NCBI RefSeq assembly: GCF_018283645.1
Contig: NZ_JAGSXH010000043.1
Location: forward strand, 1-46,861
DNA length: 46,861 bases
Direction of reading: 5' to 3'
DNA from: Actinocrinis puniceicyclus
GTDB lineage: Bacteria; Actinomycetota; Actinomycetes; Streptomycetales; Catenulisporaceae
Each line of letters opens with the position of its first letter. Position 1 is the first letter of the stretch. Of the stretch, positions 1 to 46,861 are shown piece after piece. The position numbers were made by a program, and so were the translations under genes. The notes below the pieces were generated by a model. It saw only the letters and a list, made by a program, of their open reading frames with translations, had not been told where the DNA came from and did not search any database.

Positions 1-26
1 GGCGGGTGCTGACTACTGGGGTGCAT
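1..26 (-). CDS. possible 5' end of a gene running off the left edge
   Basis: On the minus strand an ATG at 26-24 is preceded by GGGGGAGGA with about five bases between, a good ribosome binding site. Only eight complete codons are inside the window (M-H-P-S-S-Q-H-P), so no family can be named. The support is the ribosome site plus the direction shared with paaK. It could be a chance match. Confidence 0.3.
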
Positions 27-128
27 CGTGTTCCTCCCCCGGCCTCGGCGGCGCGCCCCCGCGCGCCGTCCCACGCTTTACGGAGCCTGGGCGGCGCGTC
101 CGCGGAACGGCGTCATCCCCGGGCCGGA

Positions 129-142
129 TGACAACGTTGTCA
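129..142. promoter_or_regulatory. 14-bp perfect palindrome (candidate operator)
   Basis: TGACAACGTTGTCA is a perfect dyad in the non-coding stretch between the end of paaK (358) and the candidate left-edge start codon (26). It has the size of a dimeric repressor site (TetR, MarR or GntR type) and lies about 100 bases upstream of that start. The remainder of 27-357 shows no convincing gene. No regulator can be assigned from the sequence. Confidence 0.4.
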
Positions 143-357
143 GACGCGGGAATCTTGTCGCCTCCGCGTGGCCGCGTCAACAGCAGGACCCGAAAAAGCG
201 ATCCGGGACAAGAACTGACATGAAGTCAGATCCGTTGCCAGAGCGCGAGAACAACGGCATCAACGCAGGGTTCTGCCGAGGGTGCCCGGACACCGGGACG
301 GCTCGCCTACCAGCGCGCGCCCGCGGCGGGGCAGCAGCGAATCGGGAGCGCGCCGCA

Positions 358-1737
358 CTACCCTTCTCGCAGGTCCTTGACACGCTGGAGCTTGCCGACG
401 GAGCGTTCCAGCGACTCCGGGTCGACGATCGCGACCTCGACGCTCACGCCGATGTTCTCCTTGACCGCCCTGGCGATCGCCGCGGCGGCGGCTTCGCGCC
501 GCGCGAGGCCGCCCTCGCCACCGCCCTCGCCACCGCCCTCGGCGCGGGCCTCGGCGCGCACGGTGAGGTGGTCCATCCGCCCGCGCCGGGTCAGTTCGAG
601 CTGGAAGTGCGGCGAGACGCCCGGCGTTCGCAGCACGATCTCCTCGATCTGGCTGGGGAACAGGTTGATCCCGCGCAGGATGATCAGGTCGTCGCAGCGC
701 CCTGTGACCTTCTCCATCCGCCGGAACGGCGCGCGGGCCGTTCCCGGCAGCAGACGGGTCAGATCGCGGGTGCGGTACCGCACGATCGGCAGCGCCTCCT
801 TGGTCAGCGAGGTGAAGACCAGTTCGCCGCGCTCGCCCGGCGGCAGCACCGCGCCGGTGTCCGGGTCGACGACCTCCGGATAGAAGTGGTCCTCCCACAC
901 GTGCAGCCCGTCCTTGGACTCGACGCACTCCTGCGCCACGCCGGGCCCGATGACCTCGGAGAGCCCGTAGACGTCCACCGCGTGCAGGCCGCCGCGTTCC
1001 TCGATCTCCTCGCGCATCCGCTCGGTCCACGGCTCCGCGCCGAAGATCCCGATGCGCAGCGACGAGGAACGCGGGTCAATGCCCTGACGTTCGAACTCGT
1101 CCAGCAGGGTGAGCATGTAGGTGGGGGTGACCATGATGATCTCGGGTTCGAAGTCCCGGATCAGCTGCACCTGCCGCGCGGTCATGCCGCCGGAGGCCGG
1201 GATGACCGCGCAGCCGGCCCGCTCGGCGCCGTAGTGCGCGCCCAGTCCCCCGGTGAACAGGCCGTAGCCGTAGGAGACGTGAACCTTGTGGCCGGCCCGG
1301 CCGCCCGCGGCGCGGATCGAGCGGGCCATCACGTCCGCCCACATGGCCAGGTCGTTCTCGGTGTAGCCGACGACGGTGGCGCGGCCGGTCGTGCCGCTGG
1401 AGGCGTGGATGCGGCGCACCTGGGACATGGGCACCGCGAACATGCCGAAGGGGTAGTTCTCGCGCAGGTCCGCCTTGCCGGTGAAGGGGAAGCGGGCCAG
1501 GTCCGCCAGGGTGCGGCAGTCCTGCGGCCGGACCCCGGCGGCGTCGAAGGCACGCCGGTAGTGCGGCACGTTCGCGTACGCGTGGCGCAGGGTACTGCGA
1601 AGCCTGTCAAGCTGGAGCGCGGCCAGTTCGTCGGCGCTGAGGCGCTCGCCCTCGTCGCGCAGGCCGTCGGGCAGCGGCTCGCCGAGGCGGCGGCCGGGCG
1701 CGGCGCCGGACCGGGATGACAACGATGTCGAAGTCAC
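358..1737 (-). CDS. paaK: phenylacetate-CoA ligase
   Basis: Activates phenylacetate to phenylacetyl-CoA with ATP, the entry step of the aerobic phenylacetate pathway in the cytosol. The 459-residue protein has the family's normal length (about 430-460). The adenylate-forming P-loop SSGTTGRA is at about residues 113-120, followed by the YGLSEVIGPG and HVWEDHFYPE blocks typical of PaaK and the hinge motif YRTRDLT. The GTG start overlaps the TGA stop of the upstream thioesterase gene (GTGA), so the two are translationally coupled. No paaABCDE epoxidase genes are in the window. They may lie to the left. Recognition as a PaaK-family ligase is firm; another aryl-acetate as substrate cannot be excluded. 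Confidence 0.93.
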   Translation of the reverse strand: MTSTSLSSRSGAAPGRRLGEPLPDGLRDEGERLSADELAALQLDRLRSTLRHAYANVPHYRRAFDAAGVRPQDCRTLADLARFPFTGKADLRENYPFGMFAVPMSQVRRIHASSGTTGRATVVGYTENDLAMWADVMARSIRAAGGRAGHKVHVSYGYGLFTGGLGAHYGAERAGCAVIPASGGMTARQVQLIRDFEPEIIMVTPTYMLTLLDEFERQGIDPRSSSLRIGIFGAEPWTERMREEIEERGGLHAVDVYGLSEVIGPGVAQECVESKDGLHVWEDHFYPEVVDPDTGAVLPPGERGELVFTSLTKEALPIVRYRTRDLTRLLPGTARAPFRRMEKVTGRCDDLIILRGINLFPSQIEEIVLRTPGVSPHFQLELTRRGRMDHLTVRAEARAEGGGEGGGEGGLARREAAAAAIARAVKENIGVSVEVAIVDPESLERSVGKLQRVKDLREG

Positions 1738-2156
1738 GGTTCCGCCGCCTCCCGCGCGGGACCGACGCTCCGGCTGCGGCCGCGGAACTCCGCGACCACC
1801 TCGGCGCCGCGGCTCACGCGCACGTCGTAGATGCCGTTCCTGCCGTACCGGGTGCGTTCGCGCGCGACGGCGGTCAGTTCGTCGCCCTCGTATACGGGCG
1901 CGATGAAGCTGATCTCCGCGCCGGCCGCGACCGTCACCGGTCCGTGGCTGTTGCAGGCGCAGGCGAAGGCCGAGTCGGCGAACAGGAAGACGTAACCGCC
2001 GTGCGCGATCCCGTGCCCGTTCACCATCGCGGCGGTGACCGTCATGCGCAGTTGCGCGGATCCGTCGCCGGCCGCGAGCAGTTCCACGCCCAAGGCCCGC
2101 GAGGCCGCGTCGTCGGCGAACATCCGCTGCGCGGGGCCGGTCTCGGCGCTGTCCAA
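1734..2156 (-). CDS. paaI: PaaI-type hotdog-fold acyl-CoA thioesterase
   Basis: Hotdog-fold thioesterase of the PaaI group, which releases CoA from stalled aryl-CoA intermediates of phenylacetate degradation. The core MVNGHGIAHGGYVFLFADSA carries the conserved H-G-G and D. I chose a TTG start at 2156 because GGAGG lies five bases before it. The first downstream ATG (2123) has no ribosome site and would remove 11 residues. With TTG the protein is 140 residues, normal for the family. It overlaps paaK by four bases, and a PaaR-like palindrome lies just upstream, so the two genes probably form one phenylacetate-inducible unit. Confidence 0.87.
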   Translation of the reverse strand: MDSAETGPAQRMFADDAASRALGVELLAAGDGSAQLRMTVTAAMVNGHGIAHGGYVFLFADSAFACACNSHGPVTVAAGAEISFIAPVYEGDELTAVARERTRYGRNGIYDVRVSRGAEVVAEFRGRSRSVGPAREAAEP

Positions 2157-2174
2157 TCCGACCTCCAGTCGCCT

Positions 2175-2188
2175 ACCGAACGTTCGGT
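2175..2188. promoter_or_regulatory. PaaR-like (TetR family) operator
   Basis: ACCGAACGTTCGGT is a perfect 14-bp palindrome in the 74-base gap between fahA and paaI. It matches the core ACCG-N2-CG-N2-CGGT described for PaaR, the TetR-family phenylacetate repressor of Corynebacterium. It ends about 18 bases before the proposed TTG start of paaI, where a bound repressor would block transcription or early elongation. No paaR gene is in the window. Confidence 0.7.
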
Positions 2189-2230
2189 GAGATGCCCGGT
2201 AGGCCAAACAACCAGGGGCGCACGCCGCTG

Positions 2231-3466
2231 TCAAGGGGTGGCGACGGCGGGCAGGATCCGGCCGGTGACCTCGCCGAGGCCGAGGCGGATGCCGCCTGGC
2301 CCGGGTGCGGTGGCGCTGATCGAGACCTCGTCGCCGTCCTCGAGGAAGGCGCGGCCGGCGCCGTCGGCGAGCTTGACCGGGTCCTGCCCGTTCCAGGTGT
2401 ACTCGATCATCGAGCCGACCGACTCGCGCTCGGGCCCGCTCACCGTGCCGGAGGCGAAGAGGTCGCCGGTGCGCAGGCTCGCTCCGTTCGAGGTCATGTG
2501 CGCCAACTGCTGCGCCGCGGTCCAGTACATGGAGGCGAACGGCGGCCGGGTGAGCACCTGGCCGTTGAGCCGGACCTCCAGTTCGAGGTCCAGCCCCCAG
2601 GGCTCGGCGTCGCGGTCGTCGAGGTACGGCAGCGGTTCGACATCGCGCACCGGGGGCCGCACCCGAGCGTGCTGCAGGGCGTCGAGCGGCACGATCCACG
2701 GCGAGAGCGAGGTCGCGAAGGATTTGCCGAGGAACGGCCCGAGCGGCACGTACTCCCACGCCTGGAGGTCGCGCGCGGACCAGTCGTCGACGAGGCAGAC
2801 GCCGAAGACGTGCTCGCCGAAGGCGGACAGCGGCACCGGCACTCCGAGCGGCGAGGGCGCCCCGACGACGAAGCCGACCTCGGCCTCGAAGTCCAGCCGC
2901 CGGCACGGGCCGAATCCGGGTGCCGACGCGTCAGGGGCCTTGCTCTGGCCCACCGGCCGGGTGACCGGCGTGCCGGAGACCACGAGCGTGCCGCTGCGGC
3001 CGTGGTAGCCGATCGGCAGGTGTTTCCAGTTCGGGGTCAGCGGCGGCGAACCGGGGCGGAACATGCCTCCGATGTTGGACGCGTGGTGCTCGGAGGCGTA
3101 GAAGTCCACGTAGTCGGCCGGTTCGAAGGGCAGGTGCAGCGTGACGCCGGCCAGCGGCGCCAGGTGCGGCTCGACCAGCGCGCGATGCGCGGGCTCGGTG
3201 AGCCAGGAGGTGATCGCGGCGCGCGCGGAGAGCCACACCGGCCGGCCGCCGGCCATCAGGGGGTTGAGCGTGGGCGCTTCGAGCAGCGTGGAGGGCGCGC
3301 CCAGGGCGCGCGCGACCGCGGCGACATCGAGCACGTATTCGCCGATCCGCACGCCGATGCGCCGCCGTTCGGGGCGTTCCGCCGTGGTGAAGACGCCGTA
3401 GGGCAGGTTGTGCACGCCGAAGGGCGAATCATCCGGTACACCGTCAACCCAAGTCAGAGTATTCAC
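2231..3466 (-). CDS. fahA: fumarylacetoacetase
   Basis: Hydrolyses fumarylacetoacetate to fumarate and acetoacetate, the last step of tyrosine/homogentisate breakdown. The 411-residue length fits the family. Typical blocks are visible: YDFYASEHHASNIGGMFRP-like segment near residues 119-138, WKHLPIGYHGRSGT, LDFEAEVGFVVG and FGVCLVDDWSARDLQAWEYV. These supply the metal ligands (E/D) and catalytic His of the fold. The start is GTG, and the gene overlaps the preceding unrecognised gene by 23 bases, so it is part of the hpd-hmgA operon. The aromatic-cluster context makes the assignment secure. Confidence 0.95.
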   Translation of the reverse strand: MNTLTWVDGVPDDSPFGVHNLPYGVFTTAERPERRRIGVRIGEYVLDVAAVARALGAPSTLLEAPTLNPLMAGGRPVWLSARAAITSWLTEPAHRALVEPHLAPLAGVTLHLPFEPADYVDFYASEHHASNIGGMFRPGSPPLTPNWKHLPIGYHGRSGTLVVSGTPVTRPVGQSKAPDASAPGFGPCRRLDFEAEVGFVVGAPSPLGVPVPLSAFGEHVFGVCLVDDWSARDLQAWEYVPLGPFLGKSFATSLSPWIVPLDALQHARVRPPVRDVEPLPYLDDRDAEPWGLDLELEVRLNGQVLTRPPFASMYWTAAQQLAHMTSNGASLRTGDLFASGTVSGPERESVGSMIEYTWNGQDPVKLADGAGRAFLEDGDEVSISATAPGPGGIRLGLGEVTGRILPAVATP

Positions 3467-4469
3467 GTGCCCTCCCGGTATCGGCTTCGGGGACGACCAG
3501 GCCGAGCCTGGTCAGGTCGGCCAGCGGTTCGGCGATGCTGCACGTGCCGTACGCGGTGAACGCGGTGCGCACCCGGATCACGGCGTCCGGGCTCAGGCCG
3601 CGCAGGGTCTCGGCCAGCCGCCCGGCCGACCGCTCGGCGAGCACGTCCGCGACCGCGGCCACGTCGGCGCCCTGGCACGCCGCGTGCGTCGCGGCCAGGA
3701 TGTTGAGGAAGCCGTGGTGCTCGAAGCCGGTGGCCGGGTCGGTGTGCCGGGCCGCCTCGTGCAGTCCCGCGGTGCACTTGAAGGCCACGCCGCGCACGAC
3801 GCAGCCGACGATGAAGCAGGCCACCTCCTGCTCGGTAGGGAAGGCCGCCGCGACCGGGCCGCCGGTGCGCAGCTTCGCGCGGGCGGCGCTTTCGGCGACC
3901 ACGTCGAGCGCTTCGCCCAGGTCGGGACCGCGCCGCACCTCGATCACCGCGCCGGCCGGATCCGGCAGTCGCCCGGCGAGCGCCGCGACGGCGCGGCGAG
4001 CGGCCTGCGCGGCGGCGGCGTCCGCGTCGCAGGCCAGTTCCACGCCGACGAGTTCGATCCCTGCTTCACGGGCGGGGCCGGCGGCGCGCAGCGCGTCCGT
4101 CAACGCGCCCGGTCCGTCCGGCACCACCAGCACGGTCGGCAGCGGCTCGGGCGGCGCCTGCGCGGCGAGCGGGCCGGCGGCGTGCAGTGCGCGCATCTCC
4201 TCGATCACCGCGGGCAGGTGCTTGGCCGCGGCGAGGAACGGCCCGACCAGGTCGCGGTACCAGGCGACGCGGTGGCCGCGATGCGCGGACACCGCGTCGG
4301 CGGCGCCGGCGTTGCCCGGCGGGAACATCGCCGCGTCGTCGCAGAGCCCTGTGAACAGCGGCGGTATTCCGTGCGCCGGGGCGGCCGCGGACGGCGCCGG
4401 CGCGAACGGCCGCCGAGTCCGGATCGCCGCGGCCGAGCCGTGCGGGCCGCGCCCGGCCGGCCGGCTCAC
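3444..4469 (-). CDS. unrecognised conserved protein inside the homogentisate operon
   Basis: A 341-residue soluble protein that I cannot assign to a named family. It has no signal peptide or membrane segment. Conserved-looking blocks are PPLFTGLCDDAAMFPPGNA near residue 50, HRVAWYRDLVGPF, and VAFKCTAGLHEAARHTD followed by GFEHHGFLN near residues 240-265, where Lys, Cys, His and Glu are concentrated and could form an active site. Its GTG start overlaps the hmgA stop (GTGA), and its end overlaps fahA. Translation is therefore locked between enzymes for steps on either side of maleylacetoacetate isomerisation. The missing isomerase is the obvious inferred role. The first ~40 residues are low complexity, so the true start could be further in. 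Confidence 0.8.
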   Translation of the reverse strand: MSRPAGRGPHGSAAAIRTRRPFAPAPSAAAPAHGIPPLFTGLCDDAAMFPPGNAGAADAVSAHRGHRVAWYRDLVGPFLAAAKHLPAVIEEMRALHAAGPLAAQAPPEPLPTVLVVPDGPGALTDALRAAGPAREAGIELVGVELACDADAAAAQAARRAVAALAGRLPDPAGAVIEVRRGPDLGEALDVVAESAARAKLRTGGPVAAAFPTEQEVACFIVGCVVRGVAFKCTAGLHEAARHTDPATGFEHHGFLNILAATHAACQGADVAAVADVLAERSAGRLAETLRGLSPDAVIRVRTAFTAYGTCSIAEPLADLTRLGLVVPEADTGRAREYSDLG

Positions 4470-5662
4470 CGCGGACCCCGGCCCGACCAGGTCCAGGCGT
4501 ATCCCTCGTCCTCACTCGCGATGCCGCCCTCGCCCAGTTCCAGCGGCTTGAAGGTGTCGACCATCACCGCCAGTTCGTCGAAGAACTCCACGCCGATGCT
4601 GCGCTCGTACGCGCCCGGCTGCGGCCCGTGCGCGTGCCCGCCGGGATGCAGCGAGATCGAGCCCTGACCGATGCCGGAGCCCTTGCGCGCCTCGTAGTTC
4701 CCGCCGCAGTAGAACATCACCTCGTCCGAGTCCACGTTCGAGTGGTAGTAGGGCACCGGGATGGACAGCGGGTGGTAGTCCACCTTGCGCGGCACGAAGT
4801 TGCACACCACGAAGTCGGCGCCCTCGAAGACCTGGTGCGCGGGCGGGGGCTGGTGGATCCGGCCGGTGATCGGCTCGAAGTCCGCCACGTTGAACGTGTA
4901 CGGGTACAGGCAACCGTCCCAGCCGACCACGTCGAACGGGTGGTGCGGGTACACGTATCGCGTGCCGCTGATTCCCTGCGCGGTGCGGTGCTTGACCAGG
5001 ACCGGCACGTCTTCGGCCTCGGTCGTCAGGATCTCCTGCGGGCCCCGCAGATCGCGCTCGCAGTAGGGCGCGTGTTCGAGCAGTTGCCCGAACTTCGACA
5101 GGTAGCGGCGGGCCGGCGTGATGTGGCTGTTGGCCTCGATCACGTATGCGCGCAGCGGCTCGCCTTCCGCCGGGACCCAGCGATGCGTGGTCGCGCGCGG
5201 CAGGATCACGTAGTCGCCCTGCCGGACCGGAAGCGCGCCGAACACCGTCTCGACCGCGCCCGAGCCGGATTCGACGTACACGCACTCGTCGCCGATCGCG
5301 TTGCGGTAGAGCGGCGAGGTTTCCCCGGCGACAGCGTACGAGATGCGCACGTCGGCGTTGCCGAGCACCAGCCGGCGGCCGGTCACCACGTCCGCGGTCT
5401 TCCACTCCTGGCCCTCGGCGAGCGCGTGCAGCTTCAGGTGCCGGGGCTTGAGCGGGTGGTTCGCCGTCAGGGTCTGGTCGGGTAGCTCCCACGGCGAGGC
5501 GTCGACGATCGCCGAGGGTATGTGGCGGTGGTAGAGCAGGGACGAGTCGGAGGAGAAGCCCTCCTCTCCCATCAGTTCCTCGTAGTACAGGCCGCCGTCC
5601 TCGCGCCGGTGCTGCGTGTGACGCTTGGGCGGTATGTCGCCGACGGAGCGGTAATAAGCCAT
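4466..5662 (-). CDS. hmgA: homogentisate 1,2-dioxygenase
   Basis: Opens the ring of homogentisate with O2 to give maleylacetoacetate, using Fe(II). The 398-residue protein begins MAYYRSVGDIPPKRHTQHR, the usual bacterial N-terminus. The ATG at 5662 follows GAGGAGG at a good distance. The C-terminal cupin has the expected iron-site context: PVPYYHSNVDSDEVMFY (His and Glu ligands) and LHPGGHAHGPQPG (second His). It lies 32 bases after hpd and is coupled by a GTGA overlap to the following gene, so the cluster is one operon. Confidence 0.96.
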   Translation of the reverse strand: MAYYRSVGDIPPKRHTQHRREDGGLYYEELMGEEGFSSDSSLLYHRHIPSAIVDASPWELPDQTLTANHPLKPRHLKLHALAEGQEWKTADVVTGRRLVLGNADVRISYAVAGETSPLYRNAIGDECVYVESGSGAVETVFGALPVRQGDYVILPRATTHRWVPAEGEPLRAYVIEANSHITPARRYLSKFGQLLEHAPYCERDLRGPQEILTTEAEDVPVLVKHRTAQGISGTRYVYPHHPFDVVGWDGCLYPYTFNVADFEPITGRIHQPPPAHQVFEGADFVVCNFVPRKVDYHPLSIPVPYYHSNVDSDEVMFYCGGNYEARKGSGIGQGSISLHPGGHAHGPQPGAYERSIGVEFFDELAVMVDTFKPLELGEGGIASEDEGYAWTWSGRGPR

Positions 5663-5694
5663 CGCAGCCTCCTCAGGCTCTCCGAATACCCGCC

Positions 5695-7559
<1,865 letters not shown>

Positions 7560-7580
7560 CGACCGCGGGTCGCATCGCGT

Positions 7581-7620
7581 AACCCCGCATGACCCCGCAT
7601 GACCCCGCATGACATCGCAT
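7581..7620. repeat. four tandem copies of a 10-bp unit
   Basis: Just after the Lrp gene, the 10-mers aaccccgcat, gaccccgcat, gaccccgcat and gacatcgcat follow one another. The array contains no hairpin and is not coding. It looks like slippage-type expansion in a spacer, and I see no function. Confidence 0.75.
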
Positions 7621-7669
7621 CGAGCGCTCACGCCTCGACGGGATTGTCGGTGGCGGCGCTCATGATGGT

Positions 7670-8134
7670 GTGGTGCAGATACGGATCGAGGCGACGGCCC
7701 TGCCCGGGCGTACGTGCGCGCCGGGCGGTGATTTCCCCGGCGCGCGGAACGTGCATGTCGGCGTCCAGCGCAAGGATCGTCCCGGTGAGTTACTCGGTAT
7801 GCACGCCGGTGACGCGCCGTCGGCTGAGTGGACGCTCGAGTGCGTGGCGACGCGCACTGACGACGGCGTCGAGTTGCGCGGTGAGTACATCCAGAACCGC
7901 CTCGGCGGCCGCTTCGTATACCTGTCCTGGGTTACCGTCGGCCGGGACGGCGCGGCGACGATGTTCCGGCGGGCCAAGTTGATGTTCGACGCGATCCCGT
8001 CCGGTGTGCTGGACGCGGCGCTTCGATCCGGTCGGCTGACCGCGCGGCTACGCCTGACCGACGCGAAGGGTCACCCGCTGTGTGCCCATGTACGGCCGCC
8101 GCTCGTCGAATGGAGGGCGGAGCGCGCCGAGTAG
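7670..8134 (+). CDS. DUF5990-like protein of unknown function
   Basis: A 154-residue cytosolic protein starting at a GTG (V-Q-I-R-I-E). The blocks LPGRTCAPGGDFPGARNVHV, GVQRKDRPGELLG and SAEWTLECVAT match what I recall of the actinobacterial DUF5990 family, which has no known role. No catalytic motif, signal peptide or membrane segment is visible. Its last codons are 27 bases from the end of convergent galM. The family label is from memory of the conserved pattern. The gene itself is well supported by length and conserved blocks. Confidence 0.75.
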   Translation: MVQIRIEATALPGRTCAPGGDFPGARNVHVGVQRKDRPGELLGMHAGDAPSAEWTLECVATRTDDGVELRGEYIQNRLGGRFVYLSWVTVGRDGAATMFRRAKLMFDAIPSGVLDAALRSGRLTARLRLTDAKGHPLCAHVRPPLVEWRAERAE

Positions 8135-8161
8135 GCCCCGTTCCCGTTCCCCGTTCCCCGA

Positions 8162-9271
8162 TCACCGCAGGTGGGTGAACCGCAGCACGGTCGTCGAGCG
8201 GTAGGTCTGCCCGGGCAGCAGCACCGTCGAGGGATAGTCGGGCCGGTTCGGCGAGTCCGGGAAGTGCTGCGTCTCCAGGGCGACCGCCGCGCGCGGGCCG
8301 TAGTTGCGCCCTGAGTTGCCGACGACGTCTGCGGGCAGCGCGTTCGCGGTGTAGAGCTGGATCCCCGGTTCCGTGGTCAGCAGTTGCATCGCGCGGCCGC
8401 TGGCCGGGTCGGCCAGGGTGCCGATCGGCCGCGGCTCGCCGGTACGACCGCCGTCGAGCACGTAGCAGTGGTCGTATCCGCGCGCGCCCTGGAGCTGCGG
8501 GTGCGGGTCGTCCAGCCGCGCGCCGAGCGCGGCGCCGGCGGTGAAGTCGAACGGCGTGCCGTCGACCGGCAGCGCGGACGCGAGCGGGATCAGGTTCTCG
8601 TCCACGGGAAGGTACGCGGACGCGGCGAGGGTGAGTACGTGTTCATCGATGGTGCCGCTGCCCTCGCCGGAGAGGTTGAAGAACGAGTGGTTCGTCAGGT
8701 TGACCACGGTCGGCGCCTGCGTGACCGCCTGGTAATCGATGTGCAGGGCGCCGTCAGCCAGCATGTAGCGCACGCCGGCTTCCAGACGCCCCGGGTAGCC
8801 TTGGTCGCCGTCCTCGCTGACCAGGCTCAGTTCGACGCCGGCGCGGCCGGCCTCGGCCAGGGGACGGGCCTGCCAGATCCGCCGGTGGAAGCCATCGGGG
8901 CCGCCGTGCAGCGCGTTCGGGCGGCCCGGGTCGTTGACCGGCAGCGTGTACTCGCGCTCGTCGAGGCGGAAGCGGCCGCCGGCGATGCGGTTGGCGTAGC
9001 GGCCCACGGCGCAGCCGAAGTAGTAGGACCCGGCGACGTAGTCGGCCAGATTGTCGTATCCGAGCACGACATTGGCCGGCGGCCGGGCGCCGCCGGCCGG
9101 ACCGGGGACCGTCAGCGACTGGATGACGGCGCCGTAGGTGAGCACCGCCGCGGTCACGCCGGTGGCGTCCGTGAAGGTCCAGCGGTCGACCTGGCGGCCG
9201 TCGGGCAGTGTGCCGAACACGTCGCGGACGGGAGCGGATGCGGATGCCGGGGCGGCTGAGGAGGCGGACAC
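8162..9271 (-). CDS. galM: aldose 1-epimerase (mutarotase)
   Basis: Interconverts alpha and beta anomers of galactose, glucose or related sugars. The catalytic pair of the family is visible: the His of VVNLTNHSFFNLSGEG and the Glu of AVALETQHFPDSPN near the C-terminus. PNALHGGPDGFHRRIW carries the substrate-binding His. I chose the GTG at 9271 (AGGAG about ten bases upstream) because the open frame further upstream reads through a (ccgaag)n repeat, giving a meaningless RLRLRL tract. The result is 369 residues, typical for GalM. It has no secretion signal. Nearby sugar genes are limited to a broken lacI. Confidence 0.88.
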   Translation of the reverse strand: MSASSAAPASASAPVRDVFGTLPDGRQVDRWTFTDATGVTAAVLTYGAVIQSLTVPGPAGGARPPANVVLGYDNLADYVAGSYYFGCAVGRYANRIAGGRFRLDEREYTLPVNDPGRPNALHGGPDGFHRRIWQARPLAEAGRAGVELSLVSEDGDQGYPGRLEAGVRYMLADGALHIDYQAVTQAPTVVNLTNHSFFNLSGEGSGTIDEHVLTLAASAYLPVDENLIPLASALPVDGTPFDFTAGAALGARLDDPHPQLQGARGYDHCYVLDGGRTGEPRPIGTLADPASGRAMQLLTTEPGIQLYTANALPADVVGNSGRNYGPRAAVALETQHFPDSPNRPDYPSTVLLPGQTYRSTTVLRFTHLR

Positions 9272-9367
9272 GGGCGATGGTCTCCTGATCGGGTTCGGCG
9301 GGCTCGACGGGTGAGGGCTGCGGCCGGGATTCCCGCTGCTGTGGAGTGGGCAGGTGAACGCGGCGTG

Positions 9368-9406
9368 CCGAAGCCGAAGCCGAAGCCGAAGCCGAAGCCG
9401 AAGCCG
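9368..9406. repeat. (ccgaag)6 tandem hexamer
   Basis: Six perfect ccgaag copies plus a partial one lie upstream of galM. They are related to the cttccgg array at 11786-11860, whose reverse complement is ccggaag. Both arrays are in spacers next to minus-strand genes. I find no coding or structural role beyond possible slippage. Confidence 0.85.
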
Positions 9407-9420
9407 GGAAGGGGTCGGGA

Positions 9421-9460
9421 CCGCCACGTCGCCTTGGCAGTATCCCAGGCGACGTGGCGG
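9421..9460. terminator. perfect 14-bp stem, 12-nt loop hairpin
   Basis: CCGCCACGTCGCCT and its exact complement AGGCGACGTGGCGG are separated by 12 bases. The hairpin sits between the lipoprotein gene (ends 9604) and the galM start. It could terminate the lipoprotein transcript, since U-less stems are common in actinomycetes, or act as an operator or attenuator for galM. No T-run follows on either strand. Confidence 0.6.
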
Positions 9461-9603
9461 CCGTTGACCGGGGACAGCGCCGGCCGGGGCCGGAAGGCGG
9501 CCAGGCGCGCGGCCCGAGCGACACGGCCGGAGGGGCGCGGCTCAACTGAGCAACTCGGTGATCGACGCGGCGAACCAGAGCCCGCTCGCACGCAGGCGTC
9601 CGG

Positions 9604-10809
9604 TCAGCCCAGGGCAGAGCCGCTCACGGACGGACGGCCCGCGCCGAGAAAGAAGATCCCGGGATAACCCGCGGTCCAGAATCCCTTGCTGGGATTGGCG
9701 GACAGCGTCGAGTCGCGGATCGTGAGGGTTCCGGTGCGGTCGTTGCTGACGAAGAACAGCGCGCCGCCGCCCTCGTTCGCGGCGTCGTGCTCGATGACGG
9801 ATCCCGCGACGATGACCGTGTACTGATTCCCGTCGGTGTAGATCGCGCCGCCGCTGCCGCCGCCGGGCGTGCCGCTGCGCGCCGGGTTGGCGCCGTGGCC
9901 GATCGCCTCGTTGTACGTCATCACGCAGTTGAGCACGCGCCACGAGACGCCGATGCTGCTGAGCGCGCCGCCGTTGGAGCAGACGCCGCCCGCTGCGGGC
10001 GAGCCACCGAAGGTGCTGTCCACGACGTACACCGGAAGGCCCTGCCACTGTTCGAGCGCGCGCACGGCCGCGCCGCCGAGGTCGGGGCCGGTGGCGTCGC
10101 AGCGGTTGCCGACGAAGAGGGAGTGCACGATCTTGAGCCGGCCGCCGCGGTCGAAGATCGCCCCGCCTCCGCCGCCGTCGGTCTTCTGGCCCGTGGAGTC
10201 GCCGTGCGCGAGGGTCAGGTTCTGCACGGTCAGTTGCGGATACTGCTGGTTCTGGCAGTGCGAGGTGGTCCAGCCCTGGGCCTGGTCGCAGGTGTCGAGG
10301 TAGAGGATGCGCCGCGCGCCGGCGCCGTCGAGCGTGACCCGGCCGCCGCCGTCGAGCACGACCCGGGTCGCCGCGTTGCGCACCTTCGCGGTCGCGGCCA
10401 TCGTGATCACCACCGGGCCGGGTCCACAGTCGAACGTGATCACGCCACCGGAGGCGACCGCGGCGACCACGGCAGCGGAGGTACAGCTCGCGGGCGTGCC
10501 GTGGCCGACGACGTGGTCGGGGTGCGAGGTGTCCACGCGCTGCCCGTCGGCCGGGACGGCCGCGTGCCCGTTCGGGTTGCCGGCGCTGAGCATGTCGGCT
10601 GCCGTCGCGGGTGCGGACGGCCGAGCCTTCGCGGGCGACGGGGTGGGCGGCGCGACGCTCGCAGAGGGCTGAATTACCGGTATGGCCGGCGTGCTCCGCG
10701 CCGCCGCGGCGCGCACCGTCGCGGAGCTCGAGGAGTTACCGCACGCGGTCAGCAGACCCCCGGCGAGCAGGAACGCGAGCGTCAAGGCGGCGCGACGCAG
10801 TATGGCCAT
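9604..10809 (-). CDS. secreted lipoprotein with right-handed beta-helix repeats
   Basis: A 401-residue exported protein. The signal sequence (residues 1-23, RRAALTLAFLLAGGLLTAC) ends in the lipobox LTAC, so Cys23 is the expected lipid anchor, followed by a Ser/Thr/Pro/Ala linker to about residue 95. The rest looks like a parallel beta-helix: VITFDCGPGPVVITM, RVVLDGGGRVTLDG, LTVQNLTLAHGD, GGGGGAIFDRGG, GGSGGAIYTDGNQY and NEGGGALFF, the Gly-rich turns of polymorphic outer-membrane-like and pectate-lyase-like repeats. Cys pairs may form disulphides. No catalytic residues could be picked, so it may bind or cleave a polysaccharide, or be purely structural. Confidence 0.8.
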   Translation of the reverse strand: MAILRRAALTLAFLLAGGLLTACGNSSSSATVRAAAARSTPAIPVIQPSASVAPPTPSPAKARPSAPATAADMLSAGNPNGHAAVPADGQRVDTSHPDHVVGHGTPASCTSAAVVAAVASGGVITFDCGPGPVVITMAATAKVRNAATRVVLDGGGRVTLDGAGARRILYLDTCDQAQGWTTSHCQNQQYPQLTVQNLTLAHGDSTGQKTDGGGGGAIFDRGGRLKIVHSLFVGNRCDATGPDLGGAAVRALEQWQGLPVYVVDSTFGGSPAAGGVCSNGGALSSIGVSWRVLNCVMTYNEAIGHGANPARSGTPGGGSGGAIYTDGNQYTVIVAGSVIEHDAANEGGGALFFVSNDRTGTLTIRDSTLSANPSKGFWTAGYPGIFFLGAGRPSVSGSALG

Positions 10810-11119
10810 CGCGCGATCCTAGCGTCCCGCGCTGGAAATCCGTCGCATGACTCTGCTCGACCTGGCTGCGCACGTCCGGTCATCCGCGCCCGGCTGGCAA
10901 GGCGCCGGAACACCCTCGCGGTGCTCAATCAACGCAGTGGGTCGTCTGTGGGCGTTTCGGCAACGCGGCAAGGCGGGATGCGGGGGCCGATTTTCACGGC
11001 GGACTTCCGGCGCGGGACACCAGTGCCTCGGCAGGATCGGGGAATCCCACCAGCGGCGAATAGGGCACTGGGCCTTTTGGCAAGCAGCGCCGGACAGGGC
11101 CGCGGCGCCGCGCCGGCCG
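10810..11119. other. intergenic stretch without a recognisable gene
   Basis: This is the spacer between the lipoprotein start and the end of the lacI remnant. Open frames here have no ribosome site and no resemblance to known proteins. I see no strong hairpin or repeat. It must hold the lipoprotein promoter, but no convincing -10/-35 pair stands out. Confidence 0.5.
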
Positions 11120-11750
11120 TCAGGCGGACTGCCGCCGCACCAGCACCGGATCGAAGATCACCGAGGTCACCGGCCGCCGCGGATCGTCGATCTGGTCGAG
11201 CAGGATGCGGGTCATCCGCGCGGCCATGTCCTCGAACGGCTGGCGGATCGTGGCCAGCGTCGGGCGGCAGGCCGTGGCCGCGCGGCTGTCGTCGAACCCG
11301 ATGACCGCCACGTCCTCGGGCACCCGCCGGCCGCGTTCGCGCAGGGCCAGCATGGCGCCCTGCGCCATCACGTCGTCGGCGACGAAGACGGCGTCCAGAT
11401 CCGGGTGCTGCGTCAGCAGCCGCTCCATCGCCTTCTCGCCGCTGCCGAGCGTGAAGTTGCCTTCCTCGCTCGGGGACGTAGCCGTGGCCGTGGCCGTGGC
11501 GCACCATCGCCTCGCGGAATCCGCTCAGCCGGTCCTGCGCCGCGGCGACGTCGAGCGGCCCGGTGATCGTCGCTGCGCTGGTGCAGCCGCGCGCGAGCAG
11601 GTGTCCGGCAGCCAGCGCCGCGCCGTCGCGGTGGGCCAGGTCGACGTAGCTGATCGGCAGCATGCGCGCGGGCCGGGCGAAGAGCACCGCGCTGAGGCCG
11701 GCCCGCACCAGCAGTTCCGGGAGCGGGTCGTGCAGCCCAAGCCCAGTCAT
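11120..11750 (-). pseudogene. truncated, frameshifted LacI-family regulator
   Basis: A remnant of a sugar-responsive LacI/GalR repressor in two frames. The upstream frame (about 11750-11475) gives DPLPELLVRAGLSAVLF, PISYVDLAHRDGAALAAGHL and TITGPLDVAAAQDRLSGFRE. The downstream frame (about 11470-11120) gives GNFTLGSGEKAMERLL, DAVFVADDVMAQGAMLALRE and VAVIGFDDSRAA. A one-base phase change falls around 11465-11480. The HTH headpiece and the first half of the ligand domain (about 120-150 residues) are absent. In their place is the cttccgg repeat. It cannot encode a DNA-binding protein. The frameshift alone could be a sequencing error, but the missing head could not. Confidence 0.85.
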
Positions 11751-11785
11751 CCGGTGGACGCGGCGAATGCACCGCACCGCGCACG

Positions 11786-11860
11786 CTTCCGGCATTCGGC
11801 TTCCGGCTTCCGGCTTCCGGCTTCCGGCTTCGGCTTCCGGCTTCGGCTTCCGGCTTCCGG
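11786..11860. repeat. cttccgg heptamer array
   Basis: About eleven units of cttccgg (some cttcgg or cattcgg) stand where the 5' half of the lacI remnant should be. The region from here to 12026 has no other gene. The repeat boundary coincides with the truncation point to within about 40 bases, suggesting that repeat expansion or repeat-mediated deletion removed the HTH-coding part. Confidence 0.85.
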
Positions 11861-12026
11861 ACCGGATCCGGCTCAGCCCCGGTTACTCCGGTACGGCTCT
11901 GCTCGGGCCCGCGCCCGGACCCCGCCACCACAGACCCCCGCACGCATCGACGCGCCCTGCGACCAGGTCTGCGACTTCTGATACGGTTCAGGCGGTTCGG
12001 GTATGAGGCGCTGGGAGGTACCGGTC

Positions 12027-12758
12027 GTGGCGCTGGATCCACCGATGGAAGTCGTGCAGCTGCTCCAGTTCATCGGAGTCGACTGGCCGATGATCAACGA
12101 GGACACCGTGCGCGAGGTCGCCGGGTACGTCCAGGAGTTCGCGGACAACATCCGGCAGGCCCATCAGGACGCGACCGACACGATCCAGAAGATGGGCTCG
12201 GCGTATCAGGGCGCTTCGTACGATCGGCTGGTCGAGCGCTGGGCGCAGATGTCTTCGTCGCACATGACCGAGCTGGTCGACGGCTGCAAGGTCGTGGTCG
12301 AGGCGCTGCACGCCGCGGCCGACTTCATCGTGGCGCAGAAGGGTGTCGCGATCGCGGAACTGGTCGTGCTGGCCGCCTCGTTCATCGCCGACCAGGCCGC
12401 CGCGGTGGCCACCTTCGGCCTGGCCGAGGCGGCGCTGGCGGCGATCGAACTGGCCGCGCGCAAGGCGATCGAGTTTCTGGAGCAGCAGCTGGAGCAGTAC
12501 ATCCTCAGCCAGGTCATCGAGCTCGGATTCAAGGCCCTGCAACCGATCATCCAGCGCGCGCTGGACGGATTCGTCTTCCAGGCCGCGTCCGCCGCGCTCG
12601 GCGTGCCGTCCGGCGCGGGAGGCGCGGTAGGCCAGGGCTTCCAAGTGGTCGCGGACGAACTGCGCTCCCACGCCCAGGTCCTGCACTCCCACGCCGACAC
12701 CGTCGCCTCGCACGCGCAGGTCCTCACCGGCAAGCTGACGGGGGTGAGCTTCGCTTGA
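12027..12758 (+). CDS. ESX/WXG100-like helical partner of the Rhs toxin
   Basis: A 243-residue, almost entirely helical, Ala-rich protein. The opening GVDWPMINEDTVREVAGYVQ resembles the WXG100/CpnT-type N-terminal domain, carrying a W near the start of a long helical hairpin. A coiled region and a C-terminal 'SHAQVLHSHADTVASHAQV' heptad-like stretch follow. I chose the GTG at 12027 because GGGAGG sits eight bases before it; an in-frame ATG at 12003 lacks one. Its stop overlaps the TTG start of rhs, so the two are co-translated. The inferred role is a type VII-like secretion adaptor or chaperone for the toxin. No T7SS machinery genes are in the window. Confidence 0.78.
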   Translation: MALDPPMEVVQLLQFIGVDWPMINEDTVREVAGYVQEFADNIRQAHQDATDTIQKMGSAYQGASYDRLVERWAQMSSSHMTELVDGCKVVVEALHAAADFIVAQKGVAIAELVVLAASFIADQAAAVATFGLAEAALAAIELAARKAIEFLEQQLEQYILSQVIELGFKALQPIIQRALDGFVFQAASAALGVPSGAGGAVGQGFQVVADELRSHAQVLHSHADTVASHAQVLTGKLTGVSFA

Positions 12759-15700
12759 GCGGCGGCATAGCGCGGGCGCTGGAACAAGGCGTCGAGAACG
12801 ACCTGCGTCCCGCGCTACAGGACGCGGGAAAGGCACTGGAGAACGCGGTCCGCTCTGTGGCCCACGGCGCCGAGGGCGTCGCCGAGCGCACCGAGGCGAC
12901 CGAGTCGAAGGTACTCGGGAAGATCACCTCGATCGGCGGCAAGGACACCGAAGGCGCGCTGGGCGGCGCGGAACGCGACGCCGGGAAACTGGGCTCCGAC
13001 GCATCCGGCGCGGCCCGCGGCGGTGAGGGGCCGACGCTCGGCCACGGCGAAGGCCAGGGCGGCGGTCCCAAGGAGAGCGAAGGTAACCACGACGCGCACA
13101 CCGAGGGCGACCCGGTGGACGTGGTCACCGGCGCGATGGTCAGCTCCGTGACCGACGTGCACCTGGCCGGGCTGCTGCCGCTGGTGCTGCGCCGCGCCTA
13201 CAGCTCGGCCTTCCGCGGCGGCCGGCGCTTCGGCCCCGGCTGGTCGTCCACGCTCGATCAGCGCATTGAGATCGACGGCGACGGCATCCACTACGCGGGC
13301 GACGACGCGCAGATCCTGCACTACCCGCAGCCGGCCGGCGCGCACGACGCGGTCCTGCCGGTCGGCGGCGCGCGCTGGCCGCTGACCTGGGACCGGGACA
13401 GCGACACGATCCGCATCACCGACCCGCGCACAGGCTGGACCCGGCATTTCACCGCGCTCGGCGCGACCCGCGCGGGACGAACCGAGATCCGCCCGATCAC
13501 CGCGCTGTCCGACCGCAACGGCCATCGCGTGACATACGTCTGCGACGACGAGGGCGTACCGGTCGAAGTGCAGCACTCCGGCGGCTACCGCATCGCGGTG
13601 GACACCGGCTACACGGCCGGCGTCTTCCGCGTCGAGGGGCTGCGGCTGCTCGACGGCAGCGAGGGCGGCCAGGGCGCGACCCTTGTGGCGTACCAGTACG
13701 ATCCGCGCGGGCGGCTGGCCGGGGTGGTCAACTCCTCCGGCCTTCCATTCGTATACGAATACGACGACAGGGACCTGATCACCGCCGCGATCGACCGCAC
13801 CGGTTCGCGTTACACCTACGAGTACGACGACACCGGGCGGGTCGTGCGCGGCACCGGCGACGGAGGGTACCTGTCCGCGCGCTTCGAATACGACACCGAG
13901 CGGCGGATCACCAGGGCTTTCAACAGCCTGGGCCACGAGACGCAGTACCACTACGACGCGCACGGACACCTCACCAGGACCGTCGACGCCCTCGGCAACG
14001 CGACGGTGACCGAGTACGACCGCTTCGGACGGCTGGTAGCGGTCACGGACCCGCTGGGCAACACCACGCGCTACGTGCTCAACGAGAACGGCGACCCGCT
14101 GCGCGTCGAGCAGCCGGACGGCGGCGTGGTGTCAGCTTCCTACAACGCGTTGGGCCTGCTGGCCGCGCTGACCGGCGCGGCGGGGACCGCGTGGCGCTAC
14201 GCCCACGACGAGCGCGGCAACCTGCTGACGGTCACCGATCCGCTCGGGGCGGCCACCGCGTACACCTACGACGAGCGCGGCCGGCTGACCTCGGTCACCG
14301 ATCCGGCCGGCAACACCACGACCGTCGCGACAGACGCGGCCGGCCTGCAACTCGGCTTCACCGATCCGCTGGGGAACGCCAGCCGACTGGAGCGCGACGC
14401 CTTCGGGCGCGTCGTGGCGGTCACCGACCCGCTGGGCAACACCACGCGGCTGGGGTACCGCGTCGAGGGCGAGGCGCTGTGGCGGGTGCTGCCGGACGGC
14501 ACGCGCGAGGAGTGGGAGTACGACGGCGAGGGGAACCAGACCCTGCACCGCAACCCGGCCGGGCTGGTGACCCGGTACGAGTACGGCCCGTTCTCGTTGC
14601 GGGCGCGGGAGATCCGCCCCGGCGGCGCCGAGTACGCCTTCGCCTACAACACCGAGCGCGACCTGGTGGCGGTGACCAATCCGGCGGCCGCGCTCTGGCG
14701 GTACGAGTACGACGCGGCCGGGCGCATCGTGGCCGAGACCGACTTCAACGGCCGCACCACGACGCGCGGCTTCGACGCGGCCGGGCGGCTGGTCGAGCGG
14801 GTGAACGGCGCGGGCCAGCGCGCCACGATGCTGCGTGACGCCGCGGGCCGGGTCACCCGGCGGGACCTGAGTGACGGCGCCGGGACCGTGTACGAGTACG
14901 ACCCGGAAGGTCGGCTGCTGCGCGCGCGGTCCGGCGATTCAGTGCTCGAATACGGGTATGACGCGGCCGGGCGGCTCGTGTCGGAGAGCGCGGACGGGCG
15001 GCCGGTCGCGAGCCGTTACGACGCGGCGGGCCGCCGGGTCGAGCGCGTCACGCCCTCGGGCCTGGCCTCGCACTGGTCCTTCGACGGCAACGGCAACCCG
15101 TTGAGCATGGCCAACGCCGCCGGCGCGTTGTCGTTCCAGTACGACGCGGTGGGCCAGGAGACCACCCGGTTCCTCGGCGCAGGTGCCGCGCTCACCCAGG
15201 CGTTCGATCCGGCCTACCGCCTCGCGTCACAGGGCGTCTGGGTCTACGACGCGGCCGCGGCGCAGGTCGCGGCGCCGGAGGGCGGGGCCGGCGGCTACCG
15301 GCCGCTTGAGCAGCGCACTTATACGTATCGCCCGGATGGTTATCCGGTCGCGGTCACGGACACGTTGCGCGGCGATCGCGCCTACACGTTGGACCCCGAG
15401 GGCCGGATCACGGCGGTCAGCGGCGACGCCTGGCATGAGCAGTACAGCTATGACCGCGCCGGGAACCTCGCCGCGGCCGCCTGGCCCGGCGCCGGGGATG
15501 ACGCGCGGGACGCACAGGGTGAGCGAGAATATCAGGGCACGATCGTGCGGCGCGCCGGGCGGGTCGGCTACGAGTACGACGCTCAGGGCCGTGTGGTGCG
15601 CATGGTCAGGCGCACCCTCTCCGGCCAGAGCCGGCAGTGGACGTATACGTGGGACGCGGACGACCGGCTGACCCGGGTCACCACGCCCGACGGCTCGGTA

Positions 15701-16630
15701 TGGCAGTACACATACGATCCGCTGGGGCGGCGGGTCGCGAAACGGCGGCTGGCCGCGGACGGCGCGGCGGCCGAACTGATCAGCTTCGCGTGGGACGGGC
15801 GCCATCTGGCGGAGCAGACCCGGAAGTCGGCGGACGGGACCGTCGAGACGCTCACGTGGGACTGGGAACCGGGCGGTGATCGGGTCGCCGCGCAGACGCG
15901 CGCCGTCACCCGCCCGGCCGGCAGCGCGCTGCACGCGCCGCAGGAGGAGATCGACCGGCGCTTCTACGCGATCGTCGCGGACGCGGTCGGCACCCCCACC
16001 GAACTGGTCGCGCCGGACGGACGGATCGCCTGGCGCGCGCAGCACACGGTGTGGGGGCGCCCGGCGGGCACCGACCCCGAGACGACCGGGTGCCCGCTGG
16101 GTTTCCCCGGCCAGTACCGGGACGAGGAAACCGGCCTGCACTACAACTACCTGCGCTACTACGACCCGGAGACCGCGCGGTATCTGAGCCCTGACCCGCT
16201 CGGCCTGTTCCCCTCGCCGGACGACTACGCGTACGTGGCGAACCCGCTGCTGTGGTTCGACCCGCTGGGACTGGCCCCGCACCACGCGCACATCACGGTC
16301 TACGACCCGGCCGGCAACGTCCGCTACCACTACGGCCTGGTCAGCGGGCACACCGTGCCGGAGGAGGCCGCGCTGGGCTTCCCGAACGCGATGATGGCCA
16401 CCCACACCGAGAACCGGTCGATGCGGATGCACGGCGGCAGCCCGACCGTGCCGATCCCGGGCGATCCGTACGCGAATTCGCATCCCGTCCAGGCCGGCGA
16501 CCACATCGTGATCGACGGCGAGAAGCCGCCGTGCCCGCAGTGCAAGGGCGCGATGAACCGCGCGATGAACGAACTGGGCGTGAACGTGACGTACAACTGG
16601 GGCGGCAACACGTGGCACGCGACCGGGTGA
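12755..16630 (+). CDS. Rhs/YD-repeat polymorphic toxin with C-terminal deaminase domain
   Basis: A 1291-residue contact-dependent toxin. Residues 1-115 are a helical, Gly-rich N-terminus. GDPVDVVTGAMV (about 118) starts the DUF6531 block. About 200-1120 are YD repeats (YDERGRLTSVTDP and many variants). The hyperconserved Rhs core ends around 1123-1175 with HYNYLRYYDPETARYLSPDP and the release motif DPLGL. The tip, residues 1176-1291, has the zinc-deaminase signature: H-T-E (His1217, Glu1219) and PCPQC (Cys1260, Cys1263). Such tips deaminate cytidine in DNA, RNA or nucleotides. The spacing and the short tip recall the Pput_2613/SsdA-like group, but that subfamily is a guess. The TTG start overlaps the upstream stop (TTGA). 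Confidence 0.93.
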   Translation: MSGGIARALEQGVENDLRPALQDAGKALENAVRSVAHGAEGVAERTEATESKVLGKITSIGGKDTEGALGGAERDAGKLGSDASGAARGGEGPTLGHGEGQGGGPKESEGNHDAHTEGDPVDVVTGAMVSSVTDVHLAGLLPLVLRRAYSSAFRGGRRFGPGWSSTLDQRIEIDGDGIHYAGDDAQILHYPQPAGAHDAVLPVGGARWPLTWDRDSDTIRITDPRTGWTRHFTALGATRAGRTEIRPITALSDRNGHRVTYVCDDEGVPVEVQHSGGYRIAVDTGYTAGVFRVEGLRLLDGSEGGQGATLVAYQYDPRGRLAGVVNSSGLPFVYEYDDRDLITAAIDRTGSRYTYEYDDTGRVVRGTGDGGYLSARFEYDTERRITRAFNSLGHETQYHYDAHGHLTRTVDALGNATVTEYDRFGRLVAVTDPLGNTTRYVLNENGDPLRVEQPDGGVVSASYNALGLLAALTGAAGTAWRYAHDERGNLLTVTDPLGAATAYTYDERGRLTSVTDPAGNTTTVATDAAGLQLGFTDPLGNASRLERDAFGRVVAVTDPLGNTTRLGYRVEGEALWRVLPDGTREEWEYDGEGNQTLHRNPAGLVTRYEYGPFSLRAREIRPGGAEYAFAYNTERDLVAVTNPAAALWRYEYDAAGRIVAETDFNGRTTTRGFDAAGRLVERVNGAGQRATMLRDAAGRVTRRDLSDGAGTVYEYDPEGRLLRARSGDSVLEYGYDAAGRLVSESADGRPVASRYDAAGRRVERVTPSGLASHWSFDGNGNPLSMANAAGALSFQYDAVGQETTRFLGAGAALTQAFDPAYRLASQGVWVYDAAAAQVAAPEGGAGGYRPLEQRTYTYRPDGYPVAVTDTLRGDRAYTLDPEGRITAVSGDAWHEQYSYDRAGNLAAAAWPGAGDDARDAQGEREYQGTIVRRAGRVGYEYDAQGRVVRMVRRTLSGQSRQWTYTWDADDRLTRVTTPDGSVWQYTYDPLGRRVAKRRLAADGAAAELISFAWDGRHLAEQTRKSADGTVETLTWDWEPGGDRVAAQTRAVTRPAGSALHAPQEEIDRRFYAIVADAVGTPTELVAPDGRIAWRAQHTVWGRPAGTDPETTGCPLGFPGQYRDEETGLHYNYLRYYDPETARYLSPDPLGLFPSPDDYAYVANPLLWFDPLGLAPHHAHITVYDPAGNVRYHYGLVSGHTVPEEAALGFPNAMMATHTENRSMRMHGGSPTVPIPGDPYANSHPVQAGDHIVIDGEKPPCPQCKGAMNRAMNELGVNVTYNWGGNTWHATG

Positions 16631-16672
16631 CGGGTCGCGCGCCGGACGGCCGGGCGAAGGGATAATCGCGGT

Positions 16673-17083
16673 ATGCCTTCGCCTGACTTCGCTTCCGTCG
16701 CGCTGGTGACCGTCGAGGAGAACGTCGACGCCTTCACGGTCGGATTGGCCGCGGACCCCTCCGGCGCCGGAGCCTTCCTCATCCTGCAGTGCGCGCTGAC
16801 AACGCCGACGGATCAGGACGCGGCGACCGGGATGGACACGTACTGCCTGATGGACGAGCAGGGCGCGGTGCATTACGGCGGAGTCGAGCGCGCCGAGTTG
16901 ACCGCCGGCACGCTGCGGCTGCGGTTCGACGCGGACGCGGCGCAGGAGCTGGGCGTCACGGACCCGCAGCGCCGGCTGAGCCTGAGCGTCCCGGCCGCGG
17001 ACACCGAGCGCCTGGCCGCCGGACTTCGCAGGGTTCTGACCTATGGCGCCCCGGACCGGCAGCCGGAGCTGGCCGGGATCTGA
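16673..17083 (+). CDS. Imm10-like immunity protein
   Basis: A 136-residue acidic protein 42 bases after the toxin. It resembles the Imm10 family of polymorphic-toxin immunity proteins: an opening ENVDAFTVGLAADPSG, a central LILQCALT, the signature GMDTYCLMDEQGAVHYGG, then alternating strands and a C-terminal helix LAAGLRRVLTYG. Imm10 members are often found beside deaminase tips, which supports both assignments. It should bind and block the deaminase domain in the cytosol. The ATG start has only a weak AAGGG ahead, consistent with read-through from rhs. The family call is from pattern memory. Confidence 0.8.
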   Translation: MPSPDFASVALVTVEENVDAFTVGLAADPSGAGAFLILQCALTTPTDQDAATGMDTYCLMDEQGAVHYGGVERAELTAGTLRLRFDADAAQELGVTDPQRRLSLSVPAADTERLAAGLRRVLTYGAPDRQPELAGI

Positions 17084-17120
17084 GCGCGTCCGGGCGGCGC
17101 GAAGGCCGGGCGGCGCGCCG

Positions 17121-18188
17121 TCACGAGACGCGGCGGCGGGCGGCGCCCTTGGCCGCGGCCTTCTTCGCCGGAGCCTTCTGCACCGCGTTCGTGCCGGCCG
17201 CGCCGGTCTGCGTCGTCGAGGTCTTCTTCGCCGCGCTCTTCTTGGCGGGCGCGGTGCGCGCGGCCGTCTTCTTGGCCGCGCCCTTGTTCGCCGGCGCCTT
17301 CTTCGCCGCGCCAGGAGCGGCGCCCCCGCTCTCGCCCTGGCTGCCCTCGCCCTCGCCGCCGGCCGCGGCCCGCGCGGCCGGCTCGGCACTCTCGTCGGCG
17401 CCGGCCGGGCGGCCGCCGCGCGCCGCCTTCACGCTGCGCTCCAGCACCGCCATCAGGTCGATCACGTTGTCGCCGGCCGCGGCGCGCGGCGCCTCGTGCG
17501 GGACGGGCGCACCTTCGAGCTTCGCCTCAACCAGGTCGTGCAACGCCACCTGGTAGTCGTCGCGCAGCTGCCCGGCCAGCTCGGGAAAGTCCGTGGACAG
17601 CGTCTGGATCAGCGACTGCGCCATGGCCAGCTCCTGCGGGCGCACCCCGGCCTCCTGCGGCGCGATCCCCTCGGCCGTGCGCACCTCGTCCGGCCAGACC
17701 ATCAGCTGGAGCACCAGGACGTCGTCGTGTACGCGCAACACCGCCGGGGACTCCCGGGTCGACAGCGTGATCTTGGTGACCGCGACCTGCCCGCTCTCCC
17801 GCATCGCGTCGCGCAGCAGCGCGTACGGCTTGGCCCCGGCCTTCTCCGGCGCGACGTAGTAAGGCTTGGCGAAGTACACCGGGTCGATCTGCCGCTCATC
17901 GACGAAGGCGAGCACGTCGATGGTCTTCTTCGTCGGCACGGGCAGCGCCGACAGGTCCTCGTCGGTGAGCACGACCGTGTGCTCGTCGTCCGCGTCGAAA
18001 CCCCTGGCGATCTCCCGGTACGGAACCTCCCGGTCCTCCAGCTCGCACCAGCGCTTCATGCGCACCCGCCCGCCGTCCGGCGCGTGAACCTGATGCAGCG
18101 AGACGTTGTGCTCCTCGACCGCGGGCGCTATCGACACCGGGACCGTGACCAGCCCGAAGCTGATCGCGCCCTTCCACGAACTCCTCAT
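17121..18188 (-). CDS. ku: Ku DNA end-binding protein (NHEJ)
   Basis: Homodimeric ring protein that loads on double-strand DNA ends and recruits LigD-type enzymes. I chose the ATG at 18188, with GGAGGAGAGG upstream, giving 355 residues starting MRSSWKGAISFGLVTVPVSI, the classic bacterial Ku N-terminus. The core spans about residues 1-255 (KRWCELEDREVPYREI, LLRDAMRESGQVAVTKITL). The tail, from about 280, is an Ala/Lys stretch rich in AAKK and APAKK like eukaryotic H1. Such extended tails are known in actinomycete Ku and aid DNA binding. It is divergent from a LigD polymerase-domain gene. Confidence 0.96.
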   Translation of the reverse strand: MRSSWKGAISFGLVTVPVSIAPAVEEHNVSLHQVHAPDGGRVRMKRWCELEDREVPYREIARGFDADDEHTVVLTDEDLSALPVPTKKTIDVLAFVDERQIDPVYFAKPYYVAPEKAGAKPYALLRDAMRESGQVAVTKITLSTRESPAVLRVHDDVLVLQLMVWPDEVRTAEGIAPQEAGVRPQELAMAQSLIQTLSTDFPELAGQLRDDYQVALHDLVEAKLEGAPVPHEAPRAAAGDNVIDLMAVLERSVKAARGGRPAGADESAEPAARAAAGGEGEGSQGESGGAAPGAAKKAPANKGAAKKTAARTAPAKKSAAKKTSTTQTGAAGTNAVQKAPAKKAAAKGAARRRVS

Positions 18189-18237
18189 CCGACGCCGCCT
18201 CTCCTCCGGCACGGCCTCTCACGTTCGAGTCTCGTCC

Positions 18238-18258
18238 CACCTGGTGAATGACCAGGTG
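18238..18258. promoter_or_regulatory. 8-bp-arm inverted repeat in the ku/ligD promoter region
   Basis: CACCTGGT-GAATG-ACCAGGTG is a perfect dyad 50 bases upstream of the ku start codon and 220 bases upstream of the polymerase gene. Its size fits a dimeric repressor or activator. The 289-base region between the genes also has an AT-richer stretch near 18300-18345 that may hold promoters. No regulator is identified. Confidence 0.6.
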
Positions 18259-18477
18259 AGACGCCGGCGCCGCGTCGGTTGCTCCGCTTTGGCGTCGTTT
18301 ACCCACGATTCCTGGTTTTTCACCTGTTTGTGTACACCTTCGCACTCGCGGACCGGCCCGGCCACCCGCCCCGACGACGCGGCGGTAACGGACCGTGAAC
18401 GCCGATGACGTCATCCGCCGTCAAGACGAACGGGGCCACGCACATGAGCCGCTTGCCATCCGGGAATCAACCACACT

Positions 18478-19368
18478 GTGCCCACGGGCGTGGCGACGAC
18501 GGTAGAAGGACATCGTCTCTCCCTGACCCACCTGGACAAGCCGCTGTGGCCCGACGGGTGGACCAAGGGACAGGCGCTGCACTACTACGCCCGGATCGCG
18601 GACGTCATGCTGCCGCATGTACGCCGCCGGCCGGCCTCCTTCCTGCGCTTTCCCGACGGCGTCGGCGCGCAGACGTTCTATGTGAAGACCCCGCCGCCCG
18701 GCACGCCGAACTGGGTGCCGCGCGCCGACGTGCCCAGCCGCACCGAGGGCACCAAACCGCACGTCACAGTGGACGACGTAGCCTCCCTGATCGCGCTGGG
18801 CAACCTCGGCTGCCTGGAAGTGCACGTACCGCAGTGGACCGCGCCCCATCCCGAACTGCACGACCTGCTCGTGGTCGATCTCGATCCCGGGCCGGGCACG
18901 AGCATCGTGCAGTGCGCCCGGGTCGCCCTCGCGGTGCGCGCGCTGCTCGCCCACGACGGGCTCGCCTGCGCCGTGAAAACCTCCGGTTCGAAGGGCCTGC
19001 ACCTTTACGCGCCGCTGCGCCCCTCGCCCGCGGGCCGGGTCGGCGCCTACGCGCGCTCGCTGGCCAGGGCGCTTTCCGGCGCGCTGCCCGACCGGGTGAC
19101 CGCGACGATGGCGAAGGCGGCACGCACGGGCAAGGTCTTCGTCGACTGGTCGCAGAACAACACCGCCAAGACCACGGTCGCGCCGTACTCGCTGCGGGCC
19201 GGTCCGTTCCCCGCGGTCTCGGCACCGGTCGGCTGGGCGGAGGTCGAGTCCTGCGAGCGACCCGAGGAGCTGGTCTTCACGCCGCAGCAGGTGCTGGACC
19301 GGGTCGAGCGGTACGGCGACCTGCTCGGCGGGCTGCTCGACCCGGTCCTGGCCGGCCCGCTGCCATGA
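18478..19368 (+). CDS. ligD: stand-alone LigD-type NHEJ polymerase domain
   Basis: Primase-polymerase (AEP fold) domain that fills gaps at Ku-bound ends with ribonucleotides. The 296 residues begin with TVEGHRLSLTHLDKPLWPDG. LLVVDLDPGPG holds the catalytic Asp pair (Asp134, Asp136). TSGSKGLHLYAPL and KVFVDWSQNN (third Asp) follow. No nuclease or ligase domain is fused, so ligation would need another gene outside the window, a split arrangement common in actinomycetes. The GTG start at 18478 lacks a strong ribosome site but is the first one consistent with homologous N-termini. It is divergent from ku. Confidence 0.93.
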   Translation: MPTGVATTVEGHRLSLTHLDKPLWPDGWTKGQALHYYARIADVMLPHVRRRPASFLRFPDGVGAQTFYVKTPPPGTPNWVPRADVPSRTEGTKPHVTVDDVASLIALGNLGCLEVHVPQWTAPHPELHDLLVVDLDPGPGTSIVQCARVALAVRALLAHDGLACAVKTSGSKGLHLYAPLRPSPAGRVGAYARSLARALSGALPDRVTATMAKAARTGKVFVDWSQNNTAKTTVAPYSLRAGPFPAVSAPVGWAEVESCERPEELVFTPQQVLDRVERYGDLLGGLLDPVLAGPLP

Positions 19369-19477
19369 GCTTGAGATTTGAGGCCCACACGGTCCGAACG
19401 GCCCATGTCCCGGGCGCCGCGAAGCGCCATAGTGGAGTGACCCGCGGCGTGCGGGCCGGAGAAGACGAGGCGCGGCG

Positions 19478-20659
19478 ATGGATGCGAGCTTGCTGGTTCC
19501 GTGGGACGAGAGGCTGACGGCCTACGACTTCGGCCACGACCATCCGCTGGCCCCGGTACGGGTCGAGCTGACCATGCGGCTGGCGCGGGACCTCGGCGTC
19601 CTCGACGCCCCCGAGGTGTTGCTCGCGCCGGTGCCGGCGGCCCCGGACGAGGTCCTGGAACTGGTGCACGCACCCGAGTACATCCACGCGGTCAAGAACG
19701 TGGCGCACGTCCCCCAGTCCGAGCGAGCCCGCTTCGGCCTGGGCACCGACGACAACCCGCTGTTCCCCGGCATGCACGAGGCATCGGCGCTGGTGGTCGG
19801 CGCGAGCGTGGCCGCGGCGGACGCGGTGTGGTCGGGCGCGGCGGGCCACGCGGCGAACATGGCCGGCGGGCTGCACCACGCGATGCGCGCGCACGCCTCC
19901 GGCTTCTGCCTGTACAACGACGTGGCGATCGCGATCGCGCGGCTTCTGGAGCAGGGCGCCACCCGGGTGGCGTACGTCGACATCGACGCGCACCACGGCG
20001 ACGGGGTGCAGGCCGCGTTCTACAACGATCCCAGGGTTCTGACGATCAGCGTGCACGAGCATCCGAGCACGCTGTTCCCCGGCACCGGGCTGGCGCAGGA
20101 GTGCGGCGGCCCGGACGCGCAGGGCATGGCGGTGAACCTCGCGCTGCCGGCCGGCACCCGCGACGCGCACTGGCTGCGGGCCTTCGAGGCGGTCGTCCCG
20201 CCGCTGCTGAGCGCCTTCGATCCGCAGATCCTGGTGACCCAGCACGGTTGCGACTCGCACGCCCTCGACCCGCTGGCGCACCTGATGCTGAGCGTCGACG
20301 GGCAGCGGCTGGCGGCCGAGGCCCTGCACCGCCTGGCACACGAGCACGCCGGGGGGCGTTGGCTGCTGTTCGGCGGCGGCGGGTACGCGGTCGTCGAGGT
20401 CGTGCCGCGCATCTGGACGCACGTTCTCGCCGAGGCTGCGCACCGGCCGATCCCGCCGCGCACCGAGACCCCGGAGCAGTGGCGCGTCTTCGCGGCCGAA
20501 CGCTCGGGGCGGCTGGCACCGCTGACGATGAGCGACGGGCAGCATCCCGAGCTGCGGCTGTGGGTGGACGGTTTCAACCCGGCGGACCCGATCGACCGGG
20601 AGGTGCTGGCCACCCGCCGCGCCGTCTTCCCGCACCACGGGCTTGACATCCTGTTCTGA
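19478..20659 (+). CDS. acuC: AcuC-type (class I HDAC-like) protein deacetylase
   Basis: Zinc hydrolase of the arginase/deacetylase fold. In Bacillus, AcuC removes acetyl groups from acetyl-CoA synthetase. The 393-residue sequence shows HHAMRAHASGFCLYND (catalytic His pair), VDIDAHHGDG (zinc Asp and His, about residues 168-175), GCDSHALDPLAHL (second zinc Asp) and the GGGGY tetrad with Tyr. It is on the same strand as the stress proteins that follow. With the GNAT/acyl-CoA-synthetase fusion at 22.5-24.8 kb it could form an acetylation/deacetylation pair acting on acetate metabolism. The substrate is inferred. Confidence 0.92.
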   Translation: MDASLLVPWDERLTAYDFGHDHPLAPVRVELTMRLARDLGVLDAPEVLLAPVPAAPDEVLELVHAPEYIHAVKNVAHVPQSERARFGLGTDDNPLFPGMHEASALVVGASVAAADAVWSGAAGHAANMAGGLHHAMRAHASGFCLYNDVAIAIARLLEQGATRVAYVDIDAHHGDGVQAAFYNDPRVLTISVHEHPSTLFPGTGLAQECGGPDAQGMAVNLALPAGTRDAHWLRAFEAVVPPLLSAFDPQILVTQHGCDSHALDPLAHLMLSVDGQRLAAEALHRLAHEHAGGRWLLFGGGGYAVVEVVPRIWTHVLAEAAHRPIPPRTETPEQWRVFAAERSGRLAPLTMSDGQHPELRLWVDGFNPADPIDREVLATRRAVFPHHGLDILF

Positions 20660-20729
20660 GTCTCCGCGGGCGACCGTCCGTCCACGCGTACTGATCCGCG
20701 CACGACAGGGCCGACTGCCGAACCCGCCC

Positions 20730-20743
20730 GGGACCTTCGACCG
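20730..20743. promoter_or_regulatory. DosR-box-like site A (upstream of usp)
   Basis: GGGACCTTCGACCG matches the DosR-type dyad GGGAC-N4-GTCCC at both cores with two mismatches in the right arm. It lies 70 bases before the ATG of the universal stress protein gene. Nearly the same sequence occurs at 28649. Confidence 0.65.
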
Positions 20744-20813
20744 TATTCGCACCCCCGCGCCGCGCGCGACGCTGTCTATGGAACCGACAGCCGACCAACA
20801 GGAGCATCGCACC

Positions 20814-21329
20814 ATGGACACAATCGGCCACCCACGCGTGGTCGTCGGCGTCGACGGCTCGCTCACCGGCCTGGCCGCCTTGCGCGCCGCCGTGGGCGAG
20901 GCACGCCGACGCGGACTGCCGCTCTACGCAGTGCGCTCCCGTACGACCGCCATCTCCCTGACCAACCCCGAGTCGATCAAGACCGCTTTCCTGGACGCGC
21001 TCGGCAGCTACCCTGCCGACCTGCAGATCGAGACCGCGGTCTCGACGCTGCCGATCCGCGACGCGCTGCGCGCCGCGGCCTGCGACCCGCGCGACCTGCT
21101 GGTCGTCGGCACCAGCGGCAAGGGCCCGTGGCACGCGCTGTGGTCGGGATCAGTCGCCCGCGCGCTGCTGCGCCGGGCCCGCTGCCAGGTGCTGGCCGTG
21201 CCCGCGCCGGAGATGGCCCACACCGTGCACCGCCCGCACGCGGGGCACCGGCGAAGCCAATGGGACCCGCTGCGTGAGCTGGAGAACCAACGGCCGGAGT
21301 TCCACGGCCGCCCCTATTCGGGGATCTAG
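20814..21329 (+). CDS. single-domain universal stress protein
   Basis: A 171-residue UspA-fold protein. The first strand VVVGVDGSLTG binds ATP in the family, and DLLVVGTSGKGPWHALWSGS holds the G-x2-G-x(9)-G(S/T) nucleotide loop, followed by the closing strand CQVLAVPAP. The tail of about 30 residues (HRPHAGHRRSQWDP) is basic and not part of the fold. I chose the ATG at 20814, with AGGAG nine bases upstream. A DosR-like box lies upstream, and many DosR-regulon members elsewhere are Usp proteins. The role in dormancy is inferred. Confidence 0.9.
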   Translation: MDTIGHPRVVVGVDGSLTGLAALRAAVGEARRRGLPLYAVRSRTTAISLTNPESIKTAFLDALGSYPADLQIETAVSTLPIRDALRAAACDPRDLLVVGTSGKGPWHALWSGSVARALLRRARCQVLAVPAPEMAHTVHRPHAGHRRSQWDPLRELENQRPEFHGRPYSGI

Positions 21330-21470
21330 CCGGACCGTGCCGGGAAGCGTCTTCAGGCCCGGACGCGACCGCCGGTTCACCCGCCCGCGGCGAGGGCGGA
21401 TCCGGCCGGCCGCGAGCTGGCGAGGCGCTGTGGCAATGCCGTTCGTTTCATCAGCTCAGGGAGCCCGACG

Positions 21471-22340
21471 ATGACACAGATCGCAACGAACTTCCGGCGC
21501 ATCGTCGTCGGAGTCGACACCTCTGACAATGCGCTGCGCGCCGCGCAATGGGCGGCGAGGCAGGCCGTCGACCTCGGGCTGCCGGTTCATCTGGTGCACG
21601 CGCTCGACCTGGACCCGGTGCCCGGCGGCGTGGTCGAGAAGGCCGCGCTGGCCGAGGCGCGTCGCGACGACGGCGCGCGACTGCTGCGCCGCGTGGCAGA
21701 CAAGATCGCCGAACTTCACCCTTACGTCGCCGTGCACAGCGAGATGTCCCCGCTCAGCGCGCCCGAGGCGCTGGTGGGCCACAGCGGCGAGTCCACCCTC
21801 GTGGTCACCGGAACCCGCGGGCACGGCGGTTTCGCGGGGCTGCTGCTCGGCTCGGTCAGCCTCAAGCTCGCGGCGCACGCGCACGGCCCCACGGTCGTGG
21901 TGCGCGGCGAGGAGTCGGGCAAGCCCTTCAACGAGATCGTGCTGGGTGTCGAGCCTCAGGAGGCCGAGGCGCCGATCCGCTTCGCGTTCGCCATGGCCGC
22001 GCAGTTCCGTTCGACGCTGACCGTGGTGCGCGCCTGGTGGCCGCACCCCGCTTACAGCGGCTACTACGGCGACGACCCGGAGCTGAACGAGCCCAACCAG
22101 ACCGCCGAGGCCGAGGTACTGGTCAAGAGCCTGCGGGAGGAATACCCCCAGGTGGACGTGACGGCTGCCGCGATGCGCGGCAACGCCGTGCCGATGCTGA
22201 TCGAGGCGGCGCGCGGCTCGCGGCTGCTCGTGATCGGCTCGCACCGGCGGCGCAGCCCGCTGTCGGTCGGTACCGGGTACGTCGTGCAGGGCCTGCTGTC
22301 GCACTCCCCCACGCCGGTGGCGGTCGTGCCGATCGCGTGA
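21471..22340 (+). CDS. tandem-domain universal stress protein
   Basis: A 289-residue protein with two UspA domains. Domain 1 covers about residues 8-145 (RIVVGVDTSDNALRAAQWAA, then VVTGTRGHGGFAGLLLGSVS). Domain 2 covers about 150-289 (EIVLGVEPQEAEAPIRFAF, then LLVIGSHRRRSPLSVGTGYV). Both have the G-rich ATP loop, although the second is less canonical. The length equals that of mycobacterial tandem Usps. The 141-base gap before it has no clear dyad of the DosR type, so it may be read through from the preceding usp. A strong terminator follows. Confidence 0.92.
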   Translation: MTQIATNFRRIVVGVDTSDNALRAAQWAARQAVDLGLPVHLVHALDLDPVPGGVVEKAALAEARRDDGARLLRRVADKIAELHPYVAVHSEMSPLSAPEALVGHSGESTLVVTGTRGHGGFAGLLLGSVSLKLAAHAHGPTVVVRGEESGKPFNEIVLGVEPQEAEAPIRFAFAMAAQFRSTLTVVRAWWPHPAYSGYYGDDPELNEPNQTAEAEVLVKSLREEYPQVDVTAAAMRGNAVPMLIEAARGSRLLVIGSHRRRSPLSVGTGYVVQGLLSHSPTPVAVVPIA

Positions 22341-22384
22341 GAGGGCGCCCCCCGCCCGATCACCGGCCTCGCCCGTCGCACGCA

Positions 22385-22433
22385 ACGAATGCCACCGCCG
22401 CCGGCCCAAAAGTCCGGCGGCGGCGGCATTCGT
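22385..22433. terminator. strong bidirectional hairpin terminator
   Basis: A 20-bp stem (ACGAATGCC-a-CCGCCGCCGG paired with its complement, one mismatch) closes a 9-base loop. It lies between the convergent tandem usp and the acyl-CoA-synthetase gene, so it can stop both. The A-rich loop (cccaaaagt) and GC-rich stem are typical of actinomycete terminators, with no long U tract. Confidence 0.88.
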
Positions 22434-22455
22434 GTGCTCACTTCGCCCGCGGCGC

Positions 22456-24825
22456 CTACTCGACCGGCGCGCGGCGCAGCCTCCGCAGATAAGGATCCTT
22501 ACGCCGCGACGGAGCGACGTGGACGTCTCCGGTGACGACCCGCGCCATGCCGTCCTGCTCCGCGATCACGTTCAGGCGCACGGACGCGAGCTGCGGGAAG
22601 GCGTCGATGAGAGCCGCGACCCGCCCCAGCGCCTCGGCCAGCCGCGCGCCGTCCACGCGCCGGCCGGTCTCGTCCGCGGGCAGGGCCGCGCTCGCCAGGT
22701 CGGCCAGTTCCTGCGCGCCGGCCGGAACCAGCAGCGTCGCCTCGGCGCCGGAGTCCCCGTCACGCAGGCAGGTCAGCAGCGGGCCGAAAACAGGGTCCTG
22801 CCATGCGGTGACCGTCAGCCGCCGGGCCGGCCCGGCTCCGGCGGTGTATGCGCCGTGCGCGAGCGGGATCCCGAACGCTTCGAGCAGCGCCGCGCGCTCC
22901 GAGTCGTAGAGTGCTCGCCCGCGCGGGGCGGTGGCCAGCGCGCCCTCGACCACGCTGCGGGCCGCCGCGCGGTCGGTGTGCCCGACTTCGGGTTCGTGGT
23001 CTTCCGGCCGGTCGCGCGCCGCGGTGGCCGCCGCGGCCGCCGCCAGCGCCTGCGCGGCCATCGCAGCGTCGTTGTAACAGGGCACGGGGCTGCGCGCGGG
23101 CCGGGCCTTGCCGTTGCGTCTCGCGGCGCGCTTGGGCGCGTTCAACACGGTGACCGTCTCCGCCTGCTCGGCCAGCACCGCGGCGACCGGCACGGTGACA
23201 GCCTCCAGCACCGAGCGGTCCGCGAGCCCGCCGTGCGGCGCCACCGGGACCGTCGGGGCCAGCGCGATCAGCAGCGCGTCGCAGGGTTCTGCGTTCATGG
23301 TCTCGGTCAGCGCCGCGCGCAGCCTCGCCGCGTCGGCGGTCGCGGTCACGTTGCGCGCCGCCACGACGTCGAGCCCTGCTTTCACGCAGGCCTGCACGGC
23401 GAGGCTGAGCATGCCCCGGGTGTTGCCGAGCACGGCGACGCGCCGGCCGCGCGGCGGCGGCTGGTGCGCGAGCAGCGCGGCGGCGCATACCAGGGCGCCG
23501 AGAGTCGGTACCACGGTGATACCGGCCTGGGCGTAGAGCGCGGTGCGCGCCTGGTTGGGCGACTGCTCCGGATCGACGGCGAGCAGAGGCATCCTGCGCG
23601 AGAGCCGCCGCGCGGTGCGCGCGAACTTGCGCGGGTTGCCGAAGGATTCCACGTGCAGCAGCCCCAGATGCACTCCCTCGTCGCCCTCCCAGTGCATCAG
23701 CAGGTCGTTCGCGCTCACGTCGTACTTGTCGCCGACCGCGGCGAAGGTGCCGATCCCGATGCCCAGCCGGACCAGGTGCGCCAGCACCGCCAGGCCCACG
23801 CCCCCGGACTGCACCGCGACGCCGGTCGGGCCGCCGGTGAACGGCCCCGGCGCCAGGCTCGCGTTCAGTCCGCCGCGCACCCCGGTGTTGACCACGCCGA
23901 GACTGCCCGGACCCAGCAGCCGCATGCCCGTGGCGCGGCAGGCGTCCAGCAGCGCGCGCCCGGAAGCGTCGTCGAACCCTGTCGCGGTCGCGATCACGGT
24001 GCGCGCCCCGTGCGCGCCGCAGACGCGCGCCGCGCCTGCCGCCAGGTGCGGCGGCGAGGTGATCACGGCGAGCTGGACGCGTGCGTCCGGGTCCAGGTCC
24101 GCGGCGTCCGCTCCGGCGTGCCATATCCGCCCGGCGAAGCCGCCGAGGTGTTCACGCACCGCCAGCGTCGCGGAGTCCTGCGGATCTCCGACCACGGCGA
24201 TCGAGTCCGGGTCGAGCAGCGGGCGCAGGCTCGCATCGTCCGCGATGCGCTCTCGGCGCGCGGCCGCGTCCAGCAGCGCGACGCGCTGCGCGGCCAGCAG
24301 GTCGAGATCGACGGTCACCAGCCAGGTGCCGTGGTCCCAGACCTTGTGCACGGGCAGGCCGAGGGTGGTGAACACGTCCAGCATCGCCCGGTTCTCGCCC
24401 TGCGTGATCGCGGTGAAGGTCTGGATGCCGGCCTGGTCGGCCTCGTCCAGCAGGTGCTCGGCCAGCAGCGTGGCCACGCCGCGGCCCTGCACCAGGTCGG
24501 CGACGACGAACGCGATCTCGGCCTGTTCGGGGTCGCTGTCGCGGATCCATTCGGCCATGCCGACCACGGCGCCGCCGAGGAACGCGAGCAGGGCGCCGCG
24601 GGGGCGCGGCTGCACGGCCGGAGTCGGCGCGCAGACCGCGTCGGCCATCACCCGGCCGGGATTCTTGGGGAAGCCGAAGAAGCGCCGATAGACGCTCCTG
24701 CTGCCGAGCGCGGCGGCGAAGTCGTGCACCGCCTGCCAGTCCTCCGGCTCGGCCGGGCGGATCAGCACGCAGCTGCCGTCGGTCAGCAGCGCGTAGGAGC
24801 CGGGGGTGTCGAAATCTGTGTCCAT
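22456..24825 (-). CDS. GNAT acetyltransferase fused to ADP-forming acyl-CoA-synthetase-like domains (Pat type)
   Basis: A 789-residue fusion. Residues about 1-185 are a GNAT domain (VLIRPAEPEDW, then the acetyl-CoA loop VQGRGVATLLAEHLLDEA). About 190-330 form the CoA-binding Rossmann domain (LLDPDSIAVVGD). About 335-560 are ligase-like (QSGGVGLAVLAHLV). About 625-789 are an ATP-grasp-like segment (ERAALLEAFGIPLAHG). GNAT at the N-terminus is the order reported for the Streptomyces lividans Pat enzyme that acetylates acyl-CoA synthetases, opposite to Salmonella Pat. The usual phospho-His loop (SHTG) is missing: the chain goes directly from LLAVDPEQSPNQAR to YAQAGITVV. The ligase half is probably regulatory. 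An AcuC-type partner is encoded nearby. Confidence 0.9.
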   Translation of the reverse strand: MDTDFDTPGSYALLTDGSCVLIRPAEPEDWQAVHDFAAALGSRSVYRRFFGFPKNPGRVMADAVCAPTPAVQPRPRGALLAFLGGAVVGMAEWIRDSDPEQAEIAFVVADLVQGRGVATLLAEHLLDEADQAGIQTFTAITQGENRAMLDVFTTLGLPVHKVWDHGTWLVTVDLDLLAAQRVALLDAAARRERIADDASLRPLLDPDSIAVVGDPQDSATLAVREHLGGFAGRIWHAGADAADLDPDARVQLAVITSPPHLAAGAARVCGAHGARTVIATATGFDDASGRALLDACRATGMRLLGPGSLGVVNTGVRGGLNASLAPGPFTGGPTGVAVQSGGVGLAVLAHLVRLGIGIGTFAAVGDKYDVSANDLLMHWEGDEGVHLGLLHVESFGNPRKFARTARRLSRRMPLLAVDPEQSPNQARTALYAQAGITVVPTLGALVCAAALLAHQPPPRGRRVAVLGNTRGMLSLAVQACVKAGLDVVAARNVTATADAARLRAALTETMNAEPCDALLIALAPTVPVAPHGGLADRSVLEAVTVPVAAVLAEQAETVTVLNAPKRAARRNGKARPARSPVPCYNDAAMAAQALAAAAAATAARDRPEDHEPEVGHTDRAAARSVVEGALATAPRGRALYDSERAALLEAFGIPLAHGAYTAGAGPARRLTVTAWQDPVFGPLLTCLRDGDSGAEATLLVPAGAQELADLASAALPADETGRRVDGARLAEALGRVAALIDAFPQLASVRLNVIAEQDGMARVVTGDVHVAPSRRKDPYLRRLRRAPVE

Positions 24826-25076
24826 CGCGAACGACCCTTCTGCCCGCGCAGGCGCGGCTCATGCCACGAGTGTGTGCCCGGCCGGTCTCGCGAGGGCCGT
24901 GCCGGACACACTACGAGCATGGTGTGCCGCGGCGGCTGAGCGAAGGGCCGGAAGTCCCACGGCCGCGACCGGGCGGGGGCGCGGGTCGGGGCCGCGGGCG
25001 CTGACCCGGCCCGCCGTCTTCCTCCCTGATCCGGTTTCGGGCGTGGCGGCGGCCCGGGGCGTTTCGCGGGCCGCGC

Positions 25077-25090
25077 GGGACCTTGGTCCC
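25077..25090. promoter_or_regulatory. DosR-box-like site B (perfect palindrome)
   Basis: GGGACCTTGGTCCC is a perfect 14-bp dyad and the best match in the window to GGGAC-N4-GTCCC. It ends 37 bases before the ATG of the acetyl-CoA hydrolase/transferase gene. CATTAG, about 20 bases downstream, could be the -10 element. It is 252 bases from the divergent GNAT-fusion gene and might affect it too. The rest of 24826-25127 shows nothing else. Confidence 0.8.
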
Positions 25091-25127
25091 TCAAATCGGC
25101 GGCGGCCCGCGCATTAGCGTCGAGGGT

Positions 25128-26369
25128 ATGAGAACCGTCGACTCCGCGCGCCTGCTCCAGCTCTTCGAAGGCATCACCTACCCGAATCCGCGGCTGGTCG
25201 CTTCAGGCAACCACGCGGCGCCGTGGCATCTGCTGGAGCTGGCCGACAAGGCGCTGCCGGAGTACCGGCTGTTCCAGCTGAACGCGCAGCCGGGGATCGC
25301 GGTGCGTGAGGGCGTGCGCCACGAGTCGCCCTTCGTCGGGCCGGGTATGCGCGGCCTGCCGGCGCTGGACTACCTGCCGGCCCGCCTCTCCCTGGTGCCG
25401 CGGATCCTGGCCGGGACCCACCGGCCGGACGTGGTCCTGCTGCACACCTCGCCGCCGCGCGACGGGAAGGTCTCGCTCGGCATCGAGGTGAACATCATGC
25501 CGGCCGCCGTCGAGCAGGCCATCGCGGCCGGGGGCCTGGTCGTGGCGCAGATCAACGCGCACATGCCGTACACCTTCGGAGACGGCGAGCTGCCCGTCGA
25601 CATGATCGACTTCGCGGTGGAACACGACGCGCCGCTGCCCTCCCCCGCCGCCCGGCGTGATCCTGACCTGACCCGGTGCGCGGCGCGCATCGGCGAACTG
25701 GTCGCCCCGGGGATCGTGGACGGCGCCACGCTGCAGACCGGCATCGGCGCGGTCCCGGACGCCGTGCTCGCCGCCCTGACCGGGCATCGCGGCCTGCGGA
25801 TCTGGTCGGAGATGGTCAGCGACGGCGTCGTGGAGCTCGAGGCGCGGCGCGCGCTGGACGAGGCCGCGCCGATCACGGCCTCGTTCCTGTTCGGCTCGCC
25901 GGAGCTGTACGCGTGGTCGGACCGCAACCCGAGGCTGCGGATGTCGCGCACGGAGACGGTCAACGACCCCGCGCGGATCGCGACGCAGCCGGCGATGACG
26001 TCGATCAACACGGCCTTGCAGGTCGATCTCTACGCCCAGGCCAACGCGTCCTATGTGCACGACCGGATCTACTCCGGGTTCGGCGGCCAGACGGACTTCG
26101 TCGTCGGGGCGCTGCATTCGCGCGGCGGGCAGGCGATCATCGCGCTGCCGTCCTGGCACGCCAAGTCCGCCTCCTCGACGATCGTGCCGAGGTTGACCGC
26201 GCCGGCGACCTCGTTCCAGCACACCGCCATCGTCACCGACCAGGGCCGCGCGGACCTGTTCGGCCGCAGCCAGCGCGAGCAGGCCGCGCAGCTCATCGAA
26301 AGCGCCGCCCGCCCGCAGTCCCGCGAGCAGTTGCGCGAAGCCGCCGTACGCCTCGGGCTCGCCGGCTGA
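25128..26369 (+). CDS. acetyl-CoA hydrolase/transferase family protein
   Basis: A 413-residue family I CoA-transferase fold protein that moves CoA between acetyl-CoA and an acid (succinate or propionate) or hydrolyses it. Family blocks: GVRHESPFVGPGMR, GIEVNIMPAAVEQAI, VVAQINAHMPYTFGDGEL, then GATLQTGIGAVPDAVL and IYSGFGGQTDFVVGALHSRG. In the ATLQTGIG and IWSEMVSDG regions, the active-site Glu of the family should be in SEM. The start is ATG with GAGGG close ahead. The perfect DosR-like box upstream suggests induction in hypoxia, for acetate overflow from the POR route. Confidence 0.9.
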   Translation: MRTVDSARLLQLFEGITYPNPRLVASGNHAAPWHLLELADKALPEYRLFQLNAQPGIAVREGVRHESPFVGPGMRGLPALDYLPARLSLVPRILAGTHRPDVVLLHTSPPRDGKVSLGIEVNIMPAAVEQAIAAGGLVVAQINAHMPYTFGDGELPVDMIDFAVEHDAPLPSPAARRDPDLTRCAARIGELVAPGIVDGATLQTGIGAVPDAVLAALTGHRGLRIWSEMVSDGVVELEARRALDEAAPITASFLFGSPELYAWSDRNPRLRMSRTETVNDPARIATQPAMTSINTALQVDLYAQANASYVHDRIYSGFGGQTDFVVGALHSRGGQAIIALPSWHAKSASSTIVPRLTAPATSFQHTAIVTDQGRADLFGRSQREQAAQLIESAARPQSREQLREAAVRLGLAG

Positions 26370-26815
26370 GCTTGCTCACGGTCAGTCGACGGCCGGGACG
26401 GCGCTGTTCGGGACGGCGCCATGATCTCCAGTGTCCGCAACAGGACGGGACTCGCCGCGCATCATGCTCGTACCCGGATGCGGTCTCCTGCGTCACGGCC
26501 GCCAAGCGTATTCGAACACGCCGAAACGTGTGCGGAAACCAACGCGTCTGTCTTCGCCTGCGCGGGCAGCGGCCCCTCGTCCCAAGCCGAGCCGGGCGCG
26601 GTCAACTCAGGCAGGCCAGGCCGAGCGCTGCCTCAGGTGCCGAGGTCACGGCCTCAAGCTTAGGACCCGCTTCAGGCAAATCCGAGCCGCCGAGTGCGGG
26701 CACGGCGCGGCGCGGCGAAAGGGTGGTGCCTCTCACCGCGCCGCGTCCCGGCCGCCGGGTCTCTGCTCGGCCGAACCCTGCTCACCCGAACTCTGCTCGG
26801 GCGGTCTTCGCCCGG
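26370..26815. other. 446-base spacer with no recognisable gene
   Basis: This lies between the convergent acetyl-CoA hydrolase and CBS/BON genes. Short open frames here show no ribosome site, biased codon use or family motif. No strong hairpin was found, though a terminator would be expected. Two gggacggcg copies near 26395-26418 are not dyads. Confidence 0.5.
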
Positions 26816-27547
26816 TCAGAACAGCGGCCCGGGGTTCAGCCGGTCGCGCATCCGCGCCAGACCCTTGCGCGGTTCAAGCCGATCTACGACCTCGACGACG
26901 CCCTTGACCGCGCGCGCGACACGGATCGCCTCGGTGACGTCGGCGACACGCGTGACCGTCCCGGTCAAGGTGACCACGCCGCGCTCGACCTCGACGCCGA
27001 CCACGTCCGTCTCCGCCAGCGCCGCCGCCAGCGCCCGCTGCACTTCCGCGCGGATCTCGCCGTCGTCACGCAGGTAGGCTCGCAACAGATCGCTGCGGGC
27101 GACGATGCCGACGACCACCCGGCGCTCGTCGATCACCGGCAGGTGCGTCACGGCGTGACGCTCCATCAGGTAGGCGGCGCGCGCCAGGCTGGTGTCCGCC
27201 TCGACCGCCACGACGTTCGTCGACATCAGGTGGCCGGCCGCGCTCGCCTCGCTGCGCGCCTGCGCTTCACGTCCGCGCCGCGACAGCAGCTCCCAAAGCT
27301 CCGACTGGCCTTCCGCGCCCGCCGCCTCCTTGGGGATCAGGTCCGTACGCGAAACCATTCCGATCAGATGCCCTATCGAGTCGACGACAGGCATCGCGCC
27401 GATGCGGCGGTTGACCATCGTCGCCGCTACCTCGCGGAACGTGGCGTAGGAACGGACCGTCACGACGTCGTTCGTCATCACGTCCCGGACCGACGCCGCC
27501 TTCGCCGATGTCGGCGATGTCGCCGTCCCTGTCTTGATGGTGCTCAT
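26816..27547 (-). CDS. CBS-pair and BON-domain protein
   Basis: A 243-residue cytosolic protein. CBS 1 is at about 20-75 (VRDVMTNDVVTVRSYATFRE, then GMVSRTDLI). CBS 2 is at about 108-162 (HLMSTNVVAVEADTSL, then GIVARSDLLRAYL). The BON domain is at about 168-230 (ALAETDVVGVEVERGVVTLT, then VKGVVEVVDRL). CBS pairs bind adenylates and BON domains bind lipid or membrane surfaces, so it may be an energy-state sensor. It follows the usp gene by 37 bases in a CBS-usp-CBS/BON operon behind DosR-like box C. This CBS-BON arrangement is frequent in actinomycete stress loci. Its target is unknown. Confidence 0.92.
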   Translation of the reverse strand: MSTIKTGTATSPTSAKAASVRDVMTNDVVTVRSYATFREVAATMVNRRIGAMPVVDSIGHLIGMVSRTDLIPKEAAGAEGQSELWELLSRRGREAQARSEASAAGHLMSTNVVAVEADTSLARAAYLMERHAVTHLPVIDERRVVVGIVARSDLLRAYLRDDGEIRAEVQRALAAALAETDVVGVEVERGVVTLTGTVTRVADVTEAIRVARAVKGVVEVVDRLEPRKGLARMRDRLNPGPLF

Positions 27548-27584
27548 GACGAGCCTCCTGTCTCGCTTCGCCGCGGCGCGAAGC

Positions 27585-28163
27585 TCAGCCGTGCGCCATC
27601 GGCACCGGCCGACGATTCGGGTAGATCATGCGCGCGCCCACCATCGGCGAGTGCTGGACCACCGGGACGTGCCTCGGTTCGGGTCGCCGCTCGCGCGCGG
27701 CCGGCAGCCGGGCGGGAACCGGCACCACCACGACCGGGCAGGTGGCGCTCGCGACACAGGCGCGGGCGATCGAACCGAGCGCCGGCCCCTGATACGGTCC
27801 CTCACCCTCGCGCCGGCGGTGGTTGTCCGCGTGCCCGAGCACCAGCATCCGAGCGCCGATCGCGAAGCGCACCAGGACCTGGCTCGGCACGCCGACGTCG
27901 AAGACCCGCTTGACGTGCTCCAGGCCGGATTGCGCGATCATGCGCTCGACCCGCGCTTCCTCGTCCAGGGCCTGCGCCTCGGTCGGCACGTACACGCCGC
28001 GGCCCGCGTAGGGGGCGCCGCGTCGGCCGCGCGGGTCCGTTACATGCACCGCGATAAGCGGCGCGCCGTGCGCCTCCGCCTCGCCGGCGGCCCAGTGCAG
28101 CGCCGCCATCGAGGCCTCAGTGCCGTCGACGCCGACGACGATCGGAGCGGGACCGTATGTCAT
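27585..28163 (-). CDS. universal stress protein
   Basis: A 192-residue UspA-fold protein: IVVGVDGTEASMAALHWAA at the start, RMLVLGHADN before the G-rich loop GPALGSIARACVASATCPVVV, then a proline/arginine-rich tail of about 40 residues not belonging to the fold. The ATG lies six bases after the preceding CBS gene and is part of the same operon. An ATP-binding stress protein in the dormancy regulon is the likely role. Confidence 0.9.
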   Translation of the reverse strand: MTYGPAPIVVGVDGTEASMAALHWAAGEAEAHGAPLIAVHVTDPRGRRGAPYAGRGVYVPTEAQALDEEARVERMIAQSGLEHVKRVFDVGVPSQVLVRFAIGARMLVLGHADNHRRREGEGPYQGPALGSIARACVASATCPVVVVPVPARLPAARERRPEPRHVPVVQHSPMVGARMIYPNRRPVPMAHG

Positions 28164-28169
28164 CGAAAC

Positions 28170-28613
28170 TCACTCCTGCCAAGCCCGCTGCTTCACGTCG
28201 GCCATGTCGGCGAGCGCCCGGGTGATGTCCCGCGCGGTGACCACGCCGAGGACGCGCGAGCCGGCGTCCAGGACGGGAACCGCGTCCAGGTTGTGTTCTG
28301 TCAGGGTTCGTGCACACGTGCGCAGGTCGTCGTCCGGGCTCAGCGAGATCCAGGAGGCGCAGCCCAGGCTCTCGACCGGGGTCGCCTTGAGCCGCTTGGG
28401 ATCCAGCGGCCAGAGCCCGGCCAGGTGCCGGGTGCCGATGACGCCGAGCGAACGGCCGGCGGCGTCGACGACGATCACGTGCCGGGCGGGTCCGGTCAGG
28501 AAGCGTCCGACCACTTCCCAAGCGCACGTGTTGTTACGCACGATCGCGGAGGGCTGGCTCATGACGTCCGAGGCGGTCTTCGACGCAAGGCCGGCGAGCG
28601 CGTATTCGTTCAT
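28170..28613 (-). CDS. CBS-domain pair protein
   Basis: A 147-residue protein consisting only of a CBS pair. CBS 1 covers about 12-70 (TASDVMSQPSAIVRNNTCAW, then GVIGTRHLAGL). CBS 2 covers about 80-140 (WISLSPDDDLRTCARTL, then GVVTARDITRAL). The ATG at 28613 has GGGAG nine bases upstream. It is first gene of the CBS-usp-CBS/BON operon. DosR-like box C ends 36 bases upstream of the ATG, a spacing shared with three other units. A nucleotide-sensing role is expected from the fold, and the effector is unknown. Confidence 0.9.
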   Translation of the reverse strand: MNEYALAGLASKTASDVMSQPSAIVRNNTCAWEVVGRFLTGPARHVIVVDAAGRSLGVIGTRHLAGLWPLDPKRLKATPVESLGCASWISLSPDDDLRTCARTLTEHNLDAVPVLDAGSRVLGVVTARDITRALADMADVKQRAWQE

Positions 28614-28648
28614 ACCGCCATGCTCCCGCCGGGCAGGCCCCCGGATCA

Positions 28649-28662
28649 GGGACCTTCGACCC
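28649..28662. promoter_or_regulatory. DosR-box-like site C (CBS-usp operon)
   Basis: GGGACCTTCGACCC reads as GGGTCGAAGGTCCC towards the minus-strand CBS gene. It is 36 bases before that ATG. It differs from site A only at the last base. Confidence 0.75.
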
Positions 28663-28735
28663 CAGGCGGGCCGCCACTGGTCGTGTCTTCCTTCGCGCCC
28701 GCCCCGTATGCGATCACCGCGCGTCTTCGCGGCCG

Positions 28736-30559
28736 CTACGCGTTCTGCGCGCTCTTGGCTCCTTCGAGCTTCTTGGGCACCTTCCAGGTGAGCACCGTGC
28801 CGCCGCCCGCGCGCGGCTCGGCCGTGAACATGCCGCCGAGTTGCTGCGCGCGCTCGCGCAGGTTCGCCAGGCCGCTGCGTCGCGCCCCCGGGCCGATGCC
28901 GACCCCGTCGTCGGCCACGGACAAGGCGACCGAGGAGGTGTCCGCCGACAGGTCGACGTCCACCCGCGAGCCCCGGGCGTGGCGCGCGGCGTTGGACAGC
29001 GCCTCTCGCAGCACCGCGAGCAGGTGCTCGGCGATCTCGGCGCCGACCAGGTGGTCGACCGGCCCGGTGAACCGCACCCCGGGGGTGAAGCCCAGCGCCA
29101 CGGCGGCCTGCTCGCACACCTCCATCACCTGGGCGCGCACGCTCGGCGCGTCCTCAAGGTCCTCCTCGTGGGCGTGCAGGGCGAAGATCGTCGAGCGGAT
29201 CACCTTGATCGTGTCATCGAGGTCTGCGACCGCCTGCGCGATGCGCCGCGCGACCGCGGGCTTCTGCGTGATCTTATACGCGCCCTGCAGGCTCATCGAG
29301 GTGGCGAACAGCCGCTGGATCGCCAGGTCGTGCAGGTCGCGGCCGATGCGATCGCGGTCCGCGTAGAGCGAGAGCAGTTCGCTGTCGTGCCGCCGCTCGG
29401 CCAGCTCCAGCACCACGGCGGCCTGCACGGCCAGGTCCGTGGTCAGACCGAACACGGTCGTGTCGAACGCCGGCGCGCCGGCGACCCGGGCCAGGGCCAG
29501 CGCGCCGCGCACCTGCCCGGCCGTGCCCAGCGGCACCGCGAGCACCGGGCCGAACTCGATCTCGGGCACCAGCCCCCCGGCGCGCGCCTCGGTGCGCACG
29601 TCGGCGAGCACTTCCGCGCGCGCGGTCTTGTAGACCGCGCCCAGCAGCGTCTCCTCCACGTCGAGGGCGACGCCGCGCAGCCGCTCGGCACCGTTCCCGT
29701 CGGCGGCCACGACCAGCAGTTCCCCGGTCTCCGACGAGGGCAGCGCGATCACCGCGAGGTCGGCGGTGGCGAAGCCGCGCACCCGTTGGGCGAAGGAGGC
29801 GAGCACGTCGTCGACGTCCTCGCCCGACAGCAGGCCCCGGGTCAGTTCGGCGGTCATCTCCAGCCAGGCCTCGCGGCGGCGGGCCTCGTCGTAGAGCCGG
29901 GCGTTGTCGATGGCCACGCCCGCGGCCGCCGCCAGGGCGGTGAGCACCGCCTCGTCGTCGGCGTCGAACGGCACGCCGCCGCGCTTCTCGGTCATGTACA
30001 GGTTGCCGAACACCTCGTCGCGCACCCGGATCGGCACGCCGAGGAACGAGTGCATCGGCGGATGGTTGGCCGGGAAGCCATAGGAGTTCGGGTGCTGCGC
30101 CAGGTCGTCGGTGCGCAGCGGCTCGGGGCGCCGGATCAGCTCCCCGAGCAGACCGTGGCCCTCCGGGTACGGGCCGATCGCCCTGATCTGCTCCGGGGTC
30201 AGCCCCACGGTGATGAACCGCGAGAGCCGCCGGCGGTCCTCGCCGAGCACGCCCAGCGCGCCGTACTGCGCGTCGACGAGCGTCGCGGCGGCCTGGGCGA
30301 TCCGCCCGAGCGCCTGCTCCAGGTCGAGACCGCTGCCGATGCCGACCACGGCCTCCAGCAGTTGGCGTACCCGGTCGCGCGCGGAGCGCACGGAAGCCAG
30401 CCGCATCTGCAGCTCATCGAGCAGTTCGTCGATGCGCAGCGTCGGCAGAATCCGCGCGACCTCGTCACCGAGCTGGTCGGCCACAGTCAACCGCCTCTCC
30501 AAGGGGACGGCTGCGGCCGGACGTCCCTCACGTCCGCGCCGCCGACCCTCTTGGATCAC
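28736..30559 (-). CDS. devS: DevS/DosS-like two-GAF sensor histidine kinase
   Basis: A 607-residue soluble kinase without membrane segments. GAF-A covers about 65-215. GAF-B covers about 235-385. The HisKA_3 block has the phospho-acceptor in DRIGRDLHDLAIQRLF (His410). The ATPase covers about 500-600 (EALSNAARHARG, DDGVGIG, GLANLRERAQQLGG). GAF-A contains NSYGFPANHPPMHSFLGVP. By alignment from memory, His166 corresponds to the heme-proximal His149 of mycobacterial DosS, so O2/NO/redox sensing is plausible. The GTG start overlaps the stop of the flavin-fold gene (GTGA). Its partner DevR is encoded 500 bases upstream. Confidence 0.93.
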   Translation of the reverse strand: MIQEGRRRGREGRPAAAVPLERRLTVADQLGDEVARILPTLRIDELLDELQMRLASVRSARDRVRQLLEAVVGIGSGLDLEQALGRIAQAAATLVDAQYGALGVLGEDRRRLSRFITVGLTPEQIRAIGPYPEGHGLLGELIRRPEPLRTDDLAQHPNSYGFPANHPPMHSFLGVPIRVRDEVFGNLYMTEKRGGVPFDADDEAVLTALAAAAGVAIDNARLYDEARRREAWLEMTAELTRGLLSGEDVDDVLASFAQRVRGFATADLAVIALPSSETGELLVVAADGNGAERLRGVALDVEETLLGAVYKTARAEVLADVRTEARAGGLVPEIEFGPVLAVPLGTAGQVRGALALARVAGAPAFDTTVFGLTTDLAVQAAVVLELAERRHDSELLSLYADRDRIGRDLHDLAIQRLFATSMSLQGAYKITQKPAVARRIAQAVADLDDTIKVIRSTIFALHAHEEDLEDAPSVRAQVMEVCEQAAVALGFTPGVRFTGPVDHLVGAEIAEHLLAVLREALSNAARHARGSRVDVDLSADTSSVALSVADDGVGIGPGARRSGLANLRERAQQLGGMFTAEPRAGGGTVLTWKVPKKLEGAKSAQNA

Positions 30560-31014
30560 CGTACTGCGCCCGATCCGCTCACGACGACTCCAGCGGGCAC
30601 CGCCGCGCGTTCACCCAGCCAGCGGCCGGTGACCACGGTCAGCGGAATACGGATCAAGTGGTCCTTAACGCCCGGAGCCCACGGGACGGGACCGTCCTGG
30701 CGGGCGCGGGCGAGTTCCAGCTCGTCCGTCACCAGTTGCGCGGTGCCGAGCACCGCGACCGACCAGCCGGAGCGGGTCGCGCGGTCCAGCTGGTCGGCCT
30801 CGAAGGCCACCACGGCGCCGCGCACCGCCTGTCCGAGCGATGAGGCGGAACCGGTCCAGATCAGCACGGCGCCGGCCCGCACCGCGAAGTTGACCGGCCG
30901 GATCGCCGGCAGGGCTCGCCGGGTGTAGACCAGGCGACCCACTTCCTGCGTCTCCAACAGCGCGATGGCTTCAGCGCGGGAGAGCACTTCGAGGCCGTTC
31001 ACGTCCGTTTCCAT
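30556..31014 (-). CDS. pyridoxamine 5'-phosphate oxidase-fold (FMN/F420-binding) protein
   Basis: A 152-residue split-beta-barrel protein. LSRAEAIALLETQEVGRLVY and PAIRPVNFAVRAGAVLIWTG form the flavin-barrel N-terminus. VAFEADQLDRATRSGWSVAV is the typical C-terminal half of the 'PPOX class' proteins found in DosR regulons such as the Rv3131/Rv2004c neighbourhood. The cofactor (FMN, F420 or heme) cannot be told from sequence. It is translationally coupled to devS. DosR-like dyad D lies 35 bases before its ATG. A redox-related role in the sensing unit is inferred. Confidence 0.87.
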   Translation of the reverse strand: METDVNGLEVLSRAEAIALLETQEVGRLVYTRRALPAIRPVNFAVRAGAVLIWTGSASSLGQAVRGAVVAFEADQLDRATRSGWSVAVLGTAQLVTDELELARARQDGPVPWAPGVKDHLIRIPLTVVTGRWLGERAAVPAGVVVSGSGAVR

Positions 31015-31049
31015 AGACTGATCGTCCGCTGCCGCGCGGTGGGCGGACA

Positions 31050-31063
31050 GGGCCGTTGGGCCC
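31050..31063. promoter_or_regulatory. DosR-box-like site D (weaker, PPOX-devS)
   Basis: GGGCCGTTGGGCCC has the right length and dyad, with C for A at position 4. It is 35 bases before the ATG of the flavin-fold gene, close to the spacing of sites B, C and E, which raises confidence despite the mismatch. It would make devS autoregulated. Confidence 0.55.
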
Positions 31064-31077
31064 GAATCGCTCCCGCC

Positions 31078-31767
31078 TTAGCCGTGCGCGTGCCCGCCCG
31101 CCTTGAGCTCGGAGACCAGTACCGCCGCCTGCACCCGCCGTTCGATGCCGAGCTTCGCCAGCAGCGAGGAGACGTAGTTCTTCACCGTCTTCTCCGCGAG
31201 GAACAGCCGCTCGCCGATCTGACGGTTGGTCAGGCCCTCGCCGATCAGTTCCAGGATCCGCCGCTCCTGCGCGGTGAGCGCGGCCAGCGGGTCCTTGCGT
31301 TCCCCGCCGCGCAGCCGCTGCATGACGGAGGCGGCCAGCTTCGGGTCGAGCAGCGAGCCCCCCGCGGCGACCGTGCGCACCGCCCCGACCAGGTCCATGC
31401 CGCCGACCTGCTTGAGCAGGTAGCCGGACGCGCCGGCCAGGATCGCGTCGAACAGGGCCTCGTCGTCCGAGAACGAGGTGAGCATCAGGCAGGCCAGTTC
31501 CGGCATCCGGGAGCGCAGTTCCCGGCAGACGGTCACTCCGTCGCCGTCGGGCAGGCGCACATCGAGCACCGCCACCTGGGGGCGCACCGCGGGCACCCGT
31601 GCCAGCGCCTCGGCCGCCGTGGACGCCTCGCCTACGACCTCGAATTCGCCCTCGATCTCCAGCAGGTCCTTCAGGCCGCGGCGGACCACCTCGTGGTCGT
31701 CGAGCAGGAACACCCGGGTCGGTCCGGGGGGTGCGGCGGGGCGCTCGGCCTCGTTCGACTGTGTCAT
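31078..31767 (-). CDS. devR: DevR/DosR-like NarL-family response regulator
   Basis: A 229-residue regulator. The receiver covers about 17-135 with acidic pocket [11 protein letters not shown], phospho-acceptor Asp69 in [11 protein letters not shown] and GYLLKQVGG with the conserved Lys. The LuxR HTH covers about 165-225 ([39 protein letters not shown]), the helix set of DevR/NarL proteins. I chose the ATG at 31767, whose N-terminus [10 protein letters not shown] is a natural linker. The ribosome site is weak. A DosR-like dyad 36 bases upstream implies autoactivation. It pairs with the devS-like kinase and should bind the GGGAC-N4-GTCCC sites in this window. Confidence 0.94.
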
Positions 31768-31803
31768 GTCCCGACGGTAACCCCATTTGACCCCTCGCCG
31801 CAC

Positions 31804-31817
31804 GGGTCCAAGGTCCC
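31804..31817. promoter_or_regulatory. DosR-box-like site E (devR)
   Basis: GGGTCCAAGGTCCC reads GGGACCTTGGACCC towards devR. One base differs from the perfect palindrome B. It ends 36 bases before the devR ATG, the spacing found at B and C, so devR is probably autoregulated. Confidence 0.78.
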
Positions 31818-31870
31818 GGGCGCGGCGCCGGTGAGACAGGCCGCTGTGCCGCCCGCGGTGCGCACCAGGC

Positions 31871-32260
31871 TCACAGCAGTTGCCGGCGGTGCGCGGACCG
31901 CGAGTACCAACGCCAATGCCAGCGCCACCGCGCCTGAACTTCGCGTGTGTGCTGCCGGACCAACCGCATGTAGAGCCGCTGCCTCACCGCGTCCACGCAC
32001 GCGGGGACGCTGTCGCCTTCCGCGTGCGCTTGGACGATGCGGCCGTTCACGTCGAGGCTCACCCCGACCCGCACCGGATGCGACGCCGCCGGGTTGCCGG
32101 AAACCGCCACGGTCACGTGCACCCTGCGCAACTGTTGGCGCGTGTACGCGGCCAGGGCGTGCAACTTGTCGACGGCATACCGCCGGTCCTCGGACGAGAG
32201 CGGCCCGGTCACCTCCACCAGGACGGACTCGGCCGACGCCCGCTGCGAGAGTCTGGACAT
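31871..32260 (-). CDS. short HPF/RaiA-like (S30AE) ribosome-associated protein
   Basis: A 129-residue protein with a sigma-54-modulation/HPF N-terminal fold: [53 protein letters not shown] and [18 protein letters not shown]. It lacks the C-terminal dimerisation domain of long HPF. It instead ends in a basic aromatic tail, [16 protein letters not shown]. The ATG at 32260 has GGGGAAG just ahead. HPF-like proteins stall ribosomes in stationary phase or hypoxia (the DosR-regulon Rv0079 and RafH cases), which fits this neighbourhood. Tail function is unknown. No DosR box of good quality precedes it. Confidence 0.75.
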
Positions 32261-32308
32261 GGTCTTCCCCAAAGCGACTTGTTCCCCGTGCGGATCGGCT
32301 CGGGGGCG

Positions 32309-32342
32309 CGACGCGGCCGCTCGGCTCGCGGCGGCCGCGTCG
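32309..32342. terminator. 12-bp stem hairpin after the alcohol dehydrogenase gene
   Basis: CGACGCGGCCGC and GCGGCCGCGTCG are perfect complements around a 10-base loop. The hairpin starts 13 bases after the ADH stop on the minus strand and lies about 50 bases before the HPF-like start, so it can end the ADH transcript. Confidence 0.8.
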
Positions 32343-32354
32343 GCCCGGATCGGC

Positions 32355-33395
32355 TCAGCGCCGGAAGAGGGCGACCTTCAGCGCGCCGGTGTCCGCCGCG
32401 CGCTCGAAGACGTCGTAGGCGTCCTGCATCTCGTGCAGACCGAAGCGGTGGGTCACGAACGCGCCCGTGTCGAACCGGCCAGCGGCCGTCATCCGCAGCA
32501 GCGTCGGCGTGGAGAACGTGTCGACCAGTCCGGTCGTGATGGTCACGTCCTTGATCCACAGGCTTTCCAGGTGCAGCGTCGCGGACGCGCCGTGCACGCC
32601 GATGTTGGCGACATGGCCGCCGGGGCGCACCAGGCGGGTGCACAGCTCGAACGTCTCGGGCGTGCCCACGGCCTCCATGACCACGTCCGCGCCGAGCCCG
32701 TCGGTCGCGGCCATGACCTGCGCCTCGCAGTCGCCGCCGGGGGTGAGCACCAGGTCCGCGCCGAAGTGCTTGGCCGCCTCCAGGCGCGGGGCCGCCTTGT
32801 CGATGCCGATCACGAGGCTGGGGCTCAGCAACCGTGCCGTCGCGATCGCGGCCAGCCCGATCGGGCCGGTGCCGACCACGGCGACGCTGTCGCCCGGGCG
32901 CACCGCGCCGTTGAGGACGCCCACCTCGTACGAGGTGGGCAGGATGTCGGCCAGCAGCAACGCGGCCTCGTCGCTGACGGAGTCCGGCAACTTGTACGTG
33001 GAGGTGTCGGCGTACGGCACGCGCACGTACTCCGCCTGAGTGCCGTCGATCAGGTGGCCGAGGATCCAGCCGCCGCCCTCCCGGCACTGTCCGTAGCGGC
33101 CGACGCGGCAGTAGGAGCAGCGGGCGCAGGAGGTGATACAGGAGATCAGGACCCGGTCGCCGACCTTCACGCCGCCGACCGCGAGCCCGGTCTCCACCAC
33201 CGTGCCGACCGCCTCGTGCCCCAGGATCCGGCCCTCGGTCACCGCGGGCACGTCGCCGCCGAGAATGTGCAGGTCGGTGCCGCAGATGGTGACCGCGTCA
33301 ACACGCACGACCGCGTCGCCCGGGTCGATCAGCCGCGGGTCCGGCGCTTCCTGCCAGGAGCGCCTTCCCGGTCCGTGGAATACCAGCGCCTTCAT
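32355..33395 (-). CDS. zinc-dependent alcohol dehydrogenase (MDR family)
   Basis: A 346-residue NAD(P)-dependent dehydrogenase. Catalytic zinc ligands are Cys38 (ICGTDLH) and His60-Glu61 (GHEAVG). The structural zinc lobe is Cys90, 93, 96 and 104 (CARCSYCRVGRYGQC). The coenzyme-binding GTGPIGLAA is near residue 175, and Asp at the end of the second Rossmann strand (IGIDKAAPR) favours NAD. I chose the ATG at 33395 with GAGGAGG upstream. DosR-like box F overlaps the preceding gene's stop, 87 bases upstream. A likely job is reducing acetaldehyde or another aldehyde to regenerate NAD in hypoxia. The substrate is unproven. Confidence 0.92.
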   Translation of the reverse strand: MKALVFHGPGRRSWQEAPDPRLIDPGDAVVRVDAVTICGTDLHILGGDVPAVTEGRILGHEAVGTVVETGLAVGGVKVGDRVLISCITSCARCSYCRVGRYGQCREGGGWILGHLIDGTQAEYVRVPYADTSTYKLPDSVSDEAALLLADILPTSYEVGVLNGAVRPGDSVAVVGTGPIGLAAIATARLLSPSLVIGIDKAAPRLEAAKHFGADLVLTPGGDCEAQVMAATDGLGADVVMEAVGTPETFELCTRLVRPGGHVANIGVHGASATLHLESLWIKDVTITTGLVDTFSTPTLLRMTAAGRFDTGAFVTHRFGLHEMQDAYDVFERAADTGALKVALFRR

Positions 33396-33479
33396 GACCG
33401 CCTCCTCGTGCTGTTGGAACCGGGCCGCCGCGGGGCGGCGGCCCCTGCCTCTCACGATGGGCCCGCGCCGGCCGCGGCC

Positions 33480-35204
33480 CTAGGGACCAACGTCCTGTAG
33501 CGCCGCGTCCCGATGCTCGGTGCGATCCGCGGGCTCGTCCCGCGCCGGCTCGGGCACCATCTCGATCGCCGCGGCCGGGCACTCCGCCGCGCACAACCCG
33601 CAGCCTTTGCAGTACTCCAGGTCGATCGCGTAGCGCGGCTGCCCGTCGGCGTCGAAACCGAGCTTGGTGATCGCGTTGTCGGGGCACACCCCGTAACAGT
33701 TGTCGCAGCCGAAGCAGTTGCCGCAGGACAGGCAGCGGCGCGCTTCGTACAGGGCGTTGTGCTCGGTCAGACCCTGGACGACCTCCGCGAAGGTGTCGAC
33801 GCGACGGGCCGCGTCCAGTTGCGGGCGCAGCATCGCGGGGGCGTCGCTGTAGTACCAGGTGTTGAGCCTGCCGAACGGCACGGGGGTCTCTGCCGACGGC
33901 TGTTGCCGGGGCACGTCCCGCTGCTCGCCCGCCACCGCGCTCAGGTACCGGTCGATCCGGCGTGCCGCCGCGGCGCCCTGGCCGATCGCGCCGGTCGCGG
34001 TGCGTTCCGGTCCGGCCACGGCGTCGCCGCCCGCGTACACGCCCGGCCGGCCGGTCGCCAGGTCCGCGTCCACGTCGATCACGCCGTCGCCGACGCCGAC
34101 CCCGGCCGCGCCGGCGAGCCAGCCGAGATCCGCGCTCTGGCCGAGGGCGAGCACCAGCGTGTCGGCTTCGAGCGTCTCGAACCGCCCGGTCGGCTGCGGG
34201 AATCCGGACTCGTCCAGTTCCATGCGCTCCACCGCGATCAAGCCGCGGTCGGCGTGGGCGATGGTGGAGAGCCAGCGCACGCTGACTCCCTCGGCCAACG
34301 CTTCTTCGAGCTCTGATTCGTGCGCGGGCATGCGCTCGCGGGTGCGCCGGTAGACCACCACGGCGTCGGTCGCGCCGAGCCTGCGCGCGGTGCGCGCCGC
34401 GTCCATCGCGGTGTTGCCGCCGCCGTAGATCGCGACCCTGCGGCCGAGGCGCAACGGCCAGCGGTCCTCGGCCGCGGCCAGCACCGTGAGCGCGTCGAGC
34501 ACGTGCGCGCTGTCCCCGGCCGGGACATACGCGTTCTTACCCGCCTGTGCGCCGACGCCGAGGAAGGCCGCGTCGAACCCGCCCTCGCGCAGCGCGGCGT
34601 CCAGGTCGTCGACGCAGGACTGCGTCTCGAACCGCACGCCGAGCGCGGCGATCCGGGCGATCTCCGCGTCCAGCACCTCGCGGGGCAGTCGATACCGCGG
34701 AATGCCGTAGCGCAGCATTCCGCCGAGTTTCGCGGCCGCCTCCCGCACGGTCACCGCGTGGCCGCGCAGGGCGAGCTGGTAGGCGGCGGAAAGGCCGGCC
34801 GGACCGGATCCGACGACCAGGACGCGGCGGCCGGTCGGCTCGGCGCCGCGCGGCACGGTCCAGCCGCGCCGGATCGCCTCGTCGCCGAGGAAGCGTTCAA
34901 CCGCGTTGATGCCCACGACCTGGTCGAGTTGCCCGCGATTGCACGCGGTCTCGCAGGGGTGGTAGCAGACGCGGCCCATGACGGCGGGCAGCGGATTGTC
35001 CCGCATCAGCCGCCGCCACGCGGTCTCGTAGGATCCGTCCTCGGCCGTGTAGAGCCAGTCGCGCACCGCCTCCCCGGCCGGGCAGGCGGCCGCGCAGGGC
35101 GGCAGGCCGTGCGCATAGACGGGCCGCTCGACGCGCCACGCGCCGGTGTGGTTGGCGCGGCTGCTGCCCGGGTCGAGCGTGGTGGCGAAGGGATGTGCGC
35201 TCAC
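33480..35204 (-). CDS. FAD-dependent NAD(P)H oxidoreductase fused to a two-cluster ferredoxin domain
   Basis: A 574-residue GltD/NfnB-like flavoprotein. The N-terminal cysteine region (Cys37, 41, 80, 84, 88) is the Fe-S domain seen in the glutamate synthase small subunit. The FAD-binding GSGPAGLSAAYQLALRG starts near 132. NAD(P)-binding YGGGNTAMDAARTA is near 265. GVYAGGDAVAG is the closing FAD motif. From 491 on, CLSCGNCFGCDNCYGVCP and CKGCGLCAAECP form two [4Fe-4S] sites resembling the POR delta subunit. The GTG overlaps the POR beta stop. It probably takes electrons from the POR to NAD(P), in place of a free ferredoxin. Confidence 0.88.
   Translation of the reverse strand: MSAHPFATTLDPGSSRANHTGAWRVERPVYAHGLPPCAAACPAGEAVRDWLYTAEDGSYETAWRRLMRDNPLPAVMGRVCYHPCETACNRGQLDQVVGINAVERFLGDEAIRRGWTVPRGAEPTGRRVLVVGSGPAGLSAAYQLALRGHAVTVREAAAKLGGMLRYGIPRYRLPREVLDAEIARIAALGVRFETQSCVDDLDAALREGGFDAAFLGVGAQAGKNAYVPAGDSAHVLDALTVLAAAEDRWPLRLGRRVAIYGGGNTAMDAARTARRLGATDAVVVYRRTRERMPAHESELEEALAEGVSVRWLSTIAHADRGLIAVERMELDESGFPQPTGRFETLEADTLVLALGQSADLGWLAGAAGVGVGDGVIDVDADLATGRPGVYAGGDAVAGPERTATGAIGQGAAAARRIDRYLSAVAGEQRDVPRQQPSAETPVPFGRLNTWYYSDAPAMLRPQLDAARRVDTFAEVVQGLTEHNALYEARRCLSCGNCFGCDNCYGVCPDNAITKLGFDADGQPRYAIDLEYCKGCGLCAAECPAAAIEMVPEPARDEPADRTEHRDAALQDVGP
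33483..33496. promoter_or_regulatory. DosR-box-like site F (ADH)
   Basis: GGGACCAACGTCCT (reverse: AGGACGTTGGTCCC) matches GGGAC-N4-GTCCC at 13 of 14 dyad-relevant positions. It lies at the end of the FAD/ferredoxin gene and 87 bases before the ADH ATG. The distance is longer than at B, C and E but similar to site I. Confidence 0.65.
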
Positions 35205-36223
35205 GGCTGCCCTCCCAGCCCGTATACGCGGATGTTGCGGTCGGCTTCGGCCTGGATGCGCGCGACGAGGTCGGGGCGGCCGCCGGCGGCCTGGTCGGCG
35301 AACAGGTGCGCGAAGCGGCCCTGCGCGCGCAGGTATTCGTCCACGGGCACCTGCTGCCGGATCGGCGTCACCGACACCAGCTCGCCGTGTTCGGCCTCGA
35401 ACAGGGGGAACAGCCCGCACTGGGTGGCGAGGCGGGCCAGGCGGATGGTCTGCGAGGAGGGCGCCGCCCAGCCCAGCGGGCACGGCACCAGCACGTGCAG
35501 GTAGCGCGCGCCGGTGAACTGCATGGCCCGCTCGACCTTAGCCTCCAGGTCGCGCAGGTCTGCGACGCTGGCGGTGGCCACGTACGGGATGCGGTGCGCC
35601 ATGGCGATGGCGGGCACGTCCTTGCCCTGCCCGAAGCGGTTGCCTGGATGGCCCGGCGCGACCGGCGTGGTCGCGGTGCGGGCAGCCGCGGGTGTCGCTC
35701 CGGAACGCTGCACGCCGGTGTTCATGTACGCCTCGTTGTCGTAGCACACGAACAGCACGTCGTCGTTGCGTTCGCACATGCCGGACAGCACGCCCATCCC
35801 GATGTCAACGGTCCCGCCGTCGCCCGCCTGCCCCAGGACCCTGATTTCCTCGTGGCCCTGCGCTTTGAGCGCCGCGGCGACGCCCGAGGCGACCGCCGGG
35901 GCGTTGCCGAACAGCGAATGCAGCCAGGGCACCCGCCAGGCGCTCTCCGGGAACGGCGTGGACACCACCTCAAGGCAGCCGGTCGCGTTGACCACGACCA
36001 GCTTGCCCTCGGTGGCGCGCATGGCGGCGTCCAGGACGTACCGCGCGCCGAGCACTTCGCCACAGCCCTGACAGGCCCGGTGCCCCGATATCATGGTATT
36101 GGCTCTTTGTGGATCGGCCTGCGCCGCGCGCTGCTCCCGCGGCAGCAACCGGTTGCCGACGGCGAGCGAGCCGACCTGGTAGAACTTCACCCCGCTCGCG
36201 GTGCGGTGCGTGATTTCGGTCAT
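35201..36223 (-). CDS. porB: 2-oxoacid (pyruvate):ferredoxin oxidoreductase, beta subunit
   Basis: The TPP-binding subunit, 340 residues. The [4Fe-4S] ligands start with CQGCGE (Cys51, Cys54), then Cys83 in NATGCLEVV and a later Cys in VPCPLGW. The thiamine-diphosphate site is LGQAGDGGTVDIGMG with CYDNEAYMNTG. Two overlaps (ATGA with alpha, GTGA with the FAD gene) make it a tight operon. The enzyme decarboxylates pyruvate or another oxoacid to acyl-CoA, passing electrons to ferredoxin, and is oxygen-sensitive in most cases. The substrate is inferred from similarity. Confidence 0.92.
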   Translation of the reverse strand: MTEITHRTASGVKFYQVGSLAVGNRLLPREQRAAQADPQRANTMISGHRACQGCGEVLGARYVLDAAMRATEGKLVVVNATGCLEVVSTPFPESAWRVPWLHSLFGNAPAVASGVAAALKAQGHEEIRVLGQAGDGGTVDIGMGVLSGMCERNDDVLFVCYDNEAYMNTGVQRSGATPAAARTATTPVAPGHPGNRFGQGKDVPAIAMAHRIPYVATASVADLRDLEAKVERAMQFTGARYLHVLVPCPLGWAAPSSQTIRLARLATQCGLFPLFEAEHGELVSVTPIRQQVPVDEYLRAQGRFAHLFADQAAGGRPDLVARIQAEADRNIRVYGLGGQP

Positions 36224-37527
36224 CGCGGCGACTCCGGTGCGCGCAGCCGGGACAGCAGCCGCTCGGCGGTGCTGCCGGGCGGATCGTCCGAGGCGCGGCC
36301 GTATCCGGCCCGGGCCAGCAGGTCGCGATCCAGTCCGAGGAAGGAGAAGCGGGCGACCCGGCCCGCGACCGCGTCGTGCACGAGCATCCGCAGCGCCTTC
36401 TTCGTGATCGGGCGGCCGCCGAGCCCCGCGATCACGGTGAAGCTGCGCGCGGAGACGGCCGGCGGCTCGGCCAGCGCGGCGATCAGCTCCGGGGTCACGA
36501 TCCCGGCCGCCCCGGTGGAGAAGGCCCGCTCGATCACCACCACGTTCTCGGCCCCGGCCAGCAGGGTGCGCAGCCGCTCGGCGGGGAACGGCCGGAAGCA
36601 GGTCAGTTCGACCGCGCCGACCGGCATTCCGTCCGCGCGCGCCTCGTCCACGACGTCCTCCAGCGTGCCGAGGACCGAGCCGAGCGCCACGAACACGGTG
36701 CGCGCGCCCTCAAGCCGGTAGCCGCGCGCCAGCTCGACCGCAGGCCGGCCGACCAGCTTGCCGTAACGCTGCGCCAACTCGGGGAAGCGCACCAGCGCCT
36801 GCTGCATACGGCCGTGCGCGATGAACCGGACCTCGGTGAACGCCTCCGGTCCGACCATCGCGCCGATCGACAGCGGCGCGCCGGGGTCGAGCACCTGGCG
36901 CGGCGCGTAGGGCGGCAGGAACGCGTCCACGATCCGCTGCTCGGGCACGGCGATCCGCTCGACGGCGTGCGTGAGTACGAACCCGTCCATGCACACCATG
37001 ACCGGCACCGAGAGCTCCTCGGCCAACCGGAAGGCGAGCGGATGCAGGTCGCATGCGTCCTGGTTGTCGCGCGCGTAGAGCTGGATCCAGCCGCTGTCGC
37101 GCTGCGAGAACGAGTCGCTCTGGTCGTTCCAGATGTTGATCGGCGCGCCGACGGCGCGGTTCGCCACGGTCAGCACGATCGGCAGGCCGAGCCCCGCGGC
37201 GTTGAACAGCGCCTCGGACATGAACAGCAGGCCCTGGCTGGAGGTGGCGGTGTACGTGCGCGACCCCGCGGCCGACGCGCCGATGCACAGCGACATCGCG
37301 CCGAATTCGGATTCCACGTTCACGAACTGGCACGACTCCAGCTCGCCGGTGCGCGTCAGGGCGCTGAGAGCCTCGACGATGTGCGTCTGCGGCGAGATCG
37401 GGTAGGCCGGCACCACCTGGGGCCGGCAGCGCGCCACGGTCTCGGCCACGGCGCGCGAGCCCTCGACCGCGCGGCCGGCCGGCTCGGGCGCGGCCCCGCG
37501 GTGCGGCGAGAGTTCAGTGGCGGCCAC
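36220..37527 (-). CDS. porA: 2-oxoacid (pyruvate):ferredoxin oxidoreductase, alpha subunit
   Basis: A 435-residue subunit. The family signature QVVPAYPISPQTHIVEAL is at the N-terminus, then VNVESEFGAMSLCIGASAAG and TATSSQGLLFMSE. These form the pyrimidine-binding domain that pairs with beta. The C-terminal half (FVALGSVLGTLEDVVDEARA, FRPFPAERLRTLLAG) is the CoA-binding-like domain. It overlaps gamma by 14 bases and beta by four. The order gamma-alpha-beta without a delta ferredoxin subunit is unusual, and the FAD/ferredoxin fusion downstream may substitute. Confidence 0.93.
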   Translation of the reverse strand: MAATELSPHRGAAPEPAGRAVEGSRAVAETVARCRPQVVPAYPISPQTHIVEALSALTRTGELESCQFVNVESEFGAMSLCIGASAAGSRTYTATSSQGLLFMSEALFNAAGLGLPIVLTVANRAVGAPINIWNDQSDSFSQRDSGWIQLYARDNQDACDLHPLAFRLAEELSVPVMVCMDGFVLTHAVERIAVPEQRIVDAFLPPYAPRQVLDPGAPLSIGAMVGPEAFTEVRFIAHGRMQQALVRFPELAQRYGKLVGRPAVELARGYRLEGARTVFVALGSVLGTLEDVVDEARADGMPVGAVELTCFRPFPAERLRTLLAGAENVVVIERAFSTGAAGIVTPELIAALAEPPAVSARSFTVIAGLGGRPITKKALRMLVHDAVAGRVARFSFLGLDRDLLARAGYGRASDDPPGSTAERLLSRLRAPESPR

Positions 37528-38125
37528 CGGGCACCTCCGGGTATTCGGGCTGGATGGGCCCCGCGACGGGCCCTTCGCGCAGCGCGTAGTCGTACGCGTC
37601 CGCGGCCGCCGCGGCGTTCGCCTCGGCCACCGGGCCCGGGAAGCGCTGCGCGATCGCGTCGCGCACCGCCTCCAGCGAGACGATCCCGGTGACCGCGGCG
37701 AGCGCGCCGAGCATGGGGACGTTCGGCAGCGGTCGGCCGGTGCGCTGACGCGCGAATTCGGTTGCGGGGACCGCGAAGACGCGTACCCCGCACAGCATCA
37801 GGCCGGCCGCGAAGTCGCGCGCTGACGCACCGGTGGCGTTGATCAGAGCCGTCGCGCCGGGCTTGAGGCCGTCGGCGACGAACCGCTGCCGCAGCAGCGT
37901 CGGGTCGAGCACGACGACCAGGTCCGGCTCGGTGACCGGTTCACGGGCCCGGATCGGGTGCTGATCGATCCGGCAGTACGCCTCGACCGGCGCCCCGGTG
38001 CGTTCCGAGCCGAAGCTGGGGAACGCCAGGGCGTGGCGCCCGTCGGCGATGGCCGCCCACGCGGTCAGCTCGGCGGCGGTCACGACGCCCTGGCCACCGC
38101 GCCCGTGCACTCTGACTTGGAACAT
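37514..38125 (-). CDS. porG: 2-oxoacid (pyruvate):ferredoxin oxidoreductase, gamma subunit
   Basis: A 203-residue subunit starting MFQVRVHGRGGQGVVTAAEL, the canonical gamma-subunit opening, then ALAFPSFGSERTGAPVEAY and DLVVVLDPTLL. Length is typical (about 180-210). The ATG at 38125 is 41 bases after GAPDH on the same strand. With alpha and beta it forms the heteromeric POR. Immediate linkage to GAPDH suggests coordinated carbon flow from triose phosphate to acetyl-CoA. Confidence 0.92.
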   Translation of the reverse strand: MFQVRVHGRGGQGVVTAAELTAWAAIADGRHALAFPSFGSERTGAPVEAYCRIDQHPIRAREPVTEPDLVVVLDPTLLRQRFVADGLKPGATALINATGASARDFAAGLMLCGVRVFAVPATEFARQRTGRPLPNVPMLGALAAVTGIVSLEAVRDAIAQRFPGPVAEANAAAAADAYDYALREGPVAGPIQPEYPEVPGGRH

Positions 38126-38166
38126 CAGGGCCCGCCTCTTCTCTCGCGCCACGCCATGGCGGACGG

Positions 38167-39162
38167 CTACAGCCTCGCGCCCACGTATTCGGCGAGGTCC
38201 GCCAGCCGCTCGGTGTAGCCCCACTCGTTGTCGTACCAGCCGAAGACCTTCGCCAGGCCGCCGTGCGACTGGGTCAGCGCCTTGTCGAGCACGCAGGAGG
38301 CCGAGTCGCCGATGATGTCCGTGGAGACCAGCGGCTCCTCGGAGACGCGCAGGATGCCGCGCAGCCGCTCGCCGGCCTCTTGCTCGAAGGCCGCGTTGAT
38401 CTCCTGCGGGGTGGCCGGGGTGACCAGCTGGGCGGCGAGGTCGACCAGCGACCCGGTCGGCACCGGCACGCGCACCGCGATGCCGTCGAGCAGACCGGCG
38501 GTCTGCGGAATGACCAGGCCGATGGCCTTCGCGGCGCCGGTGCTGGTCGGAATGATGTTGAGCGCCGCCGAGCGGGCCCGGCGCAGGTCCTTGTGCGGGC
38601 CGTCGAGCAGCTGCTGGTCGTTGGTGTAGCCGTGGATCGTGGTCAGGAAGCCCTCGACGATGCCGAAGTGGCGTTGCAGGACGTCGACCATCGGCGCGGC
38701 GCAGTTGGTGGTGCACGAGGCGTTGGAGATCACGTGGTGGTGTGCGGGGTCGTACTCGGTCTGGTTCACACCCATGACGACGGTCAGGTCGACCGCGCCC
38801 TTGGCCGGGGCGGAGATCAGGACCTTGCGGGCGCCGGCCTTCAGGTGGGCGCCGGCCGCGGCGCCGGTGCGGAACTTCCCGGTCGACTCGATCACCACGT
38901 CCACGCCCAGGTCGCCCCAGGGCAGGGTCTCGGGCTCGCGCTGCGCGGTCACGGCGATCTTGCGGCCGTCGACGATGAGCGCTTCGTCGGTGTACTCGAC
39001 GGTGGCGCGCAGCCGGCCGTAGGTCGAGTCGTGCCCCAGCAGGTGGGCGAGCGTCGCGGCATCGGTGATGTCGTTGACCGCGACCACTTCGAGCCCGCGC
39101 TGCAGCGCGATGCGGGTGAAGACCCGGCCGATCCTGCCGAATCCGTTGACGGCGATTCTCAT
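38167..39162 (-). CDS. gap: type I glyceraldehyde-3-phosphate dehydrogenase
   Basis: A 331-residue NAD-dependent GAPDH. RIAVNGFGRIGRVFTR binds NAD, and the catalytic Cys150 is in SNASCTTNC. IHGYTNDQQLLDGPH and GLVIPQTAGLLDGIAVRVPV are family blocks. I chose the ATG at 39162, which has AGGAGG five bases upstream, over the TTG three bases earlier. It is between hemerythrin (40-base gap) and porG. The linkage suggests an anaerobic or hypoxic paralogue rather than the main glycolytic gene, which usually sits with pgk and tpi. That is inference, since the rest of the genome is not seen. Confidence 0.95.
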   Translation of the reverse strand: MRIAVNGFGRIGRVFTRIALQRGLEVVAVNDITDAATLAHLLGHDSTYGRLRATVEYTDEALIVDGRKIAVTAQREPETLPWGDLGVDVVIESTGKFRTGAAAGAHLKAGARKVLISAPAKGAVDLTVVMGVNQTEYDPAHHHVISNASCTTNCAAPMVDVLQRHFGIVEGFLTTIHGYTNDQQLLDGPHKDLRRARSAALNIIPTSTGAAKAIGLVIPQTAGLLDGIAVRVPVPTGSLVDLAAQLVTPATPQEINAAFEQEAGERLRGILRVSEEPLVSTDIIGDSASCVLDKALTQSHGGLAKVFGWYDNEWGYTERLADLAEYVGARL

Positions 39163-39202
39163 CAATTCCTCCTGGCCATACCGGCGATCATGCTTCGGTG
39201 TT

Positions 39203-39685
39203 TCATCCGGCGCTGGTGTGCACGCCTGGCAGCGCGGTGCCCACTCGGGCGCGCACCGCGTCGATGCGCTCCCATTCCTCGGTGCTCAGGCTGGCCAGAG
39301 CCGCCGGGAACACGCCGTCCTGTTCCTTGAGGATGTGGTGGCGCAACACGTCCAGCACCGCCATCAGCCGCTGCGGCCAGTCCGGCGCGGCGGGTACGCC
39401 GTGCGCCGCCTCCCGCAGTACCGGCTCGATCAGCCGGTGTTCCGCCTCAAGGGACTCGATCTGCTCGGGGAATTCGCCGGCGAGCGCCGGGAACAACCCG
39501 TCCTCTTCCACGCGGGTGTGCGGTTCGAGCAGCGCCTCGATCTGCCGCGCCGCCTGCACCATGCGGGCCACGTCGCCGTCGAGATGGGCGCTGCGCGCCG
39601 CTCCGATCACATCGACCACGAGGTCGTGTTCACGCGTCAGGTCGCCGATCGCGGTCACCGACTGGCATCCGCAGTACTCGCACAC
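39203..39685 (-). CDS. hemerythrin-domain protein
   Basis: A 160-residue four-helix protein of the hemerythrin HHE family, with a Cys-rich head MCEYCGCQ. The non-heme di-iron ligands are visible: LTREHDLV (His20), LEPHTRVEEDGLFPAL, LEAEHRLIEPVL and LRHHILKEQDGVFPAAL. The motif H-x3-E-x3 is repeated twice. Such proteins bind O2 or NO. The GTG start follows AGGAGG. It heads the gap-por operon, so it may sense or scavenge O2 to protect the oxygen-sensitive POR. DosR-like sites G and H are upstream. Confidence 0.92.
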   Translation of the reverse strand: MCEYCGCQSVTAIGDLTREHDLVVDVIGAARSAHLDGDVARMVQAARQIEALLEPHTRVEEDGLFPALAGEFPEQIESLEAEHRLIEPVLREAAHGVPAAPDWPQRLMAVLDVLRHHILKEQDGVFPAALASLSTEEWERIDAVRARVGTALPGVHTSAG

Positions 39686-39773
39686 ACCGTCCTCCTGCCT
39701 GTGTCCGCAGCGTCGCGCCTCCGCGGCGCTGCGCTTCTTCCATCAGGCTGCGCCGCGCGGGGAATCGCGGTCA

Positions 39774-39787
39774 GGGGCGAAAGGCCC
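39774..39787. promoter_or_regulatory. weak DosR-like dyad G
   Basis: GGGGCGAAAGGCCC is a degenerate match, 88 bases before the hemerythrin start. It departs from the core at both inner positions. I list it because of its position, similar to sites F and I, and do not rely on it. Confidence 0.3.
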
Positions 39788-39886
39788 GGCGCGCCGGCGC
39801 GAACGGCCCGCGCGGACGCGGGATCGGCCTCGGCACGACGGGACACGGGCGCGGACTCCGGCGCGCGGCAGCGGCACCGCGGACAC

Positions 39887-39900
39887 GGGACGAAGGTCCG
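39887..39900. promoter_or_regulatory. DosR-box-like site H (hemerythrin/dsbA divergent region)
   Basis: GGGACGAAGGTCCG (reverse CGGACCTTCGTCCC) has both GGAC/GTCC cores. It lies 65 bases before the DsbA-like ATG and 201 bases before hemerythrin, so it could serve either direction. A run of T follows at 39902-39909. Confidence 0.6.
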
Positions 39901-39965
39901 TTCTTTTTTCACAGATCCATTCGTAATAATTAGGCGAGGGTACTGCCGACCGACGGAGGCAAGCG

Positions 39966-40802
39966 ATGGGACTGATCGTGTACGCGGACTTCAACGACCC
40001 CGCGTGCTATCTGGCGAGCCAACGCATTGACGAGCTGTTGGAACGCGCGGTGCCGGTGCGGTGGCGGGCGGTCGAACACGAGCGCGGGCTGTCGCTGCTG
40101 GGCACCGCCACCCCGGCCGACCAGGGGAGGCGGGCGCGTGAACTGGCCGAGGCGACGCGTCTCGCGCTGCCCGGCGAGTTGCCGGCGCAGGCACCCCCGC
40201 CGGTCACGACGAACACGCGCGCGGCCGTCGCGGCGTACGCGGAGGCCGTCGCCGACGGGGTGCAGGACGAGATCCGCCGGCGTCTCTTCGGCGCGATCTG
40301 GACCGGGCGGCAAGACCTCACCAGTGCCTACGCGGTCCGGCGGATCATCACGGACGTGATGTACCCGCGCGCGCCGGTCGGCCCGCGCCGCTGTTCGAGC
40401 CTGCCGCAGCCGATGACCGGCGATCCCGACCAGGCGTGGGCCACCCGGCGCCTTGGCGGCACGATCGCACCCGACGGCGGCCCGCTGACCACCGCCGGGA
40501 TGCTGCGACTACGCGCCTGGCGTGAGGAGTGGTGCGCGCTCGGCCGTCCGCGGCTTCCGGTGCTCATCGACGCCGACGGCACGGTCCACACCGCGGCGGC
40601 AGCCCTCCGCCGGCTCGCCGATCTGGTGACGCGGGCACGTACCGGCGGCGTGACGACTCAGCCGCGCAGGTGCACCGGTCCCACACCCACGTCCTCAAGG
40701 TCCGCGGTGGCGGTGCCGATCAGCTTGCGGCCCAGATCCGTCAGCGCCCGGCCCACCGCCAGTTCGTCGCCGATCTCGGGCACGTCGGTCTCGCCGGGGT
40801 GA
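39966..40802 (+). CDS. DsbA/thioredoxin-fold protein
   Basis: A 278-residue protein of the DsbA/HCCA-isomerase-like thioredoxin fold: LIVYADFNDPACYLASQRID at the start, with D-P-A-C instead of C-x-x-C, so a disulphide exchange role is doubtful. VRWRAVEHERGLSLLG follows, and RPRLPVLIDADGTVHT holds the cis-Pro. The insertion between is mainly helical. The ATG has GGAGG six bases upstream. The last ~48 residues overlap the opposite-strand DUF1876 gene and look random, so the functional protein probably ends near residue 230. DosR-like site H is upstream. Confidence 0.7.
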   Translation: MGLIVYADFNDPACYLASQRIDELLERAVPVRWRAVEHERGLSLLGTATPADQGRRARELAEATRLALPGELPAQAPPPVTTNTRAAVAAYAEAVADGVQDEIRRRLFGAIWTGRQDLTSAYAVRRIITDVMYPRAPVGPRRCSSLPQPMTGDPDQAWATRRLGGTIAPDGGPLTTAGMLRLRAWREEWCALGRPRLPVLIDADGTVHTAAAALRRLADLVTRARTGGVTTQPRRCTGPTPTSSRSAVAVPISLRPRSVSARPTASSSPISGTSVSPG

Positions 40803-40924
40803 CGGCGGGCCATGCCATAGCCGTGCAACGTGTTCTCCCCCGTGTCCAGCACCGCGTCGGCGCGAGTCTGCCCTTCCTGCTCGAACAGGAACACCTCGGC
40901 GTGCCACTTTCCGGTGTGCAACAT
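40658..40924 (-). CDS. DUF1876 (dsRBD-like) protein
   Basis: An 88-residue protein: MLHTGKWHAEVFLFEQEGQT, RADAVLDTGENTLHGYGMAR and ELAVGRALTDLGRKLIGTA are the DUF1876 pattern, a small alpha/beta fold common in actinomycetes, including the DosR-regulon protein Rv1738, a stationary-phase ribosome-hibernation-like factor. The ATG at 40924 has GAGGAGG upstream. DosR-like box I lies 97 bases ahead, in line with membership of the dormancy regulon. It overlaps the 3' end of the DsbA-like gene by 145 bases. Confidence 0.9.
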   Translation of the reverse strand: MLHTGKWHAEVFLFEQEGQTRADAVLDTGENTLHGYGMARRHPGETDVPEIGDELAVGRALTDLGRKLIGTATADLEDVGVGPVHLRG

Positions 40925-41021
40925 CGTGATCCGCCTCCTCGACTCGGCCGGCACCGCGCCGTCGCGGCGCCCGGACCTCGATACTCACCTCGACTCTTCA
41001 ACGCCCCGGCGCCGCCGGTCA

Positions 41022-41035
41022 GGGTCATTGGTCCC
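41022..41035. promoter_or_regulatory. DosR-box-like site I (DUF1876)
   Basis: GGGTCATTGGTCCC (reverse GGGACCAATGACCC) is a near-perfect dyad with one mismatch per arm. It is 97 bases before the DUF1876 ATG on the minus strand. Confidence 0.68.
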
Positions 41036-41692
41036 GCCACCGGCGGCGCCGCGGCCCGATTCCACCGGGCCGCACGGCGCGGGACGAGCGGGCCGCGCCG
41101 CCGACCGGCGCCGGGTCCGGCCCCGGAAGCAGACCCGGGAGCGGAGGCGGGAGCGGACCCGGGAGCGGAGGCGAACATGCCGAAATGGTTTGCAATGTGT
41201 CGGCGCGCGCCCGAAATTCCCTGGCGCCGTGGAAAGGGCTGCCCGAAAGGGCCGATTCACCGTCCGGTGGTTGCGCCGGGACACGGGCGCCTTACATACT
41301 GGCCCCGGCGCGCCCGCGCGTCGCAGGTCCCTGTTCACCGCCGCCATACCCGGCGGTCCCACACTCAGGCTATGGGAACGATCCCGCGTGACCGGATCGC
41401 GCTCGTGGCCTGATTTCGCGTTCTCATCAGGAACCTGCCGCGACAGACACATTCGAGCACTTACAACGTTACCGGGACGGATTCTCCCTGGCCACAGGCC
41501 ACTGCTCGGCGGCGTTTCACTCTTTTTCAAATCAGTCCTATGCGCCACTCGCGACCGGGCCGCACAACCCGTACCATGCGTACCGAATCAGTGTTCGGGC
41601 CCTTCCCGTTCGATGCGAACGCGTGCTCGCATTCCGTGTGCGAGCCGCTCTCACGGAAGAACACGGTAAGGAAACTGAGGGGGATCATCGGC
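41036..41692. other. 657-base intergenic region before the XRE/NB regulator
   Basis: No convincing gene lies here. At 41132-41149 and 41156-41173 an 18-base motif (gacccgggagcggaggcg) repeats with a 24-base period. From about 41440 the DNA is less GC-rich (acattcgagcacttacaacg), a likely promoter zone. I looked for a small precursor-peptide gene and found only frames lacking ribosome sites. Confidence 0.5.
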
Positions 41693-42961
41693 GTGGACGG
41701 TGGCGGTTTCGGGCAATTCCTCATCGACCAGCGCAAGGCCATCGGGTGGACCCAAGAGGAACTCGCGGAACGCTCCAACTTAAGCGTCAGGACCATCAGG
41801 AATCTTGAGGGGGGCTATATCAGCAATCCACGCCGGGCATCCGTGGAACTGTTGCTCGACGCGTTCTCCTCGGCGCTTTCCTCGTATTCAGGCCAGCCGG
41901 CCGCGGTCCCCGCAGCCGCGCAGGCGCCCGCGTGGCGCACCCGCGCGGGAGGGTCCGCGGAGGGCGCGAACGAGGCGATCGTGGGAAGGGCCGAGGATCT
42001 GCGGCACCTGGCCGCCGCGGTGCGCAACCACCGGCTCGTGGTGCTCACCGGCCCGGGCGGGGTCGGCAAGACCAGGCTCGCCGCGGCCGCCGGCGCACAA
42101 CTGCGCACGTCGCTGCGCGACGGCTTCGCGATCGCGGAGCTCGGCCGGCTCGCCCCGCAGCGCCCGCAGCACGCGACGGACGAGAACGCGGTACGCGAGG
42201 TGCTGAACGCGGCGCTGCGCGCGGCGGCGGATCCGGCCGATCCGCGGCTGCTGCTGCTGGTGGACACGGCCGAGCACGTCGTCACGGCGCTGACCCAGGT
42301 CGCGCAGCAGTTGCTCGACGACTGCCCGCACCTGCGCCTGATCGTGACCTCCCGCCGCCCGCTGCCGCTGGCCGCGGCGCACGTGTGGGAGGTCGGGCCG
42401 CTGGACTTGGGCGCGAACGAGGAGGGCAGGGCGTCCCCGGCGGTGGAGCTGTTCCTGCGCCGGGCGCAGGCCAGCTGCCCGACGCTCGACCTCGGTGGGC
42501 GGATGGCCGCGGTCGCCGAGTTGTGCCGCCGGCTCGACGGCATGCCGCTGGCGATCGAGCTGGCCGCGCACCGGGTGCGCTCGGTGTCGCTCGACACGCT
42601 GCTGCGGGACGGGCCCGGCTCGCAGGTGCTGGGCCGGGCCGCGCACGCCGGGCTGCCGCACCAGGCGACGCTGGCGGAGAGCGTGCGCTGGAGTTACGAA
42701 CTGCTGGCGCCGAATCACCGGGCGTTGCTGCACGAGCTGGCCGGCTTCGCCGGGCCGTTCACCATCGAAGACCTCGAACAGCTGCGCCACCGGGCCGCGA
42801 CCCCGTCATCGGACCTGGTCGGCCAGCTGTCCGAACTGGTCGACGAGTCGCTGGTGCAGGTGCGTCGCGGCCCGCAGTACAAGTACCGGCTGCTCAGCTT
42901 CGTCGGCGAATACGTGCGCTCACTCCAGGTCGTCAGGCCGCGCCGGCCCGCGCACGTCTGA
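41693..42961 (+). CDS. XRE-type HTH regulator with NB-ATPase domain
   Basis: A 422-residue regulator. The N-terminal Cro/CI HTH covers about 7-60 (FLIDQRKAIGWTQEELAERS, LSVRTIRNLEGG). A P-loop ATPase of the AfsR/NB-ARC class starts near 95: Walker A GPGGVGKTRLA (120-130), LLLLVDTAEHVV (Walker B), LRLIVTSRRPLP (sensor), CRRLDGMPLAIELAAHR (GLPL-like motif). A winged-helix-like end follows, with no TPR domain. I chose the GTG at 41693 with GAGGGGG upstream, because earlier residues are not HTH-like. It is convergent with and overlaps the radical-SAM gene. A pathway-specific regulator is the inference. Confidence 0.87.
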   Translation: MDGGGFGQFLIDQRKAIGWTQEELAERSNLSVRTIRNLEGGYISNPRRASVELLLDAFSSALSSYSGQPAAVPAAAQAPAWRTRAGGSAEGANEAIVGRAEDLRHLAAAVRNHRLVVLTGPGGVGKTRLAAAAGAQLRTSLRDGFAIAELGRLAPQRPQHATDENAVREVLNAALRAAADPADPRLLLLVDTAEHVVTALTQVAQQLLDDCPHLRLIVTSRRPLPLAAAHVWEVGPLDLGANEEGRASPAVELFLRRAQASCPTLDLGGRMAAVAELCRRLDGMPLAIELAAHRVRSVSLDTLLRDGPGSQVLGRAAHAGLPHQATLAESVRWSYELLAPNHRALLHELAGFAGPFTIEDLEQLRHRAATPSSDLVGQLSELVDESLVQVRRGPQYKYRLLSFVGEYVRSLQVVRPRRPAHV

Positions 42962-44869
42962 CACGAGCGGCAGCGCTCTGCGGGCGCCTACGACGGTGCG
43001 CCGCGGTCGCGGCATCGGGTCCGCCTCGCCGTCCGAGAGCGCCAGGCTCATCGCCCGGCCGCCCTCCTCGATGAGCAGGCCCCGCTCCCGCAGCGCCGCC
43101 ACCCGGGCGAGCGGGTCCGGCACCTGCGGCAGTTCCGCGCCGAGCCGGTCGAGCCGGCTCGGCCGGTCCAGGTGCCCGAGCACCGCCGCTTCGGCCGCGT
43201 CGAGCCGGTAGCTCCGCGTGGCTCCGCTGCGCGTGTCCAGCACCTGGGCGCCGTCCGCGTCGAACTGCGCCGTCAGCACCGGGCGCTGCTCGGGCAGCGC
43301 AGACCAGTTCAGCGCCCACGAGCGCACCATCCCGTCGAGCTTGCGGCTCCACTGCGCGGCCGCGACCTGGTAGTCGGCGAGGCTGCGGTCGGCGAAGTAG
43401 TACGCCAGGTCGGCCAGGTCACCGGCCGGGAACGGGTAGGTCAGCCGGTAGTGGTCCACGGGTTGCAGGTCGAGGCCGTACTGCTCGGCGTCGTTGAAGT
43501 AGGGGCTGTAACGGTCGAACCGCACCGGGAAGCAGCCGTCGGGCGGCGGCAGGTGCCGCAGCAGCGGGAGGTCCGCCGCGTATTTCTCATACGTGGACTC
43601 CGGTTCGCCCGGGAAGCCGATCAGCAGGTTCCAGGACGGGTTGATGCCGTACCGCACGCAGTTCTTGAGCAGCTGGACGTTCTGGAAGACCGAGGTGCCC
43701 TTCCGCATCAGCTTGAGCGTGTGCGTGTTGAGCGCCTCGATGCCCGGCTGGATCTCGGTGACGCCCGCGCGTGCCAGCACGCTCATGTCCTCGCGATCGA
43801 GACCGACCTTCACCTCGTAGAAGACCGAGACCCCTTCCGGCGGGGAGAGCCGCGGGAAGACCTCGGTCAGGTACTCCATCGGCAGGATGTTGTCGGTGCA
43901 GGTGAACCGGGTGCACCAGGGCGCGTGTTCGAAGAGCCGCTCGAACAGCCGCACCGCCAGCTCGGGGGCCATGGCGCGATAGCCCATGTTCTGGCCGTTG
44001 AGGCCGCAGAAGGTGCAGTGCGCGCGCTCTCCCCACCAGCAGCCGCGCGAGGTCTCGAAGAACAGGATCGGCGCGAGCCCGTCCCGCTCCCCGGTGTCGG
44101 CGGCCATCCGGTCGAAAGACTCGATGAAGGGCTCGTAGTCGGGTTCGAGGTAGTCGTCGATGTCCCGGTCGGGGCCGATCGCCGAACGGTACTTCGGGTC
44201 GGTGCAGTTGCGCCGGGAGACCACGCCCCGGATGCCGTGCGCGCTCTCGGGGTCCTCGTCCGCGACGGCGCGCAGGAACTGCGGGAAGGTGCGCAGCGCG
44301 GGGCCGGAGAAGAAGAAGTCCACCGGTTCGGTGTTCGCCGCCAGGGTCGCCCCCATCGGCGCCTCGCAGTTGGCCCCGCCCATGACGGTGACCACGTCCG
44401 GGTTGCGCTCCTTGATGATCTGCGCCATCGCCAGGCTCGGCACGGTCTGCGCGAACATGGAGCTGAAGCCCACCACGTCGGCGTCGGCGAGTCCGTATTC
44501 GTGGCACACGGCCTCACAGAACCCGTACAGCCGCTCGCGGCGGCGCTCCAGCGCGTCGCGCAGGCCGGCCTGATCGGCGCCGGCGAAGTAGCGCGCGAAG
44601 TACTCCTGCGCGTTGTCCGGCTCGTCGGGGAACGCGACGGCGCGGAAGAACCAGTCGCCGACGCCGGCGATGTGCCCGGCCAGGTCCTCGGTCACCGCGT
44701 CGTAGAGGTCAGCGCCGAGGAAGCGCACGAAGTCGTGGTTGAGGTAGTGCACCCGCACGTCGTAGCGCTCGCCCAGGTCGCGGCGCACCAGCGCGGACAG
44801 TTGGCTGAGCGCGAACGAGGGGCGGCACCGGTCGGCGAAGGGCATGGTGACAAGGACGAGTTCGCGCAC
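42920..44869 (-). CDS. B12-binding radical-SAM enzyme, RiPP maturation type
   Basis: A 649-residue protein. A cobalamin-binding-like Rossmann domain covers about 20-220 (VLVTMPFADRCRPSFALSQL, DVVGFSSMFAQT, VTVMGGANCEAPMG). The radical-SAM domain starts about 270 with the cluster C277-x7-C285-x2-C288 in RGCWWGERAHCTFCGLNG. This spacing, and CWWG, are typical of the family annotated as ribosomal-peptide-maturation radical SAM C-methyltransferase. GVTEIQPGIEALNTHTLKLM and NLLIGFPGEPESTYEKY are SAM-site motifs. I chose the GTG at 44869 with GAGGAG nine bases upstream. The last ~40 residues are basic and variable. The modified peptide is unknown. Confidence 0.85.
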   Translation of the reverse strand: MRELVLVTMPFADRCRPSFALSQLSALVRRDLGERYDVRVHYLNHDFVRFLGADLYDAVTEDLAGHIAGVGDWFFRAVAFPDEPDNAQEYFARYFAGADQAGLRDALERRRERLYGFCEAVCHEYGLADADVVGFSSMFAQTVPSLAMAQIIKERNPDVVTVMGGANCEAPMGATLAANTEPVDFFFSGPALRTFPQFLRAVADEDPESAHGIRGVVSRRNCTDPKYRSAIGPDRDIDDYLEPDYEPFIESFDRMAADTGERDGLAPILFFETSRGCWWGERAHCTFCGLNGQNMGYRAMAPELAVRLFERLFEHAPWCTRFTCTDNILPMEYLTEVFPRLSPPEGVSVFYEVKVGLDREDMSVLARAGVTEIQPGIEALNTHTLKLMRKGTSVFQNVQLLKNCVRYGINPSWNLLIGFPGEPESTYEKYAADLPLLRHLPPPDGCFPVRFDRYSPYFNDAEQYGLDLQPVDHYRLTYPFPAGDLADLAYYFADRSLADYQVAAAQWSRKLDGMVRSWALNWSALPEQRPVLTAQFDADGAQVLDTRSGATRSYRLDAAEAAVLGHLDRPSRLDRLGAELPQVPDPLARVAALRERGLLIEEGGRAMSLALSDGEADPMPRPRRTVVGARRALPLVSDVRGPARPDDLE

Positions 44870-45165
44870 GGGCTCGGTCTCCTCGCGCAGTGAGCCCGGG
44901 ACCCGCTCGGTGCCGGCGCGGCCGGCGGCGCCCAGGGCACGGATATGTTGGCTTAGAGCGCGCGGCCGGGGCGCCGCGCCGGGTGGTTCCGGACCGCGAA
45001 TTCGTTCGCGTCGAATAAGCGGTCGAGTGCCGTCACTGTATCCGATGCGTGGCCTGATTAGGCGGCGCGAAGCGGCGGCTTTCCGCTTACCTTTCCACTG
45101 ATACCGCGGCGGCGACCGGAAATTGCAGCCGGAGCGGAAACGAGGGGCTTTTCCGCGCGCCGGCG

Positions 45166-45300
45166 TTGCCGCACGGACCGGCAACTTGCCGCAGTTGCCT
45201 TGCCCGGCTCAGGAGTCTGCTGTAGGGCGCGGCGGAAGTGTCGCGCAAGTACGGCGAATTGCCGGTCGACCGGCAACGCAAGACGTCCGGGCGCCTTGCC
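45166..45300. promoter_or_regulatory. array of TTGCC/GGCAA half-sites in the rSAM/MFS divergent region
   Basis: Within 135 bases TTGCC or its complement occurs eight times, several extended to TTGCCG. Examples are 45166, CGGCAA-C-TTGCCG at 45179-45191, 45195, 45200 and 45296, plus the 18-bp perfect palindrome TTGCCGGTCGACCGGCAA at 45259-45276. The region 44870-45430 lies between divergent genes and has no supported open frame. It resembles a cluster of binding sites for one regulator, for which the XRE/NB protein is the only local candidate. Confidence 0.65.
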
Positions 45301-45430
45301 TTGTGCGCCGGGCGAGGGCGCTGCGATTCTGCTGGACGACGTGGTGGGGCGGCGGGCGCGGTGTCCCGCGGCGAGCCGGCCCGCCGCCCTCGCTCTCTTC
45401 TCGTCCGCACCGGGCACGCTAAGGGGAACT

Positions 45431-46792
45431 GTGGTGACGACTGCGAACGCCGCGGGCGCGTCGGAGGCACAGGAGGCGGCGGTCGAGCAGGCCGCGGTCA
45501 CACCGGCCGCGGCCGCAGCGCCGTCGCTGTGGTCGAATCGCGACTATCTGGGCTGGTGGACCGGCGACTCGGTCTCGGCCCTGGGCACCAGCATCTCCAA
45601 CATCGCCTTCCCGCTGCTGGTGCTCTTCTCCACCGGTTCGGTGGCGAAGGCCGGGGCGATCGGCGCCGCCAACCAGATCGGCCGGCTGGCCACGACGCTG
45701 CCGGGCGGAGCGCTGGCCGACCGGATCTCGCGCAGGGCGCTGCTCGTGCTCGGCCCGCTGGTGCAGAGCGCGGCGCTCGCGCTCGTCGCGGTCCTCGCGC
45801 ACCGCGGCCACATCTCCATCCCGCAGCTTGCCGCGCTGGCCTGCCTGAGCGGGCTGGCCTCGGGTCTCGCACAGGGGGCGTATCGCCCGGCGCTGCGGCG
45901 CATCGTGCCGAAGGAGCAGCTGGGCGCGGCGACCGGGCAGTCGATGGGCCGGGACATGGCGGCGGAGCTGCTGGGCACTCCGGTGGGCGGCGTGCTGTTC
46001 TCGGCGGCCCGGTGGGTGCCGTTCCTCGTGGACGCGGTCTCGTTCCTGTTCGCCGCGCTCGGCGCGGCGCTGATCCGCCGTCCGCTCGGCCCGGACCGCG
46101 CGGACGGCAAGCGGCCGGCGTCCGTGTTCGGCGACATCGCCGCCGGCATCCGGCTGGTGCGCGGCGAGCCGTTCCTGCGCTTCGTGGTCGTCTGGGGCTC
46201 GCTGCTGAACGTGGCGGCGGAGAGTTTCGCGCTGCTGTTCATCGCGCTGATCCGTTACCGCGGCGGCGGCCCGAGCGCGGTCGGCGTGGCCAGCGCGATC
46301 GCACTGGTGGGCGGGATCGGCGGCGCGGTGGCGGCTCCCGCGCTGCTGGGCAAGGTACGTGCCCGTACCCTGATGTACGCGGCGGGATGGGCCTTCGCCG
46401 TCTCCCTGGTCTTGGTCGCCGCGGTTCCCCGGCCGTGGCAGATCGGCGCGGTGATACTGGTGGCGATGTTCACGATGGTCCCGTTGAACGTCGTGCTGGA
46501 CACGTACGTGGTGCGCCTGGTGCCGGACGCGTACTCGGGCCGGGTCTCCGCGGTCACCCGCTTCGGCTCGCAGGCGCTGTCGTGGACCGGCCCGTTGGCC
46601 GCCGGCCTGCTCGCGGCGCTGTTCGGCGTTCCGGGGGGCGTGCTCGCGCTGCTGATCGCGGTGGTGCCGCTGGCGCTGGCGCTGCACGTGACCAAGTCGC
46701 TGCGGATCCTCGACAGCCCGGTTGCGCAGGTACGGGAGCTGACGGTGGACGACGCCGACGCCGACGCCGCGGCCGCAGCCGCAGCCGAGTGA
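45431..46792 (+). CDS. MFS efflux transporter
   Basis: A 453-residue membrane protein with about twelve predicted transmembrane helices. Visible segments are ALGTSISNIAFPLLVLFSTG, FVVVWGSLLNVAAESFALLF, VGVASAIALVGGIGGAVAAP and LLAALFGVPGGVLALLIAV. RIVPKEQLGAATGQSMGRDM resembles the cytosolic loop of the macrolide/antibiotic-type MFS_3 exporters. A 40-residue Ala-rich cytosolic head precedes helix 1, and the tail ends in an Asp/Ala run. The GTG at 45431, behind AAGGGGA, is preferred. Divergence from the radical-SAM gene suggests export of its product and self-protection. The substrate is unknown. Confidence 0.9.
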   Translation: MVTTANAAGASEAQEAAVEQAAVTPAAAAAPSLWSNRDYLGWWTGDSVSALGTSISNIAFPLLVLFSTGSVAKAGAIGAANQIGRLATTLPGGALADRISRRALLVLGPLVQSAALALVAVLAHRGHISIPQLAALACLSGLASGLAQGAYRPALRRIVPKEQLGAATGQSMGRDMAAELLGTPVGGVLFSAARWVPFLVDAVSFLFAALGAALIRRPLGPDRADGKRPASVFGDIAAGIRLVRGEPFLRFVVVWGSLLNVAAESFALLFIALIRYRGGGPSAVGVASAIALVGGIGGAVAAPALLGKVRARTLMYAAGWAFAVSLVLVAAVPRPWQIGAVILVAMFTMVPLNVVLDTYVVRLVPDAYSGRVSAVTRFGSQALSWTGPLAAGLLAALFGVPGGVLALLIAVVPLALALHVTKSLRILDSPVAQVRELTVDDADADAAAAAAAE

Positions 46793-46861
46793 GAGTCCGT
46801 CTCAGAACGCAGACGCGCTTTCCTCCCGCCTTTTCTCTGGCCTCGCCCAGTCCCCCCGCCC

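Follow-up and report, generated by a model that had tools for sequence, protein, structure and literature searches.

The breakdown of tyrosine through homogentisate is a textbook pathway, and the enzyme that defines its isomerase step depends on glutathione and is unusable for bacteria without it. This enzyme, the zeta-class glutathione S-transferase (GST) isomerase (MaiA/HmgC/GSTZ1, TIGR01262), has its place between homogentisate 1,2-dioxygenase (HGD) and fumarylacetoacetase (FAH, encoded by fahA). Rhodococcus ruber Chol-4 grows on homogentisate, and in the report of its gene cluster the figure legend names hmgR, hmgA, and hmgB and no isomerase, while the text refers to hmgABC (PMC6498646). 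In the R. globerulus proteomes HmgA and HmgB are reported, with detection of HmgC unmentioned in the accessible part of that paper (PMC11889516). The analogous isomerization of maleylpyruvate is performed in Rhodococcus by a mycothiol-dependent enzyme (PMC6498646). A literature search conducted mostly outside the subscription journals returned no account of a glutathione-independent maleylacetoacetate isomerase or of the protein family described here.

The window analyzed, a 46,861-nt stretch of the Actinocrinis puniceicyclus genome (assembly of 6.77 Mb, 98.85% complete), contains an operon with the order 4-hydroxyphenylpyruvate dioxygenase (HPPD), HGD, a 341-residue ORF, and FAH, followed by a PaaI thioesterase and PaaK, as assigned by profile matches (Table 1). 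The HGD is of a divergent type, scoring 64.7 bits with TIGR01015 against a cut-off of 510.75. As the initial annotation had claimed, the 341-residue ORF overlaps both of its neighbors, sharing a GTGA with the stop of the dioxygenase ORF (4 nt) and harboring the GTG start of fahA inside its 3′ end (23 nt). The absence of an isomerase gene, also claimed there, was borne out as well; profile identification of the neighboring genes revealed no glutathione-type maleylacetoacetate isomerase in the operon, and profile searches of the source genome gave no match to TIGR01262 and none to glutathione synthetase (TIGR01380). Because both are absent and the mycothiol enzyme MshA gives a strong match (645.6 bits), the premise that this organism uses mycothiol in place of glutathione holds for the source genome. 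Among 21 FahA-bearing actinobacterial genomes (20 over the FahA cut-off, plus G138 below it), TIGR01262 was over cut-off in none, with weak matches in G178, and glutathione synthetase, which covers one glutathione route, was over cut-off in none, with seven weak matches. MshA was over cut-off in 12 of these 21 genomes and matched at E ≤ 1e-40 in 19.

Table 1. Features of the homogentisate locus in the window. The codon coordinates of K199 were computed from the ORF, and strand assignments within the barrel come from the predicted model.
Feature	Coordinates	Strand	Remarks
fahA, fumarylacetoacetase	2231..3466	-	TIGR01266, 454.1 bits; GTG start at 3466
23-nt overlap, 3′ end of 341-aa ORF / fahA start	3444..3466	-	
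Candidate maleylacetoacetate isomerase ORF, 341 aa, GTG start	3444..4469	-	conserved part from about residue 36
Shine-Dalgarno-like GGGAGGG just ahead of fahA GTG, within 341-aa ORF	3470-3476	-	
Codon of C310, just past strand 8, motif G-[ST]-C-S, proposed nucleophile	3540..3542	-	98/99 homologues
Codon of K231, strand 7, motif F-K-x-T-A-G-L-H, proposed second active-site lysine	3777..3779	-	99/99 homologues
Codon of K199, strand 6, motif K-x-R-T/C-G-G, proposed Schiff-base lysine	3873..3875	-	98/99 homologues
4-nt GTGA overlap, dioxygenase stop / ORF start	4466..4469	-	dioxygenase stop at 4466
Homogentisate 1,2-dioxygenase (HGD), divergent type, 398 aa	4466..5662	-	Pfam HgmA_N and HgmA_C over cut-off
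4-Hydroxyphenylpyruvate dioxygenase (HPPD)	5695..6897	-	TIGR01263, 433.7 bits
Lrp/AsnC-type regulator, divergent from operon, upstream	7029..7559	+	Pfam PF01037, PF13404

Across 84,980 species genomes, scanning yielded at least 592 pattern stretches, at least 550 of them confirmed as relatives of the 341-residue protein, and the best 80 were kept. Of these best 80 among the at least 550 relatives, 72 adjoin fahA on the same strand and two more are located near it; the other six loci lack FAH, and all six genomes (6/6) hold FahA elsewhere. In the same best 80 of at least 550, 69 relatives adjoin a dioxygenase gene (38 on the same strand, 31 on the opposite strand), one has a dioxygenase gene further off, and 10 have none. 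One of the 80 loci, in R. ruber NBRC 15591 (L063), contains HGD, the family ORF, and FAH in a row. The initial annotation had proposed surveying the family's gene neighborhood against that of hmgA and fahA, and in our sample of 246 genomes of the class 70 of the 81 family-bearing genomes have the gene immediately ahead of a fahA in the same orientation, with a median gap of 23 nt. The same gene order is met repeatedly in the class and so reflects more than chance. With FahA presence defined as a match at E ≤ 1e-60, 133 of the 246 genomes hold FahA, 74 hold both FahA and the family, seven hold the family only, and 59 hold FahA only (Fisher P = 5.6e-18). In a phylum sample of 198 genomes, the family is present in 10 of the 20 genomes with FahA over cut-off and in none of the other 178 (P = 9.1e-12), these 10 being the real matches that were counted after one 20-bit match (G158) was dropped. 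Both P values overstate independence because the genomes are related. Within the order of the source genome, 13 of 60 genomes gave family matches at E ≤ 0.001, one of which (G006) is weak; the family occurs in 10 of 10 genomes of group g2, and the G006 match is the only one among the 45 genomes of group g4. Thus, in the loci examined the family is not absent from most actinomycete homogentisate clusters, yet neither is it universal, as 59 of the 133 FahA-bearing class genomes are without it. Five Kitasatospora and Streptomyces copies lie away from fahA in genomes that do hold FahA. Comparison of their flanks revealed no ORF-adjacent gene common to all five; flanking genes are common to three of them and, separately, to the other two, which is as in close relatives.

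Relatives are also present outside the Actinomycetota. Plasmid matches were found in 24 records, from Streptomyces, Pseudonocardia, Rhodococcus, Tsukamurella, Nonomuraea, Priestia, and Kovacikia, and annotated copies of the family in the databases carry the product name "hypothetical protein." In Priestia aryabhattai p-LAD4 (Bacillota) the order is hppD, the family ORF, fahA, hisC, a dioxygenase gene, and an amino acid permease gene, and fahA is annotated under the family match in all six Priestia records. In the cyanobacterium Kovacikia minuta, FAH follows the family ORF, with HPPD and HGD nearby. To our knowledge, neither Priestia nor the cyanobacteria belong to lineages that make mycothiol. 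Cyanobacteria do make glutathione, and the Kovacikia copy therefore indicates that the family extends beyond glutathione-less hosts.

Sequence searches did not connect the protein to a described family. The single-sequence search of the 341-residue protein matched no Pfam family at E ≤ 1 and nothing in NCBIfam beyond a chance match to HspR (E = 0.22), and both single-sequence and profile searches of the PDB returned only chance matches. Among 43 family members searched at E ≤ 0.1, TIGR01262 is not one of the five NCBIfam families matched and the mycothiol-dependent maleylpyruvate isomerase is not one of the six Pfam families matched; deoC was matched in neither database by the 341-residue protein or by the 43 members. 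Pfam CbiZ was matched by four of the 43 (best E = 2.5e-6), and a rescan of 10 of the 43 recovered none of these four. CbiZ is presumably not a barrel enzyme, and we tentatively take the match to be due to chance.

Alignment of 99 relatives revealed a set of nearly invariant residues. E144, E177, R201, K231, T233, G235, L236, G253, G308, and P315 are present in all 99; D44, K199, H237, H252, N256, R301, and C310 in 98; and R241 in 97. The exceptions at K199, H237, and C310 all stem from one fahA-linked copy (L028, from genome G115), which harbors K199A, H237D, and C310R. The initial annotation had drawn attention to a Lys/Cys/His/Glu-rich segment, FKCTAGLHEAARHTD, of which K231, T233, G235, L236, H237, and, in most relatives, R241 are indeed conserved. 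Its cysteine, C232, is not; the conserved cysteine of the protein is instead C310.

The structure predicted for the 341-residue protein (model 1, from 14 sequences, pLDDT 88.3) and that predicted for a distant relative, L025 (model 2, from 34 sequences, pLDDT 93.9), are both eight-stranded (β/α)8 barrels by secondary structure. By itself, Foldseek returned assorted barrels for both models, and the assignment of the fold therefore rests on VIA re-alignment. In the re-alignment of model 1, rows 1 to 22 are deoxyribose-phosphate aldolase (DERA) or designs on the DERA scaffold (Z 12.7-14.5, rmsd 3.2-4.2, 196-233 residues aligned); for model 2 the same holds for rows 1 to 46 (Z 13.8-15.9, rmsd 2.7-3.8, 188-222 aligned), and in both cases other barrels rank below the DERA rows. 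On these models, the 341-residue protein is very probably a barrel of the DERA type. In model 1, E144 is located on strand 4, E177 on strand 5, K199 and R201 on strand 6, and K231 on strand 7, with C310 just past strand 8; the lysines on strands 6 and 7 are found in both predicted models. In DERA, Lys167 and Lys201 are also located on strands 6 and 7. The best local HHalign match places K199 and K231 on these two residues of Escherichia coli DERA, an alignment that is not significant (E = 0.043, probability 1.2%); indeed, profile comparison with DERA was not significant in any mode, one pairwise protein comparison giving a probability of 0.5%. E. coli DERA forms its Schiff base through Lys167, with assistance from Asp102 and Lys201 (PMC8403123). 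By the predicted models, the family resembles DERA/DeoC in its closest fold, in having a lysine on each of strands 6 and 7, and in an acidic residue on strand 4, and differs from it in having no significant sequence similarity, in its other invariant residues (E177, R201, H237, H252, and C310), and in belonging to a different pathway with, presumably, a different substrate. Because the family is linked to fahA, retro-aldol cleavage of deoxyribose-5-phosphate is an unlikely function for the 341-residue protein.

The candidate site residues track the presence of FahA. In the 81 family-bearing class genomes we inspected every family copy, 84 in total, for K199, K231, and C310. All three residues are intact in 68 of 71 fahA-linked copies compared with one of seven copies in genomes without FahA (P = 2.2e-6), and in three of six unlinked copies from FahA-bearing genomes. 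The single intact copy from a genome without FahA (G270) is located next to HGD, close to the end of a contig. As for the three linked exceptions, one contains K231R (G426), one (G354b) shares its genome with a second copy that adjoins HGD and retains all three residues, and one is a partial match (G461b) whose genome also holds an intact linked copy. The Lys/Lys/Cys site is thus retained alongside FahA and tends to disappear in its absence, as expected if the substrate belongs to the homogentisate pathway.

As FahA is kept, the zeta-class GST is missing, and the gene precedes fahA, the natural role of the protein would be cis-trans isomerization, and maleylacetoacetate isomerase is its likely function. 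The designation of this ORF as the best local candidate in the initial annotation is well supported by the linkage, the co-occurrence, the absence of the zeta-class GST, and the loss of site residues without FahA. That annotation had left the choice between a mycothiol-dependent and a cofactor-free enzyme open. The presence of the family ahead of fahA in Priestia and a cyanobacterium, together with a fold and conserved lysines suggestive of lysine chemistry, favors the cofactor-free alternative over mycothiol. The DERA-like pairing of the lysines suggests iminium activation of the enone; we regard lysine-iminium chemistry as plausible, with the balance tipped slightly toward doubt. As a whole, a thiol-cofactor-free maleylacetoacetate isomerase that employs lysine iminium chemistry is the explanation of the 341-residue ORF that we moderately favor.

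We infer the reaction and every chemical step of the mechanism as follows. The isomerase would act in the homogentisate route of bacteria that lack the zeta-class GST, with no need for a low-molecular-weight thiol. K199 on strand 6, with K231 on strand 7 adjusting its pKa, may form an iminium with the maleylacetoacetate keto group that is in conjugation with the cis double bond. A nucleophile in the active site, most likely C310, would then add reversibly to the double bond, permitting rotation about the resulting C2-C3 single bond, and elimination and hydrolysis would release fumarylacetoacetate for FahA. E144, E177, R201, H237, R241, and H252 may contribute to carboxylate binding and proton movement. 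By analogy, both halves of this proposed chemistry would have precedent in DERA; crotonaldehyde cross-links Lys167 with Cys47 (PMC8403123), and PDB titles describe re-engineered DERA that performs Michael additions via a Schiff base. The proposed enzyme would share with the zeta-class GST isomerase its reaction and its place between HGD and fumarylacetoacetase, and differs from it in having no similar sequence, in its predicted (β/α)8 barrel as opposed to the GST fold, in its proposed independence of glutathione, and in being found where TIGR01262 is absent. With the maleylpyruvate isomerase of the gentisate pathway it would share an analogous cis-trans step in glutathione-less actinobacteria; that enzyme, to which the family has no Pfam match, uses a thiol cofactor and serves another pathway.

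Other roles for the protein can be envisaged. An external thiol, mycothiol or bacillithiol, could be bound by the barrel and attack the double bond in the manner of glutathione in the zeta-class enzyme. The MshA matches in the source genome and in most of the 21 FahA-bearing genomes, the lack of a glutathione synthetase (GshB) match in the source genome, and the precedent of maleylpyruvate isomerization would fit such an enzyme, which we nevertheless consider improbable given the fahA-linked copies in Priestia and a cyanobacterium, the absence of a Pfam match, the mycothiol-dependent isomerase family included, and an invariant internal cysteine that would make an external thiol unnecessary. 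The aldolase nature of the closest fold, with its two lysines in the active site, and the fact that some FahA genomes do without the gene would suit a C-C lyase or hydrolase that splits maleylacetoacetate to maleate and acetoacetate, or an enzyme that clears a toxic by-product, acting beside the isomerase step. We give this little credence, as FahA is kept beside the gene nearly always, although a bypass would not need it, and a repair role leaves the absence of the zeta-class GST in 21 of 21 genomes unexplained. The very tight linkage, the overlaps, and the loss of the gene in some lineages could likewise reflect a noncatalytic partner of FahA or the dioxygenase that functions in stability, channeling, or regulation. 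This is very improbable because the polar and charged strand-end residues, invariant in 98 to 99 of the 99 relatives and lost in copies without FahA, look like a catalytic site.

The isomerization might also be mostly spontaneous or thiol-assisted, with the protein merely speeding a nonessential step. A glutathione-dependent nonenzymatic bypass in isomerase-deficient mice is named in a title cited in PMC11457941, and many FahA genomes hold neither enzyme. What counts most against the favored isomerase reading itself is the set of 59 FahA-positive class genomes without the family, which includes all 21 of group g4, presumably Streptomyces; the substitutions in the fahA-linked L028 and G426 copies and the lack of significant sequence similarity to DERA also weigh against it. 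At 12 of the 20 such FahA loci examined a dioxygenase gene lies beside or near fahA, some of them plain HPPD-HGD-FAH runs, and no recurrent replacement gene was found beside fahA at these 20 of the 59 loci or at a further set of loci from genomes without the family, using crude G+C-frame gene calls that may miss genes and Pfam scans of 20 neighboring proteins. The genes seen there instead encode, among others, IclR and TetR regulators, a CoA transferase, a methyltransferase-like protein, a prenyl synthetase, and RecQ. Since no replacement was found, FahA genomes without the family would either contain another isomerase elsewhere or carry out the step nonenzymatically. On an FAH tree of 80 rows the presence of the family changes 17 times, at least eight of these changes being forced by well-supported branches, indicating that the family comes and goes many times. 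Still, retention next to fahA across phyla and the conservation of residues show selection, and a spontaneous reaction bears on how much an enzyme is needed, not on its activity; we therefore hold this explanation to be rather unlikely.

In sum, the gene that lies just before that of the last tyrosine-breakdown enzyme in many glutathione-less bacteria probably makes the missing isomerase, on a scaffold unrelated to that of the known one. More tentatively, the proteins may constitute a new family of cofactor-free cis-trans isomerases on a class I aldolase barrel, in which a lysine iminium and an internal cysteine replace the glutathione-dependent enzyme in Actinomycetota, Bacillota, and at least one cyanobacterium. 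With hundreds of members (at least 550 stretches), a predicted active site, and a natural pattern of presence and absence, this candidate family makes the gap in the pathway directly testable. Should the lysine-iminium mechanism prove true, it would represent a new way to isomerize an enone without a thiol cofactor and a natural counterpart of the conjugate-addition chemistry that has been engineered into DERA.

The homogentisate dioxygenase (HGD) encoded in the window is of a divergent type, scoring 64.7 bits against TIGR01015, and because this lies far under the cut-off of 510.75, automatic annotation may overlook the gene. Downstream of fahA lies a palindrome compatible with a TetR-type phenylacetate-repressor site, its one match, against 0.39 expected by chance, not being significant alone.

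Features of the HGD–fahA region and of divergent family copies
Feature	Location	Strand	Remarks
Divergent HGD gene	window 4466-5662		
Palindrome ACCGAACGTTCGGT	window 2175-2188		between fahA and PaaI/PaaK genes
Diverged second family copy	G000:C379:26809-27528 (L133:6768-7655)	minus	match E 5.9e-18
Family copy with K199A, H237D, C310R	L028:1486-2412		flanked by HGD and FAH

Pfam CbiZ was matched by 4 of the 43 family members in the alignment scanned (best E 2.5e-6). A further relative (L082) occurs in a metagenome-assembled genome labeled Spirochaetaceae, which is perhaps mis-binned; the 4-hydroxyphenylpyruvate dioxygenase, HGD, and fumarylacetoacetase (FAH) at this locus share 64-65% identity with their window counterparts.

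The window's own genome carries two family copies, the second of which, on a different contig and away from fahA, is strongly diverged and has lost nearly all conserved residues. The altered copy at locus L028 is either inactive or catalyzes other chemistry. In two genomes of the same genus (G399 and G344), in neither of which FahA was detected, K199, K231, and C310 are all replaced by arginine in full-length copies (L205 and L207, respectively), and these may represent a protein with a new role.

Follow-up and report, generated by a model that had tools for sequence, protein, structure and literature searches.

An Rhs toxin with a predicted BaDTF3-type DNA deaminase tip, its WXG100-like partner and an Imm10-family immunity gene in the soil actinomycete Actinocrinis puniceicyclus

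The window analysed in this study is the whole 46,861-nt stretch of Actinocrinis puniceicyclus contig NZ_JAGSXH010000043.1, and coordinates refer to it unless another locus is named. Three consecutive genes on its forward strand, encoding a WXG100-like partner (12027-12758), an Rhs protein (12755-16630) and an Imm10-family protein (16673-17083), make up a module in which an Rhs toxin with a DNA-deaminase tip is combined with an antidote gene and a secretion partner. The open reading frames, their order and the TTGA overlap between the first two, all described in an earlier note on this DNA, were borne out when the reading frames were checked. All three genes are intact, with a third-position G+C of 0.90-0.97.

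The first gene (+) starts with a GTG at 12027, just preceded by GGGAGGT, and its stop codon ends at 12758. The 243-aa product passes the Pfam cut-offs for both WXG100_2 (PF25547, E 7e-11) and WXG100 (PF06013, E 1e-9), as its previous labelling as a WXG100-like protein would predict, and its WxG turn reads YQG. Because no YxxxD/E secretion motif was found in the protein, it is described here as a WXG100-like partner and not as a canonical Esx substrate; the motif is likewise absent from residues 1-117 of the Rhs protein. The partner belongs to a multi-copy family: the same genome has some ten or more whole or partial copies, and three sister-genus genomes gave seven to nine matches apiece. One paralogue, 45% identical, precedes another Rhs gene in the A. 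puniceicyclus genome. At most of the inspected loci the start of the next gene overlaps or closely trails the stop of the partner, and in two Streptomyces-group loci (L139 and L144) a partner homologue is fused to the Rhs N-terminus. The family was also observed 5' of short effectors of about 210-350 residues that carry no Rhs repeats (L056, L057, L058, L062 and L064) and returned zero significant Pfam matches; the small genes that come next at these loci may be immunity genes.

The partner is likely to be a T7SS targeting partner. EccCa/EccCb and EccE are encoded on one contig of the genome (C406) and other EccC-like ATPases elsewhere, all on contigs other than that of the toxin locus. Export of the partner and the Rhs protein by this system is supported, not proven, by the recurrent coupling or fusion and by the T7SS of the genome. 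A doubtful though serious alternative is that the toxin does not use the T7SS but a different exit from the cell, or that it acts among kin or once cells have lysed, and that the WXG-like gene supplies only a chaperone or plug. The missing YxxxD/E motif in both proteins and the lack of linkage between the T7SS genes and the locus would fit such an account, but the partner passes the cut-offs of two WXG100 families, a T7SS ATPase is present in the genome and the coupled or fused arrangement of partner and effector recurs. Delivery by the T7SS is retained as the preferred reading.

The Rhs gene (12755-16630, +) encodes 1291 aa, comprising a DUF6531 domain (E 1e-20), about 18 YD repeats (RHS_repeat, E 3e-92 over 18 stretches), an Rhs-associated core (TIGR03696, E 3e-21) and the deaminase tip. 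With YD repeats, an Rhs-associated core and a variable tip after that core, the protein has the make-up of an Rhs polymorphic toxin. Its TTG start at 12755 overlaps the TGA of the partner gene, and a ribosome-binding-like site, GGGGGTGAG (12740-12748, +), lies 6 nt 5' of this TTG. A paralogue in the same genome (L024, on contig C21) supports the TTG start: its Rhs ATG, which aligns with residue 1 of the window Rhs, is part of a TGATG overlap with the WXG partner gene of that locus. An end-to-end alignment with the start of the L024 protein delimits a helix-prone N-terminal segment of residues 1-117 (12755-13105, +) before DUF6531, for which no Pfam family was found.

Towards the other end, the Rhs core closes with two DPLGL motifs set 22 residues apart (residues 1147-1151 and 1169-1173; 16193-16273, +). 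Self-cleavage at DPLGL frees the tip of Rhs proteins, and the twin motifs have the expected appearance of an Rhs self-cleavage signature and tip junction. The core is 40-48% identical over about 1200 residues to those of six other WXG-paired Rhs proteins (L024, L054, L059, L060, L061 and L067); this similarity stops at the second DPLGL, and the tips differ beyond it.

The deaminase tip (16274-16627, +) is about 118 residues long and begins at about residue 1174, directly past the DPLGL and a few residues before residue 1176, where the earlier note had closely placed its start. Its sole Pfam match, with matches inspected to E 1, is PF14427 (Pput2613-deam), at E 1e-27 and 96.7 bits against a cut-off of 25 (E 2e-25 for the whole protein). 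The zinc site previously read from the sequence was recovered: H-T-E at residues 1217-1219 (16403-16411, +), comprising a zinc ligand and the catalytic glutamate, is invariant in 12 tips, and PCPQC at residues 1259-1263 (16529-16543, +), with the remaining zinc ligands, aligns with PCxxC in all 12 tips compared. Four BaDTF3 entries in the PDB (9k3e and 9pw0-9pw2) were matched by sequence at E 2e-18 to 8e-17 and in a profile search at E 1e-24 to 7e-23. The alanine that 9pw0-9pw2 show at the position aligned with E1219 would be a catalytic-site mutation.

A fold predicted from the single tip sequence was set aside (pLDDT 51), and a model was built from three natural sequences, namely the tips of the window, of a Kutzneria locus (L009) and of a viral-collection contig (L043), with a pLDDT of 77.7. 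The predicted fold is that of a deaminase. Its first-ranked Foldseek match in the PDB was 9k3e_B, "DddB(BadTF3) dsDNA deaminase" (E 1.8e-9, probability 1.00, TM 0.72/0.79), with the second match far behind (E 0.0097) and the APOBEC and DddA chains well below. Profile search and structure prediction alike place the tip in the BaDTF3/DddB deaminase family; no description of this particular toxin was found in the literature searched, although toxins of its kind have been published.

Several other assignments were considered and rejected. For an SsdA-like tip, no DYW family appeared in Pfam to E 1, and 9c63, a P. syringae T6S toxin structure which we take to be that of SsdA, was matched at a probability of 0.14 and a TM of 0.30. 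For a DddA-like tip there is distant fold likeness alone (TM about 0.5, E 0.027-0.035). The "SsdA/Pput_2613-like group" to which the tip had been provisionally referred needs to be split, because SsdA is a DYW-like BaDTF2 enzyme and Pput_2613 belongs to BaDTF3 (PMC7901873); the Pput_2613 half of that grouping stands with PF14427 and 9k3e, and the SsdA half falls. A reading of the locus as an anti-phage system was also discarded. PADLOC returned zero matches for all three module proteins and the tip zero matches among phage records. In IMG/VR the single tip sequence matched nothing and an alignment query gave one match. A PF14427 match in genome G107 (L011, E 1e-4, under the cut-off) was put down to chance, no PF14427-like ORF being seen at that locus.

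A 17-residue insertion, MHGGSPTVPIPGDPYAN (residues 1225-1241; 16427-16477, +), separates the catalytic helix of the tip from the strand that comes next. The spacing from HTE to PCxxC is 39 residues in the window tip and 39-42 in ten other actinomycete tips, compared with 22 in L043, which is without the insertion; the solved BaDTF3 chain is also gapped by 17 residues at this position. The actinomycete tips of this subclade share an insertion of 17-20 residues, the central part of which is conserved around GDP/NDP. The insertion is of low confidence in the tip model, and could change the substrate or the sequence context relative to the solved BaDTF3.

The likely substrate can be judged from the relatives. 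A BaDTF3 member was both toxic and mutagenic in E. coli, producing C-G to T-A changes at 5'-HC, with T the best preceding base and none after G (PMC7901873), and DddB prefers TC over GC (PMC12698189). The assignment of BaDTF3 to dsDNA is taken from a PDB entry name and a paper title. It is unlikely, in our judgement, that the tip is a DNA deaminase acting mainly on single strands in the manner of SsdA, at replication forks and transcription bubbles and not on the duplex. In favour of this reading, SsdA is itself a mutagenic toxin that works on ssDNA, the published in vivo BaDTF3 data are by themselves compatible with either ssDNA or dsDNA, and substrate binding could be altered by the insertion next to the catalytic helix. 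Against it, the name of the closest structure specifies a dsDNA deaminase, and SsdA is of a different family, its likely structure (9c63) being matched at a probability of only 0.14. Toxins of the deaminase superfamily also include RNA editors. That the tip edits RNA and kills via transcripts or tRNA is nevertheless highly improbable, because the C-to-T changes caused by a BaDTF3 member in vivo were in DNA (PMC7901873), and because the relative of known structure goes under the name of a dsDNA deaminase. The earlier note had left ssDNA, dsDNA and RNA side by side; the choice is now less open, with DNA favoured on these data and on the match to 9k3e.

The third gene (16673-17083, +) starts 42 bases past the Rhs stop and encodes a 136-aa protein matching PF15588 at E 3.7e-15. 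This match and its position past a Pput_2613 tip identify it as a member of the Imm10 family, in line with its former description as Imm10-like; like the family matches of the partner and the tip, the score is far better than chance would give. It is the one Imm10 gene in the genome, and no relative was found in the PDB by sequence. Of 11 related actinomycete loci, nine have an Imm10 gene 3' of the tip (L009, L022, L034-L038, L040 and L042), and at the other two (L039 and L041) none was found. Compared with the window, the Kutzneria locus is 68% identical in the tip, 52% in Imm10 and 42% in the Rhs core, and the window tip is 38-52% identical to tips of Streptomyces-group genomes, which belong to its own order. 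The tip and Imm10 have probably moved together between lineages, because the Kutzneria tip is closer than those of the own order while the core is only 42% identical. Two further observations concern these relatives. The reading frame of the Kutzneria Rhs gene is broken a short way ahead of the tip (L009:5815-5860), by a real change or an assembly error, with the tip and Imm10 intact. On the viral-collection contig, the PF14427 tip is followed by two successive weak Imm10-like genes (L043:5494-5904 and 5944-6363).

A LacI/GalR-type regulator remnant (10929-11760, -) lies just 5' of the toxin genes; it consists of the ligand-binding part only, with no DNA-binding domain seen and the frame broken near 11430. 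Short tandem repeats occur at 11785-11860 (GCTTCCG, about 11 copies) and 9367-9406 (GCCGAA, about 6.7 copies). Directly past the deaminase module are genes for end joining, Ku (17121-18212, -) and a LigD primase-polymerase (18478-19368, +). The broken LacI-type gene and the frame break in the Kutzneria Rhs might suggest that the locus has decayed and no longer has a function, but this is very hard to reconcile with three intact genes of such high third-position G+C that have kept their catalytic residues and immunity.

We consider it quite probable that the three genes form one antibacterial module combining T7SS export, release at DPLGL, C-to-U conversion in target DNA and self-protection by Imm10. 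The WXG100-like partner and the helical Rhs N-terminus would together target the effector to the T7SS, and the Rhs repeats would form a shell holding the tip. By analogy with other Rhs proteins, the tip would then be freed by self-cleavage at DPLGL. Acting as a zinc deaminase, it would convert cytosine to uracil in competitor DNA, most likely in dsDNA, with 5'-TC preferred and little activity at 5'-GC, as the relatives lead one to expect. The target cell would die from uracil and its repair, and C-to-T mutations may be left in any survivors. Imm10 would block the tip in the producing strain and its kin.

Deaminase-like tips also recur on sister scaffolds. Seven split WXG+Rhs loci, including that of the window, were compared from four related genomes, L024 and L061 not being independent. 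Beside the PF14427 tip of the window, there are a MafB19 tip at L059 (1262-1738, -; E 1.4e-18), an XOO_2897 tip at L060 (4508-5005; E 1e-14) and an OTT_1508 match at L054 (4830-5303; E 0.004, under the cut-off). The L024 tip (5179-5640) has DAE and PCQEF..NC and no Pfam match; that of L061 (4511-4975) is of the same type, likewise with no Pfam match, and on these motifs (DAE ... PCQEF ... NC) the two may represent an undescribed deaminase group. The tip of L067 is something else. Up to six of the seven loci carry deaminase-like tips, of different families, three of them over the Pfam cut-offs. Among 60 comparison Rhs tips, taken past the closest-matching cores across 395 genomes of the class, none matched any deaminase family at E 0.01 and two (L074 and L080) were deaminase-like by motif. 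Fisher tests, applied post hoc, gave values from 7e-4 (3/7 over the cut-off) to 2e-6 (6/7 by motif against 2/60). The pattern suggests that the WXG+Rhs delivery scaffold often carries DNA/RNA deaminases and, being post hoc, is treated as a lead. More tentatively, it is possible that the split scaffold in this actinomycete family now carries, for the most part, deaminases of unrelated families that act on nucleic acids, a changing set by which related strains would mutate or edit one another's DNA or RNA, the window holding the BaDTF3 version, whose insertion may give it a new substrate context.

The pairing of Pput_2613 with Imm10 (2012) and the role of BaDTF3 as a mutagenic toxin are already known; the conserved insertion of 17-20 residues, the tip and Imm10 shared with Kutzneria and the deaminase-rich sister scaffolds are new. 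The earlier suggestion of an unexplored tool goes too far: this member is undescribed within the literature searched, but DddB has already been applied to footprinting (PMC12698189) and BaDTF3, according to the title of a paper cited in PMC13299692, to mitochondrial editing. A diverged DddB-type deaminase with a natural insertion is a candidate for new contexts in both base editing and footprinting, and the sister tips (MafB19-like, XOO_2897-like and two kinds poorly recognised by Pfam) offer a small deaminase set for a joint assay. The module would also link the actinomycete T7SS to DNA-mutating weapons, and the idea that soil bacteria raise one another's mutation rates is testable.

Among known systems, BaDTF3/DddB, whose tested member is from Taylorella equigenitalis, shares with the window tip the family PF14427, HTE and PCxxC, a fold at TM 0.72-0.79, about 45% identity over some 90 aligned residues (counted from the alignment) and the position as C-terminal tip of a YD-repeat protein. 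The window differs in its 17-residue insertion, its actinomycete host and its WXG100-like partner, immunity being compared by family only. SsdA (BaDTF2) is likewise an antibacterial mutagenic toxin of the deaminase superfamily but of another family, and DddA (BaDTF1, SCP1.201-like) shares the deaminase fold and dsDNA C-to-U activity but is only distantly similar in structure. The polymorphic toxin tables of Zhang et al. (2012, PMC3482391) list the Pput_2613 deaminase with Imm10, the same pairing as here, and list deaminases with T7SS (WXG) export and RHS repeats; these tables are at family level, and neither the window locus nor the split arrangement of partner and Rhs was found in them. The Streptomyces Hint-Rhs proteins (L022 and relatives) have the same tip subclade with the insertion, PF14427 and Imm10, whereas L022 has a longer Rhs, Hint-domain processing in place of DPLGL and no WXG100-like gene annotated directly 5'.
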